Below the pieces are notes generated by a model. The model was not told the origin of the DNA. It worked only from the letters and a program-made list of their open reading frames with translations, and made no database searches. From assembly GCA_002724245.1 (NCBI GenBank), contig PBOG01000101.1, forward strand, positions 1 to 64,000: DNA of 64,000 nucleotides, given 5' to 3'. Position 1 is the stretch's first letter, and every line of letters starts with the position of its first letter. Made by a program: the position numbers and the translations under genes. This DNA is from Planctomycetaceae bacterium. GTDB taxonomy: Bacteria > Planctomycetota > Planctomycetia > Pirellulales > Pirellulaceae. Positions 1 through 64,000 of this stretch are shown piece by piece.

Positions 1-45
1 CGAATCACAAACTGCCAGGTTTGTTATCGATAGAGGGTCAACACT

Positions 46-684
46 ATGATTTCCACGCTGCTGACCACAGTACTCGCTCTTGGTAGCGGGATACCCGAAA
101 CAGGTACGATTCTCTATCTGAAGCACAGTAACGCTGTGGTGCAGCGGGTTACGGGGTCGGATTTATCTCACGTTGCGATGGTGATCCAGATTGCGGATCA
201 GCCTTGGGTTTACGAGGCGACTCCGGCGGAAGTCCGCCGTGTGGCGTTTGCCAGGTACCTGCAGGAGATATCCTTGTTGAATCAGTCGCGTGGTACGAAG
301 ATCCAGGTCTTTGCCATGAGGCCCCAGGTCGCACTAACGACGAATCAAATACAAACGATCCGGGCTTATATGGATGTTCAACTAGGACGTCGGTACTCGG
401 TTGCTGCATATGTGCGTGGGCGCAACGGAGATGGAATCCACTGTGCTGAATTGCTTGCCACTGCGTTGGACCGTGCGGGTGTCAGGGACTATGAGCAACG
501 GCATCGGTTGAGCCCTGTCGGATTCGTAAACCACGCACAGTCGGTTTACCGGAAAGCGGCAAGGTTGGATTTGCCTGTAGTACAGCCTGAAACGGACTGG
601 TGCGATCAGCAATGGGATTGGTGGCTAGGGATGATTGCCTGGTGCCAGTGGGCTTGGGATGAAGCCTGGAGTTTTTCCTGGTAA
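46..684 (+). CDS. Permuted papain-fold (YiiX/NlpC-P60-like) hydrolase
   Basis: A 212-residue protein. SHVAMV, about 40 residues in, looks like the His-bearing strand, and HCAELLATAL, about 145 residues in, looks like the Cys-bearing helix. This His-before-Cys order is that of the circularly permuted papain-like (YiiX/YaeF, former DUF830) branch, whose members are thought to cleave amide or thioester bonds in cell-wall or lipid substrates. The N-terminus is mildly hydrophobic (MISTLLTTVLALGSG) and may be a signal peptide. The last 40 residues are very rich in Trp. The ATG is preceded by AGAGGG at good spacing. The gene converges on the response regulator gene, with 13 bases between stops. The fold call is motif-based and the substrate is unknown. 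Confidence 0.7.
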   Translation: MISTLLTTVLALGSGIPETGTILYLKHSNAVVQRVTGSDLSHVAMVIQIADQPWVYEATPAEVRRVAFARYLQEISLLNQSRGTKIQVFAMRPQVALTTNQIQTIRAYMDVQLGRRYSVAAYVRGRNGDGIHCAELLATALDRAGVRDYEQRHRLSPVGFVNHAQSVYRKAARLDLPVVQPETDWCDQQWDWWLGMIAWCQWAWDEAWSFSW

Positions 685-697
685 CTGGTAACGTCCG

Positions 698-1099
698 TCA
701 GCCAATAAGACGTTTAACACTGTCAAGCAAACGGTCCATCGAAAACGGCTTGCGAATGTAATCGTCGACGCCGAGCATTTCGGCATACGCTTTGTGGCGA
801 CTTCCTTCATTAGCCGTGATCATAATCACCCGCACGGGAACGGAATGCGAACTGCGGAGCTTCTCTAATACGAGAAAGCCGCTGCGTTTGGGCATCATCA
901 TGTCCAGGATCACGAGATCGGGATTTTCGCGTTCGCTGAGGGCCAGCCCCTCGTTGCCATCGCGTGCGACAAGTACTTCGTAGCTTTTTCCCAGTGCGTA
1001 CTGGATCGCTTCGACGATTTCTGCGTCATCGTCAACAAGCAGGATTCGTTTTTGTGCTGCTGTTACAGGTTCGTTTTCGGTTTGTGATTGGTCGGTCAT
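698..1099 (-). CDS. CheY-like single-domain response regulator
   Basis: A stand-alone receiver domain of 133 residues from the chosen ATG (MTDQSQ). The acidic pocket is LLVDDD at 20-25, the phospho-acceptor is Asp66 in VILDMMMP, a switch Thr lies in IMITANEG, and the conserved Lys is in YIRKPF. There is no output domain, so it probably acts through protein contacts, as in chemotaxis-type or phosphorelay signalling. The open frame extends 17 codons upstream (to 1150), but that stretch does not resemble receiver sequence, so I use the inner ATG. No histidine kinase is adjacent. Confidence 0.9.
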   Translation of the reverse strand: MTDQSQTENEPVTAAQKRILLVDDDAEIVEAIQYALGKSYEVLVARDGNEGLALSERENPDLVILDMMMPKRSGFLVLEKLRSSHSVPVRVIMITANEGSRHKAYAEMLGVDDYIRKPFSMDRLLDSVKRLIG

Positions 1100-1307
1100 C
1101 AATCCACTTTGCCTCGGTCTGTACTGGAGGACGCGATGTGAACGCACCACGCATCCTAGAATTAGCGAAGTTCTCGCAAGGATGCAAGCTGGAAGGGCCG
1201 GTTTCTGTGGTTGGCGGCCGGTATAAGATCAGGCAACGGATACGGCGAATAACTCTCAATCAGCGAAGTGCCACAGGCAAGTCTGGTGGTCATGCTTGCA
1301 TAAAAGC

Positions 1308-2708
1308 TCAAGGGGTATCGCGACGATCTGGACGTTGCCACGGAACAGCACCCCCACGTTGAAGTTGAATCCGTAACGCTGCGCTTAGCTCTCGAAAAAT
1401 ACGCGGCTCTTGTTTCGCAAGATCTGTTGCTTCAAGCGGGTCCCGAGCCAAATTGTAGAGTTCCAGAGGTGCGAAAGGGCTGTTTTGCAGTAACTTCCAG
1501 GGCCCGCGACGAATGGCCTGGGTAGTAAGTCCGTTGTAACGCTGCCCTCCCTCGCGGCGATGAAAGAACAGGTCGCGATCCGGTAGTCGCCCTTCTTTGC
1601 TTTGGAGAATTGGCAGTAACGAGTGGCCATCGATCGGATGTGGAATACGGACCCCGGCCGCAGCGCAAATCGTCGGAAACAAATCCATGGAAATTGCCAT
1701 TTGGTCACTACTGCTACCTGGTGGGATGTGGCCTGGCCAGACGATGCCCGTCGGCACCCGCAGGCCACCTTCGTACATGTCTTGTTTGCCAGCGCGGAGT
1801 GCTCCATTGCTCGCGCCGACATTCGATTGTCCCCCGTTGTCGGAAGTAAAGATCACCAGAGTATTGCGGCCGTGACCCGTTTCTTGCAACGTTTGCATGA
1901 CCTGTCCGATTCCATCATCGAGGTGTTCGATCAACGCGACTAAACGAGCACGGCGGGGGGGCAGCGTGGGGTTGCGCTGCTTGACTTTTTCCACCCATGA
2001 CGGCGGCGGCTGAATCGGTGTGTGCGGAGCGTTGTAGGCCAGGTATAGGAAAAAGGGTTGTTGCTTTTCGCGCCTGCTACGGAGATAGGAACATGCCCAT
2101 TCTGTAAATAAATCTGTTGCATGCCCTGGCGGGTCGATTTGAACACCGTCTTGACGCATATAGTTGATGCCGTGACGCCGATGATCGAAATAGTCATCCA
2201 TCATGTCACCGAGAAAGCCATGGAAGAAGTCGAAACCGCGTTCATTGGGCAGATTTGGACTTTCCAGACCTAGATGCCATTTTCCTACCATGGCGGTGTG
2301 ATAGCCGGCTGGCTGCAGCATGCTGGGAAGGAGGATCGCATCTTTTGACAGATGTCCCCAGTTGTTGTGTGGATACGTTCGGACGACACCAGGTACTCCG
2401 ACAAGTTCCGGGTAGCGGCCGCTCAGTAGTGCAGCACGGGTGGGCGAACAGACTGGACAGTTGGCATAAAAGTGCGAGAACCGCATTCCGCCTTTCACCA
2501 ACTGATCGATATGTGGCGAACGAAGGTCCTGGGCGCCATAACTGCTCAGGTCACCATAACCCAAATCGTCGACCAGGATTAGCAGGACATTTGGGGGTGA
2601 TGGGCCTGTTGCGGCGCGTGTGTCTGCATCCAGTTGTGTGGTGCATTGAAACAAGAACGTGAAGACGGCGCAGCAGTAGAGCCAGGTTGGGGAGCAGATT
2701 GTGGGCAT
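1308..2708 (-). CDS. Type I formylglycine-dependent sulfatase
   Basis: A 466-residue arylsulfatase-family enzyme. A hydrophobic N-terminus (about residues 9-22) suggests export. The metal site starts with Asp47-Asp48 in ILVDDLGYGD. The catalytic signature C-S-P-T-R begins at Cys87, which would be oxidised to formylglycine. MVGKWHLG and the later SDNGG motif complete the active site. Family members remove sulfate esters from polysaccharides such as algal glycans, and planctomycetes carry many of them. The length is normal for the family. No formylglycine-generating enzyme or carbohydrate-transport gene is next to it, so the substrate is open. Confidence 0.92.
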   Translation of the reverse strand: MPTICSPTWLYCCAVFTFLFQCTTQLDADTRAATGPSPPNVLLILVDDLGYGDLSSYGAQDLRSPHIDQLVKGGMRFSHFYANCPVCSPTRAALLSGRYPELVGVPGVVRTYPHNNWGHLSKDAILLPSMLQPAGYHTAMVGKWHLGLESPNLPNERGFDFFHGFLGDMMDDYFDHRRHGINYMRQDGVQIDPPGHATDLFTEWACSYLRSRREKQQPFFLYLAYNAPHTPIQPPPSWVEKVKQRNPTLPPRRARLVALIEHLDDGIGQVMQTLQETGHGRNTLVIFTSDNGGQSNVGASNGALRAGKQDMYEGGLRVPTGIVWPGHIPPGSSSDQMAISMDLFPTICAAAGVRIPHPIDGHSLLPILQSKEGRLPDRDLFFHRREGGQRYNGLTTQAIRRGPWKLLQNSPFAPLELYNLARDPLEATDLAKQEPRIFRELSAALRIQLQRGGAVPWQRPDRRDTP

Positions 2709-3063
2709 CGGTGATGGTCTTCCAGTGAACTCTCTGTAGTTAAAGCGAAGATCAGCTTGTGCAGGCCACCTGGCCGTGTCACGGTGGAACCGAGCGGCCG
2801 GAGAATCCGCAAAACTGGAACGTCGACATCACGATCCTACCCGTTGTCCATTTGAATACCAGCCAGCGGTGATTGTGTTTTTGAGCCTGACAGTAGCTGA
2901 GGGGAATGGAGTTGAACGGGGTACTTGAGTGTGCCAACAGGGAACGAAGGTTTCACCTAAATACTTGACCATTGACATCTCGTCTCGCTAAAATGAGTTT
3001 GACGTTAGTGTTTTCTGTAAAACGACTTATGGGCTTCCGGGGTTCTGCTGGTACAGAGCTGGT
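2709..3063. other. Divergent intergenic region, sulfatase / kinase
   Basis: A 355-base gap between divergent genes that must hold promoters for both. I see a convincing sigma-70-like promoter only for the rightward kinase gene (listed separately). No coding sequence is credible here. Confidence 0.6.
2965..2994 (+). promoter_or_regulatory. Sigma-70-like promoter for the kinase gene
   Basis: TTGACC (2965-2970), an 18-base spacer, then TAAAAT (2989-2994). A start near 3001 would leave about 60 bases of leader before the TTG at 3064. Assigned by consensus match only. Confidence 0.5.
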
Positions 3064-5979
3064 TTGCAGTCGTGCCGGCGGCGAACGCAATCTACTTTTG
3101 CTGTATTTGCCCCTTGTGAACTTGCTGCGTTCATCCGAGTTGGACTGGGTGCCATTTTGGATTCCTCACATCAGCAGCCTGATGATTCTGCGGTGCAACC
3201 AGAGGTTGAATCTGAGCGCGATGTTGCGCCGAAGCCGCAGTCGCTACCGCCACAAGATTCACTGGAAAAGCAGAAGACGGTCGCCTCTCGATTGCCGCCG
3301 GTGGGTTTGAGTTCGGCAGCTACGGGTAATCGAGTAAGGGAATCTGGGAATGACCTGGAGGGTGTGCAGCTTGGGCATTTTCAGCTGGAAGAACTGGTGG
3401 GTGGCGGCGGAATGGGGACCGTCTATCGCGCCACCGATACTTCGTTGGGACGCACCGTAGCAGTCAAGGTAGTTGCCCGTGAACAGTCTGGCGATGCGAC
3501 ATTGGCCCGCTTCAGGAATGAGGCGCAGAGCGCGGCGCGATTGGACCACCCAAATATTGCACAAGTGTTTTACGTAGGGGAAGACGCCGGGTGGCATTAC
3601 ATCGTCTTTGAGTTCATTGATGGCGTCAATCTGCGCGATCTTGTGCAACGGGCTGGCCGCTTGTCGATTGCGGATGCAGTCTCTTTCACATTGCAGGTTG
3701 CGGAAGCGATCGATCATGCATCGAGACGGGATGTGATCCATCGCGACATCAAGCCATCGAATGTACTGGTAATGAAAGATGGAAAAGTCAAACTGGTCGA
3801 TATGGGCCTGGCTCGGCTTAGCCACGTCGAGTCGACTACTCATGATTTGACTGCCAGCGGCGTGACCCTGGGAACTTTTGATTACATTTCTCCTGAGCAG
3901 GCTGCGGATCCGCGCGACGCCGATGTGCGCAGTGACATTTATTCTTTGGGATGCACGCTGTTTTTCATTTTGACTGCTTCCCCACCATTTCCGAATGGAA
4001 CGGTGCTCCAGAAATTACTCAGTCACAGCGGTGAAGCACCACCTGATGTGCGCGAGTACCGGGATGATGTCGATGAGGCGTTGGCTCAAATCCTCGCAAA
4101 GATGCTCGCCAAGCAACCCGATGAACGCTATCAGCAGCCCAGTGAGTTGTGTGGTGAGTTGTTTTTGCTGGCAGAACGCCTCGAGTTGCCGTTGCGGCAG
4201 TCGGCGGGTGCCATTTGGATGGAGCCGAAGGCCAGGCGTCGTAGTCGATTAGAAAAGCAATTGCCTTGGGTGGTGCCGATTCTCGGATTGCTGCTGGCAA
4301 TTCTTGCTGTGTTTCTCGACTCTCGATCTATTGATCCTTTGGCTAAACCTGAGCCACGCTTCAGTCGTCTGCCCGTTCCATCGACATCGATGCCAGTAAA
4401 CACTGATGGAGATGCGTTAATTCCGTCGGTTGTTGCGCCAGTGGTGCCGCCAGGCGAAACGCGTGGGGTTTCTTCCGTTGTGTCGAATGATACGGTGGTC
4501 GACACCGATCCATTGCCAGACCGCAGTTCCGACGGTGAAGTCGCCGCGACCGCTGAACCACAAAGTAACTCGAAGCCGGGCAGTTCGTTTCAATCAGTAG
4601 AACGTGAAGTTGAAACCCTTCGCAGTGTCCCGAAAGATTCGAGCGGGTTGCGATCATTAGGTTCGGATGAAGATCAGATGTCTCTGAATTTGTCGGATAC
4701 AGAAGGTCGCCTGGCTGACGATGTTCAGGTGGACCGGATCCTGGTCTCCGAGGAAGAAGGTGTTGCCGCTGCGGGGGCTGTGGTTGTTGAATCGCTCCAG
4801 CGGGCGTTGGAAGTAGCGGCGAATAAATCGCGAATTCAACAAATCGAACTTGCATTCAACGGTACGCGGCGAGTCAGTAGTTTCGAGTTTCGCTTGGACC
4901 GGATCGCTCAGTCCGACTTGACGATCCGTGCAGCACCCGGTTACGCGCCTCTATTGTTGTTTCATTCTCCACGAGGTGAAACGCGTGATTCGAAAGACCC
5001 AGCGATGGTTGAGGTAGTTGGTGGCAAGTTGACGTGGGAAGGAGTTCATTTCTTGTTTCAATTGCCGATGGATCAGGCAGACACACAAGATAGCGCGGCG
5101 CTGTTTTCATTGGAGGGCGTTGAGAGTATTTCATTGAAGGCTTGTACTTTAACGATTGAGAATGCGTTGCGGACTGGTGTTTCGCGTCACCAGAATGTTG
5201 CGTTCTTTGTTGTTGCTTCGGCCCGTCAGCGTCCGCCGCAAGATCCCGGCGATTCGTCTTCCATGACGACGAATCGCATTCGTCTTGAAAATTGCCTGGT
5301 TCGTGGTGAAGCAACACTTATTCGCACGGATGAAACGGTTCCCTATCAACTAATGTGGAAGAACGGGTTGCTCGTTACGTCTGAACGACTGTTCTGGTCT
5401 GATGGTGCATCGCAACGATCGGATGGTCAGTGGAAGATGCGGATTGACTTGCAGCATGTGACGGCAGTGATGGCACGTGGGATAGGCCATGTAGAGGTCG
5501 GTGTCGATGGGGCCTTGCTTCCCGAGGTTGAACTTGCCTGCAACCAGTGCATCTTGACCTCGGGAGAGGCTGGGGACGAACGTGTCTCGCTGTTTGAATA
5601 CCTGGGAATACGTCGCAGCGAAGGCGCGTGGCAAGGGCTACGAATCGAGGGGACAGGTAACAGTTACGAGGGTTTTCAGAGTCGTTGGGTGATTGATCCA
5701 GTCGGTGAGGAACGCCACGAGTTTCCACTCGTTCCCAATGGTGAGACCTGGTACCAGGAAGCTGGTATTCAGAGGAGTGTGGAGTGGTTGAACTCGCGGG
5801 TAGAGAGCCGACCCCATCATCAGGCCGTTCCCCAGGATTATCTGGTACAGGATGCGACAGACGGTAACGCTGCGGGATTCAAGTTGGCGACGCTACCTGC
5901 CATGCCCTTGGACCCAGGCAAGGCGCGGAGAAACGAGGACAGTCCAGTGGATGATGGTGCGAGGCTTCCGGCTCCGTAA
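3064..5979 (+). CDS. Transmembrane Ser/Thr protein kinase with a large C-terminal sensor-like domain
   Basis: A 971-residue Hanks-type kinase. From the TTG start: glycine loop 112-120 (VGGGGMGTV), ATP-binding Lys135 in VAVKV, catalytic loop His226-Arg227-Asp228 with Asn233, and Asp246-Met-Gly in place of the usual DFG. The activation segment includes ISPEQA. One membrane helix lies at about 402-418. It is followed by a Ser/Pro/Asp-rich linker and a 350-residue domain (about 575-935) of short beta-rich segments that resembles a right-handed beta-helix. This suggests a cytoplasmic kinase joined to an exported recognition domain. The first about 95 residues are poorly structured and the true start may be a later TTG or GTG (for example near 3157 or 3301). 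The target is unknown. Confidence 0.93.
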   Translation: MQSCRRRTQSTFAVFAPCELAAFIRVGLGAILDSSHQQPDDSAVQPEVESERDVAPKPQSLPPQDSLEKQKTVASRLPPVGLSSAATGNRVRESGNDLEGVQLGHFQLEELVGGGGMGTVYRATDTSLGRTVAVKVVAREQSGDATLARFRNEAQSAARLDHPNIAQVFYVGEDAGWHYIVFEFIDGVNLRDLVQRAGRLSIADAVSFTLQVAEAIDHASRRDVIHRDIKPSNVLVMKDGKVKLVDMGLARLSHVESTTHDLTASGVTLGTFDYISPEQAADPRDADVRSDIYSLGCTLFFILTASPPFPNGTVLQKLLSHSGEAPPDVREYRDDVDEALAQILAKMLAKQPDERYQQPSELCGELFLLAERLELPLRQSAGAIWMEPKARRRSRLEKQLPWVVPILGLLLAILAVFLDSRSIDPLAKPEPRFSRLPVPSTSMPVNTDGDALIPSVVAPVVPPGETRGVSSVVSNDTVVDTDPLPDRSSDGEVAATAEPQSNSKPGSSFQSVEREVETLRSVPKDSSGLRSLGSDEDQMSLNLSDTEGRLADDVQVDRILVSEEEGVAAAGAVVVESLQRALEVAANKSRIQQIELAFNGTRRVSSFEFRLDRIAQSDLTIRAAPGYAPLLLFHSPRGETRDSKDPAMVEVVGGKLTWEGVHFLFQLPMDQADTQDSAALFSLEGVESISLKACTLTIENALRTGVSRHQNVAFFVVASARQRPPQDPGDSSSMTTNRIRLENCLVRGEATLIRTDETVPYQLMWKNGLLVTSERLFWSDGASQRSDGQWKMRIDLQHVTAVMARGIGHVEVGVDGALLPEVELACNQCILTSGEAGDERVSLFEYLGIRRSEGAWQGLRIEGTGNSYEGFQSRWVIDPVGEERHEFPLVPNGETWYQEAGIQRSVEWLNSRVESRPHHQAVPQDYLVQDATDGNAAGFKLATLPAMPLDPGKARRNEDSPVDDGARLPAP

Positions 5980-6047
5980 GCGAGCGGCCGTGGCACCCGC
6001 TGTAGTGCCCTCTGTCTGGATTCCGGCTGAGCGTTTTGGGCCTGCGC

Positions 6048-6114
6048 AAAAAAAAAGCTCCCGGAAGCTTCTCGGGTCCCAGGGGGGCAAAGGACTCCGT
6101 ATCGTTCCGGGAGC
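6048..6114 (-). terminator. Strong intrinsic terminator on the minus strand
   Basis: Perfect 10-bp inverted repeat GCTCCCGGAA (6057-6066) / TTCCGGGAGC (6105-6114). On the plus strand it is preceded by nine A (6048-6056), so a minus-strand transcript would end in a GC-rich stem followed by nine U. An inner GTCC/GGAC pairing can strengthen the 38-base loop. It lies 73 bases beyond the stop of the small minus-strand gene at 6188-6343, which it most likely serves. Confidence 0.8.
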
Positions 6115-6187
6115 GATTGGACGGCAGAAACTCGGCATCGTGCGTTGATCGCTATCCACTCAAGCTGTTGGCCAGTTGACAATGCAC

Positions 6188-6343
6188 TTAATTGGCTTCC
6201 ATGCCTTTCAAGCCGCATTGCGGTCCGCAGAGAAAGACTTCAGTTGTTCTCCGAGTGCAGACTCTTCCGACCACCAGCTTTGCCATTCGGGGTCCTGGAG
6301 TGGCCTCTACATGTGATTTGCACCACGTCGTACAAGCAAACAC
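6188..6343 (-). CDS. Small Cys-rich (possible zinc-binding) protein, 51 aa
   Basis: An ORF read by hand from GTG at 6343 to TAA at 6188. The product begins MFACTTWCKSHVEATPG and ends FLCGPQCGLKGMEAN. It has a CxxxC pair (Cys4, Cys8), a lone Cys29 and a second CxxxC pair (Cys39, Cys43), an arrangement suited to one zinc site. GGGA lies about 8 bases before the GTG. A promoter-like TTGACC-N18-TATCCT (6367-6396) lies just upstream and a strong terminator follows at 6048-6114, so it appears to be a complete monocistronic gene. I do not recognise a named family. Coding status is inferred from the Cys pattern and flanking signals, not from homology. Confidence 0.55.
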   Translation of the reverse strand: MFACTTWCKSHVEATPGPRMAKLVVGRVCTRRTTEVFLCGPQCGLKGMEAN

Positions 6344-6366
6344 AAGATCCCGTTTGACGTGGCGGG

Positions 6367-6396
6367 AGGATATGGCATTTCCCGGGTGGAGGTCAA
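6367..6396 (-). promoter_or_regulatory. Promoter-like sequence for the small Cys-rich gene
   Basis: On the minus strand, TTGACC (6396-6391), an 18-base spacer, then TATCCT (6372-6367). Transcription would begin near 6360, about 17 bases before the GTG at 6343. The -10 match is only 4 of 6. Confidence 0.35.
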
Positions 6397-6836
6397 GATC
6401 GATTTTCCACCAAACAGAGAATCGTGTGAATTGCTTTCAGTGGCGCCGCTGTGAATGGCAGCGGAAATGGCTAAAGTCACTTGTCAGTGGCGTTGCGTAC
6501 AGAGATCCAAGGGAAGCAGAGGCGTGCAAGCTATCATTTTCATGATGTCTGTTCCTTCGAATGGTCTCGGGATTCTATAGACGCCGAGTGGTAACGGACT
6601 TCCTGGTGTACTTGCGAAGCGATGGCTGCCGCCCGCGGCTCTGAGTGCGTTGTAGAATCTCACCTGGGTAGTTGCCCGGCGGTCCATTGTCTGCCATTTC
6701 ATCTATCGATTCATGGCATTTGTTGTGGGCTGGCATACTGTGTTGGTGGACAGTTGTGAACGGGCGTTTTTTGTGGCACGATATTGCCGCCACCGGAAAA
6801 TTCTCAATTCGTGATCTGCTAACCGAAGAGTCTCCA
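6397..6836. other. Gap upstream of xylose isomerase
   Basis: About 440 bases with no credible gene. The only structure I see is a short hairpin CCGCTG/CAGCGG (6446-6464, 7-base loop). It should carry the xylA promoter, but I found no clear -35/-10 pair. Confidence 0.4.
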
Positions 6837-8147
6837 ATGACCGCTTTTCCCGACATTCAAAAAATTGCCTACGAAGGACCAGAATCAAAAAACCCGCTTG
6901 CTTTTCGCTGGTATGACGAAAACGAGGTCGTAGAAGGCCTCACCATGCGGGAGCATTTACGTTTCAGTGTCTGTTATTGGCACACATTTCGCGCGAACGG
7001 TAGCGACCCTTTCGGTGCACCCACGATGCTTCGTCCCTGGGAGGACGGAACGGATTCAGTTGACAATGCACGACAACGTGTGCGAGTTGCCTTTGAGTTC
7101 ATGGAGAAGTTAGGTGCTCCCTACTACGCTTTTCATGATCGTGACGTTGCGCCTGAAGGAAGTTCGCTGGCGGAAACCAATCGCAATCTCGATGCCGTTG
7201 TCGAAGTGCTCAAGGAAGAGCAACAGCGAACCGGTATCAAGCTGTTATGGGGAACCGCGAACCTCTTCAGCAACCCGCGTTACATGCACGGTGCGTCGAC
7301 AAGCTGTAATGCTGATGCTTTTGCTTACGCTGCAGCGCAAGTCAAGAAATGCCTGGAAGTCACACATGCGCTAGGGGGCGAGAATTACGTCTTCTGGGGT
7401 GGGCGCGAGGGCTACCAGAATTTGTTCAATACCGATATGAAAAGAGAGCTGGATCACATGGGCCGCTTCATGCACATGGCGATCGGGCACGCACAGAAAA
7501 TCGGTTTTGACGGTCATTTTCTGATCGAGCCTAAACCGAAGGAACCAACAAAACACCAATATGACTCTGATGCGGCTGCCTGTATCAATTTCTTGCGCGC
7601 GTACGAGTTGACCGATCGATTTAGACTGAACATCGAAACGAATCATGCGACTTTGGCAGGACACACCATGATGCATGAACTGGACTATGCGGGCCACCAG
7701 GGACTGCTCGGATCGATTGATGCAAATACAGGCGATCTGATGCTGGGTTGGGATACGGACCAATTCCCAACGAACTACTACCTTACTACCGAAGTTATGC
7801 TGATGTTGTTGAAATATGGTGGAATAGGTCCCGGTGGCGTCAACTTTGATGCGAAGGTGCGTCGCGAGAGTTTTGAGCCGGTCGACTTGTTCTATGCACA
7901 CATCGGTGGCATGGACGCATTTGCTCGCGGTCTGCGAATTGCCGCAGCGATTCGCGCCGATGGTGAGTTGTCAAGATTTGTGCAGCAAAGGTATGCGAGT
8001 TGGGATGCCGGGATCGGAGCCGAAATTGAATCCGGCAGTGCTGACTTTACGTCGCTGGAAGCGTATATGCTTGAGAAGGGCGAGATTGACGCCAACCAGA
8101 GCGGCCGACAGGAGATGCTTGAGCATCTCGTCAATCGGTATTTTTGA
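6837..8147 (+). CDS. xylA: Xylose isomerase
   Basis: Interconverts D-xylose and D-xylulose (and glucose/fructose) in the cytoplasm using two divalent metals. The 436-residue length from the ATG at 6837 ([10 protein letters not shown]) matches the long class II enzymes. The catalytic dyad His100/Asp103 is in [10 protein letters not shown]. The metal-binding and substrate regions [29 protein letters not shown] and [12 protein letters not shown] are intact. The frame is open 55 codons further upstream, but that part is unrelated to the family. No xylulokinase or xylose transporter is nearby, so the gene stands alone. Confidence 0.96.
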
Positions 8148-8229
8148 TTCGCGGAAATGTGTTCTGGGAATCGAAAGGGCGCACGGTTGGAGCTAACGCT
8201 TGTTGTGCCGTTCCGCACTTGTCATCGGA

Positions 8230-8733
8230 CTACTCGACGGTTTCCAATTCACCACTCAAGTGCTTGATGGCTTCGACGGGGCTGAGATTGAAAATAGCAC
8301 GCCCGCTGGTTTTCCATTCTCCGTCATCGAAACGAAATACTGCGGTGGCGGCTCTTAAGTTGCCGACGGCTTCGACGTGTTCCATATCGCCGCCTGGAAT
8401 GGCTTCAAACCGAATCGTCACGCCCACCAGGGCCTGGAGTTGATTACTGTGGCGATCGCGCGCCAGCGATTCGGAATTTTCGAACTCGACATCTTTCCAG
8501 AGCAACCCGCGAGGTCGGCCGCTTTTTTGCGCCAGGTCAACAAATTTGGCTTCCAGCCACTCACGGCGCAGATGAAAAAGTTGCCGCGCAGAAGTCAGCG
8601 TGCGCTCTCGGCGCCGTCGATTCCATTGAGGGGTCAAATATGCGACAGATGCGACGGCGATGCAGATTGCCAGGATTGTCCAGAGCAACATGGCGATAAT
8701 TCCTGACGAGTGTCGAGCGTTTGGCGAAGTCAC
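8230..8733 (-). CDS. Conserved single-pass membrane protein, function unknown
   Basis: A 167-residue protein with one membrane helix at about 12-32 (IIAMLLWTILAICIAVAS), then a basic RRRRER stretch and a mostly soluble C-terminal domain. The motifs GLLWKDVEFE, LVGVTIRFEAIPGG and VGNLRAATAVFRFDDGEW give it a globular, probably beta-rich appearance. I recognise this as a type of protein seen in planctomycetes but know no function. It converges on xylA with 82 bases between stops. Confidence 0.75.
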   Translation of the reverse strand: MTSPNARHSSGIIAMLLWTILAICIAVASVAYLTPQWNRRRRERTLTSARQLFHLRREWLEAKFVDLAQKSGRPRGLLWKDVEFENSESLARDRHSNQLQALVGVTIRFEAIPGGDMEHVEAVGNLRAATAVFRFDDGEWKTSGRAIFNLSPVEAIKHLSGELETVE

Positions 8734-9033
8734 TACCGGGAAGCGGACCCCGCAACGGCTTCTATTTTGCGGCCTTGAAGCTTCCTTGGCAATGGTCTTG
8801 TGGTATCAGTTTTTGGGGGCCTGTGCCTGCGTTTGTTGGCGGGCAGGCAGGCTGACGAGTAGACTGCCGCTGTAGCGTCAGTATTTTTCTGCTGCGGTTT
8901 GGTTGGTGGCGCCTTGGAGGTTTTTCACCGGTAATTGTGAGGTTCTGGTTTGCGGATGTTGCTGGCACATCGGCCGGTTCGTGGGTCTCGGAGCCCAGCA
9001 GGTGTGCTCAGCGTATGATTTTGAGATGGCCCC

Positions 9034-9777
9034 ATGTCGCTTGCGATCACCTGTACAAGTTGTCAGCATTTGCTCTACGTCGAATCTGCTCATGCTAACC
9101 AGTTGGTCCGTTGCCCTGTGTGCCGGAGTGAGACGCGCGCGCTACCACAGAGTTCTAGCCTGGTCTCTGGGAGCGAGGGCAGAGAGGATACGTCCGCGGC
9201 CCCGGAGCAACAATCGACGGGTAACGAGACACAGAATTCTCAGGAGAACGGCTATGGAAGTTCTGACGAGGTCTGGTTTATGGTAGTCCCCGAGGGGCGT
9301 ACGTATGGTCCTGTGCAACGCGACGAGCTTGACCGGTGGGTTGCTTCCGGGCGCGTTGCCGAAGACTGCCAACTGCGCTGTGGAGGCGGTGCCTGGGCTT
9401 CAGCGGAACAGTTTTACCCAGCCCTGAAGTTGCCGCTCGCTAGCGTTGCAGGCAGACACTCTGAGCGACATGCCGTTGCCCCAGCAAGTCGTTCTGGCCT
9501 GCCTCGTGACACAGGGGTGACTCTGAAACCGGACCGCGGTCTGTTAGTACTCTGGATAGGCATTTTAGGGAGTGTACTCTTTTTTGTGCCCGTGTTTGGT
9601 GTCATGGCCTGGGTGATGGGCAGCTCCGATTTGAGGGAAATGAGGGAGGGTACGATGGATTCGCGCGGAGTTGTTTTGACGCGAGCAGGGCAATTACTGG
9701 GCATGATTGAAGTGCTGGCGTTCATTGTGTCAATGGTGGTTGTCCTCTTTGGTTGGCTGGTATTCAGGGTCGCCTGA
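9034..9777 (+). CDS. Zinc-ribbon / GYF_2 / DUF4190-like membrane protein (copy 1)
   Basis: A 247-residue protein. Residues 7-30 form a zinc ribbon (Cys7, Cys10, Cys27, Cys30). A Ser/Gln-rich linker follows, then a GYF_2 domain at about 80-130 (WFMVVPEGRTYGPVQRDEL). Two membrane helices (about 170-195 and 222-245) flank an EGTMDSRG motif of the DUF4190 type. GYF_2 domains are thought to bind proline-rich partners, so a membrane-tethered adaptor is plausible, but the function is unknown. It is the longer of two adjacent paralogues; the second starts 212 bases downstream. Confidence 0.85.
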   Translation: MSLAITCTSCQHLLYVESAHANQLVRCPVCRSETRALPQSSSLVSGSEGREDTSAAPEQQSTGNETQNSQENGYGSSDEVWFMVVPEGRTYGPVQRDELDRWVASGRVAEDCQLRCGGGAWASAEQFYPALKLPLASVAGRHSERHAVAPASRSGLPRDTGVTLKPDRGLLVLWIGILGSVLFFVPVFGVMAWVMGSSDLREMREGTMDSRGVVLTRAGQLLGMIEVLAFIVSMVVVLFGWLVFRVA

Positions 9778-9989
9778 AAGAAAGAGCAGCACGTGATTGG
9801 CCACTAGCCTGACTGGCCACTTTTTGCATTCACGATGTCAGTAAACTGGAAAGTTGTTTTTTTGGATGCGCTCCAATTGCAGCATAGGCCTGATCGTGGA
9901 AGATTCTCTGGTGGCAGTTGCCAGGAAGCAGCGTAGTTTGTAGTTGTTTGCTGCTGTCGTCGCCGAGTGCATAGCGAAGGACCCACTTC

Positions 9990-10574
9990 ATGCCCATTGA
10001 ATTTACCTGTGCTGGTTGTCACACCGTATTGCGGGCCAGCTCGGCTTCAGGAGATCAGGCGCGTTGTCCCCGGTGTGGCGTGTGTGAGCGTTTCTTGGTG
10101 ATGGACTATTCTGAAGTGTCTCCGGAGGCGACCCGCTGGTTGCGGGCACCTGACCAGCAGGTGTACGGGCCTTGCAGCCTTGCCGAGATTCAAAGCTGGG
10201 TTCTTGAAGGCCGGGTTGATGATGGATTTCATGTTCGCCACGGCGACGACGGCAGCTGGCATCCTCTGCGGATACAGATTTGGGATGAGTCGAGCCCGTC
10301 CCGTGGAGCAGCCTCGCCAGCGACAATCCGGCCACACCGGGCTGGCCGGATCCTGATGCTGGGAGGCGCCAGCCTGCTTTGTTTTCCACCCTTGTCGATC
10401 GTGGCCTGGTTCACGGCGCGGCGAGACCTCGCAGCGATGTGTGAGGGTACGATGGATTCGCGTGGACGCGGTGCCACACTGGCGGGGATGAATATGGGTG
10501 TGCTGAGCGTGCTCTGGCAGCTGTATTGGCTGACGGAGTGGATTCCTCCGTTGTTTCAGGGCTGGCTGACCTGA
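9990..10574 (+). CDS. Zinc-ribbon / GYF_2 / DUF4190-like membrane protein (copy 2)
   Basis: A 194-residue paralogue of the preceding gene with the same order of parts: zinc ribbon (Cys7, Cys10, Cys26, Cys29), GYF_2 at about 50-97 (VYGPCSLAEIQSWVLEGRV), and two membrane helices around the shared EGTMDSRG motif at 152-159. The linker between ribbon and GYF_2 is much shorter than in copy 1. The tandem arrangement with clear divergence suggests an old local duplication. Function unknown. Confidence 0.83.
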   Translation: MPIEFTCAGCHTVLRASSASGDQARCPRCGVCERFLVMDYSEVSPEATRWLRAPDQQVYGPCSLAEIQSWVLEGRVDDGFHVRHGDDGSWHPLRIQIWDESSPSRGAASPATIRPHRAGRILMLGGASLLCFPPLSIVAWFTARRDLAAMCEGTMDSRGRGATLAGMNMGVLSVLWQLYWLTEWIPPLFQGWLT

Positions 10575-10865
10575 CGACGGCAGGAAATGTTCGTTACAAA
10601 CGATTGTCGACATCACGCTGCGCATTGTCATGGCCGCATCGATTGATTCTTGGATGCCCGTTTGGGAAAGCGGGAACAAGGACTGCATGGCGTCCCAAGG
10701 GGATGACGCGGTCCAGGCGATGCTGGCGTGAGCACGAACGGGGTGCGCAGCACCCCATCAAACGGTTGAGCCCGGCCCTCCGGGTTATGGAGGCATGCCT
10801 TGCAGCCCCGGTGCGTCTGGAGCAGGAACTCGTGAGTGGCTTTCCTGTTTTGTTGATCCTCAGGT

Positions 10866-10895
10866 TTGCAACTGCGGTCAAATTGACCGTATGAT
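10866..10895 (+). promoter_or_regulatory. Promoter for the PSCyt1/DUF1553 gene
   Basis: TTGCAA (10866-10871), an 18-base spacer, then TATGAT (10890-10895, 5 of 6 to consensus). The leader to the ATG at 11005 would be about 100 bases. The spacer is filled by a 15-bp palindrome. Confidence 0.45.
10875..10889. promoter_or_regulatory. 15-bp palindrome, candidate operator
   Basis: CGGTCAAATTGACCG is perfectly symmetric around a central A and sits between the -35 and -10 hexamers, where a bound dimer would block RNA polymerase. The regulator is unknown. Confidence 0.5.
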
Positions 10896-11004
10896 TTCTG
10901 ATTGACTTGCGGAAGGGCGACAACGCAGACTGAACGTGGTTTAGCTTCAGATGCGACAGGGTTTATTCGCAGTAATGTATTTAATAGCAAAAGGTTGCGG
11001 TTGG

Positions 11005-13800
11005 ATGGGAAATTTTCTGCGGGCACTTCCGGTGGCGTGCGTAATTCTCTTCGAATGGAACGGTTTTACTTTGGCGGCGGAAACCGTTGACTTCGTTCGG
11101 GATGTGCAACCGCTATTGAAAGCCCGTTGCCAGCGGTGCCATAGCCCGACTACCCGCAAGGGTGGTTTAGATCTTAGCACCGCCGCCGGGCTACTGCAGG
11201 GGAGTGAGTCGGGGCGAGTTCTGGTGCCAGGCAAACCTTCTGAAAGCCGCCTCTGGGAGGTGTTGCACGAAGGAGAAATGCCACCCGACGGCAACCAGGC
11301 TTTGACGGGATCCCAGGTTGAACTATTGGAGCGTTGGATCACCCAGGGGGCGGTGTTGGGAGAGACGTCTCGGAGTCAGAAAAAGACACTGAATCAACAC
11401 GATGTATTACCGATTTTGCTACTGCGGTGTGTGACCTGTCATGGTCGTCAAATCCAGGAGGGAGGACTCGACCTGAGGTCCACCGCGGCGATGCTAAAGG
11501 GGGGGGAATCAGGCCCTGCCCTGATTGCGGGGGATGCAGACGCAAGCCTGCTGATCCAGAAAATCCGCGCCCAGCAGATGCCCCCACGCGAGAAATTAGC
11601 TGCGTACAGTATCAAGCCGGTGGAGGCTAGCGAACTGGAACGTCTGATTCAGTGGATTGAACAGGGGGCCACAGAAGTCAATGTATTGGCCGATGTTGCA
11701 AATGGTGAACCGGACTCCATGGTCGATGAGGAGGATCGTCAATTCTGGGCGTTTCAATCTCCTCAGAAGCCGGACCTGCCTGCTGCAGCTGTCTCCAACG
11801 CGTCACCAGTTGGAATGTCTGCTTTGCAGAATCCGGTTGATCGGTTTGTCCAACAACGGCTGGCAGAGAGAGAGTTGCATCTGACGCCGCGTGCCGATCT
11901 GCTGACACTCCTCCGTCGGGCGCATTTCGATCTGCTGGGCTTGCCTCCCAGCGCTGCGCTTGTACAGCAGGTGATTGAGAAGGCTGACCCGTTGGCCTAC
12001 GAAAAGTGGATCGACCGCCTGCTCGCCTCACCTCACTACGGTGAACGCTGGGGGCAGTATTGGCTCGATCTGGCAGGTTATGCGGACTCCGAGGGTGTAC
12101 AGCACAGCGATCCTGTACGGCCTCATGCTTTTCGATACCGTGACTACGTGATTCGCGCATTCAATTCCGACAAACCTTACAGTCGATTCTTGATGGAACA
12201 GATCGCCGGTGATGAGCTCGCGGATTACGAGACTTCCGCCGTTATTGACGAGGTCATATATGACAATCTGGTGGCGACGGGCTTCTTACGTATGTCAGCG
12301 GACGGGACCTTTGCAGGAATTACTGGTTTCGTTCCAAATCGTCTTGACGTGATTGATGATCAATTACGCATTCTCACGGCGTCCGTGATGGGGTTGACAG
12401 TGCGCTGCGCGCGGTGCCACTCGCACAAGTTCGATCCGATACCACAGCGTGACTACTACCGATTGGTTGCGTTATTGAAACCCGCTTTCGATGAAAACGA
12501 CTGGTTAAAGCCGATAGGTGGTGGAAACGGGCAGGCGGCAGGGAAAGTACGCTATCTGCCCTACGTCACCACAGCGGAACGCACTGCGTGGGAGAACGCG
12601 GAGCACAAACTGTCCGAACAAATTGACGCGCTCCAGGCGGCAATCGAGAAAAAGTCGGGTGACGATGCGTTCAAAAAGAAGGCCGAGACGCAAATCAAGA
12701 GTCTTGAAGCCCAGCGTCGTCCTCAGCCCATGGTCCGTGCGCTTTGGGATCGCGGGCAACCCTCACCAACTTACCTGTTGCAACGGGGGGACTACTTGCG
12801 CCCGGGGCATCTGGTGGGCCCTGGCATTCCGTCTGTGTTAATGAGTGATCAGACACCATTCAATCCGCAACCCCCGTGGCAGGATGCCAGGAAAACGGGC
12901 AACCGATTGGCATTGGCACGGTGGCTGACACGTGCCGATCATCCACTTGCAGCACGGGTGATTGTCAACCGTGTATGGAAGCACCATTTTGGACGAGGTA
13001 TTGTTGCCACGTTGGATGATTTTGGTGCCGCCGGGGCGCGGCCCACACATCCAGAATTGCTCGATTGGCTAGCGGTGGAATTCATCGAATCGGGTTGGAG
13101 TCTCAAGCAGCTACATCGTCTGTTGATGACTTCCGCTACGTATCAACAGGATTCTGCGGTGGTGCGTGAACACCAGGTGCGCGATCCGGATAACAGATGG
13201 TTATCGCGTATGTCGTTGCGACGTATGGAGGCCGAAGTTCTACGCGATTCGCTGTTAGCAATGTCTGACAAATTGGACCGCCGGGCTTTTGGGCCTGCCG
13301 ATGCGATTGAGTCACGGGAAGATGGGCTGGTCACTTCCCGGGCGCAAGATGGTGGATACCGTCGCAGTGTTTACGTGTTGAAACGTCGCACGAAACGTTT
13401 AACGATTCTGGATAATTTTGACCGTCCCCGCATGAGTCCCAATTGCGTCGATCGAACGGTCTCTACGGTGGCCCCTCAGGCCCTACACCTGATGAATAAC
13501 AAGATGGTTCATCAACTCAGCCTGTCTTTTGCGGATCGTATGATTTCTGAGACTGGGAAGTCTGCTTCAGCGCAGATTCAGGGTATGTATTTGACAGCGG
13601 TTGGACGGCCTCCAGATGTGGTCGAATTGGAAGTTCTCACAGACTCGCTGGTTGCGTTGCGTGGGCGTTGGGAAAGGCACCTGATACAGAATTCCAAAGC
13701 ACCAGATGGGCAGCAGGTTGAGCCTGCTGCCCACCGATTCGCATTAGGGAACCTGGTACACGCGATGATGAATTCTGCTGCTTTTCTGTACATCGATTGA
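11005..13800 (+). CDS. PSCyt1-DUF1549-DUF1553 cytochrome protein
   Basis: Planctomycete-type exported protein, 931 residues from the ATG at 11005, with a signal peptide (about 1-25, ending LAAE). Two PSCyt1 haem-binding units follow with CxxCH at 42-46 (CQRCH) and 142-146 (CVTCH), each followed by GGLDL and MPP motifs. Then come DUF1549 (including [18 protein letters not shown] and a third CARCH) and DUF1553 ([36 protein letters not shown]). A Lys-rich coiled segment separates the last two. It is paired with a DUF1501 gene 47 bases downstream, the usual partner in this phylum. The pair is thought to act in periplasmic redox or polysaccharide breakdown, but no reaction is proven. The frame is open 18 codons further upstream. 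Confidence 0.92.
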
Positions 13801-13847
13801 CGGTGCCTCACTGGGTGGTGTCGCGTCTGTGAGGAGAGGAGACGGTT

Positions 13848-15341
13848 ATGCAAGGTCCGCTAATGAACGGTTTCGTGAGTTCCCCATCATCGAGGCGCAG
13901 TTTTTTCGAACAGGTCGGGAGTGGCCTTTGCGGTGCCGCGCTAGCCTCTGTCTTGTCGGATGATTTGTTCGGGCGTTCGCTGCAGGCAGCGGACCAAACG
14001 CATTCACAAAATGCGATGGTAAAGCAGTACGATTTGCGTCCGAAATCCACGCATTTCAATCCGCCAGCTCATTCTGTCATTCAGCTATTTATGAACGGCG
14101 GGCCGAGCCAAATGGATTTGTTTGATCCCAAGGAAGAGCTGGAAAAGAAACACGGTATGTCGTATTTCGGTGAGATTGCCGGCGAAGTCGAAAATCCACA
14201 GGCTGCTGGTTCACTGGTCCGCAGCTGGTTTCCATTTCGGAAACGCGGTGACTCCGGAACTTGGGTGTCTGATGCTCTGCCGCATCTCGCAGAGTGTGTC
14301 GATGATCTGGCGGTGATTCGCTCGATGCATACGACAAACCTGACGCATGAGCCTGCTTTATTTAAGATTCACAGTGGGCAGGAAATGCCAGGTTTGCCGT
14401 CACTTGGATCGTGGGTGACGTATGCACTGGGTAATGAGAATCAGAACTTGCCGGCTTATGTGGTGCTCGACGATCCCCAAGGGTTACCAGTCAACCATAC
14501 GCAGAGCTGGCAGTCTGGCTATTTGCCTCCAGTCTTTCAGGGGACACGGTTTCGTTCGACAGGGTCGCCCGTGTTGAATCTGGAACGAGACTTCCAGGAG
14601 CCTGATGGAGTAACGGGGCTGGAACGGGACTTGGTCGCGAGGCTCGATCGGATTCATCGCAGCAAGCGTCCTGGGCAACCACAGCTCAATGCCCGTATTG
14701 CCAGTTACGAGCTGGCTGCTCGGATGCAATTGGCAGCGACCGACGCGCTTGATTTAGATCAGGAGTCCCAGCGAACGTTGGATCGGTACGGGATTGGGAA
14801 GAAGCCGACGGATTCTTATGGCAGACGTTGTTTGTACGCCCGACGCCTGGTCGAACGGGGAGTACGGTTCGTGCAGTTGTTCATCGAATTTCAGATTTGG
14901 GACAATCACACTAATCTGGGAAGCGGATTGAAATCTGCATGTGAGAAGACTGACCAGCCGATTGCAGCACTGCTGCAGGATCTGAAACAACGTGGTTTGT
15001 TGGATGAGACCCTGGTTGTCTGGGGCGGTGAATTCGGGCGTTTGCCGATCGCGCAGTTACCCGCCGATAAGAACGAAAAAAATGCGGGGCGAGATCACAA
15101 CAAAAATGCCATGGTTACCTGGATGGCGGGTGGAGGGATCAAGGGCGGAGTGACGTTTGGTTCGACCGATGAGCTGGGATTCGCGGCTGCCGAGAATAAA
15201 GTTACTGTTCCGGATTGGCACGCAACGATTTTGCATCAACTCGGTTTGCATCACGAGTCACTTTTTTTTGAACGCAACGGACTTAAGGAACGATTGACAG
15301 GTGTCAATGGCGCGAGAGTGATCCGCGAGGTATTGTCTTGA
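13848..15341 (+). CDS. Tat-exported DUF1501 protein
   Basis: A 497-residue member of the DUF1501 family, which is distantly related to the sulfatase/alkaline phosphatase superfamily. SRRSFFEQVGSG near residue 15 is a twin-arginine signal. Family motifs include FMNGGPSQMDLFDPK, HEPALFKIHSGQ, ERGVRFVQLF and VWGGEFGRLP. GAGGAGAGGAG just before the ATG is a strong ribosome-binding site. It lies directly after the PSCyt1/DUF1553 gene and is probably co-transcribed with it. The biochemical role is unknown. Confidence 0.93.
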   Translation: MQGPLMNGFVSSPSSRRSFFEQVGSGLCGAALASVLSDDLFGRSLQAADQTHSQNAMVKQYDLRPKSTHFNPPAHSVIQLFMNGGPSQMDLFDPKEELEKKHGMSYFGEIAGEVENPQAAGSLVRSWFPFRKRGDSGTWVSDALPHLAECVDDLAVIRSMHTTNLTHEPALFKIHSGQEMPGLPSLGSWVTYALGNENQNLPAYVVLDDPQGLPVNHTQSWQSGYLPPVFQGTRFRSTGSPVLNLERDFQEPDGVTGLERDLVARLDRIHRSKRPGQPQLNARIASYELAARMQLAATDALDLDQESQRTLDRYGIGKKPTDSYGRRCLYARRLVERGVRFVQLFIEFQIWDNHTNLGSGLKSACEKTDQPIAALLQDLKQRGLLDETLVVWGGEFGRLPIAQLPADKNEKNAGRDHNKNAMVTWMAGGGIKGGVTFGSTDELGFAAAENKVTVPDWHATILHQLGLHHESLFFERNGLKERLTGVNGARVIREVLS

Positions 15342-15427
15342 TTTATTCTCTGGTGTGCCAAAGACGGTCTCTGGCGTTCTGGGGCAAACGGTTGGTCGGA
15401 AGCAGCGTATGCGGAGAATAATCGACG

Positions 15428-16258
15428 ATGGCAGTCGGACTACTTGATGCCTGGCAAGAGACCATCTGTCCAGTTGTGGGCATGTTGCATCTGTCGGCGC
15501 TCCCGGGTTCACCGGCGTTTGATGGTAGCTTGCAGAAGATTGAAGCTGCGGTACTACGAGACGCCGAGGCGCTTGTTGAAGGGGGGCTGCATGGGCTGCT
15601 TTTGGAGAACTATGGAGATGTTCCCTTTCTTCCGGGGCGTGTGCCACGCGAAGTTGTCGCTTGCATGACTGCTTGTGCGATTGCCGTCCGCAAGCGTTTT
15701 CGATTGCCGCTTGGAATTAATGTGCTGCGCAACGACGGTGAGAGCGCGCTCGCAGTCGCGCTGGCTTCGGAAGCCGAATTCATTCGCGTCAATATACTGA
15801 CTTCAGCGCGACTGACTGACCAGGGAATCCTGGATGGGATCGCCCATCGCCTGCTCCGTTTACGGAAAAGTCTGGGGGCAGAAACGATAAGGATTTTGGC
15901 AGATGTGGATGTCAAGCACTCCTCTTCGCTTGTGGCCAGTGCTCTCGGGGATGATGCGCGCGAATTGGTAGAACGTGGATGTGCCGATGCCGTAATCGTA
16001 AGTGGCCAGACGACGGGTAGTGCGATTTCCTGGTCCGATTTGCAGCAGGTTCGTGAGGCGGTACCAGCAGCACCTGTATGGATTGGTAGTGGGGTGACCG
16101 TCCCGCAACTGTCTGACCTGCTGCCTCAAGCTGATGGGGTGATCGTAGGAACCTCGCTGAAGGCCAAGGGGCAGGTTCAGCTCCCGGTTGACAGGGAGCG
16201 GGTCGCTCAGCTGATGGCAAGACACCAGGAAGTGACGCGTCAAATGTCAGCATCCTAG
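15428..16258 (+). CDS. BtpA/SgcQ-family TIM-barrel protein
   Basis: A 276-residue protein with family features throughout: VGMLHLSALPGSP near the N-terminus, ENYGDVPF at about 60, GINVLRNDG, EFIRVNIL, ADVDVKHSS and VIVSGQTTG. In cyanobacteria BtpA is linked to photosystem I stability; elsewhere relatives (SgcQ) sit in sugar-metabolism clusters and the substrate is unknown. Here it follows the DUF1501 gene by 86 bases and may belong to the same transcript. Confidence 0.88.
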   Translation: MAVGLLDAWQETICPVVGMLHLSALPGSPAFDGSLQKIEAAVLRDAEALVEGGLHGLLLENYGDVPFLPGRVPREVVACMTACAIAVRKRFRLPLGINVLRNDGESALAVALASEAEFIRVNILTSARLTDQGILDGIAHRLLRLRKSLGAETIRILADVDVKHSSSLVASALGDDARELVERGCADAVIVSGQTTGSAISWSDLQQVREAVPAAPVWIGSGVTVPQLSDLLPQADGVIVGTSLKAKGQVQLPVDRERVAQLMARHQEVTRQMSAS

Positions 16259-16282
16259 CGTTCCTGACGGACTCTCAGTAGT

Positions 16283-16314
16283 GGCTCAGGCACGCGGCAG
16301 TTCATGCCTGAGCC
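16283..16314. repeat. Hairpin between convergent genes
   Basis: Perfect 10-bp inverted repeat GGCTCAGGCA / TGCCTGAGCC with a 12-base loop, between the ends of the btpA-like and aroF genes. No T-run on either side, so it may be a 3' stabilising or Rho-related structure rather than an intrinsic terminator. Confidence 0.6.
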
Positions 16315-16364
16315 TCAGCGGTATCGTCACTATCTTTCAGTCGATAGCAACCCCGTGGAGAGCA

Positions 16365-17390
16365 TCATACTGCGGAGGGCTCGGAATCAGAGAGTGCGTC
16401 AGCGACCCGTTGGCAGCGGGCCATCGTCGCTTCGAACTGGGCAAAATCAAGTGACTGGTAGCCATCGCTCAGCGCGTCTGCCGGCGACGGATGTACTTCG
16501 ATGATTAGACCGTCTGCACCGCCAGCTACTGCTGCGGTCGCTAGATCTGGGACCAGATAGGAATGTCCAGTACCGTGACTCGGATCGACGACGACGGGGA
16601 GGTGTGTCTTGTGGTGCAAATAGGTCACCGTCGCGAGTGGCAGGGTAAAGCGAGTGTGGGACTCAAACGTGCGAATGCCACGTTCGCAGAGCATGACATT
16701 GGGATTGCCTTCATTGAGAATGTATTCGGCTGCCAGGAGAAGTTCATCGAGCGTAGCACTACAGGCCCTCTTCAGTAGTACTGCACGCGATGTGTTGCCA
16801 ACCGCCTCCAGCAGTCGGTAATTCTGCATGTTGCGTGCTCCCACTTGCAGCACGTCTGCGTATTCGGCGACCAATTCCACATCTTGCGCCGATACCACTT
16901 CCGTCACAACGGCCAGACCTGTTTCATCACGGGCTTTGGCCAGCAACTCCAGACCGACTTTCTTCAGCCCCTGGAAACTGTAGGGACTGGTGCGTGGTTT
17001 GAATGCTCCACCGCGTAAGGCCGTCGCGCCGGCCGCCTTTACCGCCCGGGCGCAACCGAGAATTTGTTCTTCGTTTTCCACGCTGCAAGGGCCAGCGATC
17101 ACACCTAGATGGCCTGCACCGACCTTCAGTGAACCTGCGACAACACACGTTGGATCCGGTTTGACTTCCCGACTGGCGACCTTATAGGGGGCCAGGATCG
17201 GCACGACTTCAGCGACTCCAGGGCTGCCTGCGAGCGATTCACGCGTGTCTTCACGTTTTTCCCCGATTGCTGCGACCACGGTTCGCTGGGTTCCGACGAT
17301 GGTGTGCGCTTTGAGGCCTAATCCCTCAATTCGCTTAACCATATCGTCAATTTGACTCTGGGGAGCATCCTTTTCCATCACAACAATCAT
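16365..17390 (-). CDS. aroF: 3-deoxy-7-phosphoheptulonate (DAHP) synthase
   Basis: Condenses phosphoenolpyruvate with erythrose 4-phosphate, the first step of the shikimate pathway. 341 residues from the ATG at 17390 ([10 protein letters not shown]). A ferredoxin-like/ACT-like N-terminal domain (about 1-70) precedes the barrel, as in the type I-beta enzymes of Thermotoga and Bacillus. Active-site segments are present: [37 protein letters not shown], and [17 protein letters not shown] near the end. The N-terminal domain usually mediates feedback inhibition by aromatic amino acids. The frame is open 21 codons upstream without family resemblance. Confidence 0.95.
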
Positions 17391-17779
17391 GGTCTGTTTC
17401 TCCGTAGTGCGCAGGTGCGTTGCTAGTTTCGAGCTGGAACAATCGGCGAACAAGCCGTGTGAAGGTCGCCAGCTCCTTGGTATGAATAGTCTTTACTACA
17501 AGTTGGAGTGGGTTGAGGGGGAGCGTGTTCTGTTCAATAAAAAAAGCCCTGAAACCGGTGAGGGTTTTCAGGGCTTTGGGAAATACCGCAAACAGCGATG
17601 GACAACTACAACATTCCTCCGGCCCCGCAACGTGGCGGGAAACTAAAGCCGAACCAGCAGTATCTGTTGAGGAGTGCCATTCCGTTATTATGCCCGAAGG
17701 TTCAGCGTGATCAACCCGCCTCAGCCAGTCCGACAGCCGAAATCTGGAATCGCTGAGGCGTTGTGATCCAGAGTGGGTT
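17391..17779. other. Gap between aroF and the VWA gene
   Basis: A 389-base gap between two minus-strand genes. It contains the terminator of the VWA gene (17539-17577) and must contain the aroF promoter, which I could not define. No gene seen. Confidence 0.5.
17539..17577 (-). terminator. Intrinsic terminator of the VWA gene
   Basis: A 12-bp stem AAAGCCCTGAAA (17543-17554) / TTTCAGGGCTTT (17566-17577) with an 11-base loop. The A-run at 17539-17545 becomes the U-tract on the minus strand. It lies about 200 bases beyond the VWA stop and before aroF, separating the two. Confidence 0.85.
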
Positions 17780-19801
17780 TTACAGCTTGGGTATGGCGCG
17801 TTTTGGCGGCGGTTTCTTGAGCATTTTCTTGCGGTCGTCCTGGGCGGGTCCTGGGTTGCCGCCGCCGCCGCCAGCTCCGCGTCTCGCAGGTGGATTCAGG
17901 TTCGTGAATTCTTCCACCCATTTCCAGCTCATCGGATCTTCAAGTTCACGCGATGCTAACAGAGCCCAGGGGGTTCCAGGGTGATTGTCGACGACACGCT
18001 GGAGATACTGTGTGGCGTTGGCAGCTTGTTTCTTAAGCTGGCTGCCGACGCTGACTTCACCGCTTGGCTTGAGAATCCACGTATTGTTTTTCTTGGTGGT
18101 GAATTTCATGCCCCGCTTGGCTTTTGCCAGCATGGCATTGAAAGACTCGGTTCGCACTCGAACCGCCAGGACGCGCCCAATTGCCAGATCGTAACCTGCC
18201 TGCCAACGTGGCGAGGCTTCTTGTTCTCGGTCGGTTTCACCGACTTGAAGTAGATTGTGTAACGCTGAGATCTTGGGGGATAGCTTGGCCGCTGCTTTCT
18301 GCGCCTCGGTAAGTGCGTTGGCAAAAGAGGCTTCGTCTCGTTTGACAAAACGAAACTGGGGAATTTCCATTGGTGTCAACCAGCTTTGACGCGAAGCCTC
18401 AAACAGGGCGGTACGTGCCTTGTTCTGGTTTAGACGTTGCATGTACTCTTCGACCGTCACGTAGTCGGGACGGTACTTGCGCATCACTTCAGGATCAAAG
18501 AAGTGCTGCAGGTGTGCCGCGAATGCCGAGGTGTCACGGCGACGTATCTTTTTTGTCGTCGAACGATTCGGGTGAACAGCAAAGTAGATACCTCCGGTTT
18601 CGTATGCTAAACGCGTCAATGCGAAGGGGCCGAACCCGGAGTCAATGGGCGGCGTTTCACGCCCCGCACTGGCAGAGAAGTTTAGCTTGATACGTTCCGG
18701 GAAAAGCGATTCTGGGCCTTGATTGACTCGTCCCCAGCCCGGAGTTTGATCGTATTTCTTGTCGGGATCGATCCACTTGACGAGCGTTTCCTGGCGTCCA
18801 AAGGGGGCCGGTACGCCGACGACGTAGACCGGCATGCTATAGCGTCGGCAGAGTGCTACGGATTGATCCAAGCCATTGCGGTCGTCGCCTGCTTCGTCCG
18901 TCACCACGACGATCAGCACATTACGTTCCGGCTCGGCCGGTTTCCCTTTCGGGATCCGTAATTCCTTGAAACGACCGGCCGCCTGGCCGACGGCGGCAAA
19001 GACGTTTTCAACTCCGGAGTTATCGAGTTTGATACTGTCTACGGCTTGTTTGATTTCGTCGATGTCGTCCGTCGGTTTCCCGGTAATCATCTGAACCGAC
19101 TTGCCAAAAGCAAAGACTGACGTCAGTAAAGGTTTATCTCGATGGCGTTTAAACGCAGGATTTTCAGCTTGCTCCAATAAGCCAAGCTCTTCGTAAATCC
19201 GGTGCAGACGCCCGTGTATTTCTTCGCGTTGGCGCGAAAGGCTGGCCGATTGATCAAACAGCCAGACAACCAGTGTTTTGCGCTGCTCGAGCGAATGCAG
19301 GATTTCGTTCGTCAGCCGGTCGATAGCTCCCAAAGCCCCTGTGGTCCCCTCGCCGGCCGCGCCTTTGACGATCAAGTTCTGATCAAGATGTAACCCTGTC
19401 GCGACTTCAATCGACTGATTTAGTTCGATTTCTGCCTCTTCGACTGGGGTCAGCTGCGTGGCACTGGGAATCTCAGAGAGCTCGGCAACGACCGGTGCCA
19501 GAGAGAGTGCCATCCCTTCCTCGTCTGCACTGTTGGCTCCGATTTGCTCGGACTGTTCGTCGCTGAAATAGACCTCTTCGGGAATCTTGACGTCAACTTC
19601 TTCCTCGGCCAGCGGGGAAAGGATAGTGAGGTGCGGTCTGGCCTGAGGCAGCAGCAGAGGAACCAGACCAAGCGCGAGCAGGATGCCAAAATGGATTAAC
19701 AGGCTGGTGGCAAAAGCACCAGAATCTGCATCCCAGGGCAGATTCAGGTGTTCTCGGCTTTCGTTCCACCAGTCGCGCAAACGATGTGCCAAAGCAGTCA
19801 T
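17780..19801 (-). CDS. VWA-like membrane protein
   Basis: 673 residues from the ATG at 19801, which has GGGAGAG at ideal spacing; a GTG seven codons upstream is an alternative. One membrane helix (about 30-52, FATSLLIHFGILLALGLVPLLL), then an acidic periplasmic region. A von Willebrand A-like fold follows: VVWLFDQSASLSRQREEIHG (a degenerate D-x-S-x-S metal site) and VLIVVVTDEAGDD. The C-terminal half is alpha-helical and ends in a Gly/Pro/Lys-rich tail. It is probably an envelope adaptor or scaffold. No MoxR ATPase, its frequent partner, is nearby. Confidence 0.8.
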   Translation of the reverse strand: MTALAHRLRDWWNESREHLNLPWDADSGAFATSLLIHFGILLALGLVPLLLPQARPHLTILSPLAEEEVDVKIPEEVYFSDEQSEQIGANSADEEGMALSLAPVVAELSEIPSATQLTPVEEAEIELNQSIEVATGLHLDQNLIVKGAAGEGTTGALGAIDRLTNEILHSLEQRKTLVVWLFDQSASLSRQREEIHGRLHRIYEELGLLEQAENPAFKRHRDKPLLTSVFAFGKSVQMITGKPTDDIDEIKQAVDSIKLDNSGVENVFAAVGQAAGRFKELRIPKGKPAEPERNVLIVVVTDEAGDDRNGLDQSVALCRRYSMPVYVVGVPAPFGRQETLVKWIDPDKKYDQTPGWGRVNQGPESLFPERIKLNFSASAGRETPPIDSGFGPFALTRLAYETGGIYFAVHPNRSTTKKIRRRDTSAFAAHLQHFFDPEVMRKYRPDYVTVEEYMQRLNQNKARTALFEASRQSWLTPMEIPQFRFVKRDEASFANALTEAQKAAAKLSPKISALHNLLQVGETDREQEASPRWQAGYDLAIGRVLAVRVRTESFNAMLAKAKRGMKFTTKKNNTWILKPSGEVSVGSQLKKQAANATQYLQRVVDNHPGTPWALLASRELEDPMSWKWVEEFTNLNPPARRGAGGGGGNPGPAQDDRKKMLKKPPPKRAIPKL

Positions 19802-19816
19802 GACTTTCTCTCCCGC

Positions 19817-19831
19817 GTTCACCAGGTGAAC
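19817..19831. promoter_or_regulatory. 15-bp palindrome at the VWA gene start
   Basis: GTTCACCAGGTGAAC is a perfect palindrome around a central A, overlapping the alternative GTG start and lying just upstream of the ribosome-binding site of the VWA gene. It could be an operator or an mRNA hairpin controlling translation. Confidence 0.4.
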
Positions 19832-19940
19832 TTTTGGTGGAATATTTACTTTTGTCCCACCTGACTATTGCATCGTCACCCTGAGCGAGCCTTAGTGATC
19901 TGGATTCTTTGAATTTGGGTGTACTGCACAGCCACACGCT

Positions 19941-19972
19941 GCTAACTGGCGGTAGGCGTTTCGCCAGTTAGC
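19941..19972. repeat. 11-bp inverted repeat in non-coding DNA
   Basis: GCTAACTGGCG / CGCCAGTTAGC, perfect, with a 10-base loop. No T-run on either side, so it is not an obvious terminator. It may be an extragenic palindromic element, but I saw no second copy in the window. Confidence 0.55.
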
Positions 19973-20385
19973 CGGCGAGCAGGCCCAGCCTGTTAACCCC
20001 ATCCCGGCCGTCCGGTTTCGGAGTCACATGACAGGTTGCAGTTGGCACCGCAGGACGCAGCAAGTGTTGAAAACAAAACACCTTGCGCTATTTTCTCCAA
20101 ATTGGGCAGGAAAAGCAAGCGAATCCGTTAGCCCACAGGCATTTCTGAGTCCCAGCGGTGGCCGGATTTAGGGCAGTAGTGGATGTCTGTAGTCCCCAGC
20201 AGACTGTTCGACGGCCAACAGGCCAGGAACTGGCAGCACCCGAACGCGCGGGATCAGCCAAGGACCGACCTCAGAAAACAAAGTCCAGAAACAGGAAAGG
20301 GGCCAGAAAATCGTCTAAAGAGCCCAGAATTCCGCGGGTAACACACGCGGAAGTGGCAAACGGGTTACCGCCTGGACGATCTTCG

Positions 20386-20414
20386 TTGACCCGATATGGC
20401 AACACGTCTACGAT
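20386..20414 (+). promoter_or_regulatory. Promoter of the hydrolase-like gene
   Basis: TTGACC (20386-20391), a 17-base spacer, then TACGAT (20409-20414). The predicted start near 20421 falls inside the palindrome at 20416-20431. Confidence 0.55.
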
Positions 20415-20415
20415 A

Positions 20416-20431
20416 AAGTAACGCGTTACTT
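20416..20431. promoter_or_regulatory. 16-bp perfect palindrome over the start site
   Basis: AAGTAACGCGTTACTT is fully self-complementary and lies 2 bases after the -10 hexamer, over the predicted transcription start. The position suits a repressor operator. Confidence 0.5.
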
Positions 20432-20488
20432 CGTGTCGTTTTGGGCGATCTGCCAACGTTTTTTTCCGCATTACGCAGGAATCTGGTT

Positions 20489-21433
20489 ATGAACGAACGC
20501 CGCCTGCCAGGTTGGCTTTTGTTGCTGTCTCTGACGCTCGCAATTTCCGGCCCAACGGCATTTGGACAGGCCACGCAAAAAAAGAAACAACCCGGTGTGC
20601 CGGTACCCAAGGCGCGGGCTGAAGCCTTGACGACCAAAGACGGTGTGCATCTGCGGTGTATTTATTACGAGTCACCCTTGGCAAAAAAACAGGGGAAGCA
20701 GGTCTTCCCTGTGGTGCTGGTACATGGTTGGGGGCGTGGTGCCGCAGATTTTCACTACCTTGCCCAGGGCTTGCAGGGACTTGGATTTTCAGTCGCGGTT
20801 CCCGACCTGCGCGGCCACGGCAAAAGTGTCACGCGGAGTCTGGCCAATGGGAATAAAGCTCCGATTACACGGCAGCGGATGAAACCGAAGGACAAAGCTG
20901 CTGTGTTGCTGGATTTGCAGGCCGTCAAGAGCTTCTTGCTGGAGGAAAACAACGCCGGTCGCATGAACATTGAGAAGTTGTGCGTCGTAGGCGCCGCGGA
21001 AGGTGCCTTGCTAGCGATGAACTGGGCGTTTTACGACTGGAGTCGCCAGGACTTGCCAGCTTTTGAGATAGGTAAAGACATTCGTGGTTTGATTTTGCTT
21101 TCGCCGCCAAAGTCGTTCGGCCGTTTCAACGCGCAGGGCCCACTGCAGCACCAGTTCATCTTGCGACAGATGCCAATGCTCATTGCCGTTGGACAAGGGG
21201 ACCGCACGGCATCGAAGGACGCCGAGCGTCTTTACTCGAAAATCGAGGGACGGCGGAAGGGGGCAGGTAATACGGCAACCGGGCTGTTTGTCAGCACCGC
21301 GGATACGAATTTGCAGGGTGCCGAGCTGCTAAATCCACGGTTACCGATCACTAAAGGAATCGTTGATTTCATGAAACTCATGCGCCGCCAGTCCGACCAG
21401 TTTCCGGCTTGGACCGAGCAGCGATTTCAGTGA
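20489..21433 (+). CDS. Alpha/beta-hydrolase-fold protein lacking the catalytic triad
   Basis: 314 residues from the ATG at 20489 (AGGA upstream), with a signal peptide (about 1-27, ending AFG). The fold is clear: VVLVHGWGRG at 76-84, VAVPDLRGHGKS at 102-113, LILLSPP and LIAVGQGD. The nucleophile elbow G-x-S-x-G reads Gly168-Ala-Ala170-Glu-Gly, so Ala replaces Ser. Where the catalytic His is expected (H-G-x-x-L), the sequence is NLQGAELL, with no His. Two of three catalytic residues are therefore absent. It is probably an exported non-enzymatic binding or scaffold protein. It has its own promoter with a palindromic site. Confidence 0.88.
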   Translation: MNERRLPGWLLLLSLTLAISGPTAFGQATQKKKQPGVPVPKARAEALTTKDGVHLRCIYYESPLAKKQGKQVFPVVLVHGWGRGAADFHYLAQGLQGLGFSVAVPDLRGHGKSVTRSLANGNKAPITRQRMKPKDKAAVLLDLQAVKSFLLEENNAGRMNIEKLCVVGAAEGALLAMNWAFYDWSRQDLPAFEIGKDIRGLILLSPPKSFGRFNAQGPLQHQFILRQMPMLIAVGQGDRTASKDAERLYSKIEGRRKGAGNTATGLFVSTADTNLQGAELLNPRLPITKGIVDFMKLMRRQSDQFPAWTEQRFQ

Positions 21434-21470
21434 TAGCAGGCCAACTGGACACCTGGTTCTTTATCTTGCG

Positions 21471-21491
21471 GAACGCCTGACCGAGGCGTTT
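21471..21491 (+). terminator. Weak terminator-like hairpin
   Basis: AACGCCT / AGGCGTT, 7 bp with a 5-base loop, 37 bases after the hydrolase stop, followed by only three T in a row (21489-21491). It probably marks the transcript end but is weak by consensus. Confidence 0.35.
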
Positions 21492-21639
21492 CAAGCAATC
21501 CAGGCACTGCTGAGCGCGGATCTGTTGGATCCCTTCGAATTTGGCTGTTGTCTCAGGTTGTGTGCTTCGTGGGAGGCTGAACCTGACGGCCAGCTGTTTG
21601 GGTTTCGCTGCGTGGTTACGGTGCTTTTCTGATTGTGTC

Positions 21640-21668
21640 TTGAGTCAGCCCAGGCGATTGCGTACGAT
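21640..21668 (+). promoter_or_regulatory. Promoter of the 162-aa hypothetical gene
   Basis: TTGAGT (21640-21645), a 17-base spacer, then TACGAT (21663-21668), the same -10 hexamer as the upstream hydrolase promoter. The start would be near 21675, with a CGGAGGA ribosome-binding site at 21683-21689. Confidence 0.5.
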
Positions 21669-21698
21669 TCGCAGCGACTTGGCGGAGGACAGGCACGT

Positions 21699-22187
21699 AT
21701 GCTCGATTTTCATGTTCAACGATGTACCCGCCAGTGCGCTGGTGAGGACCGTGAATTGCTTCCCGGTGAAGTGTTTTATGCGGTGTTGATCGATGAAGGT
21801 GAAGAGGTGGTCCGTCTTGATTATTCTGAATCTGCTTGGCAGGGACCGCCAGAAGATGTGATTGGTTGGTGGCGGTCACGCATGCCCGATAACGTGGCAC
21901 GCAAGTTCCAGTGGGCTCCGAATGACGTCTTGCTGGACTACTTTGAACGCCTTGAAGACCAGCTCGACAGACTTGATGTCCGATTTGTCTTGGCACTACT
22001 GATGGTGCGACGCCGGATATTGCGCCTGGAGGAGTCGAGCACCAATGAACAAGGGCAAGAGGTGATGGCCTTGTTCTGTCCGCGCAATGAAAAACAATAC
22101 CAGGTGATTGTCGCTTCACCACCTGCTGATCGTATGCAGCAGATTCAGGAGGAGCTGGCGAGACTGCTTGAGGCGGACACCGATTGA
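21699..22187 (+). CDS. Conserved hypothetical protein, 162 aa
   Basis: From the ATG at 21699, chosen because CGGAGGA lies 9 bases upstream. No signal peptide or membrane helix. It begins MLDFHVQRCTRQC, with a CxxxC pair, followed by RELLPGEVFYAVLID and a WQGPPEDVIGWWR segment. The C-terminal half is helical and charged. I recognise the pattern as a recurring planctomycete protein but know no function. It precedes the lipoprotein-like gene by 82 bases and may be co-transcribed with it. Confidence 0.75.
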   Translation: MLDFHVQRCTRQCAGEDRELLPGEVFYAVLIDEGEEVVRLDYSESAWQGPPEDVIGWWRSRMPDNVARKFQWAPNDVLLDYFERLEDQLDRLDVRFVLALLMVRRRILRLEESSTNEQGQEVMALFCPRNEKQYQVIVASPPADRMQQIQEELARLLEADTD

Positions 22188-22269
22188 CATCTCTTGTGAG
22201 TGTGACGGATTCAATTTGCCGAGAGTTTTGTTTTCGATGGTGGTTATGTGGCAGGAGGTCGTTGTTGCG

Positions 22270-23334
22270 ATGAGCGTGACCTGCAGGAAGGCAAGAGCGT
22301 TTGCGGTCTGGCGCAACGGTTGCGCTTTCCAGTGGAGGCGACAGCAAGGGTGTGCTGCGAAGCTGACGCGACAACGAAGCACCGTATTGTTTGTCATATT
22401 GTTGCTGTTGTGTAACAGTGGTTGCAGCAGCCTGGGATGGTTTGGTTCTCGAGATCCCCAGGCTCCAGTTGTCCTAGGTGCTGACGCGGGACCGCAGGAT
22501 GTGGTCGCTGCTGTAAATGGCAATAGCAGCTTGATCCGTCAATTGCAGACAACGAATGCATCGCTGTCGGTTCCGGGTTTACCGGGTCTGGCCGCTGACC
22601 TCGCATTAGAGCGGCCACAGCAACTTCGCATTCGAGCGCGTGCGCCAATCGGTTCGCGACCACAACTGGATTTGGGAAGCAATCAAGACCATTTTTGGTT
22701 TTGGGTGAACCAGAATCCAACGGGCTTGGCTCTCGGCAAGCCTTCTCCGGTTTACGTCGCTCGACACCAGGAATTTCGTCGCAGTGCAGCACCTGGCGTG
22801 TTGCCGCTGGAGCCGCGTTGGATCATTGAAATGTTGGGAGTGGCAACCCTTGATCCCGCTGCCGGATATCAGTTTTCGGCGGGCCCAGAGCAACTCGTTT
22901 TGCGTTCGCAAATTCCCAGTCCTGGCTCGCCCTTGACTCGCCAGGTAGTTGTTCACCCACAATTTGGCTGGGTTCTACAGCAGCAGTTCGAAGACGCTAC
23001 CGGAACACTGGCAATTGCCAATTTATCGCAATTTCGTTACTACCCAGACATGGGGGTGTCTTTGCCGCGGCGACTGCAGATTCAACTTCTGCCCGGTCGC
23101 CAGGAAGAGGTGGCTTTTCAGATTGATGTGGGCGATTACTTGATCAATCAGCTGATCGGCGCTCCCGCTCGGCTGTGGCAAATGCCGCCGCTGGAAGGTG
23201 CTCCTCGGATTGACCTGGCCGCTTTTCAGGCACCGACTCAAGGGGAAACGCACAACACGGCCAGTCGCGGCCTTAACAGGCCGGCAGCGGCGGCTTTTCG
23301 CCCCCGCTACCGTGGCTTGCCGCAATTGCGTTAA
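22270..23334 (+). CDS. Lipoprotein-like secreted protein, function unknown
   Basis: 354 residues from the ATG at 22270, supported by AGGAGG 11 bases upstream; earlier in-frame starts lack this. A long basic N-region precedes a hydrophobic stretch LFVILLLLCNSGCSSLG whose Cys may be lipidated, although Asn at -3 is unusual for a lipobox. The rest is beta-rich, with repeated strands such as PRWIIEMLGVATLDP and FGWVLQQQFEDATG, and no known motif. The C-terminus is basic. Probably an envelope protein. Confidence 0.72.
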   Translation: MSVTCRKARAFAVWRNGCAFQWRRQQGCAAKLTRQRSTVLFVILLLLCNSGCSSLGWFGSRDPQAPVVLGADAGPQDVVAAVNGNSSLIRQLQTTNASLSVPGLPGLAADLALERPQQLRIRARAPIGSRPQLDLGSNQDHFWFWVNQNPTGLALGKPSPVYVARHQEFRRSAAPGVLPLEPRWIIEMLGVATLDPAAGYQFSAGPEQLVLRSQIPSPGSPLTRQVVVHPQFGWVLQQQFEDATGTLAIANLSQFRYYPDMGVSLPRRLQIQLLPGRQEEVAFQIDVGDYLINQLIGAPARLWQMPPLEGAPRIDLAAFQAPTQGETHNTASRGLNRPAAAAFRPRYRGLPQLR

Positions 23335-23415
23335 CCGGTTTTGGGCCTGTGAAGGCGGCAGGACCCTCCCGTCATCGAGCAGTTCGCGTTAGGATCGTGA
23401 GGGTACGATTCTGCC

Positions 23416-24897
23416 GTGATTGTTCCCGTTGATGGACTTGTAGCCGTGCCCAGAGATTTTCTCCAGAATGTCCAGGATAGCTATGACGTAGTCGTTATCG
23501 GCAGTGGGCTGGCTGGCATGACCGCGGCTAATATTCTGGGGCGTGCCGGACATTCAGTGTTGCTGTTGGAACAGCACTATAAGTTGGGTGGGTTAGCAAC
23601 CTGGTTCAAACGTCCTGGCGGCCATATTTTTGATATTTCGTTGCATGGTTTCCCATACGGGATGATCAAAAGTTGTCGACGCTATTGGAATCAGGCCATC
23701 GCTGATTCGATCGTTCCGTTAAAACGGATTCGCTTTGACAACCCTGTCTTTTCTCTGACGACAAGCTACCATCGCAACGATTTTACTCGTCTGCTGTCAG
23801 AACAGTTCGGCGTGCCGCGATCAACGATTGACGCGTTTTTTGATACCGCTCGTCAGATGAAGTTTTATGATGACCAGGAATTGACGACCGGAGAATTGTT
23901 TGAACGTTTTTTCCCCGGCCGGCAGGATATCGTCCGGCTACTCATGGAACCGATTGTGTATGCGAATGGTTCGACTCTGGAAGATCCGGCATTGTCATAC
24001 GGGATTGTGTTCTCAAATTTCATGTCCAAAGGCGTCTTCACATTTGAGGGTGGGACGGACCGGCTGATCCAATTAATGCACGATGAACTCCTGAGTAACG
24101 GAGTTGATGTCGGTATCCGTTGTGATGTGGAACAGGTGGGGGTGGAGCGGGATCGAGTTGTTTCTGTCAAGGTTAATGGACGTACGATTCGCACCCGGAG
24201 CGTGGTGTCGAATGCGAACTTGCAGGCAACCATTTTTCGCCTGGTAGGCGACCAGTATTTTGACTCTCAATTTATCGACGAGGCAAGGCAAGTACGGGTT
24301 AACAATTCGAGTACCCAGGTCTATATGGCGTTAAAGCCGGATGAATATATTGAGGAATCCACGGGAGATTTGTTGTTCAGTTCAACCGCTCGTGAGTTTG
24401 CCACCGATTTGCTGCTCAGTCGTGACATCACGAGTCGAACCTATTCGATTTACTATCCGCGTACTCGGCCGGCAGGGCGGTCGCGCCATTTAGTGGTCTC
24501 CAGTACCAATGCAAAATACGAGGATTGGGCTGGCTTGACGAAAGAAGAATACGAACAGAGTAAACGCGATCTGATCGAAACCACTCTTGATGCGGCGGAA
24601 AAATATCTACCTAATCTGCGCGAGCGGGTAGCTCACATCGAGGCGAGTACCCCCATCACCTTCGAACATTACACGCGGCATGTGGCCGGTTCCAGTTTCG
24701 GTACGAAGTTCGAAGGTCTGGCGGTTAGCCGCGGATTGCCGGAACAAGTCCGCGGTCTATACCATGCCGGCAGTGTCGGTATCATCATGTCCGGCTGGCT
24801 GGGTGCCATCAATTACGGTGTGATTGTTGCCAACGATGTCGACGCATGCCTGATGGCGAGCGGGTCCGCGGTTTCTTCTGCGCGGCTTTCTGAGTAA
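23416..24897 (+). CDS. CrtI/phytoene-desaturase-like FAD oxidoreductase
   Basis: A 493-residue flavoprotein. The dinucleotide-binding motif GSGLAG is at 29-34 with Glu52 closing the ADP-binding beta-alpha-beta unit ([12 protein letters not shown]). The C-terminal FAD contact is [20 protein letters not shown]. This family includes carotenoid desaturases/isomerases and all-trans-retinol 13,14-reductase-like enzymes; the exact substrate cannot be read from sequence. No carotenoid or hopanoid genes are adjacent. The start is uncertain: the GTG at 23416 or a second GTG at 23446 (MPRDFLQ). A TACGAT at 23404-23409 lies just upstream of the first GTG. Confidence 0.87.
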
Positions 24898-24966
24898 AAC
24901 CACAGCGCAGCCGAGGTTTGCTGGCAAAAGTGTGGGCTGTTACCGTCAGGTAGGGAGCGCGACAAC

Positions 24967-26358
24967 GTGTGGAAAACAAAACAGCTTGAAAAATGGCTTC
25001 TCTGCAAGGTGTGCACATTCTTGCTGGCGTCATTTTTGACGGCGCCATTGTTTGCGGATGATTGGCCCCAATGGATGGGGCCTCAACGTGATGGTGTGTG
25101 GAGGGAAACGGGGATCCTGGAAAGCTTTCCTGAAACGGGTTTGCTACGTCAGTGGCACGCGAAACTGGGAGCTGGCTATGCCGGTCCGGCAGTCGCTGGC
25201 GGTCGCGTGATCGTGATGGATCGAATTCGACATCCCGACGACGCTGAGAAGATTGCGCGGTTGAAACGGGACTTTGGTCCTGCTCCCAACTACAACTACA
25301 CGCGTGGTATTACATTGGGCGTGGAACGCGTGGTCGCCTTGGACGTAGAATCCGGGAAAGTGCAATGGGTACATCAGTACGATTGTCCGTATACGACTGC
25401 GTTGATGTATGGCGCCGGTCCGCGTGTCACGCCAACAGTCGATCAGGACCGGGTCTATACATTAGGATCCGAAGGGCATCTGTTCTGCCTGCAGGCGAAG
25501 ACGGGGCAGGTTATCTGGTCACGCGAGTTTCAGCGTGACTACAAGCTGGAAATCCCGCATTGGGGCGTGTCCGCGCACCCACTGGTTGATGGCGACCGTT
25601 TGATCTGTACCGTCGGTGGCAAAGGTACGACAGTCGTTGCTTTTGACAAGTATACGGGACGCGAAATCTGGCGTGCTCTGGATGCACGCTGGCCGGGCTA
25701 TTCATCTCCCGTGATTTACCAGGTAGGGCAGACGCGCCAATTGGTTGTCTGGCATGGCGATGCGATCAATGGACTCAATCCAGAGACCGGTGCGACCTAC
25801 TGGTCGATTCCAATCAAGACACACTGGGGAATGGCGATTGGCATCCCGCGACTATTTCGTGAACAACTCTACGTTAGTGGTTACCCACGTCAGTCGGCAT
25901 TACTTCAGCTCAATGCGCAGAGACCTCAAGCTGAGATTGTCTGGCAGGGCGATACTCGTCGCGGCGTCGCGTGTGTGATGAGTACACCGATGATTGAGGG
26001 TGGTTATCTCTACGGCGCAGGTCCGGGCGGACGTTTTATGTGCATCCGCCTGAGCGACGGGAAACCGATGTGGGAAAGTTTTGCTCCCTCGACAGGGAAA
26101 CGGCCCGCCAGTTGGGCGAATGTATTTATTGTCAAGCAGGCAGACCGTTATCTGTTGGCAAATGACCTTGGCGAATTAGTGCTGGCGCGCCTGAGTCCAG
26201 ACGGATTTGAGCAGGTCAGCCGAACCAAGATCATTGCCCCGACGACTCCCTTGGGGCGACGGACAGTCGTGTGGTCGCATCCCGCGTTTGCCCAACGCAG
26301 TGTCTTCGCACGCAACGACAAGGAGCTGGTCCGTTTGTCTTTGGCCGCAAATCCGTAA
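24967..26358 (+). CDS. Exported PQQ-type beta-propeller protein
   Basis: 463 residues from a GTG start. The signal peptide is about 1-30 (VCTFLLASFLTAPLFADDW). WPQWMGPQRDGVW is the opening motif common to planctomycete outer-membrane-biogenesis-like propellers. Repeated blades follow: VVALDVESGKVQW, LFCLQAKTGQVIW, VVAFDKYTGREIW, INGLNPETGATYW. These are the PQQ-like repeats also seen in BamB and in quinoprotein dehydrogenases. I see no separate catalytic domain, so it may be a binding or scaffold protein. It converges on the ExbD-like operon. Confidence 0.88.
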   Translation: MWKTKQLEKWLLCKVCTFLLASFLTAPLFADDWPQWMGPQRDGVWRETGILESFPETGLLRQWHAKLGAGYAGPAVAGGRVIVMDRIRHPDDAEKIARLKRDFGPAPNYNYTRGITLGVERVVALDVESGKVQWVHQYDCPYTTALMYGAGPRVTPTVDQDRVYTLGSEGHLFCLQAKTGQVIWSREFQRDYKLEIPHWGVSAHPLVDGDRLICTVGGKGTTVVAFDKYTGREIWRALDARWPGYSSPVIYQVGQTRQLVVWHGDAINGLNPETGATYWSIPIKTHWGMAIGIPRLFREQLYVSGYPRQSALLQLNAQRPQAEIVWQGDTRRGVACVMSTPMIEGGYLYGAGPGGRFMCIRLSDGKPMWESFAPSTGKRPASWANVFIVKQADRYLLANDLGELVLARLSPDGFEQVSRTKIIAPTTPLGRRTVVWSHPAFAQRSVFARNDKELVRLSLAANP

Positions 26359-26449
26359 ATGATGCTGTGCTGCCTGGCAGTCAGGCTGTGGCACGCGGAA
26401 GGTGGCTGGCCATCGCAAATCGGGTAGGTCTGCCTCGTTTGTGTCTTGG

Positions 26450-27469
26450 CTATTGAGCCGATGATCGTTTGCCATTGGGCCCACCACTGATAAGTTCACC
26501 ATCGGGAAGTGGGCGGGCAGCGGTGAGCAGTCCACGGGCGAACAGATGTTCTTTGAGGCGTCTGAAATCTTCGAAACTGTCGCGGTATACCCAAACCGTA
26601 ACCGTGGTTTGAGGTGTACTTTCGGCCGCCAGCAGTGCGGAGAAGTGCGAGTCTCCCCGCAAGGCATCAGTGAGTGCTTCTCCGAGTTGATCGGCAGTCG
26701 GGATCAGTTCGAAATGTGCCAGTTCTGCAAACTGTTGGACGACCGGGCCGAGATCAGTGTTAACTGTGCGTTCGCCGCGTTGCAGTGTGTACCGCATGCG
26801 AAACCCCTCAACCGGTCCGATGACTTCTGTCACGCGAGATGAGTTTCGTAGCTTCCAGAGTTGCTGGCGTCCATCCGCTTGCATGCGTTTGACAAGTTCG
26901 TTGATGGCGACATGTGCCAGCCTCCCGGACTTCAGTCGCAAATGAATTTCCTTGCCGAAGACGGTTTTAGCCATTGGGGTTGGCAGATGTTTCAACTCGA
27001 TAGGTGCCTTGGTTTCGACTGCAACAGCCTGTAAGGTTTGTTGCACCTGCGCAAGTTCGCGTTCAGCAGCAGAGACCTGCTGCTGAACGTTCAGACGCTC
27101 TTGTTGTGCTGCGTCGAGGTCTTCCCGAGCGTTGCTCAGCTCTTTTTCGGTGGCGGTCAACAATGTCAGGAGTTGATCCCGCTCGATACGTCGATAAGCA
27201 ATTTCCTGTTCTTGGAGATTGATTTTGCTTTGAGTCTTGTGGATGTCCGCCTCCAGTCCAGAGGCGGTACTTTGTAGTGTCTGGATCCCGTCGTTTTCGA
27301 CAGGCTCTGTTGTTGCTGGTGGTGGATCTGGCCGTTCACTCATAGCGTCTTTGGCACGTGCGCCGACAATCATTACTAGAATGATAAGAATGCCGACGAG
27401 GTTGGCCACGATGTCCAGGAAAGCATCTTGCCCTGGCGCGTCGGTTTCATGCCGTGGTTTATGTCTCAA
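26450..27469 (-). CDS. MotB/ExbD-like single-pass protein with the proton-site Asp
   Basis: A 339-residue protein, last of a three-gene operon. One membrane helix at about 20-36 is preceded by F17-L18-Asp19; Asp19 occupies the place of the proton-carrying Asp in MotB/ExbD. A coiled coil (about 70-155) and a globular C-terminal domain (about 165-335, with TVWVYRDSFEDFRRLKEHL) follow. No OmpA-type peptidoglycan-binding motif is evident. It starts with TTG; the upstream gene's stop overlaps it as TTGA, so translation is coupled. An internal ATG (MSERPD) would lose the helix. Likely partner of the channel gene at 29157-30581. Confidence 0.8.
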   Translation of the reverse strand: MRHKPRHETDAPGQDAFLDIVANLVGILIILVMIVGARAKDAMSERPDPPPATTEPVENDGIQTLQSTASGLEADIHKTQSKINLQEQEIAYRRIERDQLLTLLTATEKELSNAREDLDAAQQERLNVQQQVSAAERELAQVQQTLQAVAVETKAPIELKHLPTPMAKTVFGKEIHLRLKSGRLAHVAINELVKRMQADGRQQLWKLRNSSRVTEVIGPVEGFRMRYTLQRGERTVNTDLGPVVQQFAELAHFELIPTADQLGEALTDALRGDSHFSALLAAESTPQTTVTVWVYRDSFEDFRRLKEHLFARGLLTAARPLPDGELISGGPNGKRSSAQ

Positions 27470-29160
27470 CGGTTAGCCCTTTCGACGATCATGCCACTGT
27501 CGCGCAGCAGGGCGGATAGCTCCCTGAAACGGTGTTCCGCCTCTGGCAGAACATCGATTTTCAAAACAGGTTTCCAGTATCCGCCCGGGATGGCTAATCC
27601 CCAGCGTTCCATGCGATCCCAGATGCGGGCAATCAAGGACTCAATGTCGTTGCTCATTGCACCGCTTAACGGCACGGCCAGTTCGCGCGTGTCAACGCCA
27701 CGTTCTTTTTGTATTACAAGTTGGTCCACAAAACACTTCATGCGAATTGTCCGTTGGACTTCGGTCAGGTTGTTCTCGTATTTGGGTAACGCAAAATTGC
27801 TTCCCCGACTTTCCGCCAGGCTGGTCGGTGAGAAGTCGTCCGTAGGGGTTCCGAGAGAGGTGAGGCCAGTGGTGGGCTGGTTTGACGCAATGCCTGCGTT
27901 CTTTGTGGCGGGCTGGTTTGAAGCAATCTCTGCGTTCTCTGCGGCGGGCTTTCGAGGTTTTGCACGGTTCGCCGAAGTGGTTGACGTTCCTCCCGTATTT
28001 TCAGTCTCCGGTTGTTGGGAATGAGTGTGGGTTTCTTTTCCAGCGACATCTCCTGAACCGGCGGTGGCAGGTGGTCGACGGTTGTTTTCGGGTGACTCCG
28101 ATGTGCCACTCCGACGTGCTGCTGGACGCTGCCTGCCACCTCTGCCACGGCCAGGTCCATTTGCTGACGTGCGGACAAAGCCTCGGTTTGTGGTAGCCCG
28201 TAATTGGCCGCTGCCGCCGCCGTCCTGTTGGTATCGGCGAGGCATAGCGCGAGTCAGCGCGAGCTGGCGCTTGCGTGCTAATTCGATCACGCGGTGAAGC
28301 GAGTTTTTCAAGCTGGAGTCAGGTGGTGGATAGTGCAGTTCGCGTTCTGCGGCGACAAGTTCGTAACCAAACTCATCGTCCCAGCCTTGCATTGATCTGC
28401 GTGCCGCCCCGTAGGCCAGGATGCCATCCGAACGTACAACGATCAGGGGATAAGGCTCTTCGGTATCACCAACACGTCGGTAGTATTCACGCTTGGCGCG
28501 GAGTACAGCTGCCAGCGGATTGCCGGGGCCGGTCGGACCAGCCAGGTCTTCGGGGGTGAGTACAATTGCCTCAGGTTGGATGATCAGACCAGTGGAAGTG
28601 CATTCGACATAGAGTGGACGTCGCTGTGTTGCCTGCGGACCATGGTAGGGAATGATGGCATAGGATGCGGGACGTTGTTGGAGTTTCTCGCGGGAGTTTG
28701 TCAGCTGCTCTTGTGTGTGGTCGATTTGGGCCTGCAGTTGAGCCAATTGCCGACGAGATTTGTCCAAGGTGTCCTGGTTTGGTGAGCTAAGTGCGCGGAA
28801 TGCTTTTCGTTCTTCAAGCAGTTTTTGCCACTGCGATTCCATTTGGTTGAGGTGCTCTTCCAGGTGACTCAGCGCCAGACGGCGGTCTGCTAATTCGGTT
28901 GTCTTTTCTCCGCGTTGTTGCTCGAGGATTTCCGATCTCCAGATCAGGTCTTCTCGTTGTTCCTGGCGACGTTGAGCGGCAGCCTGGGCGGCCGAGTCAT
29001 CCACGGGCTCGGAGCGGACTATTTCTACGGCCTGTACACGTGCTTGCTGGACAACAAGAACGAGCAACACGATCAGCGCACCCATGGTGCAGACTAGTAC
29101 GGCCAGAAACGGAAACAATGCTACGCGTGTTTCCGGTTTGCGGTTGGCTCGTCGTCTCAT
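27466..29160 (-). CDS. MotB/ExbD-like single-pass protein lacking the proton-site Asp
   Basis: 564 residues. The membrane helix (about 15-37) shares the F-L-x-x6-G-x-L-I framework of the next gene, but the key position is Ala20, not Asp. A coiled coil (about 55-165) follows, then a globular domain (about 167-285, SYAIIPYHGP, PLIVVRSDGILAYG), a long low-complexity linker rich in Gly, Arg, Pro, Thr and Asn (about 290-435) with a 12-residue tandem repeat, and a C-terminal domain. It overlaps the upstream gene by ATGA and the downstream one by TTGA. It is probably an envelope-spanning partner of the ExbB/MotA-like channel. Confidence 0.78.
   Translation of the reverse strand: MRRRANRKPETRVALFPFLAVLVCTMGALIVLLVLVVQQARVQAVEIVRSEPVDDSAAQAAAQRRQEQREDLIWRSEILEQQRGEKTTELADRRLALSHLEEHLNQMESQWQKLLEERKAFRALSSPNQDTLDKSRRQLAQLQAQIDHTQEQLTNSREKLQQRPASYAIIPYHGPQATQRRPLYVECTSTGLIIQPEAIVLTPEDLAGPTGPGNPLAAVLRAKREYYRRVGDTEEPYPLIVVRSDGILAYGAARRSMQGWDDEFGYELVAAERELHYPPPDSSLKNSLHRVIELARKRQLALTRAMPRRYQQDGGGSGQLRATTNRGFVRTSANGPGRGRGGRQRPAARRSGTSESPENNRRPPATAGSGDVAGKETHTHSQQPETENTGGTSTTSANRAKPRKPAAENAEIASNQPATKNAGIASNQPTTGLTSLGTPTDDFSPTSLAESRGSNFALPKYENNLTEVQRTIRMKCFVDQLVIQKERGVDTRELAVPLSGAMSNDIESLIARIWDRMERWGLAIPGGYWKPVLKIDVLPEAEHRFRELSALLRDSGMIVERANR
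27874..27950. repeat. 36-bp tandem repeat inside the 564-aa gene
   Basis: Two full units and part of a third, each starting GGGCTGG/GGGCT at 27874, 27910 and 27946. They encode a 12-residue repeat (NAEIASNQPAT-type then NAGIASNQPTT-type) in the linker. Probably length-variable. Confidence 0.75.
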
Positions 29161-30581
29161 GCAGCGCGATCCTGGCTGTCGGTTGGATCCAGTTCCAACG
29201 GTGAGGTGGGCTCTGGAATACTGCCGAGTCGAGTATTGAGCAGATGGATTGCTGCTGCCAGGCTATTGACCGTGGCTTCAAAATGCTGTGCACCGGACAA
29301 CGAGCGCAAGTTGTCATTGAGCGCTGCCTCCAGCTGGCGGATGTCCCGGCTGGCATCAATTGCCCGCGCCAGAAGCTCGCCGTGTTTGTTGAGTTCGGCC
29401 TGTTGTTGCTGCGCCGCCGTAGCGCTCTCCGAAAGTGTGGCCTGCCAGCGATTCGCATCAGCGCGGTGTTCGGCTGCCAGTTCCCGCTGCTGATTGAGCA
29501 AGATCGCCACCTGTTCCAGTAAGTGATCTTGCGCCTGGTTCCAACGCTGGGTAGCAGAGTTGGCGTCAGTCTCGCTTTGTTCTGCCAAAGTATGCGCGTA
29601 CTGTTGCAGCGATCCGTTCAAGGTATTTGACAGGGCTTGTTCAGTCTGGGTAAGTGAAGCCTGGCTCAATTGAGACCACTGCTGGTGAGCGGAGTCAACA
29701 GTTTTTTGCCACAAGGTCGTTTGTTGGGCGACCAGTTCTTCACTCGTGTGGATCACTTCCTGACACATTTTCTGGACTGACGCGACGTAGGGGTCGGTTT
29801 GGGTGCCCCATTGTGGAAATCGTCCCAGCAGCTCTTTATTGGTGCGATCGTCGACTTTTGATAGTAATTGCGACTCGATTTGATCAATCAAGAACTGTAC
29901 GAACATCAAAACGATCGATAATGACAAGGCTAGTGCCGTCGTATCGAACGCCACGTACAGGCCATCCAGTAGTTTTTGCATCGCCGTCTGAATCGAGTTG
30001 GCAAGTTCGACAGGGTCGAGATTTCCCAAGGCCTGGGTGATTCCAATGACCGTACCGAGGAAACCCAGCATCGGTGTTGCCCAGATTATGATGCGTGCGA
30101 ACGCATAGCCTTCCTGCTGTCGTCCCTGATCCAGGTCGGAAAGATACTTGAGGTCTTCGTCGAGTCCATCCGCTGTTCCCTTGCGACGGATCAGCTCCAG
30201 AATGTTGGAGAGTCGCATGCCGAGATAAGACTCGCGGGTTCTCTGTGGTAGCTGCTGGAGTTGTGCCAGGAGTTGCTGACAATGATTCAGGCCGGTGCCG
30301 CCTGGCGCGGGTTCTCCCAGGCTGATTGAGTCCAGTGAGTGGTATTGCGCCACGACATTAATCAGTTTTGCGATCAAGGTGGCCATGCCGACGAAGAACA
30401 TCGTGGTGGCGACGTACGAAACCGGATGCGTCGCGAAATAGCGACGCATTAATGGGTTCGTGAACGGTCCCTTGAACAAGAGTGTGTAGAAAAAACTGCT
30501 AGCTGCGAATCCCAGGATCAGAGGCCAGCCAAGACTGGCGATGGCGTTGCGCAGGGAATTTCGGTCAGATGATCCGGACAA
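29157..30581 (-). CDS. MotA/TolQ/ExbB-like proton channel with a long helical tail
   Basis: 474 residues, first gene of the operon, TTG start with AGGAA 7 bases upstream. Two N-terminal helices (about 18-35 and 55-78) and a cytoplasmic segment are followed by the family core at 160-235: ATPMLGFLGTVIGITQAL and GLYVAFDTTALALSLSIVL, with the conserved Thr177 and Thr214/215 that line the proton path. Beyond 245 comes about 210 residues of Gln/Ala-rich helix, probably a coiled-coil tail. ExbB and TolQ lack such a tail; MotA-like ZorA has one. It probably forms the pentameric channel around the two downstream single-pass proteins. Confidence 0.85.
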   Translation of the reverse strand: MSGSSDRNSLRNAIASLGWPLILGFAASSFFYTLLFKGPFTNPLMRRYFATHPVSYVATTMFFVGMATLIAKLINVVAQYHSLDSISLGEPAPGGTGLNHCQQLLAQLQQLPQRTRESYLGMRLSNILELIRRKGTADGLDEDLKYLSDLDQGRQQEGYAFARIIIWATPMLGFLGTVIGITQALGNLDPVELANSIQTAMQKLLDGLYVAFDTTALALSLSIVLMFVQFLIDQIESQLLSKVDDRTNKELLGRFPQWGTQTDPYVASVQKMCQEVIHTSEELVAQQTTLWQKTVDSAHQQWSQLSQASLTQTEQALSNTLNGSLQQYAHTLAEQSETDANSATQRWNQAQDHLLEQVAILLNQQRELAAEHRADANRWQATLSESATAAQQQQAELNKHGELLARAIDASRDIRQLEAALNDNLRSLSGAQHFEATVNSLAAAIHLLNTRLGSIPEPTSPLELDPTDSQDRAA

Positions 30582-30939
30582 CGAGAATTCCTTTCACAGT
30601 GTGATTTTTTTCGGGTGTCGGGGCATGAAGTTGGGAGTGCGTCATCGAGCTGTAGCCCCCTAATCCTTAAAGTCGGTCTAATCCGCACATTTTGATGAGT
30701 CTTACTTGCACAATTGCGGTAGGAACCGAGGAAAACTCAAACGCTTCTCTCCGCCCCGGGTAAAGAGGCCTGCTTGCGAAACCGGCATAATCGTTAAACA
30801 TTTGCAAAGTTCTCGCGCGAAGATGGCCGATAGGGAAACCTGTCATCACTTATGGCGGAATGGTGCTACCAGGCCGTTCCCGGTCCGAGCAGAGGACACA
30901 AGTCGTTGACCAAGAACAAGTGGGTATCCCAGGGGGGAT

Positions 30940-30982
30940 GTAGTCCGGTGACGACCTGAATGGTCGCCCGGACTACTTTTTT
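30940..30982 (+). terminator. Orphan intrinsic terminator, plus strand
   Basis: GTAGTCCGG (30940-30948) / CCGGACTAC (30968-30976) with an inner CGACC/GGTCG pairing around TGAAT, followed by six T (30977-30982). It is a textbook intrinsic terminator, but the nearest upstream plus-strand gene ends at 26358. It may end a small RNA, or attenuate a long folP leader. Confidence 0.85.
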
Positions 30983-30999
30983 GCGCTCAGTAGTTGGCT

Positions 31000-31039
31000 G
31001 CCCGCCGGAGCATCGTTCAAGACGAAATGTCCGGCGGGC
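31000..31039 (+). promoter_or_regulatory. Strong hairpin in the folP upstream region
   Basis: GCCCGCCGGA / TCCGGCGGGC, a perfect 10-bp stem, with an inner TCGT/ACGA around TCAAG. It ends 56 bases before the folP ATG. An alternative pairing ACTACT (30972-30977) / AGTAGT (30989-30994) would compete with the upstream terminator. Confidence 0.5.
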
Positions 31040-31095
31040 TACATCTGCCTGGGGCACCGGCTGCGGTGGCAGGCTGTTCGTGATAAGCTCGAGGC

Positions 31096-32025
31096 ATGAG
31101 TTCGCGCGACCACAGTTTGGCACAATCTGAGCAGACGTCGGTACGACCGGCGGTCCGTTGGCAGCTTGTCACCCGGAGTCTCGACTTTGCACAGGGCCCT
31201 TGTGTCATGGGCATCGTCAATGTGACGCCGGATAGTTTTTCCGACGGCGGGAATTTCATCGCGACCGGAGCGGCGGTTGAGCATGCCCTGAGACTGGCCG
31301 CCGAAGGAGCCAGTATTCTCGATATCGGTGGAGAGAGTACACGCCCGGGGGCATCGCCGGTTGAGACCGACGAAGAGCTGCAGCGTGTCGTCCCGGTAAT
31401 TGAAGAAGTGTGTCGCCAGACGACGGTGCCAATTTCCATTGACACCTCCAAGGCGGCAGTGGCCGAGGCGGCTTTAGCGGCAGGTGCCGAGATCATCAAC
31501 GATGTGTCGGGGCTGGCTGGAGATGCTCGCATGCTAGCAGTGGCGGCATCTTCGGGGGCAGGTGTTTGTGCGATGCACATGCGTGGTACACCGCAAACAA
31601 TGCAACAAAATCCGACATACTCGGATGTCGTGGCCGAGATCTACGACTATTTAGGTGTCCGCCGCGACGTACTGCGTGAGGCGGGCATCGAGAGCAACCG
31701 TATTTGCCTTGACCCGGGTATCGGTTTTGGCAAAACCCATCAGCACAATCTCGATTTATTGGCCTGCTGTCACCGATTTCATGCGTTGGGTTGTCCCTTG
31801 CTGTTGGGGCCTTCTCGCAAAGGATTTATTGCCAAAGTCATCGCAGATCGAACAGCCGATCGCACTCCAGGTACGATTGGCGTCGTGTTGTCATTAGCGC
31901 AGCAGGGGGTGCAAGTACTGCGGGTTCACGATGTGGGCCCAGTGCACCAGGCACTTCTCTTGTTTCAGGCAACCGGAGGCGTTGACGGCGTCGGGAGTTT
32001 TCCGGATACTTCGCGCCACTCCTGA
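31096..32025 (+). CDS. folP: Dihydropteroate synthase
   Basis: Joins p-aminobenzoate to 6-hydroxymethyl-dihydropterin diphosphate in folate synthesis. A 309-residue TIM barrel with the family signatures MGIVNVTPDSFSDGG (38-52), DIGGESTRPGA, PISIDTSKAAVAEAAL, IINDVSG, CLDPGIGFGKTHQHN and LLGPSRKGFI. The C-terminus (about 30 residues, Gly/Ser-rich) extends beyond the usual barrel. No folK or folB neighbour; proA follows after 19 bases, so the two are probably co-transcribed although the pathways differ. Confidence 0.95.
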   Translation: MSSRDHSLAQSEQTSVRPAVRWQLVTRSLDFAQGPCVMGIVNVTPDSFSDGGNFIATGAAVEHALRLAAEGASILDIGGESTRPGASPVETDEELQRVVPVIEEVCRQTTVPISIDTSKAAVAEAALAAGAEIINDVSGLAGDARMLAVAASSGAGVCAMHMRGTPQTMQQNPTYSDVVAEIYDYLGVRRDVLREAGIESNRICLDPGIGFGKTHQHNLDLLACCHRFHALGCPLLLGPSRKGFIAKVIADRTADRTPGTIGVVLSLAQQGVQVLRVHDVGPVHQALLLFQATGGVDGVGSFPDTSRHS

Positions 32026-32044
32026 ACGCCGACGCGAGCCTACC

Positions 32045-33319
32045 ATGTCTGAAGTTGAATCCGCGGACCTTGTGCACTATTGCCAGGAGACGGCACATGC
32101 CGCTCGTGCTGCTGCGACACAGCTGACCGGCATTCCAGGGGGCGTACGAAATCGTTGGTTGCGCACGTCAGCCGATCTGCTATGCGATCAGACCGAGCGT
32201 ATCTTGGCTGCGAATGCCCAGGATTTACAAAAGGCGCCTGAGTTTGGCCTTGAGGCCGCACAGATTGACCGGCTGCGCCTTTCTGCAGAGCGCGTGCAGG
32301 AAATCGCCCAGGGCCTGAGAGAAGTTGCCGATCTGCCTGACCCGGTCGGCGAGACGATCGAATCGGTTCGCCGTCCCAATGGGATGGAGGTTTCGCGAAT
32401 TCGAGTACCGCTGGGTGTGGTATTTTTTATCTACGAGTCTCGACCCAATGTGACCGCTGACGCGGCCGCGATTTGCATCAAGAGTGGCAACGCGGTGATC
32501 TTGCGAGGTGGCAAGGAAGCAGCCCATTCGAGCCGTGCGATTGTGGAAATTCTCCAGACGAATGCAGAGGTATGCGGGCTACCAGCTGAGGCAGTTCAAC
32601 TGGTGTCGCACCAGGATCGAGAAGCAGTTGGCCATTTTCTGCAGCTGGCTGAGTACATCGATGTCGCGATTCCCCGCGGCGGCGAAGGGCTGATTCGACG
32701 TGTTGCCGACGAAGCGCGAATGCCGGTGATTAAGCATTTCGCTGGCAACTGTCATGTCTATGTTGATCGCGGTGCCGAAGCTGAGATGGCGGCGGCAATT
32801 ACATTGAATTCCAAGTGTCAACGCCTGGGGACTTGTAATACTTGCGAGTCGTTGTTGATCCATCGCGACATCGCTGCCGACCTGCTGCCCGGACTAGTGG
32901 CGGCGTTGCGGGCGGAGGGGATCGAAGTGCGTGGTGATCCACAGACGGTCAACTTGATTCCACAAGTGGCCGCGGCGTCTGAGGAAGATCATTTCGCGGA
33001 ATACCTGGGGCCCGTGATTTCAGTGCGCGTAGTTGCTTCGCTGGAAGAAGCAATTGAGACAATCAATCATTATGGGTCAGGTCACACGGATGCGATCGTT
33101 ACGAATGACCTGGCGTCTGCCCGCCGATTTGCTGAAGCGGTAGACAGTTCCGCAGTAATGATTAACGCGAGTACGCGATTTAACGATGGAGGACAATTTG
33201 GTCTTGGTGCCGAGATCGGCATCAGCACGGATAAGTTTCATGCGCGCGGGCCCTGCGGATTGCGAGAATTGACCAGTTACAAATACGTCGTCTATGGAGA
33301 CGGCCACACCCGTGAATAG
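32045..33319 (+). CDS. proA: Glutamate-5-semialdehyde dehydrogenase (gamma-glutamyl phosphate reductase)
   Basis: NADPH-dependent reduction of gamma-glutamyl phosphate in proline synthesis. 424 residues from the ATG at 32045. Signatures: VPLGVVFFIYESRPNVTADA, CIKSGNAVILRGGKEA, YIDVAIPRGGEGLI, the catalytic-Cys region SKCQRLGTCNTCESLLIH, and INASTRFNDGGQFGLGAEIGIST. The frame is open 38 codons upstream, overlapping folP, but family resemblance begins at the chosen ATG. No proB nearby. Confidence 0.95.
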   Translation: MSEVESADLVHYCQETAHAARAAATQLTGIPGGVRNRWLRTSADLLCDQTERILAANAQDLQKAPEFGLEAAQIDRLRLSAERVQEIAQGLREVADLPDPVGETIESVRRPNGMEVSRIRVPLGVVFFIYESRPNVTADAAAICIKSGNAVILRGGKEAAHSSRAIVEILQTNAEVCGLPAEAVQLVSHQDREAVGHFLQLAEYIDVAIPRGGEGLIRRVADEARMPVIKHFAGNCHVYVDRGAEAEMAAAITLNSKCQRLGTCNTCESLLIHRDIAADLLPGLVAALRAEGIEVRGDPQTVNLIPQVAAASEEDHFAEYLGPVISVRVVASLEEAIETINHYGSGHTDAIVTNDLASARRFAEAVDSSAVMINASTRFNDGGQFGLGAEIGISTDKFHARGPCGLRELTSYKYVVYGDGHTRE

Positions 33320-33333
33320 GTGTCTTGGCTGAT

Positions 33334-33378
33334 GACTGGAGTGTAGAGACTCACGGGTCCGCGGGAGTCAAACCAGTC
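33334..33378 (+). repeat. Nested hairpin between proA and the fliM-like gene
   Basis: Outer arms GACTGG (33334-33339) / CCAGTC (33373-33378) and inner arms GACTC (33348-33352) / GAGTC (33365-33369). No T-run follows. It may help separate the two genes' transcripts. Confidence 0.4.
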
Positions 33379-33434
33379 TCTAATATAGACGGCGGCTGTC
33401 AGGGTACTTTGGAGTTGTGGAGAGAACCCCCTTG

Positions 33435-34442
33435 ATGCTGCACCAACATCTGACGACCGACGAGTTGGCGAGCCTGTTTGGGATGGCGGGCGCGTCCCGG
33501 CAGTCGCTTGCCTCCCGGTTTGAAGGCAGCCGCGAAAAACATTCATGTAGTGACAGTACGCTTGTTACAGAGGAACCGTTGCAGGCCGAGCAACGTGTCC
33601 TGCTTCATGCTGTGCACGAGGGGCTTGCCCGTCGCTTGAGTCTTGCCTGGTCTACTTTAGTGCGGGCCCAGCTGGAGATTCGATTAGTCGATATCACGTG
33701 CATGAGCCCGGCAGAATTTCTGGCAAAGCGAGAAAGTCCTGGCTGTGCCATTGCACTTCGTTCAGCAGAGAGCGATAGCCCGATCGTGGTGAATTTGCCT
33801 TTGTCAATGTTGCATCTGATGATCGATCGGATGTTGGGGGGAGAGGCTGGCGAACAACCGGCTGTGCCTTCGCCATTGACAGAAATCGAACAACGCCTGG
33901 TTGGTCGCATCTACGACACATTGATCGATGAATTGCGACAGGCATGGGGGCCGGTTTGGGAGGGGGAGTTGTCGATTGAACGCGTGACAGAACGGTCTGA
34001 GGTGGACAACAACCTGGCGTTAGATACGCCCGTGGTTTCATTCCGGTTTGAGTTGCGGATGGGAGCTTTTCAGGACGCGCTCGATCTTTGCTTTCCCGCT
34101 TGTTTGCTGCAGCCGATACTAACGCAGTGTGTTGTTGAGGCCGCCGACGATTCTGGAATGAACGAGGAATTTCAGGACCGGTCTGCAGCCGACTCCGACA
34201 CGGACATCGTCGACGTAGTGCTCGCGCTCCCGGAAACACAAATCCATCCGCAAGACCTGCTGGATCTGGAGGTTGGCGACCTGCTTGTCACAGATCAGGA
34301 TGTGACCGCTGCTTTGCCGGTATATATGTCTGGGGCTAGGGTGATGGCGGGGATTCCTGGCGCGATTCAGGGCCACAAGACGGTGCAAGTGACAGCCGTT
34401 TCTGAGATTCCCCGAGACCGCGCAGACAAGACGTTGGGGTAG
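33435..34442 (+). CDS. fliM: Orphan FliM-like flagellar motor switch protein
   Basis: 335 residues from the ATG at 33435 (GGAGAG upstream; an in-frame GTG at 33417 is possible). The N-terminus LTTDELASLFG matches the CheY-P-binding FliM motif (the D-E-I-D-A-L-L type). The middle domain is CheC/FliM-like (FRFELRMGAFQDALDLCFP). The C-terminus is a SpoA domain (LDLEVGDLLVTDQDV). FliM builds the rotor C-ring and receives CheY-P. No other flagellar gene is in the window. Confidence 0.85.
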   Translation: MLHQHLTTDELASLFGMAGASRQSLASRFEGSREKHSCSDSTLVTEEPLQAEQRVLLHAVHEGLARRLSLAWSTLVRAQLEIRLVDITCMSPAEFLAKRESPGCAIALRSAESDSPIVVNLPLSMLHLMIDRMLGGEAGEQPAVPSPLTEIEQRLVGRIYDTLIDELRQAWGPVWEGELSIERVTERSEVDNNLALDTPVVSFRFELRMGAFQDALDLCFPACLLQPILTQCVVEAADDSGMNEEFQDRSAADSDTDIVDVVLALPETQIHPQDLLDLEVGDLLVTDQDVTAALPVYMSGARVMAGIPGAIQGHKTVQVTAVSEIPRDRADKTLG

Positions 34443-34634
34443 CCTGCTGCCTGTTGTGACGTTTGTCATTGTTTTTGTCTGACGAGGCGATTCGAGTCGA
34501 CGCGAGCTGGCAGTCTGGGTGATTCGAATTTGATTTCACGTTCCTTCCTGGCGCCAGATGGAGTAAATTGTCTGTACCTGCGGTAGCTGAATAATCTTTG
34601 CCGTGTGGCTTTCCGGAACAGAGCAGGCTTCCTG

Positions 34635-36398
34635 ATGTGGCAGACGTTGCAGTGTTCGAACTCAATCAGGGTAGTACAACAATGCATCGGCTTGTTGATT
34701 GCCTGGCCAGCGTTGCTTTTTGCGACTGAACTGGTCCCGCAGGTGCGGCGGCCAGTGGCACTTGCCCTGGTAGACTCGGAGTCCCACCTGCTGGTGGCAA
34801 ACCATCACAGCGGTACACTCTCCGCGGTTGATCTCCGCAGTCGGAAGGTCGTTGGTGAAACCCGGGTGGGCCGTAGTTTGTCAGCTTTCATTGTCGGTCA
34901 GAAAAGAGCCATTGGGGTGGCTCTGGATGATACTGATAGTTGTCTGATTACGGGTAAGGTCCGTGGCCACAGTTTTTACCCGCAGGGAAAAACAGCCGTT
35001 GGTCACACGCCGGTGCATGTGCTCCTGTCGGCAGATGAGCGGCGGGCGTTTGTCGCTTCGCTCTGGGCGCGTCAAACCACGATCGTCGATGTCACGACGT
35101 CTTGCAAACCACGGGTACTGGCCACCATTGATCTGCCGTTCTCGCCTTTGCTGCAAATTTTGCTTCCCGACCCGCGTTATCTGGTTGTTGCTGGGGCATT
35201 CGGAGGCGAATTGGCTCTTCTCGATATTGAAACGGGTCGCCTTCTCCAGGTCCATCGCCTGGAGGGTAACAATCTACGCGGATTGGCAGTTTCTACGGAT
35301 CGTCAGTCACTCTACGTTGCCCACCAGATTTTGAATGATTACCCGGCCACGACGCGTGGCGGTGTGCATTGGGGTGGAGTATTGGTGAACGTGATTCGTG
35401 ACGTAAAGATTGCCCGTCTGCACGCAGTTCCACCATCAACCAGTCCTGCTGGGGATTTAGTTTATCTGGGGCATCCTGACCGAGCAGCAGGCGATCCTGC
35501 TGGTCTTATTGTTTCTAACGACGGACGCCAGATTCTGGCCTTCGCGGGAGTGTCTGAGATTGCCATTAGCGATCGGGAGGCGGATTACTTTCGGCGCGTA
35601 GCAGTGGGACGTCGTCCTGCCGCTCTGATGCTTGGCACAAAAGGGCGTACTATTTACGTTGCGAATATGATGGATGATTCTGTGTCAATCGTTCCCATTG
35701 ATGCCTCCAGCGATGTTCGGTCAATCCAACTTGGTCCGCCACGAGAGTTGAGTCTGGTGGAGCAGGGTGAACAGTTGTTTTACGATGCAACCTTATCGAG
35801 TGATGGATGGCTGAGTTGTCACAGTTGTCATACGGACGGTCACACGAACGGCCGACTCAACGACAACTTTGGAGACGGCTCGGTCGGTGCTCCAAAGCGG
35901 GTCTTGAGCCTGCTTGGTGTAGGTGCGACAGGGCCCTGGTCCTGGAGTGGTAAAGTTGTACGTTTGGAAGAGCAGGTGCGCAAGTCGATACGTACGACAA
36001 TGCGTGGCGAAGAACCCACGCATGCACAGGTGGCAGCACTGGCAGCCTATCTGCGCACCTTGTCGCCTCCACCGTCCTTGTCGTCTGCCCGGCAGCGGCA
36101 GCCTGGGGAAACCGTTGCACGTGGGGCCCGTGTTTTTCGCCAGCAAGGTTGCGCCGACTGTCACCAACCGAACCGGTTTACTTCTCCAGAGATTTACGAT
36201 GTGGGGCTGCAGGACCGCTTCGGGAACCGACGTTTCAATCCCCCCTCTCTGTTAGGAGTCAGCCAGCGTAGTGCGTTATTTCACGATGGCCGAGCAGCTT
36301 CAGTAAGGGACGTACTAATGGGACACCGACATGGCATTGCCCAGGACGTGTCGCAAACAGAAATAGAGGAGCTGATTGACTATCTCAACAGTCTGTGA
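34635..36398 (+). CDS. Exported beta-propeller fused to a di-haem cytochrome peroxidase-like domain
   Basis: 587 residues from the ATG at 34635, with a signal peptide (VVQQCIGLLIAWPALLFATE); an upstream GTG at 34605 is less likely. Residues about 35-370 are YVTN-type propeller repeats (LLVANHHSGTLSAVDL, TIYVANMMDDSVSIVPID). The C-terminal third carries two haem sites, CHSCHTDGHTNG and CADCHQPNRFTSPEIYDVG, with FHDGRAASVRDVL, as in MauG/CcpA-type di-haem peroxidases. It is likely a periplasmic redox protein; the substrate is unknown. Confidence 0.88.
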   Translation: MWQTLQCSNSIRVVQQCIGLLIAWPALLFATELVPQVRRPVALALVDSESHLLVANHHSGTLSAVDLRSRKVVGETRVGRSLSAFIVGQKRAIGVALDDTDSCLITGKVRGHSFYPQGKTAVGHTPVHVLLSADERRAFVASLWARQTTIVDVTTSCKPRVLATIDLPFSPLLQILLPDPRYLVVAGAFGGELALLDIETGRLLQVHRLEGNNLRGLAVSTDRQSLYVAHQILNDYPATTRGGVHWGGVLVNVIRDVKIARLHAVPPSTSPAGDLVYLGHPDRAAGDPAGLIVSNDGRQILAFAGVSEIAISDREADYFRRVAVGRRPAALMLGTKGRTIYVANMMDDSVSIVPIDASSDVRSIQLGPPRELSLVEQGEQLFYDATLSSDGWLSCHSCHTDGHTNGRLNDNFGDGSVGAPKRVLSLLGVGATGPWSWSGKVVRLEEQVRKSIRTTMRGEEPTHAQVAALAAYLRTLSPPPSLSSARQRQPGETVARGARVFRQQGCADCHQPNRFTSPEIYDVGLQDRFGNRRFNPPSLLGVSQRSALFHDGRAASVRDVLMGHRHGIAQDVSQTEIEELIDYLNSL

Positions 36399-36519
36399 TT
36401 GCGGCATCGAAGCAATGGCCATGGTCTGCCATCAAGTGTTGCCGCTCGCGAGTCCTTTCTGTTTGTTTTGTTTTTTGAATCAGGTTTTGCTTTGCCTATT
36501 TGCGAGTTGACGTTTTCTG

Positions 36520-37305
36520 ATGACTGACCTTGAGCCTCAGGATGAGTCTGCCCCCGAAAATTCCATCGAGGAATTGGCCCGGAGTGCGCTTTCACAAACG
36601 GAAGATCCTCCGGACGTTTCTTTACATGAACTGAGCCAGGCGTATTCACAACTGATGGGCGATGCGGATGCGCCTCAGTCGGACGAGAATGAACATGCAC
36701 AGGAGGGGCAGCAGGATGCGTCGGAGTCTGAGGCCGACCAGGCACCGAGTGGTGCCGAAGTTGAAGAGGAGCAAGCGGGTGACATTTCACCCCGTAGTAT
36801 TCTTGAATCGCTGTTGTTTGTGGGGCACCCTGAGAATGTTCCACTTACCAGCCAACAGATAGCTGATTTGATGCGTGGTGTGGAAGCTGCCGAGATCGCA
36901 GGTCTCGTCGAAGAGCTCAATGCGTTGTATGAAGAGGAGGGGTGCCCTTATTCCATCGTGTCGGTTGATTCTGGTTACCGACTCGAATTGCGAGAGGAGT
37001 TTTCGCGTTTGCGTGATAAATTCTACGGTCGGGTACGTGAGACGCGCCTGTCTGCAGCCGCAATGGAGGTGTTGGCAATTGTGGCATACAACCAGCCACA
37101 GACTCGCGATGCGATCGATGCTGTGCGGGGGCGAGCTTCGTCGGGTTTGCTCCGGCAGCTGGTGCGCCGGCGTTTGTTGCGGATGGACCGGCTTCCGGAG
37201 TCACCGCGGACTCCACACTACTGTACGACCGATCGCTTCTTGCAGGTGTTTGGTCTCGCCGATCTGGAAGATTTGCCGCAGAGTGAAGATCTAGAGGGCG
37301 GTTGA
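36520..37305 (+). CDS. scpB: Segregation and condensation protein B
   Basis: Partner of the SMC-ScpA complex in chromosome compaction. 261 residues. The first about 90 are acidic and disordered (Glu/Asp/Gln/Ser-rich), longer than the usual N-terminus. Two winged-helix domains follow: SILESLLFVGHPENVPLTSQQI and LSAAAMEVLAIVAYNQPQTRDAIDAVRG, then LLRMDRLPESPRTPHYCTTDRFL. scpA is not adjacent, so the genes are probably separate in this genome. Confidence 0.93.
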   Translation: MTDLEPQDESAPENSIEELARSALSQTEDPPDVSLHELSQAYSQLMGDADAPQSDENEHAQEGQQDASESEADQAPSGAEVEEEQAGDISPRSILESLLFVGHPENVPLTSQQIADLMRGVEAAEIAGLVEELNALYEEEGCPYSIVSVDSGYRLELREEFSRLRDKFYGRVRETRLSAAAMEVLAIVAYNQPQTRDAIDAVRGRASSGLLRQLVRRRLLRMDRLPESPRTPHYCTTDRFLQVFGLADLEDLPQSEDLEGG

Positions 37306-37683
37306 TTCCTCTTTGCTGGTTTGTTGGATAACACGTGAAGGCCGGCTGTGGCCTGGCCGTTCTCGGCGGTTATCTGTGTTGTGGGAGCACTGGCCGCTGT
37401 TCGGGGATGTGACCCGTGCAGGATCGGCATATCCCCTTCGCGACGGGTGGCATCAGTCGGAAACACGGCACCCGTACTTTGCTTTACGGGGGTTCTGAAG
37501 TCGGCGCTGCTGATCGTCTTCCGGACAGCGATTGCTGCGAGCCATAGTCAGGCAGTACCGCATCGTATGCACACTTGTCTCACACACGCTGGCGACGCAA
37601 TCTACAGCTTGCGGGACCGAAAGCCGTGCTGTGATCATGAACGCGGGGTGTGGTACGCGTGTCCATGGCATCGACTTTGTGTG
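37306..37683. other. Convergent gap between scpB and the LptD-like gene
   Basis: 378 bases between convergent genes. I see no gene, no T-tailed hairpin and no repeat worth reporting. Confidence 0.5.
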
Positions 37684-40600
37684 TTACTCCAAGCCGTAGG
37701 CCCCGGCAGGAGGTACTTGCAGACCCGCAATCCGTCCCAGGCGGCTGGTTGGCAGGAACCGGGGTTCGATGACAAATACAGCGCCAACGTTACCGCGACT
37801 GACGTCCGCGCGGAATCCAGCTTTGACGAGGAATGATTCGCCAATGCGTGTAAATGCGATTGTCTGGCCGATGTTCCCTGTGGGGCCGAGGTCGACCGCA
37901 CCACCCGCCGAGAGAATCCACTTGTCACTCATTCGATAGCTTGTCGTACCGATGAGTACCGTACTGCTTATTGGTCCTTCGATTGAACGCAGTCCGAGAA
38001 AGAGATTGCCTTGTCCCGGGCGGCTGATGACTCCTCCAGCGGTAAATTTACGCAACCCACTGCCGAAAAAGTCGATATAGCCGTCGGAGAGAAGAGTGGT
38101 CCGATCCCCCAAATGCCACCGGAAGTCGTAGTGCGCCAGACCGATTTCCTGGCCAAAGTTGTCGCGGTCTGGTTTGGGAAACAGGGTAAATCCTGTGTCC
38201 ATTGAAATCCAATCAACGATACGTTCCCGGCCGGTCAATCCGCGACGCGTTTGCCAGCGTTGACGGATGTTTGCCTGGATCACAAACAGGTCGTCTGCGA
38301 TTTCTGTTGGGCCGGTTACCCAACGCTGTGCACCGGATCGTAAAGCCATAAAGCGAGGGTCAAACCGCACGGGTAACGCTCCGGCGTGACTGTCCATGAG
38401 GAACATTCGCTGGAACATCTCATTGCTGTCGTCGTCAAGTGGATCATAAAGCGGCAGTTGCGACATGTCTTCACTGGCATCGGCCCAGAAGAACTCGGAG
38501 TCAAAAGAGACTTTGTGTATCAAACCCTGTAGATTGAACAGAGGGTCTTGGATGTTCGGATTCGCTTTCCAGATTGGCAGGCTTGTCCGCACACCTGCCT
38601 GGCCGAGCAGGCGTGTGACCTCTTCCCCATTTCGATCTTGTTGCCAGTGCGAAATTTCGCCACCCAGGAAAGGGACGACTTTGACCGCTCCCCATTGAAA
38701 TGGCAGGTCCAGTTCCTGGCGACTGCCCACCCGCAGTCCGCTGCGCTCGCGATACTCTGTTCCTGTTAGATCTGTTTCCCAAGGGAGAAAGGCCTGGGCC
38801 GGTTGGTCTGGGTTCGTCGGCAGGGCCGCCGTCTTGATTCCGAAGTAGCCTGCGTGAGTGTGTTCGTACCAGGTTGCCCGGTCGAACAATACGGAACGCC
38901 CCAACGAAAAATGATCGCCTCGCGGTAACGTCTCGGTCTGTGTAAAGAAGTCGTTGAGCTGGACGTCGGCGGAAAGGCTCCAGGATCCGTTTTCAACGGT
39001 CTGTTTTAGCTCCATTCCTGTTGTGAGATCCTTTTCCTGGTCCCACTGCGGTTCGAAATACTGCTCCAGAAAATTTCGGTCGCTGATCAACCCGATTTCG
39101 GCTGTCCATTGGAGATCGTTGGGCAACTGCTGACGGTGTCGCCAGGCGAGACGCCCCCGATAATCGCTCTCGGGTTGCACCGCGCGCCGGTCTGCCCCCA
39201 AGTTGTCCAGCCCATTGTCGTTGAGCCCCCAGGTGTCCAGGTCGCCGCGGTAGGTTCCCGGAATCCCCCACAGGTCTTCATTTTCATAGGAGAGTTCGGT
39301 GCCGAAGCCAAACCCACGTTCGCTCAGATATGCAGCATTCCAGCTCCATTCGGTCCCTTCTGGAGGATTGGAGATTCCCAGGAGTTGATAGGGGTCCAAT
39401 TGTGCCTGGACTTGCGTGCCGAATACGTTGTCGTTGGTTACCTGTAGATTGTTGATATAAAAAGTCGGCTTTGTCAGGTCTGTAGAAAGGACTGGCCAAT
39501 ACAGCACAGGGATGCCATTCAGATAAACAAAGTTATTAAAGCTGCGGGTTCGTAGCTGATGGTTCACCCGTGTTTCACCCGTTACAGGATCTGTTTCTGG
39601 TTGCCCGCTGAGTGGTTCGACGATCGGTTCGGGAATGTCTTCGAACGTCACCTCGTCGGATTGCAGCCAGTAACTCGGTACACCCATGCGACTCGATGTG
39701 ACCGCTGCTCCATAGGCCTGGAAGTGATTGCGGTCCACCATCTGAAGAACTTCCCCTTTGAGTCGCAGCAGGCCTTCGTATTGCGGGACAGGGGTGAGGA
39801 TTTCCGCTTCCAGCACGACACCGTGTTCGCGACTTACGTCGTAGTACATGCGTTTTGCGTAAATCACACGGTCGCCCTGGCGGAAGACAATGTTGCCTTC
39901 CAGATAAAGCTCCAGGGGCAGTTGCCGCGCCCGCTGTGACGCCCCGCCTTGAAACAGTGCGGCTGCTTGCGGAGTCCAGGCCACCAGATTGTCGGTTTCA
40001 ATGACGACTCGACCCAAGCGAGCGAGATTGGGGTCGCGCACTCCCGTGGTTTGCGCGTCAAGGCCATCGATTACCATCTGGATTCCACCGGTCACGTAGG
40101 CGATGGAATCGCCCCGCTCTGCGACACCTGCAGTGGAGACGTTGAATCCCGCACTACTCCTGGGATTGATACGAATCTGCAAATCTTCTGCAGTGGACGG
40201 TTCTGGAGCGGCGGGTACTGACAGTGCCTGCGCAGGTTGAATCGCATGTTCGGTACTGTCTAGCGGCACTTCTCCAGCATGCTGTACCGGTGCGTTGCGG
40301 TGAGTGGCTTGTGGAGTGAGAGGTGTGTTCGGGTCGAAGTCTTCGAAGGCAGCCGGCTGTACGGGAGAGATTGGGGCGGGCGAGCGGACCGTTTTGTGTT
40401 GTCCTGGCGCTGCAGCATTAGCTTGGATCTGGATACCGTGTTTTGATTCAAGTCGCCCCATCCAACTTGTCCCAGTGATGCGTCCGGCAGCGTCGCCGTT
40501 GCCCCGTTTGACAGAGCGAACGTCGACTCCTTCCTGACGCCCCTCCAGATAGACCAGGACGCGCGTGGTTGTCTGGCCTTCCTGTTGATCATTTTCGATC

Positions 40601-40878
40601 CAGAGGACTGCGTCACTCCCACGTGCAGTGAGTGTGTCTTGCTGAATCGAACAATGACCGTTGAGCTGCCAGACATCGTAAACGCCCTGTTTCCAGCGGC
40701 GAGCACTGGCGGCGCGAACAATGATCGCTGCGTCTGAAGAAGCGGCGGGCAGTTCAATTTGTGGCGCTGCCTGGAGGCTGTCTGGAACCTCGGCGAGAGA
40801 GAGCAGCAAACCGACGAGCAGAGTTATCTGCCGCACCGTGAATCGATTTGGAGAGCAAGTGGACCGACGGTGCGCCAT
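37684..40878 (-). CDS. LptD/OstA-like outer-membrane assembly protein
   Basis: 1064 residues. Signal peptide (ITLLVGLLLSLAEVPDSLQA). An OstA/LptA-like beta-jellyroll region lies at about 45-200 (WQLNGHCSIQQDTLTARG). The middle region (about 230-430) shows repeated motifs such as YLEGNIVFRQGDRVIYAKRMYYD, and a long C-terminal part looks like beta-barrel strands, including the LptD-like YLNGIPVLYWP. LptD inserts lipopolysaccharide into the outer leaflet; planctomycete versions are longer and less conserved. A strong promoter lies 245 bases upstream. I saw no ribosome-binding site before the ATG; a GTG at residue 15 is possible. Confidence 0.8.
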   Translation of the reverse strand: MAHRRSTCSPNRFTVRQITLLVGLLLSLAEVPDSLQAAPQIELPAASSDAAIIVRAASARRWKQGVYDVWQLNGHCSIQQDTLTARGSDAVLWIENDQQEGQTTTRVLVYLEGRQEGVDVRSVKRGNGDAAGRITGTSWMGRLESKHGIQIQANAAAPGQHKTVRSPAPISPVQPAAFEDFDPNTPLTPQATHRNAPVQHAGEVPLDSTEHAIQPAQALSVPAAPEPSTAEDLQIRINPRSSAGFNVSTAGVAERGDSIAYVTGGIQMVIDGLDAQTTGVRDPNLARLGRVVIETDNLVAWTPQAAALFQGGASQRARQLPLELYLEGNIVFRQGDRVIYAKRMYYDVSREHGVVLEAEILTPVPQYEGLLRLKGEVLQMVDRNHFQAYGAAVTSSRMGVPSYWLQSDEVTFEDIPEPIVEPLSGQPETDPVTGETRVNHQLRTRSFNNFVYLNGIPVLYWPVLSTDLTKPTFYINNLQVTNDNVFGTQVQAQLDPYQLLGISNPPEGTEWSWNAAYLSERGFGFGTELSYENEDLWGIPGTYRGDLDTWGLNDNGLDNLGADRRAVQPESDYRGRLAWRHRQQLPNDLQWTAEIGLISDRNFLEQYFEPQWDQEKDLTTGMELKQTVENGSWSLSADVQLNDFFTQTETLPRGDHFSLGRSVLFDRATWYEHTHAGYFGIKTAALPTNPDQPAQAFLPWETDLTGTEYRERSGLRVGSRQELDLPFQWGAVKVVPFLGGEISHWQQDRNGEEVTRLLGQAGVRTSLPIWKANPNIQDPLFNLQGLIHKVSFDSEFFWADASEDMSQLPLYDPLDDDSNEMFQRMFLMDSHAGALPVRFDPRFMALRSGAQRWVTGPTEIADDLFVIQANIRQRWQTRRGLTGRERIVDWISMDTGFTLFPKPDRDNFGQEIGLAHYDFRWHLGDRTTLLSDGYIDFFGSGLRKFTAGGVISRPGQGNLFLGLRSIEGPISSTVLIGTTSYRMSDKWILSAGGAVDLGPTGNIGQTIAFTRIGESFLVKAGFRADVSRGNVGAVFVIEPRFLPTSRLGRIAGLQVPPAGAYGLE

Positions 40879-41002
40879 TCGTAGCAGCGCAGCGGCAGGT
40901 GTGCCGCGCCGAGATGGTACGGCATAAGCCAGCGCGTTTCGTGAAGGCAGAGGGCGTGCTTTCAGCGGATTGGCATCCCAGCCTGGATGGAGTCGTTACG
41001 GA

Positions 41003-41109
41003 TTTGCAATGCGGCAGGAAATGGTGGCGGTCCATGCATCGTGCACAGGCCGAGTGGTTGCATCGGCAGGAAATTACGGACAGGAAGTGTTGCATCACGA
41101 ACAGGAAAT
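41003..41109. repeat. Degenerate direct repeats in the LptD leader
   Basis: CAGGAAAT recurs at 41015, 41067 and 41102, with CAGGAAG at 41081. Three of the four are preceded within 8-14 bases by a TTGCA-containing element (TTTGCAATGCGG, GTTGCATCGG, GTTGCATCACGAA). They lie in the presumed 5' untranslated region of the LptD-like gene. Confidence 0.5.
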
Positions 41110-41130
41110 ACATCCCTGGCGAGGGGGCGG

Positions 41131-41159
41131 ATTATAGGTATCCAGGGGATGGGGAACAA
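41131..41159 (-). promoter_or_regulatory. Strong sigma-70-like promoter of the LptD-like gene
   Basis: On the minus strand TTGTTC (41159-41154), a 17-base spacer, then a perfect TATAAT (41136-41131). It is the best promoter match in the window. Transcription would start near 41124, leaving a leader of about 245 bases before the LptD-like ATG at 40878. Confidence 0.65.
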
Positions 41160-41215
41160 GGCAAATTGCGGTGCTTAATTCTGATTGCAACTGCCTGATA
41201 GAAAAGACTTTGCAG

Positions 41216-42520
41216 CTATTTTCGCGTGGCTCGCAAAGTCGTCGCGCCGCTGGCTGCCAGCAGGCAGAGAAAGGGCGTCACCGGCGCTCGCATGCGCACA
41301 TTGCTCCAGTACAACGTATGAACCGCCGTCAGGGCCAGGGCGAGTAGGATGCCCCACATCCAGGCAGTTGTCCAGACCTCCCTTTTCAGTTGCCAGATTC
41401 CGCGGACTGCGAGGCAAAAAAGTCCCGTGTACCACAGGCCCACTGTCCACCTCAACACGCGCCGGGGGAGTGACTCCGCGGCGGAGGCTTGATGGGGTGC
41501 GAGTCTCCACAGGCGTCCCAGACGTACTGCACAAGACCAGGCAAAGGCGCGCGGTTCATTTCCAATTGCTGTCCAGGCAGCCTCGTAGTGCAGTTGATCA
41601 TGGTTGAGTTCAACACCGGGATCGGGGTTTTGGGGTCCTGGGCGAACTGGGGTGTTGGCAATGGGCGGAAGATTCTGGGCGTTCCAGATTTGTCCCCAGG
41701 GCGCTGTTGCCAGATGATGGTAGAAACTTGGGTTGTTTGCCAGATGGAGCGTGTAGCCGCCGTGTGTGGTGGCCACAATGGGCCGTTTGAACTGGATGAT
41801 ATTGCGGATGATCCAGGGCGCTAATGCGAGAACGCCAGTCAGCGCCATAGTAGCCAGACATGCTAGTTTGCGTGCGCGGGGGACAGGCAGTGCCACGCAG
41901 GCACCGCAACTCAACAAGAACCAGACCAGGAGCGGAGGCCGGCATAGCGACGCGAGCCCAAGTGCGGCTCCCGCAGCACACGCTGCTTGCCAGTTGCCGC
42001 GATCTGAAAGTCTGGTCAGAGTTACCAGCCCAACTACCACCAGGAAAGTTGCCAGGGTCTCCGTCATGACCTGACTGGATTGGTACCACAGCAACGGATC
42101 GCAGAGCGTCAAGAACGCGGCCAGGGTCGCTCCACGGGCCAGTCCCCAGCATTGTCCCAGATACCAGGTCAAGCCAACGGTGGCGATTCCCAATGCGAGA
42201 TGCAGACTTCCCACGATAAGTGGGCTGACGGTTTTCCCCAGGAGCATTGAAGAGCAGGCCAGCGCCCAGGGGTAGATGGGTGGCCGGTAGGCCGTGGGAA
42301 CTGGAGTCTGATCTGGCAGGGAAGTACTGTAACTCCATCGGGTCACCAGGTTATTGGCAATCAGGCCGTAGCTATCCGGGTCTTCGGCCAGCTGTGGTGC
42401 CAGCGCCCAGCCGGCGGCTCCGCGCAATAGCGCGGTCAGGAGCAGCAGCCACAGCAGGCTGCCGGCCTTGTTTCGACGCCCGGAGGAGGGCGATTGGGTT
42501 GGCGAGTGGGCAGTGGACAT
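41216..42520 (-). CDS. GT39/ArnT-type membrane glycosyltransferase
   Basis: 434 residues from the ATG at 42520; a TTG 13 codons upstream is unlikely. At least nine hydrophobic helices. The first extracytoplasmic loop holds EDPDSYGLIANNL, which resembles the acidic catalytic loop of lipid-linked sugar transferases, and YRPPIYPWALA follows. These enzymes move sugars from polyprenyl-phosphate donors to proteins or lipids on the outer face of the membrane. The soluble stretch near 270-320 (HLANNPSFYHHLA) is typical. The acceptor is unknown. Confidence 0.82.
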   Translation of the reverse strand: MSTAHSPTQSPSSGRRNKAGSLLWLLLLTALLRGAAGWALAPQLAEDPDSYGLIANNLVTRWSYSTSLPDQTPVPTAYRPPIYPWALACSSMLLGKTVSPLIVGSLHLALGIATVGLTWYLGQCWGLARGATLAAFLTLCDPLLWYQSSQVMTETLATFLVVVGLVTLTRLSDRGNWQAACAAGAALGLASLCRPPLLVWFLLSCGACVALPVPRARKLACLATMALTGVLALAPWIIRNIIQFKRPIVATTHGGYTLHLANNPSFYHHLATAPWGQIWNAQNLPPIANTPVRPGPQNPDPGVELNHDQLHYEAAWTAIGNEPRAFAWSCAVRLGRLWRLAPHQASAAESLPRRVLRWTVGLWYTGLFCLAVRGIWQLKREVWTTAWMWGILLALALTAVHTLYWSNVRMRAPVTPFLCLLAASGATTLRATRK

Positions 42521-42687
42521 AAAGGACCATTGATGAGAGTCAGCGATCGAGTCCCCCAATCACGGGACGCTCAGAATAGTCGAAACCCGGTCATTTCAGA
42601 AAGCGGATTCTGGCCTCATTCCACGCTGGTAGCCGCTGCCTAGCAGGCTGGTTCTATCCAGGTTGCCGGTGGCAGGTACCTGCCAGA

Positions 42688-43815
42688 CTAGCAGCACCAG
42701 TGGCGAATCAACTTTTCGTAGATGCGCGTACCTTGCTCTATTTGCTCCAGATCGATCCACTCATCTGCGGTGTGTGCCTGGGCAATGTCTCCGGGCCCCA
42801 GGACGATCAGATATTTCATGTCGGAAAACATGCAACCATCTGTTCCGTAGGAGACTGTTGTTGATTCCTGACAACCGGTGAGCTGAAGCAGTTCCTGGAC
42901 ATAGGGCGATTGAGGATCAATGTAAAGTGGAGGCGCGACACGGGGAACTTCAAAATCCAGCCCGTGGCGTTCAGCACACTTTCGTGACCTTTCGACCAAT
43001 TCATTCGGATCGATACCTGGCATAGGCCGAAAATAGATCGTGCAGACGCTTTGAGGGGGTGTGATGTTGATGGCCGCTGTATGGTCGTTGATACCGATGT
43101 TCCAGGTCACCGTGGGGGGGTCAAATTCGGAGTTTTGCCAACGTTCCTCGGTTTCTGTCTCTTCGAATAGTTCTTTGATTTCATAGAGATATGGAATCAT
43201 CGCCAGGTTCGCGTTGAGTCCTTCGCGTGTACTTGAGTGTGCCGCTCGTCCACGCGATGTCGCCACGATGCCATAGGTACCTTTGTGGCCGTGCACGACT
43301 TGCATGCGTGTCGGTTCACCGATGATTCCTCGCGATTCACCCGCGACCATTTCGGCGAACAGCTGGCTTCGATTAGCAACCTCCTGAGCGCCACCGTATC
43401 CTACTTCTTCGTCCGCGGTGCAGGTAATGTAGATCGGCCGGGCGAGTTCGGTTTCAGGAATCTTTGCAGCGGCAGTCAGCATGCAGGCTACCGATCCTTT
43501 CATGTCACAGCTGCCCCTGCCGTACAGCCGGTCACCATCTACGCATGGAGCGAAAGGACCGTGGTTGTTCCGCGACCAGTCATCTGCGGGCACGACGTCG
43601 AGATGACCGAAGTAAGCAACTCCTCCACTGCCAGGTCCTTTCTTACCGACGACGCAGGATTTGGCGACGCCAGCTGGATCGGTGTAATCGATGCGTTCTG
43701 TGGTAAATCCCGACTCTTTCAAACGCTGTTCAGCGTGATCGGTTACCGGGACATTGGTCAGGCAGCTCGTGGACTCAAAGCCAACGAGTTCCTGCGTGAG
43801 TTGCAGTGCGTCCAT
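42688..43815 (-). CDS. M20-family amidohydrolase (ArgE/DapE-like)
   Basis: 375 residues from the ATG at 43815, with GGAAG upstream. The two-metal site is intact: His71 and Asp73 in FGHLDVVP, Asp104 in GRGSCDMKG, and Glu136/Glu137 in CTADEEVGYGG. SRGRAAHSSTREGLNAN is the dimerisation-domain motif. The family includes acetylornithine deacetylase and succinyl-diaminopimelate desuccinylase; I cannot choose between them. It starts inside the end of the glycosyltransferase gene (41-bp overlap), so the two are probably co-expressed. Confidence 0.9.
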   Translation of the reverse strand: MDALQLTQELVGFESTSCLTNVPVTDHAEQRLKESGFTTERIDYTDPAGVAKSCVVGKKGPGSGGVAYFGHLDVVPADDWSRNNHGPFAPCVDGDRLYGRGSCDMKGSVACMLTAAAKIPETELARPIYITCTADEEVGYGGAQEVANRSQLFAEMVAGESRGIIGEPTRMQVVHGHKGTYGIVATSRGRAAHSSTREGLNANLAMIPYLYEIKELFEETETEERWQNSEFDPPTVTWNIGINDHTAAINITPPQSVCTIYFRPMPGIDPNELVERSRKCAERHGLDFEVPRVAPPLYIDPQSPYVQELLQLTGCQESTTVSYGTDGCMFSDMKYLIVLGPGDIAQAHTADEWIDLEQIEQGTRIYEKLIRHWCC

Positions 43816-45613
43816 CGCAGACTTCCTTTCGAGGATCGGGATGCCCGAGTATAGCAAATGATGGCAGTGACGCATTGGTCTGCAATGGAAAACCGGTCAA
43901 CCTGTCCACGCGAAAGGTGGCTATGTTCGTCGATGTTTGCTGGTCCTCCACCGTTGGCGAGCCAGTTGCAGCAGATGTTGAATGTGCTTCGCGCCCCTGG
44001 CTCCGCCGGTTTCGCGGCGCAGTTGACGGCACGCCCGGGAGGGAAGCAATAGCCTGCGGGTAAAGGTCAATGCGCAGTAGTGTAAGACTCCCAAACCGTT
44101 TGCGCGCCGTTGCGATTTTCCAGCCCTGGCGTTTCCACTGTACTTGCCATTGGGCGATTCGTGTGCGGACGCTTTGGGGCCGGGCGTTCAGCAGAGCCCA
44201 GTAGCTGCGTTTCGCTAGGATTACCTCCGTCTGTTGTACGGATAGTGGCTGGTCAGGCTGATTGGAAAGCGGGCTGAGGCGATAGGATGCGGTCAAGCGA
44301 TATGGCCCAGTGACGGGCAGCAGACAGTAGTCGACCAGTTGTTGTCCACCGTTGGGTAACGCAGATGCTTCGATGAGGCCACTGCCAATCAGCACACTTT
44401 GCGGTGAGTCAGTTGTGGTTCGAGCTTCGCGGTTAAGGTGCGCTACAGCGCCACGCCAGTCCTGGTTGCGATCAGCCAGGAACCTGCCGTCAATCAACCA
44501 TTGCCTCCCCATGCCGCCTTGCTGTAGTGCCAGCGCGAGTAGCCCCGCCATGGCAAGTTTCTGCGCACGTCTGGTGAATCGAGCCAGCCAGATGCCACAC
44601 ACCAGCACGGGCCCAGTGCTAATGGCGATCAGATAGCGGCGGTGAAACAACCTCAGAATGTCCAGCCAGTTGAGGCTCCAGACCAGCAGAAGTGGCGCGG
44701 TGAACCAGCAGAGCAGGATTGCGGTCTGGTGTGATGGTTCTGCCTGACGCCTGAAAATGAGTCGAGAGAGGATCCATCCGATGAACGGTAAAACGAGATA
44801 GACGTCCAGCGACAGCAGATGGACCATTCCCAGGGGGCCGGGTTGGCCGATGAATGCTGCCCAATTCGATCTTCTCTGTAAGATTTCCCACAAGTGCGGA
44901 CAAGCAGGCAGAACTCCGATCAGAATGACGAGCCCATCCAGCAGCAGTTCGCCGCGCTGGTACCCATTTGCAACAAGACGATTCGACGGTTTCGTGGTCT
45001 CAGCAGAGCCGGCGCTGCTGACGGGTCGCAACACCGTAGCCCACACGAACAGTTCACCGGACAACAATAACAGCGAGGTGTAGTGGAGGTAAAATCCTGC
45101 CAGGGTGGTTGCGACAAACGCGGCTCTCACACCTGGTTTTGTGGGGCCCTCTGACAAACGAATGAAGCAGAGTAACTGCAGCAGCCCGATTAGTTGTACG
45201 AGCGCATATGGCCGAGCTTCTTGTGAGAAGAACACCAGGTGTGGGTCGAGGGCTACAAGCAGCGCGCACAACGCGGGGCTCCATGAGCAGGTAGTCCAGC
45301 GTGAGAGTACCCAGAATACCATCGCGATCAGCGTGACACCGGCCAGCAGCGAGGGAAGTCGCAAGGCGAGTTCGCTGTGGCCAAAGACCCGCGTCCAAAT
45401 CCAAATGAACCAAAAGTAACAAGGTGTTTGATTTCCCGCGGCGGCGCGATCCGAGACGTCGCTCCAGGTACCAGCGACTGTCCACCCGGTGTGCAACTCA
45501 TCCAGCCAGAGGCTTTCTGTTGTCTGCCAGCCACGGATGCCGACGCCGGCACACAGGATGGCCAGCAAAATGTATAGCTTGCCGTGTTGGAAGCGTGCGG
45601 TTAGGAGCTGCAT
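43775..45613 (-). CDS. GT39-type membrane glycosyltransferase
   Basis: 612 residues with about ten membrane helices. The catalytic acidic pair Asp38-Glu39 sits in SLWLDELHTGW in the first external loop, as in PMT/ArnT enzymes. FFSQEARPYALVQLIGLLQLL is the second conserved helix region seen in planctomycete members. The last about 90 residues are hydrophilic, Ser/Thr/Arg-rich, and overlap the start of the next gene. Probably transfers a sugar from a polyprenyl phosphate to an envelope acceptor. No strong ribosome-binding site precedes the ATG. Confidence 0.85.
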   Translation of the reverse strand: MQLLTARFQHGKLYILLAILCAGVGIRGWQTTESLWLDELHTGWTVAGTWSDVSDRAAAGNQTPCYFWFIWIWTRVFGHSELALRLPSLLAGVTLIAMVFWVLSRWTTCSWSPALCALLVALDPHLVFFSQEARPYALVQLIGLLQLLCFIRLSEGPTKPGVRAAFVATTLAGFYLHYTSLLLLSGELFVWATVLRPVSSAGSAETTKPSNRLVANGYQRGELLLDGLVILIGVLPACPHLWEILQRRSNWAAFIGQPGPLGMVHLLSLDVYLVLPFIGWILSRLIFRRQAEPSHQTAILLCWFTAPLLLVWSLNWLDILRLFHRRYLIAISTGPVLVCGIWLARFTRRAQKLAMAGLLALALQQGGMGRQWLIDGRFLADRNQDWRGAVAHLNREARTTTDSPQSVLIGSGLIEASALPNGGQQLVDYCLLPVTGPYRLTASYRLSPLSNQPDQPLSVQQTEVILAKRSYWALLNARPQSVRTRIAQWQVQWKRQGWKIATARKRFGSLTLLRIDLYPQAIASLPGVPSTAPRNRRSQGREAHSTSAATGSPTVEDQQTSTNIATFRVDRLTGFPLQTNASLPSFAILGHPDPRKEVCDGRTATHAGTRWL

Positions 45614-46022
45614 GATATCGCTACACGAAACCCCTATCTGTATCGGAATGCAACAACTTCCTGGTCTTGACTTGTGCTGCGCTGTCTAGCGCGGCTCATT
45701 GAGTCGAAGGCCATGGCCAGCATACTTCAAGGTATTCAGGCGAGCACCGCGCTGGTGCCGGCAAATCGTCCACTTTGGCACGAAATCTGCTGCAGGACGA
45801 CAACGGGTAACCGGTTCATGGCCGGGTTGCCTCACGGGGTCTCTGGCGGATGTTGGCCGAATGGTTGCCTTGCCCCTGCCATTCAACTCGCCGAAATGGT
45901 TTTGGCGCGTCAGAGGCCCCGTTTTTATAGCTGGCTCTTGCGTCACGGCGAAGAGTTATGCTTGGGAGGCGGATTCTCTGCACCCACAGATTGCGATTTG
46001 CGCAAACGCAGTCTTCCAAAGC
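45614..46022. other. Gap between two minus-strand genes
   Basis: 409 bases. A 118-codon plus-strand frame (45674-46030) runs through it but has no ribosome-binding site, domain or typical composition, and I do not accept it. No promoter or terminator is clear. Confidence 0.45.
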
Positions 46023-49000
46023 CTATTTGATTTCCGTGTCGCTCACGCTGCCTGCAATAGCCGGCTGACGTGTGTTCATCAAAAAGGCAAACAGGTCGGT
46101 AACTTCTCTTAACGTCAGGGTATCGAGCAAGCCTGTTGGCATCGACGATTTCTTGCTCGGCAGGATTTCTTCAATGTCTTCGACGCTCAACGTGATCTTC
46201 TTGCCGCTATCCTTTAGCAAGACCCGCTGTCCGTTCGATGCGGGAGAGAGCATGCCTGAGTAGCTTAAGCCATCGGTTGTAACGACAGTTTTTGAGGCGT
46301 ATTGAGGAGAGATCACGTGGGAAGGAAAGAGGGTTGATTCCAGCACTTCACGTGTGGTGTATCGTTTTGCCAGTGAGGTCAGATCTGGACCTAGCGTTTC
46401 ACCCTTATCACCGACACGGTGACATTTACTGCACTGTGCTTTTTGGAACGCAGTGGCTCCCCGCCTGGGGCTTCCCGATCGACCCGCTTCACTCGCCAGG
46501 AAGTCGAGTGTCTCAGTAAATTTCCAGCGTGCAGTATTGGATTCTTTGGGCAATTCTGCTGGCGCCAGATCGGGGTGGTTGGTAGCAAACCACTGTTGCC
46601 ATTTCCGCATGGATTCCTGCCAGTTCTGATCGTTCTCTGTCAGCTGTTCTCCAGTCCAGAATGAGAGGAGTTGAGCAGCTTCTGTCCCGCCGTATTCTCC
46701 AAGTCTCAAGCCGCAGAGGATCACTTGTCGCAGGTGCTGTGGTTCTTGCGGCCGTTGTTGTACGGTTTGCAATGCGTCGAGCACGTCTTTACCGCTCAAA
46801 GAACTCAAGAGTGGGATGCTGCGGATGAGGTAGGGCCAGTTTTTGCCTTCCGGTTGTTGGGCCAGACCCATGGCGATGGTATCTCGCCGGTCGGGGAAAC
46901 GTCGCCATTGTTGGCGCAGGAAAGCCATTGAATCGTCGTCACCACTTTCCGCCAGGACTGCGACAATTCCGGCGCGAAGTCGAGTGAATGCTGCTTCTGG
47001 TTTGCGCTCGAGTTTTCGATCGAGGTCTTTCAGCATTTCGCGGTGTTCTTCGGTGAGCTTCGTTGGCAACTGCGCCAACGCGCCCAAGGCTGCGTTCGGC
47101 CAGTCGCTGCCACGATCAAGAACGGCCTGGCTCTCTTCGAGTGTCAGGGTCTTGGCAATGTCTTGGATGACGCGGAGTGTATACAGGGTATAACTGGATC
47201 CTTGTTCAGTTTCTTGAATGCGATCAAATTGTTCCAGCAGCAATAGTTTTTGTTCTGTCGTCCACCCGGTTTTCAGGAAACGCAGGTGCATGGCAAGGTG
47301 CATCTTTTCCGTGTCGGGGGCATCGCTTTCCAGAAAAGCAAAGAAACGATCGAGGATGCTGTCCGTTTGCATGTAGATCAGCAGTCGGACAAGTTCGCGG
47401 TTCATGGTGTTTGTGCCGGCAGGAAACTCTTCGGCGAGGTTTTCGCGGAAGTTGGTATAATCGTCGACTTGCACGTCGCTGCGCATCAACGCAACTTGAA
47501 TCACACGCAACATTGCCACAAAGTCTTGGTCACTGATGAAGTCTTCCATCAGCACACTAAATCGTTGCAGGATTGCCAGGGCGTTGTCATTGTTCGGTTG
47601 GCTCGTCATTAGCGCCAGAGCACCCTGGACAAAAATCCGGTGGTCGTCGGTTTCGAGTATTGCATCTCGCCAAGTTTCAGTTGGCATGCGTTCCAGCAGG
47701 CGACGTGCAGCCCAGGACTCATAGCGGTCATCTGAGGCCAGGATTGGTAACAGGGATTCCAGAGGGGGCGTTTGTGTTGCGCGGAGAAGCGCTTCGCAGA
47801 CTTTTCGGCGTACCATCCGGTCGGGATCGTCAAGCAGTTCGATTAACCGTTCTTTGGTAGTCTCGTCGGCGTGTACGCCCATCAAGTCGACTGCCTTGCC
47901 ACGAACCAGTTCACTCTCTTCTTCGGAAAGTTCAATCAGCAAATCGGGACTTGGGGGTGGCCCATAAAGTTGCATGATGTCGAGGGCCCGTGTCCGGTAG
48001 TACCAGGGGTTTTGGTTGCTGCGGGTGACACTTTCGATGCGTTGGTCCCAGTCTTCTCCCATTTCTCGCTTGATACGCGCGATGTTCTGCCTGGCCCAGG
48101 CACTTTGCAGCTGTGGTTGTCGAATTGCTGCGGCGATTCCCTCTCCCAGGTTAGTGACGCTACTGGGTACCTTGCCTTTCCAGGTTACCCGGTAAATCGC
48201 GCCTCGCGTTCCCCGGCCACCGGTAGCGAAGTACAGGCCGCCATCAGGTCCAACGTCGAGGTCGGTCACATTGAGAGGACTGCCTTCCAGGAAGACCTCG
48301 CTATTGGTGGTGTAGGAACTGCCGTGCTGTTTGAATCGAACGGAGAGGATGCGGCCGCTGGACCAGTCCGCCAGAAAGATGGAGTTGTGGTATTTTTCCG
48401 GGAACATGAAGTGAGTGTAGGCGATCGCACCGGTAGGCGAGCCACGCCCGGTTTCCAGAATGCTGGGGAGCCGATCCACAAAATGCTCAGGCCACTTTGC
48501 CCAGCCGCTGCGCCAACCAAATTCACTCCCAGCGGTTACGTGATAGAGGCTTGGAGGGCGATACCAGGTCATTCCCTGGTCTGCTTCCAGATCGCTATCG
48601 TGTACGAACAAGTCTCCCAGCTGATTGAATGTTAGATCGTAAGCGTTTCGCAGTCCGCCCGCTACAAGTTGTACTGAGCTGCCATCAACATCGGTGCGAA
48701 GTACAACGCCTCCAGGGGCTTGTACGCCTTCGGCGTGACCGCTGGGATCTTCGTAGCGAGGTTGGATCAGGTCACCTTCATAATAGTCATGGTACGGGCT
48801 TTCGGTGTCGTAGGGACGATCGCTCTCTGCGAGATTGCCTACAACCAAATAGAGCAACCCATCGGGACCGAGAGTGATACCATGAGGCCCGTGCTCGACG
48901 TTCTCGCCGCGCATCGGAATAAGTGTCTTTACGGTTTCCATCTTGCCGTCGCGGTCATTGTCAGAAAGGCGATAGAGTGCCTGGCCGTCTGGTCCGTCAC

Positions 49001-49859
49001 CTGTCACGAACACCGATCCATTCAGCGCGAGGATTCCCTGGCAGTTGTTTACCTGGTCACAGTAGACACTGACTTTGTTCAACGGACCATCGGACTCCTC
49101 GGCGCTCAGGAGCAGTAATGGACCATTTTCGACCGAAGCGATGATTCGTCCAAATTCATCAAACGTCAAGGCAATCAATGAAGCGGAATCGTAGTCGGCG
49201 GCATCGAAGATGCGTTCGACTCTGAATTCACGGCGTACCTGGAAGCTTTCAGGCTGATTATCCTCTTCTGGTTCCGTTTCCTGAGCGGTTGCATTGTTCT
49301 GATCCCAGGGGACGGTTTCGCCTAGCTTGCCAAACGTCTGGGCAGTTTTCCAGCCAGAGTCGTTGTAGATCGACGTTTGCCAGAGCGGGAACGGGCGTAG
49401 ATTGGTTTTCCAGGAATCGTCGGTTGAGAAAGATGTCCAATCGTCGCCGTCTTCCTTGATCATGACGCGGGCCGCGACCGCTGCGGTGGAGCCCTTTTGA
49501 TTACGGATGCGCATCGCCAGTGTATTGGTACCACTTTTGATGAGTTCACTGAGGTCGATCTGGTCGAGTTGTTGTGTTCCTTTACCTCGACCGATGAGTC
49601 GACCGTTGAGAAACAACTCATAGGAGTCGTCTGCTGCCAGCGTGATTGTGGCTTCGGAGGGATTTTTGACCTTGAAGCTTTTGCGAAAATAACACGAACC
49701 GAGTGGTACTTTTGCCTTTTGATGCTCGGGTGACCAGATCCACTCTGCTTCTTGCGCGTAGGCTGGTACGAGTGACGCTGATAACAGGAGAGCCACAAAG
49801 GCTAGTCTGTTTGCGTGTCGGTAACGTGAGTACGTGCGGTCAACAAGCAGGCTTGTCAT
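46023..49859 (-). CDS. PVC-type haem-binding propeller/HEAT protein
   Basis: 1278 residues. Signal peptide (VALLLSASLVPAYAQ). A galactose-binding-like beta-sandwich lies at about 36-190 (CYFRKSFKV, YELFLNGRLIGRGKG). A glucose/sorbosone-dehydrogenase-like propeller follows at about 215-560 (EHGPHGITLGPDGLLYLVVG, FGWRSGWAKWPEHF). HEAT-like helical repeats occupy about 600-1080. The C-terminal haem-binding domain has Cys1143-SK-Cys1146-His1147 and a likely axial Met in SSMPTGLLDTLT. Such proteins are abundant in Planctomycetes and are assumed to oxidise sugars or move electrons in the periplasm. GAGGAAGAG precedes the ATG. Confidence 0.92.
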   Translation of the reverse strand: MTSLLVDRTYSRYRHANRLAFVALLLSASLVPAYAQEAEWIWSPEHQKAKVPLGSCYFRKSFKVKNPSEATITLAADDSYELFLNGRLIGRGKGTQQLDQIDLSELIKSGTNTLAMRIRNQKGSTAAVAARVMIKEDGDDWTSFSTDDSWKTNLRPFPLWQTSIYNDSGWKTAQTFGKLGETVPWDQNNATAQETEPEEDNQPESFQVRREFRVERIFDAADYDSASLIALTFDEFGRIIASVENGPLLLLSAEESDGPLNKVSVYCDQVNNCQGILALNGSVFVTGDGPDGQALYRLSDNDRDGKMETVKTLIPMRGENVEHGPHGITLGPDGLLYLVVGNLAESDRPYDTESPYHDYYEGDLIQPRYEDPSGHAEGVQAPGGVVLRTDVDGSSVQLVAGGLRNAYDLTFNQLGDLFVHDSDLEADQGMTWYRPPSLYHVTAGSEFGWRSGWAKWPEHFVDRLPSILETGRGSPTGAIAYTHFMFPEKYHNSIFLADWSSGRILSVRFKQHGSSYTTNSEVFLEGSPLNVTDLDVGPDGGLYFATGGRGTRGAIYRVTWKGKVPSSVTNLGEGIAAAIRQPQLQSAWARQNIARIKREMGEDWDQRIESVTRSNQNPWYYRTRALDIMQLYGPPPSPDLLIELSEEESELVRGKAVDLMGVHADETTKERLIELLDDPDRMVRRKVCEALLRATQTPPLESLLPILASDDRYESWAARRLLERMPTETWRDAILETDDHRIFVQGALALMTSQPNNDNALAILQRFSVLMEDFISDQDFVAMLRVIQVALMRSDVQVDDYTNFRENLAEEFPAGTNTMNRELVRLLIYMQTDSILDRFFAFLESDAPDTEKMHLAMHLRFLKTGWTTEQKLLLLEQFDRIQETEQGSSYTLYTLRVIQDIAKTLTLEESQAVLDRGSDWPNAALGALAQLPTKLTEEHREMLKDLDRKLERKPEAAFTRLRAGIVAVLAESGDDDSMAFLRQQWRRFPDRRDTIAMGLAQQPEGKNWPYLIRSIPLLSSLSGKDVLDALQTVQQRPQEPQHLRQVILCGLRLGEYGGTEAAQLLSFWTGEQLTENDQNWQESMRKWQQWFATNHPDLAPAELPKESNTARWKFTETLDFLASEAGRSGSPRRGATAFQKAQCSKCHRVGDKGETLGPDLTSLAKRYTTREVLESTLFPSHVISPQYASKTVVTTDGLSYSGMLSPASNGQRVLLKDSGKKITLSVEDIEEILPSKKSSMPTGLLDTLTLREVTDLFAFLMNTRQPAIAGSVSDTEIK

Positions 49860-50520
49860 GTCTATTTCTCTTCCTCATTCGTCGGAGATCACGGTTGCCT
49901 GGTCGCGGGCGTGATTTGCATCGAACAGCCCATGTGCCACTGCGGTAGCGGGGCGGGGAGAGTAACGGCAAACCGGCTTTCAGATCAACACGAAACAAGC
50001 CGGCAAGCTAGTGGAGCGATAGAGGGGCCTGGCGGCTTGTCCCGGCGGCTGCGCTGCTAGCGGTTTTCTCGTGCAGGACGCTAGGCTGCGGGGTACCAAC
50101 CGCTGAGGACGCCCGCCGTGGTTTAGGTATTTTCCGGCGAACCGGGTAAAGAATTTTTGCCCCAAACGGCGATAAGCGTGATGAGCCGAGTAGCGATTGT
50201 GCCGGTTGTGTCTGTTGTGGCGGTCATCCGGGTTACGATCAGTGCACTTGGGTACGTGAACTGAAAGCCTTTTATCTACCCTAATTTTGCTATTTTGTTA
50301 TGCGGTGAGTCGATATTGGGGTAGGACGCAATTTGTTTGCAATCGAACGAATGCCGGATTAGCCTGGATCGTGTGATTGTGCGCATTTTTCCTAATATGT
50401 GCAGAATTACTATTTTGTGGGTTCCTGGAGCCAGCTAGTTCGCGGGGCGTGCGCTTGGGAGAAGAGGGTGGGTCTTTTTTCACCGCTGCATTTGAGTTTG
50501 CTTGAGGCACGGAAACAGAC
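49860..50520. other. Divergent gap upstream of the giant surface protein
   Basis: 661 bases. AT-rich at about 50270-50420, unlike its surroundings, as expected for promoter DNA. CTACCCTAAT (about 50276) can pair with ATTGGGGTAG (about 50315) with one G-U. I could not define a -35/-10 pair. No gene seen. Confidence 0.45.
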
Positions 50521-53500
50521 ATGAGAAAATCACGCTGGGGCGGTTCTGCCAACGATCATAAGGGTCGTCGTAAATCCTTGAATAAAAGGTCTTTAAGGAA
50601 TCGGTTCTTGCGTGCCGAGGCACTCGAAAACCGGGTTCTGCTCGCCGCCGATTGGATCAACCCCTGGCACAATGATCTGGATCCTGGTGATGTCAACGGT
50701 GACGGCTGGCGTGCGCCGAACGATGTGTTACACGTGGTATCTGAATTGAACCGCAATGGCTCGCGCGAATTGACGCCTGGACACACCGGCGGTGCGGAAG
50801 GTGAAGCTGGCACTGACCTCTACTGGGACGTCGACGGTGATGGCTATCTATCTGCGTCTGATGCGCTGCGGGGCATCCACCTGTTGGGCGAAGGGGAGGC
50901 CCGAGGTGGTGCGGAGTGGGTGCGGGTTCGATTGTACGCGCTGGACGCGGCAAATCCTGATTTGCAGAACCCATTGACCCAGATCACCGCCGGTGAAGAG
51001 TTCATCCTGCGCACTACGGTGCAGGATATTCGGAACGAAAATGGGGTGCCGGTCGACGGCAATTTTGGTGTCGGTGCCATCTATGTTGATATTGGCTACG
51101 ACGCGGACCAGATCCGCGTTAAGGAAGGGACTTCGACAGCGAAGCCAGGTGTCAGTACGGAATTGGACTTCGCAGTCACCTACAAGGATCCCGCTAGCAA
51201 CACTGGGATCAATGATCTTGATTACCCCTATTCCAATGCGATCAGCGGTACGTTGACCGATCTCGACGACATTGATTTACAGGTCAACCCGGGCGAGGCA
51301 TTGCCCGTTGGCGCTGGCGCAATCAACGAGTTTGGTGGCTTTACGACGCTGAGTTTTGGTACGATCGAGAAGTTCGTGACCGATACAAGTGTGATTGCCA
51401 AATCCGTTGTTGCGGTCGACGACACTTTTACAGTTCAAGAGGACGAAACAACCAGTTTGGACGTGCTGGCCAATGGTGACGGGATCGTCAGTGGCGATGT
51501 CACCATTACGCCAAGCCCATCGGACTTTAGTCCGGCTAGTGAAATCGTCATGCTGGCGACGGCGAACGAATGGGCATTGGAAGTCGACCGGGTCGAGGAA
51601 GTGGTCTATGAAGATGTCATGTTTACGGTCACTAATGATGCAACCAGTTTTCAATTAACTGAAGTATTGAACGTCCCGGCAGGTCATACCGCTGTGATCG
51701 ATGACAATGGGAACAGTGATCCAACGGATGATGTGATTGTCTATTCACCGCCCCTTGATTTCGTAGGTGATGTGTCTTTTGAGTATGAGATCCAAGACAA
51801 TCTTGGGAATGCGGATACGGCTGAGGTCACAGTGACCGTGTTGAATGTCAACGATACGCCAGTGGCGTTGGACGTGTCGGGGGTGGCGGCGACGGAGGAT
51901 GGCGACGCAGTTGTCGGAACTTTTGACGCGGATGACGTCGATGACGATGACACTCCTGCTTCGTTGAGCTATGAAATTACGGCGATCCCCGTGGAGGGCA
52001 TCGCGAATACCGACGGGAGTCAGGATTTCAGCTTTGATCCAGGTGCTGATTTTCAGGATTTGCCCGAGGCTGTCACACGCGACGTGACTTTTACCTACAC
52101 CGCGACAGATAGCCACGGTGTCGCGAGTGCGCCAGCGACTGTCACTGTTACGGTGACGGGCGTGAACGACGCCCCGACGGCCAACGACGACAACCTGAAT
52201 GCGGTCAACACCGGTGTCACGGTTGATTTAGATGTGCTTGCCAATGACGTCGATCCGGACGACCCCGATCCGCTCACGGTCGTTGCGCTCAGTGATACTG
52301 GTTCGATCCAAGGGACCGTTGAAATTGCGGCCGATGGTTTGACGGTCCAATACACGCCCCCTGCCGTGTTGATTGGTCAGGAGACCACGGCAGGTCAATT
52401 CGATGTCACCATCGAAGATAGTGCCGGAGCCCAGGCGACGGCGACCGTTGTCGTCACGCTGGTCGACAATCAGCCGCCGGTGGCGAACGACGACGCCTTC
52501 ACAGGACATGAAGATGAGACGATCGATGGGACAGTCAATGTCTTGGCGGACAATGGTGCCGGTGCCGATAGTGACCCGGAGGGCGACGATTTCTCGGTGA
52601 GTGGGTTTGACGCGGTCAGCGCACTTGGTGCGGCGGTGAGTATTACCAGCACTGGTGAATTGACCTATGACCCCACCACCGCGGTGGGGGCCCAGTCGAT
52701 TGCACAGGGAGAAACAGCAGACGACACCTTTACATACACGATTCAGGATACGCCCGGTGGGCAGGGTGTAGGTACGGTGACGGTGGCCTTGACTGGTGCC
52801 AATGACGCGCCAAGTGCTACTAACGACCTGGTAAATATGGATGAGGAAGCAACGCACAATGGAGATTTGAACGGCAATACGGACGATCCTGATGGCTCTG
52901 ATGTGCTTGTCTTTGCGATTGCTGACGACGTCGAGCAAGGCCTGTTCTCTTTTGATTCAGACGGCACGTACAGCTATACGCCAGCGACCGATTTCTTCGG
53001 TACCGATGCCTTTACATTTACGGCGACGGATCCGCATGGTGCAATGGCCAGCGCGACGATCACATTTAATGTGCAAGCGGTCAATGACGCGCCTGTAGCG
53101 ACGGATTCCAGCTTGGTAGCGACCCGTGAGGCCGCCAGTTCCCATCCGTTCCCGGTGCAGGATGTGGATAACACTGCCAGCGAGTTGACCATCACCATTA
53201 CCACGGATTTGCCCAATGGGGATGGAGCGGTCAGCGACAACGGTGACGGTACCTTCTCGTTTGACCCGGAAGATGACTTCGACGCGCTACAGCCGGGCGA
53301 TTCTCGAGACGTTACTTTTTCCTTCGAGGCGGCTGACCCGGGTGGTCTGACGAGCGCTGAAGGGACGGTGACGATTACGGTGGTAGCCAATCACCCGCCG
53401 ACCGCGGTCGATGACGATGGTTTTTCGACAGACGAAGAAACCGATGTGTCGGGTAACGTGCTGGCCGATAATGGTAACGGAGTCGACAGTGATGTCGAAG

Positions 53501-55215
53501 GAGACCCGATCGAGGTGACGGCCGTTGCCGCATCTGTGAATGGCGCCAATGTCACGTTTACAGCCAGTGGTGATTTCACGTATCAGGCGGGGACATCCGC
53601 TGCGCTCAACGCGCTCGCGGTAGGTGAACAGACGGTCGATACGTTTGAGTACACAATCACGGATTTTGTGAACGGGAATGCCAACGGGACGGATGTCGGG
53701 ACAGTTACCGTGACGGTTACTGGACTCAATGATGCTCCCCAGGCGGTCGATGCCACGCTTGCTACCAGCGAAGATAATGATCTGACCGGAACGCTGGAGG
53801 ATCATGCGAGTGATCCGGATACCAGCGATACACTCACCTATAGTATTGCTACAGATGTAAACCACGGTGCGCTAGTGTTGGCCAGCGATGGCGGGTTCAC
53901 TTACAGCCCCGCTGCCGAGTTCTTTGGCACGGATGCGTTTACGTTTTCTGCCACAGATCCATCGGGAGTGACTAGCAGCGCGACCATTACGATCGACGTC
54001 GCTGCTGTCAATGACGCACCGCAGGCGATTGACGATACAGTCTTTATCTTGACTGATGGCGGTGTTCAGGCAGTCGATCCGCTGGCGAATGACCTGCCCG
54101 GCGCGGTCGCCGAGTCGCCATATAATGAAGATGCTCAGTCACTCTCAATTGTCAGTTTCACCTCGCTGACCCTGGTTGAATGTGAAGTCGGTCCTTGCGA
54201 GACAGGGACTTTGACGCAGGATGGCGAAGCGTTTCAGTATGATCCGCCGGTGGGATTTGAAGGGACTGTCGAGTTTGCCGTCACGATTACGGATGACGAC
54301 CCTGTGGATCCGCTGACCGATACCCAAACGGTTGAATTGCGGGTGATCAAGTTTCTGCCAAACTCGATTTCTGGACACGTTTACTACGACCAGAATGACA
54401 ATAGTCAGAAAGATGAGGGCGAGTTTGGCTTCGGTGGGATTGAAGTCACATTGACCGGTGAAGACGCTTTTGGCCGCGACGTCAATCTTACGCAGTTAAC
54501 TGATGCTACGGGGTTCTACCGTTTTGATACCAACGACCAGGGGCAGCCGCTGGCTCCCAGTCGGAATTATGTCGTTGTGGCATCACAGGCAAGTCACATT
54601 GGTGACAGTGGTGAGCAGGTAATCACACCAGGAGTTGCCAATCCGCTTGACAACGAACCGGGCCAGTTCCGGATGGCGGTCGCTGCTGACGATACGTTTG
54701 AGGTCGAAATTGGACTCTTCGGCGGCGCGGATGCGGTGGGGAATTTTGGCGAGTTTGGTTGGCCAACCTGGGCCTTTACCCGCACGCTGGCTTCCTCTGA
54801 TGCAGATGGGTTTCGCGTGTTGACGAGCCTTTCGGGAGATGCCTTCTGGGACAGTGTTTTTGGTGACTTTGCTGCGAACTCTGTGACCTTGGATCTTAGC
54901 AATGGCTATAACTCTGTATTGGTGACAGTTGTCGAGCAAGACAACACGAGCCATTCGGGTACCGTGGACTTTGAAGAGAACGCGAACTTCTCTGTGCTGG
55001 GGGTTCGCAATGGTCAGGCCGTGATTGAATATGATGGCTTGCTACAGGATCTGCTGGATGATCTCGGTTCGATCATACCCGATGGTGAAGCGGATCCGAT
55101 GTTGCCACAGCTTGAGACTGTGGAAGACGCCGAGCTACTGGCTCTGCGTTTGCGAGCAGAAGCATCGGGTGGTTACGCCGAAGCGATCGATGAAGTTTTG
55201 CAATCCTGGTCCTAG
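50521..55215 (+). CDS. Giant surface protein: export motif, dockerin, cohesin-like and cadherin-like repeats
   Basis: 1564 residues. The basic N-terminus with RAEALENRVLLAAD (31-44) is the planctomycete export motif that replaces a classical signal peptide. A type I dockerin follows at about 56-123, with Ca-binding loops DVNGDGWRAPNDVL and DVDGDGYLSASDAL. About 130-290 resembles a cohesin domain (VRVRLYALDAAN, VGAIYVDIGYD). Eight or nine about 100-residue VCBS/cadherin-like repeats run from about 295 to 1260, each marked by a VNDAP-type turn. An SdrD-B-like domain (GHVYYDQNDNSQKDEGE) follows from about 1281. The last about 150 residues are unassigned. Rich in Asp and Thr, almost no Cys. Likely an extracellular, calcium-stabilised adhesin. 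Confidence 0.92.
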   Translation: MRKSRWGGSANDHKGRRKSLNKRSLRNRFLRAEALENRVLLAADWINPWHNDLDPGDVNGDGWRAPNDVLHVVSELNRNGSRELTPGHTGGAEGEAGTDLYWDVDGDGYLSASDALRGIHLLGEGEARGGAEWVRVRLYALDAANPDLQNPLTQITAGEEFILRTTVQDIRNENGVPVDGNFGVGAIYVDIGYDADQIRVKEGTSTAKPGVSTELDFAVTYKDPASNTGINDLDYPYSNAISGTLTDLDDIDLQVNPGEALPVGAGAINEFGGFTTLSFGTIEKFVTDTSVIAKSVVAVDDTFTVQEDETTSLDVLANGDGIVSGDVTITPSPSDFSPASEIVMLATANEWALEVDRVEEVVYEDVMFTVTNDATSFQLTEVLNVPAGHTAVIDDNGNSDPTDDVIVYSPPLDFVGDVSFEYEIQDNLGNADTAEVTVTVLNVNDTPVALDVSGVAATEDGDAVVGTFDADDVDDDDTPASLSYEITAIPVEGIANTDGSQDFSFDPGADFQDLPEAVTRDVTFTYTATDSHGVASAPATVTVTVTGVNDAPTANDDNLNAVNTGVTVDLDVLANDVDPDDPDPLTVVALSDTGSIQGTVEIAADGLTVQYTPPAVLIGQETTAGQFDVTIEDSAGAQATATVVVTLVDNQPPVANDDAFTGHEDETIDGTVNVLADNGAGADSDPEGDDFSVSGFDAVSALGAAVSITSTGELTYDPTTAVGAQSIAQGETADDTFTYTIQDTPGGQGVGTVTVALTGANDAPSATNDLVNMDEEATHNGDLNGNTDDPDGSDVLVFAIADDVEQGLFSFDSDGTYSYTPATDFFGTDAFTFTATDPHGAMASATITFNVQAVNDAPVATDSSLVATREAASSHPFPVQDVDNTASELTITITTDLPNGDGAVSDNGDGTFSFDPEDDFDALQPGDSRDVTFSFEAADPGGLTSAEGTVTITVVANHPPTAVDDDGFSTDEETDVSGNVLADNGNGVDSDVEGDPIEVTAVAASVNGANVTFTASGDFTYQAGTSAALNALAVGEQTVDTFEYTITDFVNGNANGTDVGTVTVTVTGLNDAPQAVDATLATSEDNDLTGTLEDHASDPDTSDTLTYSIATDVNHGALVLASDGGFTYSPAAEFFGTDAFTFSATDPSGVTSSATITIDVAAVNDAPQAIDDTVFILTDGGVQAVDPLANDLPGAVAESPYNEDAQSLSIVSFTSLTLVECEVGPCETGTLTQDGEAFQYDPPVGFEGTVEFAVTITDDDPVDPLTDTQTVELRVIKFLPNSISGHVYYDQNDNSQKDEGEFGFGGIEVTLTGEDAFGRDVNLTQLTDATGFYRFDTNDQGQPLAPSRNYVVVASQASHIGDSGEQVITPGVANPLDNEPGQFRMAVAADDTFEVEIGLFGGADAVGNFGEFGWPTWAFTRTLASSDADGFRVLTSLSGDAFWDSVFGDFAANSVTLDLSNGYNSVLVTVVEQDNTSHSGTVDFEENANFSVLGVRNGQAVIEYDGLLQDLLDDLGSIIPDGEADPMLPQLETVEDAELLALRLRAEASGGYAEAIDEVLQSWS

Positions 55216-55530
55216 GTGGCCACATTCGTGAAGTCTTTATCCGCGGCGGCTCAAGAGATGCAAATCCTAGCTGGCTTCGCTCTCTTGCTTCGTGGCACTG
55301 CGGACTGGCTGCACGTCAGCTCGAAGGCCATTCCTGGTGCTTTGTTGAACTTGCTGTTGGTCTGCACGAACGACACGGCGGTGCGCCGGAGGAAGCTGGT
55401 GGGTGCCTGCATTTTATCCGAGTTGCGCCAACTTCCCAGGACGGTTTTCGCCCGGTGCAAGCCGGTGTGCTTCCGGTGAGAGAAGCTCTTGAGTAAAGCA
55501 AGGGAGTCACAATCTGGCTGAGTGCCAGTC

Positions 55531-55555
55531 TGTTTGAGTGACCGTGACTCAAACA
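55531..55555. repeat. Inverted repeat after the giant surface protein
   Basis: TGTTTGAGT / ACTCAAACA, a perfect 9-bp stem with the 7-base loop GACCGTG, 315 bases downstream of the stop. No T-run follows, so it is not a standard terminator. Confidence 0.5.
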
Positions 55556-55630
55556 CGTGACCTGCTCGCTTCGGCACGCGGTCGAAGCTGCCAGCGTGAT
55601 CGAGGTGAAGTAAAGACCCTCGAAAGAAGA

Positions 55631-55681
55631 ACACGGGCTTCCCAGGAACACGGTCTTCCCAGGAATACGGTTTTCCCAACG
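55631..55681. repeat. Three tandem 17-bp repeats
   Basis: ACACGGGCTTCCCAGGA, ACACGGTCTTCCCAGGA and ATACGGTTTTCCCAACG lie head to tail at 55631, 55648 and 55665. The first two differ by one base and the third is more diverged. Non-coding minisatellite. Confidence 0.75.
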
Positions 55682-56655
55682 ATGTAGAAGGCTGACGAAG
55701 CCCTAGACGCAATTGCGTCGATTGGCATTGTTCGGATGCCTTGCGGGGCCTCGGCGAGCTTGGCCGCTCCGGTGGCGGGGAGAGGATGATGAAGAGATTC
55801 ACTTCGATTCTGCTCCTGGCCGGCAATCCGGGACAGGCTGTTGCTGGACGCGGAGTGTTGTTGCCGGGACCACTTTCTACTGGACAACTTTGCCGGCGTG
55901 CGCCGGCAGGCCTTGTGAGACACAGAGAATCATGTCGAGCAGAATCGCACGATTCTGTCATGGAGTCGACACGCGGTGTCCCCGTTTCGGTTTTGCAGCC
56001 TGATGTCATGCAAGGGCGGGTCCACTGGCTTCGTTGGCAACAGGACCCTCTGTGTTCTCCAATCGGCCTGGCCGCTGTTACGTTATGACCCCAAAGCTGC
56101 GCAATGGTTTGCGGTGTCTCTGAAATTGCACCAGTCCAACAAACTTGACGTCGCTGCGCTTTAGGTTTCTTTCCGGCACCATTGTCAACAACACCAATCG
56201 CCTGGCTCTGGGAAGTCAGCGGTAGACGGTCGCTGGAGTCCTGAGATTTCTGCCTGAGTGACTGCGAGCTTCAGTTGCAGTTGGTTCGTGTACACACAGG
56301 GCAGATGACAGTCTCACGCAAATGGCAACACGCGCCAGCGGTGCCCTGACGCGGTCTGTTTTCTGGCACTCTATGAAATCGGTGAGCGCGCGGAACGCTG
56401 TGAGAAGATCAAGCGGATCATCACGATCAAAGAAGCGACAGTTATTCCGGTCGTGGTTTGCGGCGCTGTCAAGCGGCAGTGCCAGGTGTTCGACCGGTTC
56501 TGCCAACAACGCAGTTGGCGCATCCGAGAAAGTGGGCAGTCGATTCAGCTGCGCGGGTTCCAGCAAGCTGCGATGGGCCGCTGGTGTTGAGGACAGCGCA
56601 TCCCCGGTTGCCTCGACGCCGCAGGCCCTGTTTGCAGATGCGGGCAGAGGTGGTG

Positions 56656-57921
56656 TCAGCGTTCCAACGTGATACCAATCGTCATTCCCTGGACCCAGAA
56701 ATCGGTGTCCCGTAGCGTGAATTGAGGATCTCCCGAACCGAACAGCGGATTGTCCTGGAACTGCGAGGAGTTGACGTTCCGGTCGATGGAATCAGTGGCT
56801 GTGACTACGTCTGACCAATAGCTGAACGCATAACCCAAGTTCAGACTCACGTTTTCCTGCCACAGGAACGTAAACGTGAATTGCGCTTCGGGAATCACGG
56901 CAGTTACGTCACGTTCATATCGCCCCGTGTTTGTGTTCAGAGCAAATGTGCCGGAGCCAAACACATCGTTACTGCCGGCGGGTGATGTATTTTCCTGTCG
57001 TCCCTCGATGCGTACTTTCTGGTGCATGTTTCCGCCACTGATCTTGCCCAGCATACTGAATACCATGCGATCCCGGTGGATCTGGCCGAGCAGACCTAAG
57101 GACCCGCCGTGAAAGTCGTTTGTGGCGTCGAATACATCCGTGATACGACGGGTGTTTCCGGATCCCAGCAGAAAACTGCCATCGAGGTCTTCGGAGAAGG
57201 CGTCCAGCGTGAGGCGATCTTCCACACGTGAATAATGGTAGCCACCGACGAGATCAAAACGCCAGCCGTGACCCTCCGTCATAGGGATTCGCAGGTAGGA
57301 TTCGGCTTGAAGTATGTTGGTCGAGTTGCTGATGCTGACTTCGCCAGCGGCGACACCGGGTCCGGTTGCGACCAGACGTGCATCTTCCTGATCCAAGCGG
57401 GTATTGTAGAACGGCAGGGCCAACACCTGGGAACCGTCGGAGACAGCCTGGAAGTCACCGCCGTCGGCGGAAAAGCCATAGAACCGCATTCCCAGTCCGA
57501 CTTCCGTCATGCCCCCCAGCCAGGCTCCGAAGTCGACTCGGCCGCCACTGCCGGTGCCCAATCCCACGCGCTCGTTTCCCATCAATACGCTCGTTGAAGA
57601 TGCCCCTAAGACTCCTTCGTCACTGGCATTGCTAGTAGTGACTAACGCTGGGACATTGCGCCCCTTACTCCAGCCCATGAGGTAGTCGACGGCCCCCCAG
57701 CCACTCCAGAAAACTGACAGGCCACAACCGCATTTGCCGGTATAGGCTTCATCGCAGTCTGTGCACCCCACGATTCCCTTGCCGGGCAAATGACGTTCCC
57801 GCAGGTTAAGCGGAGCCAAGAGTGAACCGCGATGTTTGTCTTGCGACTTGGCTGGCTGTCCAAGTGTTCCCAGGGCAACCACTGCCAGGGTCCAGATCAG
57901 GAGATTGGACTTTGAGTTCAC
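56656..57921 (-). CDS. BBP7-family outer-membrane beta-barrel protein
   Basis: 421 residues from a GTG start with GAGGTGAGG just upstream. Signal peptide (NLLIWTLAVVALGTLGQPAKS). A Cys-rich stretch follows (GCTDCDEAYTGKCGCG), then FWSGWGAVDYLMGWSKGR, the usual opening of the barrel. Alternating beta-strands continue to a C-terminus TDFWVQGMTIGITLER, the closing strand typical of this planctomycete family. The family is named from predicted barrels; its function is unknown. Confidence 0.9.
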   Translation of the reverse strand: MNSKSNLLIWTLAVVALGTLGQPAKSQDKHRGSLLAPLNLRERHLPGKGIVGCTDCDEAYTGKCGCGLSVFWSGWGAVDYLMGWSKGRNVPALVTTSNASDEGVLGASSTSVLMGNERVGLGTGSGGRVDFGAWLGGMTEVGLGMRFYGFSADGGDFQAVSDGSQVLALPFYNTRLDQEDARLVATGPGVAAGEVSISNSTNILQAESYLRIPMTEGHGWRFDLVGGYHYSRVEDRLTLDAFSEDLDGSFLLGSGNTRRITDVFDATNDFHGGSLGLLGQIHRDRMVFSMLGKISGGNMHQKVRIEGRQENTSPAGSNDVFGSGTFALNTNTGRYERDVTAVIPEAQFTFTFLWQENVSLNLGYAFSYWSDVVTATDSIDRNVNSSQFQDNPLFGSGDPQFTLRDTDFWVQGMTIGITLER

Positions 57922-58586
57922 TGTTGCCTCACCTCAGTTGTCAGGAACTTGTGGCTTTTCGGGATACTGGACAGGTTGATTCAGCGAGCAAGACTTCAAC
58001 GGAGACCATAACTCGTTCACAGGAAACCATTTAGGCTTGTCGCAGCTGACGCAAATCCCCCAAGTGCGCAAAGCGCAGCAGATGCGTAAAGAATCTGCTT
58101 TGTTCGATTATGTCGGCAATCTGGATGGTGCCGGTTAAACTAAATATGACAGTCTGACCGGTTCCTACGAATTGCCGGCGGTGCAGTCGCAGCGCCGGTT
58201 TACAGGAACGGTTGAAAGGCCCTCAGGTGGAGTTGTTGTGATTTCTATAAGTCAAAATATAGTAGGTGTTTACGGATTTATTTGCAGGGTCGACAAAGGG
58301 CTTCAGCAGGGCGTTGCAGGTAGGGGCACACGGTTTGCTTGTGCACCCAGTCAGGCAGTCGGAAGCTGACGACTGAGATGTGGGGAACACCAGCGGTTCC
58401 AGTGGGGGCGAATCAGAGAATCCCGGGAAGGACCGCTGTCGTGCCGTTCTCGAACGCCGATATAGCAGGTGTGGGATTCGGAAAACTTCCACCAATTTGC
58501 CGCTGCGGCCGCGAACCCGTCGCGTTATGTTCTCGGGGAAAATCGCTGGTTGTGAGGCTTCACTATGACATTGGGTTGTTTCACCG
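57922..58586. other. Divergent gap between the BBP7 and SecA-like genes
   Basis: 665 bases. It holds one rightward promoter-like site (listed) and three scattered GCCGGTT/ACCGGTT elements between about 58128 and 58200. No gene is credible. Confidence 0.45.
58236..58263 (+). promoter_or_regulatory. Promoter-like site upstream of the SecA-like gene
   Basis: TTGTGA (58236-58241), a 16-base AT-rich spacer, then TATAGT (58258-58263). The leader to 58587 would be about 315 bases, so it may serve something else. Confidence 0.3.
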
Positions 58587-60506
58587 ATGAATGCGTTGGG
58601 TAAATTAGTCCCGGGAAGTGCTTCACGTTGGCGCCGTTTGTGCGCGGACGTCGCAGAGCTTGAAACACAACTGATTGAGCTATCGGATGCTGAGCTGCGC
58701 AAGCAGAGCTTGGGCCTTCGTTACCGGGCCAAGAGTGGCGAGAAGCTGGCTGCGCTGGTACCTCAGGGGTTCGCATTAGTACGAGAGGCGGCTCGGCGAA
58801 CGATTGGGTTAAGGCATTTCGATGTACAGTTGATTGGCGGCGCCGCGTTGTTCGATGGTGCGATCGCCGAGATGGACACAGGTGAAGGCAAGACACTTAC
58901 CGCAAGTTTGCCGCTATACATGTACGCTTTGACTGGTAAGGGTTCTCACCTGGCGACGGTCAACGATTATTTGGCGGAGCGTGACTGTCACGAAATGACA
59001 CCCATCTATCGGGCGCTTGGCCTGACGGTTGGTGTTGTGTTGACAGATGATGTACCAGATCAGCGACGAGCGGCTTACGCCTGTGACATTACCTATGGTA
59101 CGGCCAAGGAGTTTGGATTTGATTTTCTTCGTGACCGCCTGTTACTGCGGCGAATGGGCAGGAATATGGACGACTTCCTGGGCGGAGGTAGCAGTCATCG
59201 TTGGGATGAGTCCGGGGAACAGCCTGTCCAGCGACAGCCCCATTTTGTCGTTGTTGACGAAGCTGACAGCATATTGATTGATGAAGCACGCACTCCGTTG
59301 ATTATCAGCGCGATGGGGGATCGCATACAGAAAGAGGTTGCAGCCACGTATCTGTGGGCGGCTGAACAGGTGCCGCAATTTGAGGAAGACGATCACTATG
59401 AATCGGATCAGGAAACAAATCGAATTACGTTGACTGCAACAGGAAGACAATTGGTCCGTGATTTGCCACATCCGGAGTTGTTGAGAACGGTGGGTTTAAT
59501 TGACCTGTACGAATATATGGAGCGAGCGATCAAGGTCTCCAGGGATTTTTTATTGGAGCGGCAGTATGTCGTTCGTGACGGTGAGGTTGTCATTGTTGAT
59601 GAGTATACGGGACGATTGGCCGAGGGACGGAAGTGGCGGGATGGCATTCACCAGGCCATTGAGGCTAAGGAAGGTGTCGAAGTGACCGTGCCCACTGGCC
59701 AGGCGGCGCGGATTACGGTTCAAGACCTGTTCTTGCGTTACCGCAAATTATCCGGCATGACTGGAACGGCGATCTCTGCGGCGCGGGAATTTCGCAAGAT
59801 TTACAAGTGTCGAGTGATGCGTGTTCCAACAAATCGTCCAGTACAGCGACGCTCAATGGAAGTTTGCGTGTTTGGAAATAGCGACGCCAAATGGCAGGCA
59901 ATCGTTGCAGAAGTCGAAACGATGGTCGCGGCGGGAAGGCCGGTTTTGATTGGGACCCGTTCGATTGCAAAATCGGAAGCTTTGTCAAATCTGCTTGACG
60001 AAGCCGGTATCGAGCATCAGGTGCTTAACGCGAAGGAAATCGCCCAGGAGGCGGAGATTGTGGCTCTGGCTGGACAGGCCGGCAGGGTGACGGTAGCGAC
60101 TAATATGGCTGGGCGTGGCACGGACATCAAACTAGCAGAGGGTGTTGCGGAAGCGGGTGGACTGCATGTAATTTGTACAGAGATGCACGACGCAGGCCGT
60201 ATCGACCGGCAGCTAGTCGGTCGCTGTGGCCGGCAGGGAGATCCGGGGACGCATCGACAGTACCTTGCGCTCAATGATGATATTTTGAAGAGTGGATTTG
60301 ATGTCCAGAAAGCGCTGCGCTGGGAAGATCGTGGAAGAACGGTAACTGGTCCACTGAGCAATCTGGTCGGGCGATTTCGACGGGCGCAGCGTCGCGTCGA
60401 GCGTCGCCATCTGCGCGATCGCTCACTCTTGTTGCACCACGAGCAGGAACGCAAGAAAGTGCAACGCGAAATGGGGCAGGATCCCTATCTCGATACCGCT
60501 GAATAA
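58587..60506 (+). CDS. Short SecA-like ATPase lacking most of the C-terminal half
   Basis: 639 residues, against about 800-950 or more for housekeeping SecA. Both helicase lobes are present: IAEMDTGEGKT (Walker A 97-103), VVVDEADSILIDEARTPLIIS (Walker B Asp224-Glu-Ala-Asp), a preprotein-crosslinking region, YRKLSGMTGTAISAAREF, VATNMAGRGTDIKL and QLVGRCGRQGDPG. The sequence then enters the long scaffold helix (AQRRVERRHLRDRSLLLHHE, equivalent to the AQ-kVE-xN-xDIRK-xLL-YDD region) and stops about 20 residues later. The two-helix finger, helical-wing domain and Cys-rich tail are missing. No ribosome-binding site is obvious. Probably a second, specialised SecA. Confidence 0.9.
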   Translation: MNALGKLVPGSASRWRRLCADVAELETQLIELSDAELRKQSLGLRYRAKSGEKLAALVPQGFALVREAARRTIGLRHFDVQLIGGAALFDGAIAEMDTGEGKTLTASLPLYMYALTGKGSHLATVNDYLAERDCHEMTPIYRALGLTVGVVLTDDVPDQRRAAYACDITYGTAKEFGFDFLRDRLLLRRMGRNMDDFLGGGSSHRWDESGEQPVQRQPHFVVVDEADSILIDEARTPLIISAMGDRIQKEVAATYLWAAEQVPQFEEDDHYESDQETNRITLTATGRQLVRDLPHPELLRTVGLIDLYEYMERAIKVSRDFLLERQYVVRDGEVVIVDEYTGRLAEGRKWRDGIHQAIEAKEGVEVTVPTGQAARITVQDLFLRYRKLSGMTGTAISAAREFRKIYKCRVMRVPTNRPVQRRSMEVCVFGNSDAKWQAIVAEVETMVAAGRPVLIGTRSIAKSEALSNLLDEAGIEHQVLNAKEIAQEAEIVALAGQAGRVTVATNMAGRGTDIKLAEGVAEAGGLHVICTEMHDAGRIDRQLVGRCGRQGDPGTHRQYLALNDDILKSGFDVQKALRWEDRGRTVTGPLSNLVGRFRRAQRRVERRHLRDRSLLLHHEQERKKVQREMGQDPYLDTAE

Positions 60507-60725
60507 GCGTCGCTGCTTGTAGACAACGATTGGTGTTTCGAGTCGAGACAACCTGTGATCGTTATCACCACAAACGGTGAGTCCAGGATGGTCGCTTGAC
60601 CGCATGATACGGGGATTCCATATTGCTGCGGTGTATTTCGGCGATAAGCTGTTACAAAATGCTGGCCTTGCGTTCTGTGTTCTCTCGATAGATTGTGGGC
60701 CGCGGGTCCACTGAAAGCAGCAATT

Positions 60726-61790
60726 ATGCCTGACCGATTGCGATTTGCCCTGTTTGGCAGCGGCGATTTTGGGCCGCAGTTTGCGTCCTACATCAACGAG
60801 TGTGCTGAGGTGGTTGCGATTTGTGATCCCAGCTCCGAGGCACGCAAGCGATTTTCTGAGCAAACGGGAATGAAGGTTGCTTCGTTTTCTGATCCCCAGA
60901 CGCTACTCGATTCGGTAGACATTGACGCGGTTGCGATTGCCAGTCCTAATTTCACGCACCACCCGATTGCAGTAGCTGCGGCGCGTGCCGGCAAGCACGT
61001 GTACTGTGAAAAGGCGATGGCGAATTCCGTGCCTGAGTGCTGGGAGATGGTCCGAGAATGCCAGCAAGCGCGGGTCAAATTGATGGTCGGTCACAAACGC
61101 CGCTTGCGTCCTCCCTGGGCGCGTATGATTGAATTGCGTGAAGCCCTGGGGAAACCTCTGGCGATTACCTCCTGTGCGTATTTTGATGCCCGGCCTTATG
61201 ACCATCAGGGATGGTGGACCGTACGGGAACAGTGTGGCGGTTTGCTGCCAGTGATCGGTGTACACATCGTGGATTGGATGCGCGCGCTGTGCGGTGACGT
61301 GGTAACCGTTCGCGCTTTGGCAGCGCCTCAGGTCGATGGACGGTATGACTTTCCGGACACGTTACATGTTTCGTTGCTGTTTGCCTCGGGAGCCATCGCT
61401 TCTCTTAATGTGTCTCTGGTTTACTCACTATTGAAGTTTCGCGAAGCGGGCGGGCCGCATATCGTGTTTGAAAACGGGGCCGCGAGGTTTGTGCCATCGA
61501 TGGATTACCTGGACCTGTTCTGGCAGCATAGGAGTGACTCGTCGGTGACCCATGAGCGGTTTGATGATTTGGGATTTCAACACGCCTACCGTCAGGAAAT
61601 GGGTGACTTTGTGAATTGGGTTGTCGATGGGACCGAACCCTGTCTGACATGGCGAGAAGGATTGCGTTGTGTCGAAGTAATGGAGGCGGCGCACCGTTCG
61701 GCTGAAGCTGGTGGGGCCGTGATCAACCTGCCGTTGTATCCTGAGTTGGAACGCCCCGCGGCATCTGATGCCAGCGAGTCGCTGGAGTGA
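60726..61790 (+). CDS. Gfo/Idh/MocA-family NAD(P) oxidoreductase
   Basis: 354 residues from the ATG at 60726; a GTG 11 codons upstream is less likely. A Rossmann domain opens with LRFALFGSGDFG. VAIASPNFTHHPIAVAAARAGKHVYCEKAMANS contains the conserved Glu-Lys of the EKP motif, here EKA. GGGLLP-type and HIVDW segments give the catalytic His region (GVHIVDWMRALCG). The family oxidises or epimerises sugars and inositols; the substrate is not evident. It follows the SecA-like gene by 219 bases. Confidence 0.9.
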   Translation: MPDRLRFALFGSGDFGPQFASYINECAEVVAICDPSSEARKRFSEQTGMKVASFSDPQTLLDSVDIDAVAIASPNFTHHPIAVAAARAGKHVYCEKAMANSVPECWEMVRECQQARVKLMVGHKRRLRPPWARMIELREALGKPLAITSCAYFDARPYDHQGWWTVREQCGGLLPVIGVHIVDWMRALCGDVVTVRALAAPQVDGRYDFPDTLHVSLLFASGAIASLNVSLVYSLLKFREAGGPHIVFENGAARFVPSMDYLDLFWQHRSDSSVTHERFDDLGFQHAYRQEMGDFVNWVVDGTEPCLTWREGLRCVEVMEAAHRSAEAGGAVINLPLYPELERPAASDASESLE

Positions 61791-61888
61791 CGGTTTTGTT
61801 TGAGCAGGCCAGGATTTGCAGATTGGTGTTCGTCTTCTCGGGTCTGGCGTTGTCCCAGGTTCGGCGAAGTCAGAGGTAGCAGGTCGTC

Positions 61889-62170
61889 ATGTTGCAGAAC
61901 AGAGTGGACGAGTCACGCACAGACGCCGGATCTGCAAAATCGATCCCCGCGCCCTGGAGGCCGCGATTTGGGATTCGCGGAATGTTGCTGTTGATGCTGA
62001 TCGCCAATGTTCTTGCCGCCGGAATTTATTACCTGGCACGCGCTGCACAAGGTAGCGGAGAATCGCACATCATTTTCCTGATGCTGATTCTGGGTGGGCC
62101 GCCGGCGCTGTTGGTGAGTGCGAGTCTGGGTTATCACGTACTGCGGTTCTGGAGTCGCCGCAAGACCTGA
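61889..62170 (+). CDS. Small two-helix membrane protein, 93 aa
   Basis: The N-terminal 27 residues are polar. Two helices follow at about 32-50 (MLLLMLIANVLAAGIYYLA) and 61-83 (IIFLMLILGGPPALLVSASLG), ending in a basic tail. The RFGIRGMLLLMLIANVL segment resembles the RFSLRTLLLLM-type membrane anchor that recurs in planctomycete proteins. Function unknown. AGAGG lies 13 bases before the ATG. Confidence 0.7.
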   Translation: MLQNRVDESRTDAGSAKSIPAPWRPRFGIRGMLLLMLIANVLAAGIYYLARAAQGSGESHIIFLMLILGGPPALLVSASLGYHVLRFWSRRKT

Positions 62171-62192
62171 AGCACGCTGTGACACGAGACCA

Positions 62193-62582
62193 CTAGGCAT
62201 CGTTTCCAAGTGCGACGGCAATTGCGGTCGCATGGCTGCGGCAATGTGAGATGCTCACCAGGAACTCGTTGATTCCCAGACTGTCGCTAATTTCTTTGGC
62301 GCCACCAGCCAAGGCGACCCGTGGTTTGCCATCACCATCGTTGCGGATTTCCATGTCGCGCCATGAGACGCCTCGCGACCATCCGGTTCCCAGCGCTTTG
62401 AGCACTGACTCTTTAGCGGCCCAGCGTCCTGCGTAGTGTTGGGTGGCCGCTTTACGAGCGCTGCAATAGCCAATTTCATGCGGTGTATAGACACGTCCGA
62501 TGAACAACTCACCGTGTCGTTCTATCATTTGCGCGATTCGCAAACACTCGACGATATCCGTTCCGATTCCAATGACGCTCAT
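62193..62582 (-). CDS. acpS: Holo-[acyl-carrier-protein] synthase
   Basis: Transfers 4'-phosphopantetheine from CoA to acyl carrier protein. 129 residues, normal length. The Mg-binding residues are Asp9 in GIGTDIVE and Glu58 in [30 protein letters not shown] closes the fold. Its ATG overlaps the trpS stop by 4 bases (ATGA), so it is translationally coupled to trpS. Confidence 0.95.
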
Positions 62583-63544
62583 GGGCGCAGTCCAGAGGCT
62601 TCCTGTGCTCGTTTCAGTACAGAGTTCGCTTTCCTTCGCGCACGCTGGGCCCCATCGCCTAGAATTTCTCGCACGCGGTCTGGGTGGGCTTCTAGTTCCG
62701 CACGGCGCTGGAAGGCCTCCCCGAAATAGCTTTCCGCAGCATCTGCCAGGGCTTTTTTCACTTCGCCGTAGCCGAATCCGCCGGCGCGATATTTTGTTGC
62801 CATCGCATCGCGATCCGTATTGCTGGCAAACAGGGAGTACAGCTGGTAGAGGTGGTCTTCGTCCGGGTTTTTGGGATCTTCCATTGGCCGTGAGTCGGTC
62901 TTGATACGCATGATGGTTTTGCGCATCGTTTTCGGAGTCTGGAAGATTTCAATGGTGTTCCCGTAACTCTTGGACATTTTTTCGCCATCGGTGCCCGGAA
63001 CTTTGGCTGCGTTATCGAGGATTTTGGCTTTGGGCAGCACAAAAACTTCTCCGTAGTGGTGGTTAAAGCTGCGCGCCAGATCGCGGCAGACTTCAATGTG
63101 CTGGACTTGGTCTTCGCCAACGGGCACCACATCGGAATCGTAAGCCAGAATGTCCGCAGCCATGAGTACCGGGTAGGTGAACAGGCCGGCATCGGCAGCC
63201 AGATTCCTGGCTTTCTTCTCTTTGTAGGCGTGGCAGCGTTCTAGGAGTCCCAGGGGTGTGCCGGTCATCAAGATCCAGCACAACTCAGATATTTCTGGCA
63301 CATCCGACTGCACGAACAGAATGGCGCGGTCTGGATCCAGCCCCAGGGCTAACAGATCGAGCGCGGCGTCCAGAGTGTTCTGCTGCAGGTTCGTGTGGCT
63401 TCGGATCGTGGTCAGGGCGTGCAGATTGGCAATGAAGTAATACGATTCGTCTTCTTCTTGAAGGTCAATGTACTGCTGAATGGCGCCAAAATAGTTGCCC
63501 CAGTGAAAGCGACCTGTAGGCTGTATTCCAGAAAGGACACGCAT
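62579..63544 (-). CDS. trpS: Tryptophanyl-tRNA synthetase
   Basis: Charges tRNA-Trp. 321 residues from the ATG at 63544 ([11 protein letters not shown]), the usual start of the family; the frame is open 24 codons upstream. Class I signatures: [12 protein letters not shown] (HIGH-type) near the N-terminus and [10 protein letters not shown] (KMSKS). [27 protein letters not shown] is the Trp-binding region. It follows pyrD by 40 bases and overlaps acpS by 4, forming a run pyrD-trpS-acpS. Confidence 0.96.
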
Positions 63545-63584
63545 GCTATCTACCGTGAGGAAAGCCAAGGAGGTGAATGCAAAC

Positions 63585-64000
63585 CTAGCGATTGTCAGTG
63601 GAATCAGATGCGACATCCGCTGATGTAATATCTAAACTACCTATGATATCGGATAGACGTGAGGCCCCGGATTCTTGGACCGCCATGGGCAGTGCTTTTA
63701 GTATTTTCCCGGATACACTTGGGTCGAAATAGTTCGCCGTTCCGATTTGCACGGCGCTCGCGCCCGCGACAATGAATTCCATCACATCGTCGATGTTGGA
63801 AATGCCGCCGACGCCCACCAGTGGCACGTCGACCGCTTGCGCTACCTGGTGCACACAGCGCAAGGCAATTGGTTTGATCGCTGGACCGCTCAGGCCGCCC
63901 ATAACATTCCCCAGTAACGGGCGACGGCCACGCCAATCAACAGCCATTCCCAGTACGGTATTGATCAATGTGAGCGCGTCCGCTCCGCCATCGGCAGCTG
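63585..64000 (-). CDS. pyrD: Dihydroorotate dehydrogenase, C-terminal part (runs off the window)
   Basis: The reading frame continues past the right edge; about 138 C-terminal residues are visible. [53 protein letters not shown] and [12 protein letters not shown] are the FMN-binding segments of class 1B PyrD (pyrimidine synthesis). The last about 30 residues are polar and diverge from the family. The N-terminal half with the catalytic Cys is not visible. First gene of the pyrD-trpS-acpS run, as far as can be seen. Confidence 0.9.

Follow-up and report, generated by a model that had tools for sequence, protein, structure and literature searches.

In MotB, ExbD and TolR, a pentamer encloses a two-helix axle, the Asp of which carries the protons. 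In published models of 5:2 motors, the axle is assumed to be symmetric, with two alternating Asp residues (e.g., PMC10659934), and a model of stator rotation takes both of them to act (PMC10659934). The AglRQS system of Myxococcus gliding has one MotA/TolQ-like protein and two MotB/TolR-like partners (PMC9389320). In PVC bacteria, unequal pairs of TolR-like genes beside a TolQ-like gene have been published, and the accessible part of that paper states the Asp for the paired vWA axle family (PMC12204202). The accessible portions of these papers report no Asp-less partner for the PVC pairs (PMC12204202) or for AglRQS (PMC9389320), and a search of open-licence papers returned no description of the three-gene set analyzed here. 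The first-pass annotation of this DNA had stated that no characterised system with this make-up was known, which was too broad, since unequal Asp-bearing pairs are described in the accessible text of both sources (PMC9389320, PMC12204202).

The A-B2-B1 locus and its products

The window, the whole stretch of 64,000 nucleotides that was analyzed, belongs to a genome of 7.79 Mb in 287 contigs (G000), in which ten PF01618 channels were found. It comes from a Pirellulaceae-like planctomycete with Planctomycetaceae/Pirellulaceae MAGs as close relatives. The channel gene A is followed by the partner genes B2 and B1 (Table 1). The three open reading frames were confirmed as first annotated, with the same lengths, with TTG as the start codon of A and B1, and with 4-base overlaps at the A/B2 and B2/B1 junctions. 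The overlaps had also been taken as a sign of fixed stoichiometry, which is a weak argument because the spacing varies among orthologues (−20 to about +170 bases) and because a variant channel, A', is often unlinked from its partners; neither the 4-base overlaps nor the TTG starts are kept in detail among orthologues. A FliM/FliN-like flagellar switch protein is encoded a few kb from the triad (window positions 33417-34442, plus strand).

Table 1. Genes and key codons of the A-B2-B1 locus (positions in the window)
Feature	Position	Strand	Basis
A, MotA/TolQ/ExbB-family channel subunit, 474 aa, TTG start	29157..30581	(-)	ORF and PF01618
B2, Asp-less putative axle partner, 564 aa	27466..29160	(-)	ORF, AlphaFold2
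B1, Asp-bearing putative axle partner, 339 aa, TTG start	26450..27469	(-)	ORF, AlphaFold2
B2 codon 20 (Ala), homologous to B1 Asp19 by helix alignment	29101..29103	(-)	helix alignment
B1 codon 19 (Asp), invariant	27413..27415	(-)	orthologue reads
A codon 180, Gly of GFLGTVIGI; His in A'	30042..30044	(-)	channel motif reads
A codon 213, Asp of AFDTT; Asn in A'	29943..29945	(-)	channel motif reads

In the Pfam profile search, A matched PF01618 with 48 bits against a cut-off of 22.9. T177 and T215, which lie in the GT(V) and TT motifs of the last two helices, are invariant, and a cytoplasmic coiled coil (about residues 265-474) forms the tail of ~210 residues past the fourth helix that had been pointed out earlier. 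The AlphaFold2 model of B1 (pLDDT 84.6) has a helix at residues 15-42, a coiled coil at 60-151 and a confident domain at 170-330. That of B2 (pLDDT 75.9) has a helix at about 16-46, a coiled coil at 55-162, a domain at 166-313, a disordered linker at about 314-448 and a C-terminal domain at 449-564. These layouts bear out the coiled coils and unfamiliar outer domains described for both partners, in which Pfam, NCBIfam and PADLOC gave no named domain beyond coiled-coil noise. Comparison with the sequences of solved structures returned coiled-coil noise for B1 and B2 and nothing for A, and a Foldseek search of both partner models against the PDB gave nothing below E 0.001, with E. coli TolR (5by4) listed for B2 alone at E 0.43. 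An ExbD/TolR or OmpA-like periplasmic domain found no support in either partner from Pfam, hhalign or Foldseek. By hhalign, the likeness of the partners to ExbD was not significant; one alignment set Ala20 of B2 opposite the ExbD Asp (E 0.095) and another was out of register.

When the helices alone were compared profile to profile, B2 aligned with B1 without gaps and with Ala20 opposite Asp19 (E = 2.9e-6, probability 88%), as the first-pass annotation had seen. Because control comparisons of the two helices with the four helices of A and with an ExbD helix gave E 0.1 or more, this likeness exceeds mere hydrophobicity. The full-length comparison also aligns the helices, but its score is inflated by the coiled coil. 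Judged from these profiles, the B2 helix is homologous to that of B1. The axle-family trait, a single N-terminal helix with an Asp, is present in B1 and absent from the focal B2, which has Ala20.

This homology bears on whether B2 might be a force transducer like TonB or TolA, whose helix would bind the outside of an A5(B1)2 motor and whose periplasmic region would pass force to the outer membrane. The three genes and the order of helix, coiled coil, linker and terminal domain recall ExbB-ExbD-TonB and TolQRA, and such transducers were described beside TolQ-like genes in 2025 in the accessible part of PMC12204202. However, the B2 helix, ALFPFLAVLVCTMGALIVLLVLVV, has no His and no SHLS motif of TonB/TolA transducers, and its homology to the B1 helix also speaks against such a role.

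Distribution of the triad and residues at the Asp position

A was matched in 78 of 80 genomes of the same family, and the triad was found throughout the order and also in other families of the class, so that it occurs across Planctomycetia; a few class members are without a match (e.g., G184 and G675). The proposed conservation of gene order held, since the 40 same-family loci read have A-B2-B1 with a single exception, L047 of G042, in which B1 lies on another contig. A paralogous type 2 triad was seen in L090-L096 (genomes G297, G276, G367, G315, G043 and G018), with a B2 of roughly 270 aa carrying Ser at the Asp position, an Asp in B1 and an AFDTT or AFNTT channel. Another locus (L066, G012:C11) has an ordinary B2 and B1 beside a much longer-tailed channel protein of about 820 aa. 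Family f108 (L226, L227) has B2-like and B1-like periplasmic domains with different helices, without the Asp motif or an adjacent channel; these domains are possibly a decoupled remnant of the motor.

Residue 20 of B2 was readable in 148 loci, as Ala in 128, Ser in nine (six of them from the type 2 triad), Asp in seven, Thr in two, and Glu and Gly in one each, and the Asp of B1 was read in 154 loci, where the counts for both partners take in all fetched loci and some species are present twice, from two collections. The remaining B1 loci are L130, with no readable motif, and the two of f108. The B1 Asp was also found in further A' genomes, one of which (G736) reads SFLD, and it is kept in every channel-bearing locus whose helix was read. 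In B2, Ala20 is present in all Pirellulaceae read save the Pirellulaceae-like L166, whose channel was replaced. The earlier expectation that Asp19 and Ala20 would each be invariant was thus right for Asp19 throughout and wrong for Ala20; invariance of both everywhere is ruled out, as the B2 position is also D, E, S, T or G.

In the channel, position 213 is Asp in 119 of 120 loci that combine Ala in B2 with a motif match, the 120th (L075) being a regex match at another place in the protein (SMRTSGANL); the motif was not read in a further seven loci. In the seven other PF01618 channels of the same genome that were compared, this position is hydrophobic or Arg, never Asp.

The A' channel and residue 20 of B2

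In loci with an acidic B2, a channel variant was found in which LGTVxHFG and AFN[TA]T replace GFLGTVxGI and AFDTT. Deviant motifs are GFN in G598 and AFNTS in G458, and a further locus (L215) combines Asn213 with Gly180 and has a Ser in B2. By order-wide pattern searches, HFG channels occur in f95 (genus g456), f97, f98, f101 and f107, all of them families of the order. The B2 residue was Asp in 13 of 13 further genomes that were HFG-positive or congeneric with HFG-positive ones. One candidate (G509) was rejected as an A' genome, since the HFG pattern matched by chance and its B2 carries Ala. In the tree set, 17 of the 18 A' genomes have an acid at B2 residue 20 (16 Asp, 1 Glu) vs none of the 48 rows with the ordinary channel; the exceptions to Asp are Glu in G598 and Ser in G555. 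Within the triad family, an acid in both B1 and B2 was seen only with A'. The claim that one partner alone keeps the Asp therefore stands for the focal form and fails for loci with A'; because they were found only with A', the orthologues with two acids sharpen the original idea more than they refute it. In A' genomes, B2 and B1 are adjacent wherever both are readable on a contig, and A' is usually elsewhere; in L166, the replacement channel stands inside the operon.

With residues 180, 181 and 213 masked, the A tree groups the A' channels in a single clade (support 100) on a long branch. The partners of A' are scattered on the B2 tree, for which the helix was left out: the B2 of L166 is placed with good support beside that of the Pirellulaceae locus L059, the B2 of genus g456 groups, also with good support, with those of L214 and L219, and the other A' partners are placed in other parts of the tree. 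On it, channel type changes five times and B2 acid state six times. A single B2 group of all A' partners was rejected by the AU test (p 0.00046; p 0.013 without L166), with L157, whose channel is off its contig, counted with A' on the grounds that it shares an identical B2 with G727, and the L166 channel forced among Pirellulaceae channels was rejected as well (p 0.003); these tree tests used a quick tree method, included some long branches and took an A' group named after the data had been seen. The AU tests also ruled out that the D/D loci are one clade. As placed on the B2 tree, the A' channel is paired with at least three separate B2 lineages, and the simplest reading is at least three transfers in which A' took the place of A. 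All independent pairs point in the same direction, three of them well supported and five when all branches are counted; a sign test is unable to reach 0.05 because only three pairs are well supported.

The mutual information between B2 residue 20 and channel type is 0.82 (maximum 0.86), the highest of 495 B2 columns, with the next-best column at 0.61; the best of 324 B1 columns reaches 0.43, in a set where a few A' rows were trimmed at the wrong motif. This covariation places the B2 helix in the ion path of the channel, and it favours, for the focal system, a 5:1:1 heterodimeric axle with one Asp. Many columns of A separate A from A' completely; the causal ring residue is unreadable from covariation because A' is a single distant clade with many discriminating sites, and His180 and Asn213 are candidate ring determinants.

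The transducer role considered above becomes quite unlikely on these data, since a helix outside the motor would not explain why Asp or Glu comes with A' or why residue 20 is the best predictor of channel type. Another arrangement would be one ring serving two homodimeric complexes: the motor, A5(B1)2, and a form that is silent or regulatory, A5(B2)2. By itself, the covariation between B2 and the channel fits B2:B2 as well as B1:B2 occupancy, and the same dimer question is open for AglQ and AglS (PMC9389320). Yet the B2 and B1 genes are tightly paired even where A is unlinked, and A5(B2)2 would lack an axle acid in most lineages although B2 is kept across Planctomycetia, which leaves this arrangement unlikely. 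The complex may also be a non-conducting scaffold spanning the envelope, in which the residue changes reflect helix packing only. No function is known for the complex, six residues (A, S, T, G, D and E) are tolerated at the B2 position, and f108 keeps the periplasmic domains without Asp helix or neighbouring channel, all of which would suit a scaffold; however, the B1 Asp and the Thr/Pro/Gly motif of the channel are conserved wherever the channel is present, and the swaps with A' are specifically to acid, so that a scaffold is very unlikely.

The proposed motor and the known systems

The triad is probably a 5:2-type ion-driven motor of the MotA/ExbB/TolQ superfamily, with a B1:B2 heterodimer as its most likely axle. 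As first proposed, a heterodimer inside the channel agrees with the covariation that puts the B2 helix there; a single acid does not hold throughout, since acid occurs in both partners with A'. From the sequences we infer the heterodimer, the 5:1:1 stoichiometry, the proton flow and the rotation. Five A subunits would ring one B1 and one B2 helix, B1 Asp19 would carry the protons, and B2 would be a true axle helix with Ala at the Asp position in the focal form. In the focal ring, Asp213 would be an additional acid next to the conserved Thr pair; where lineages have the A' ring (Asn213, His180), the charge would stand on the axle instead, as the Asp or Glu of B2. Motion between ring and axle may be passed to the envelope via the coiled coils and the pair of unfamiliar domains in the periplasm.

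The stricter form of this proposal, a rotary 5:1:1 ion motor working with one Asp, whose axle lacks the second acid and whose ring carries charge in its stead, is tentative and has somewhat less than an even chance of being right. If it is true, 5:2 motors do not universally need two axle carboxylates, and the repeated channel replacement together with an acid on the second axle helix would mean that the two sites act as one ion path. Since the putative one-Asp motor is widespread and natural two-Asp lineages exist beside it, the need for the second Asp is directly testable. Channel replacement matched repeatedly by a change at one axle residue would be unusual evolutionary evidence of ring-axle coupling.

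The same genome encodes, in L079 (G000:C3, 4591-8133), a channel with an AFETT motif and two Asp partners, followed by a single-pass VWA protein (PF13519). By its gene content, this locus matches the published PVC vWA system as far as the accessible text describes it (PMC12204202).

ZorAB of Zorya resembles the focal set in a channel with a long cytoplasmic tail, and PADLOC gave a weak ZorA match (E 9.5e-9). Membership in Zorya defence was rejected, as the NCBIfam ZorA score was 27.9 against a cut-off of 500 and the triad has a core distribution in its family that is not defence-like; no ZorB match was found among the B1 and B2 partners. With ExbBD, TolQR and MotAB, the triad shares a PF01618 channel with GxxGT and TT motifs and a single-helix Asp partner, whereas their axles are homodimeric with two Asp residues. 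AglRQS likewise combines one channel-type protein with two partners, but AglQ and AglS are both reported with Asp, and its role in gliding is known (PMC9389320). Also among the closest known systems are the TolQ-TolR pair-vWA systems of the PVC bacteria, where, according to the accessible part of PMC12204202, Planctomycetes have two unequal single-helix partners behind one channel gene. In that type, Asp is present in each of the two partners (L079 and L098) and the channel reads AFETT, whereas the focal B2 has Ala and the focal channel AFDTT; the focal periplasmic domains are larger and unrelated, no VWA match was found in A, B2 or B1, and the next downstream genes lie on the opposite strand. 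Unequal partner pairs are thus already known, and, set against the accessible literature, the focal triad appears to be new by its Asp-less partner.
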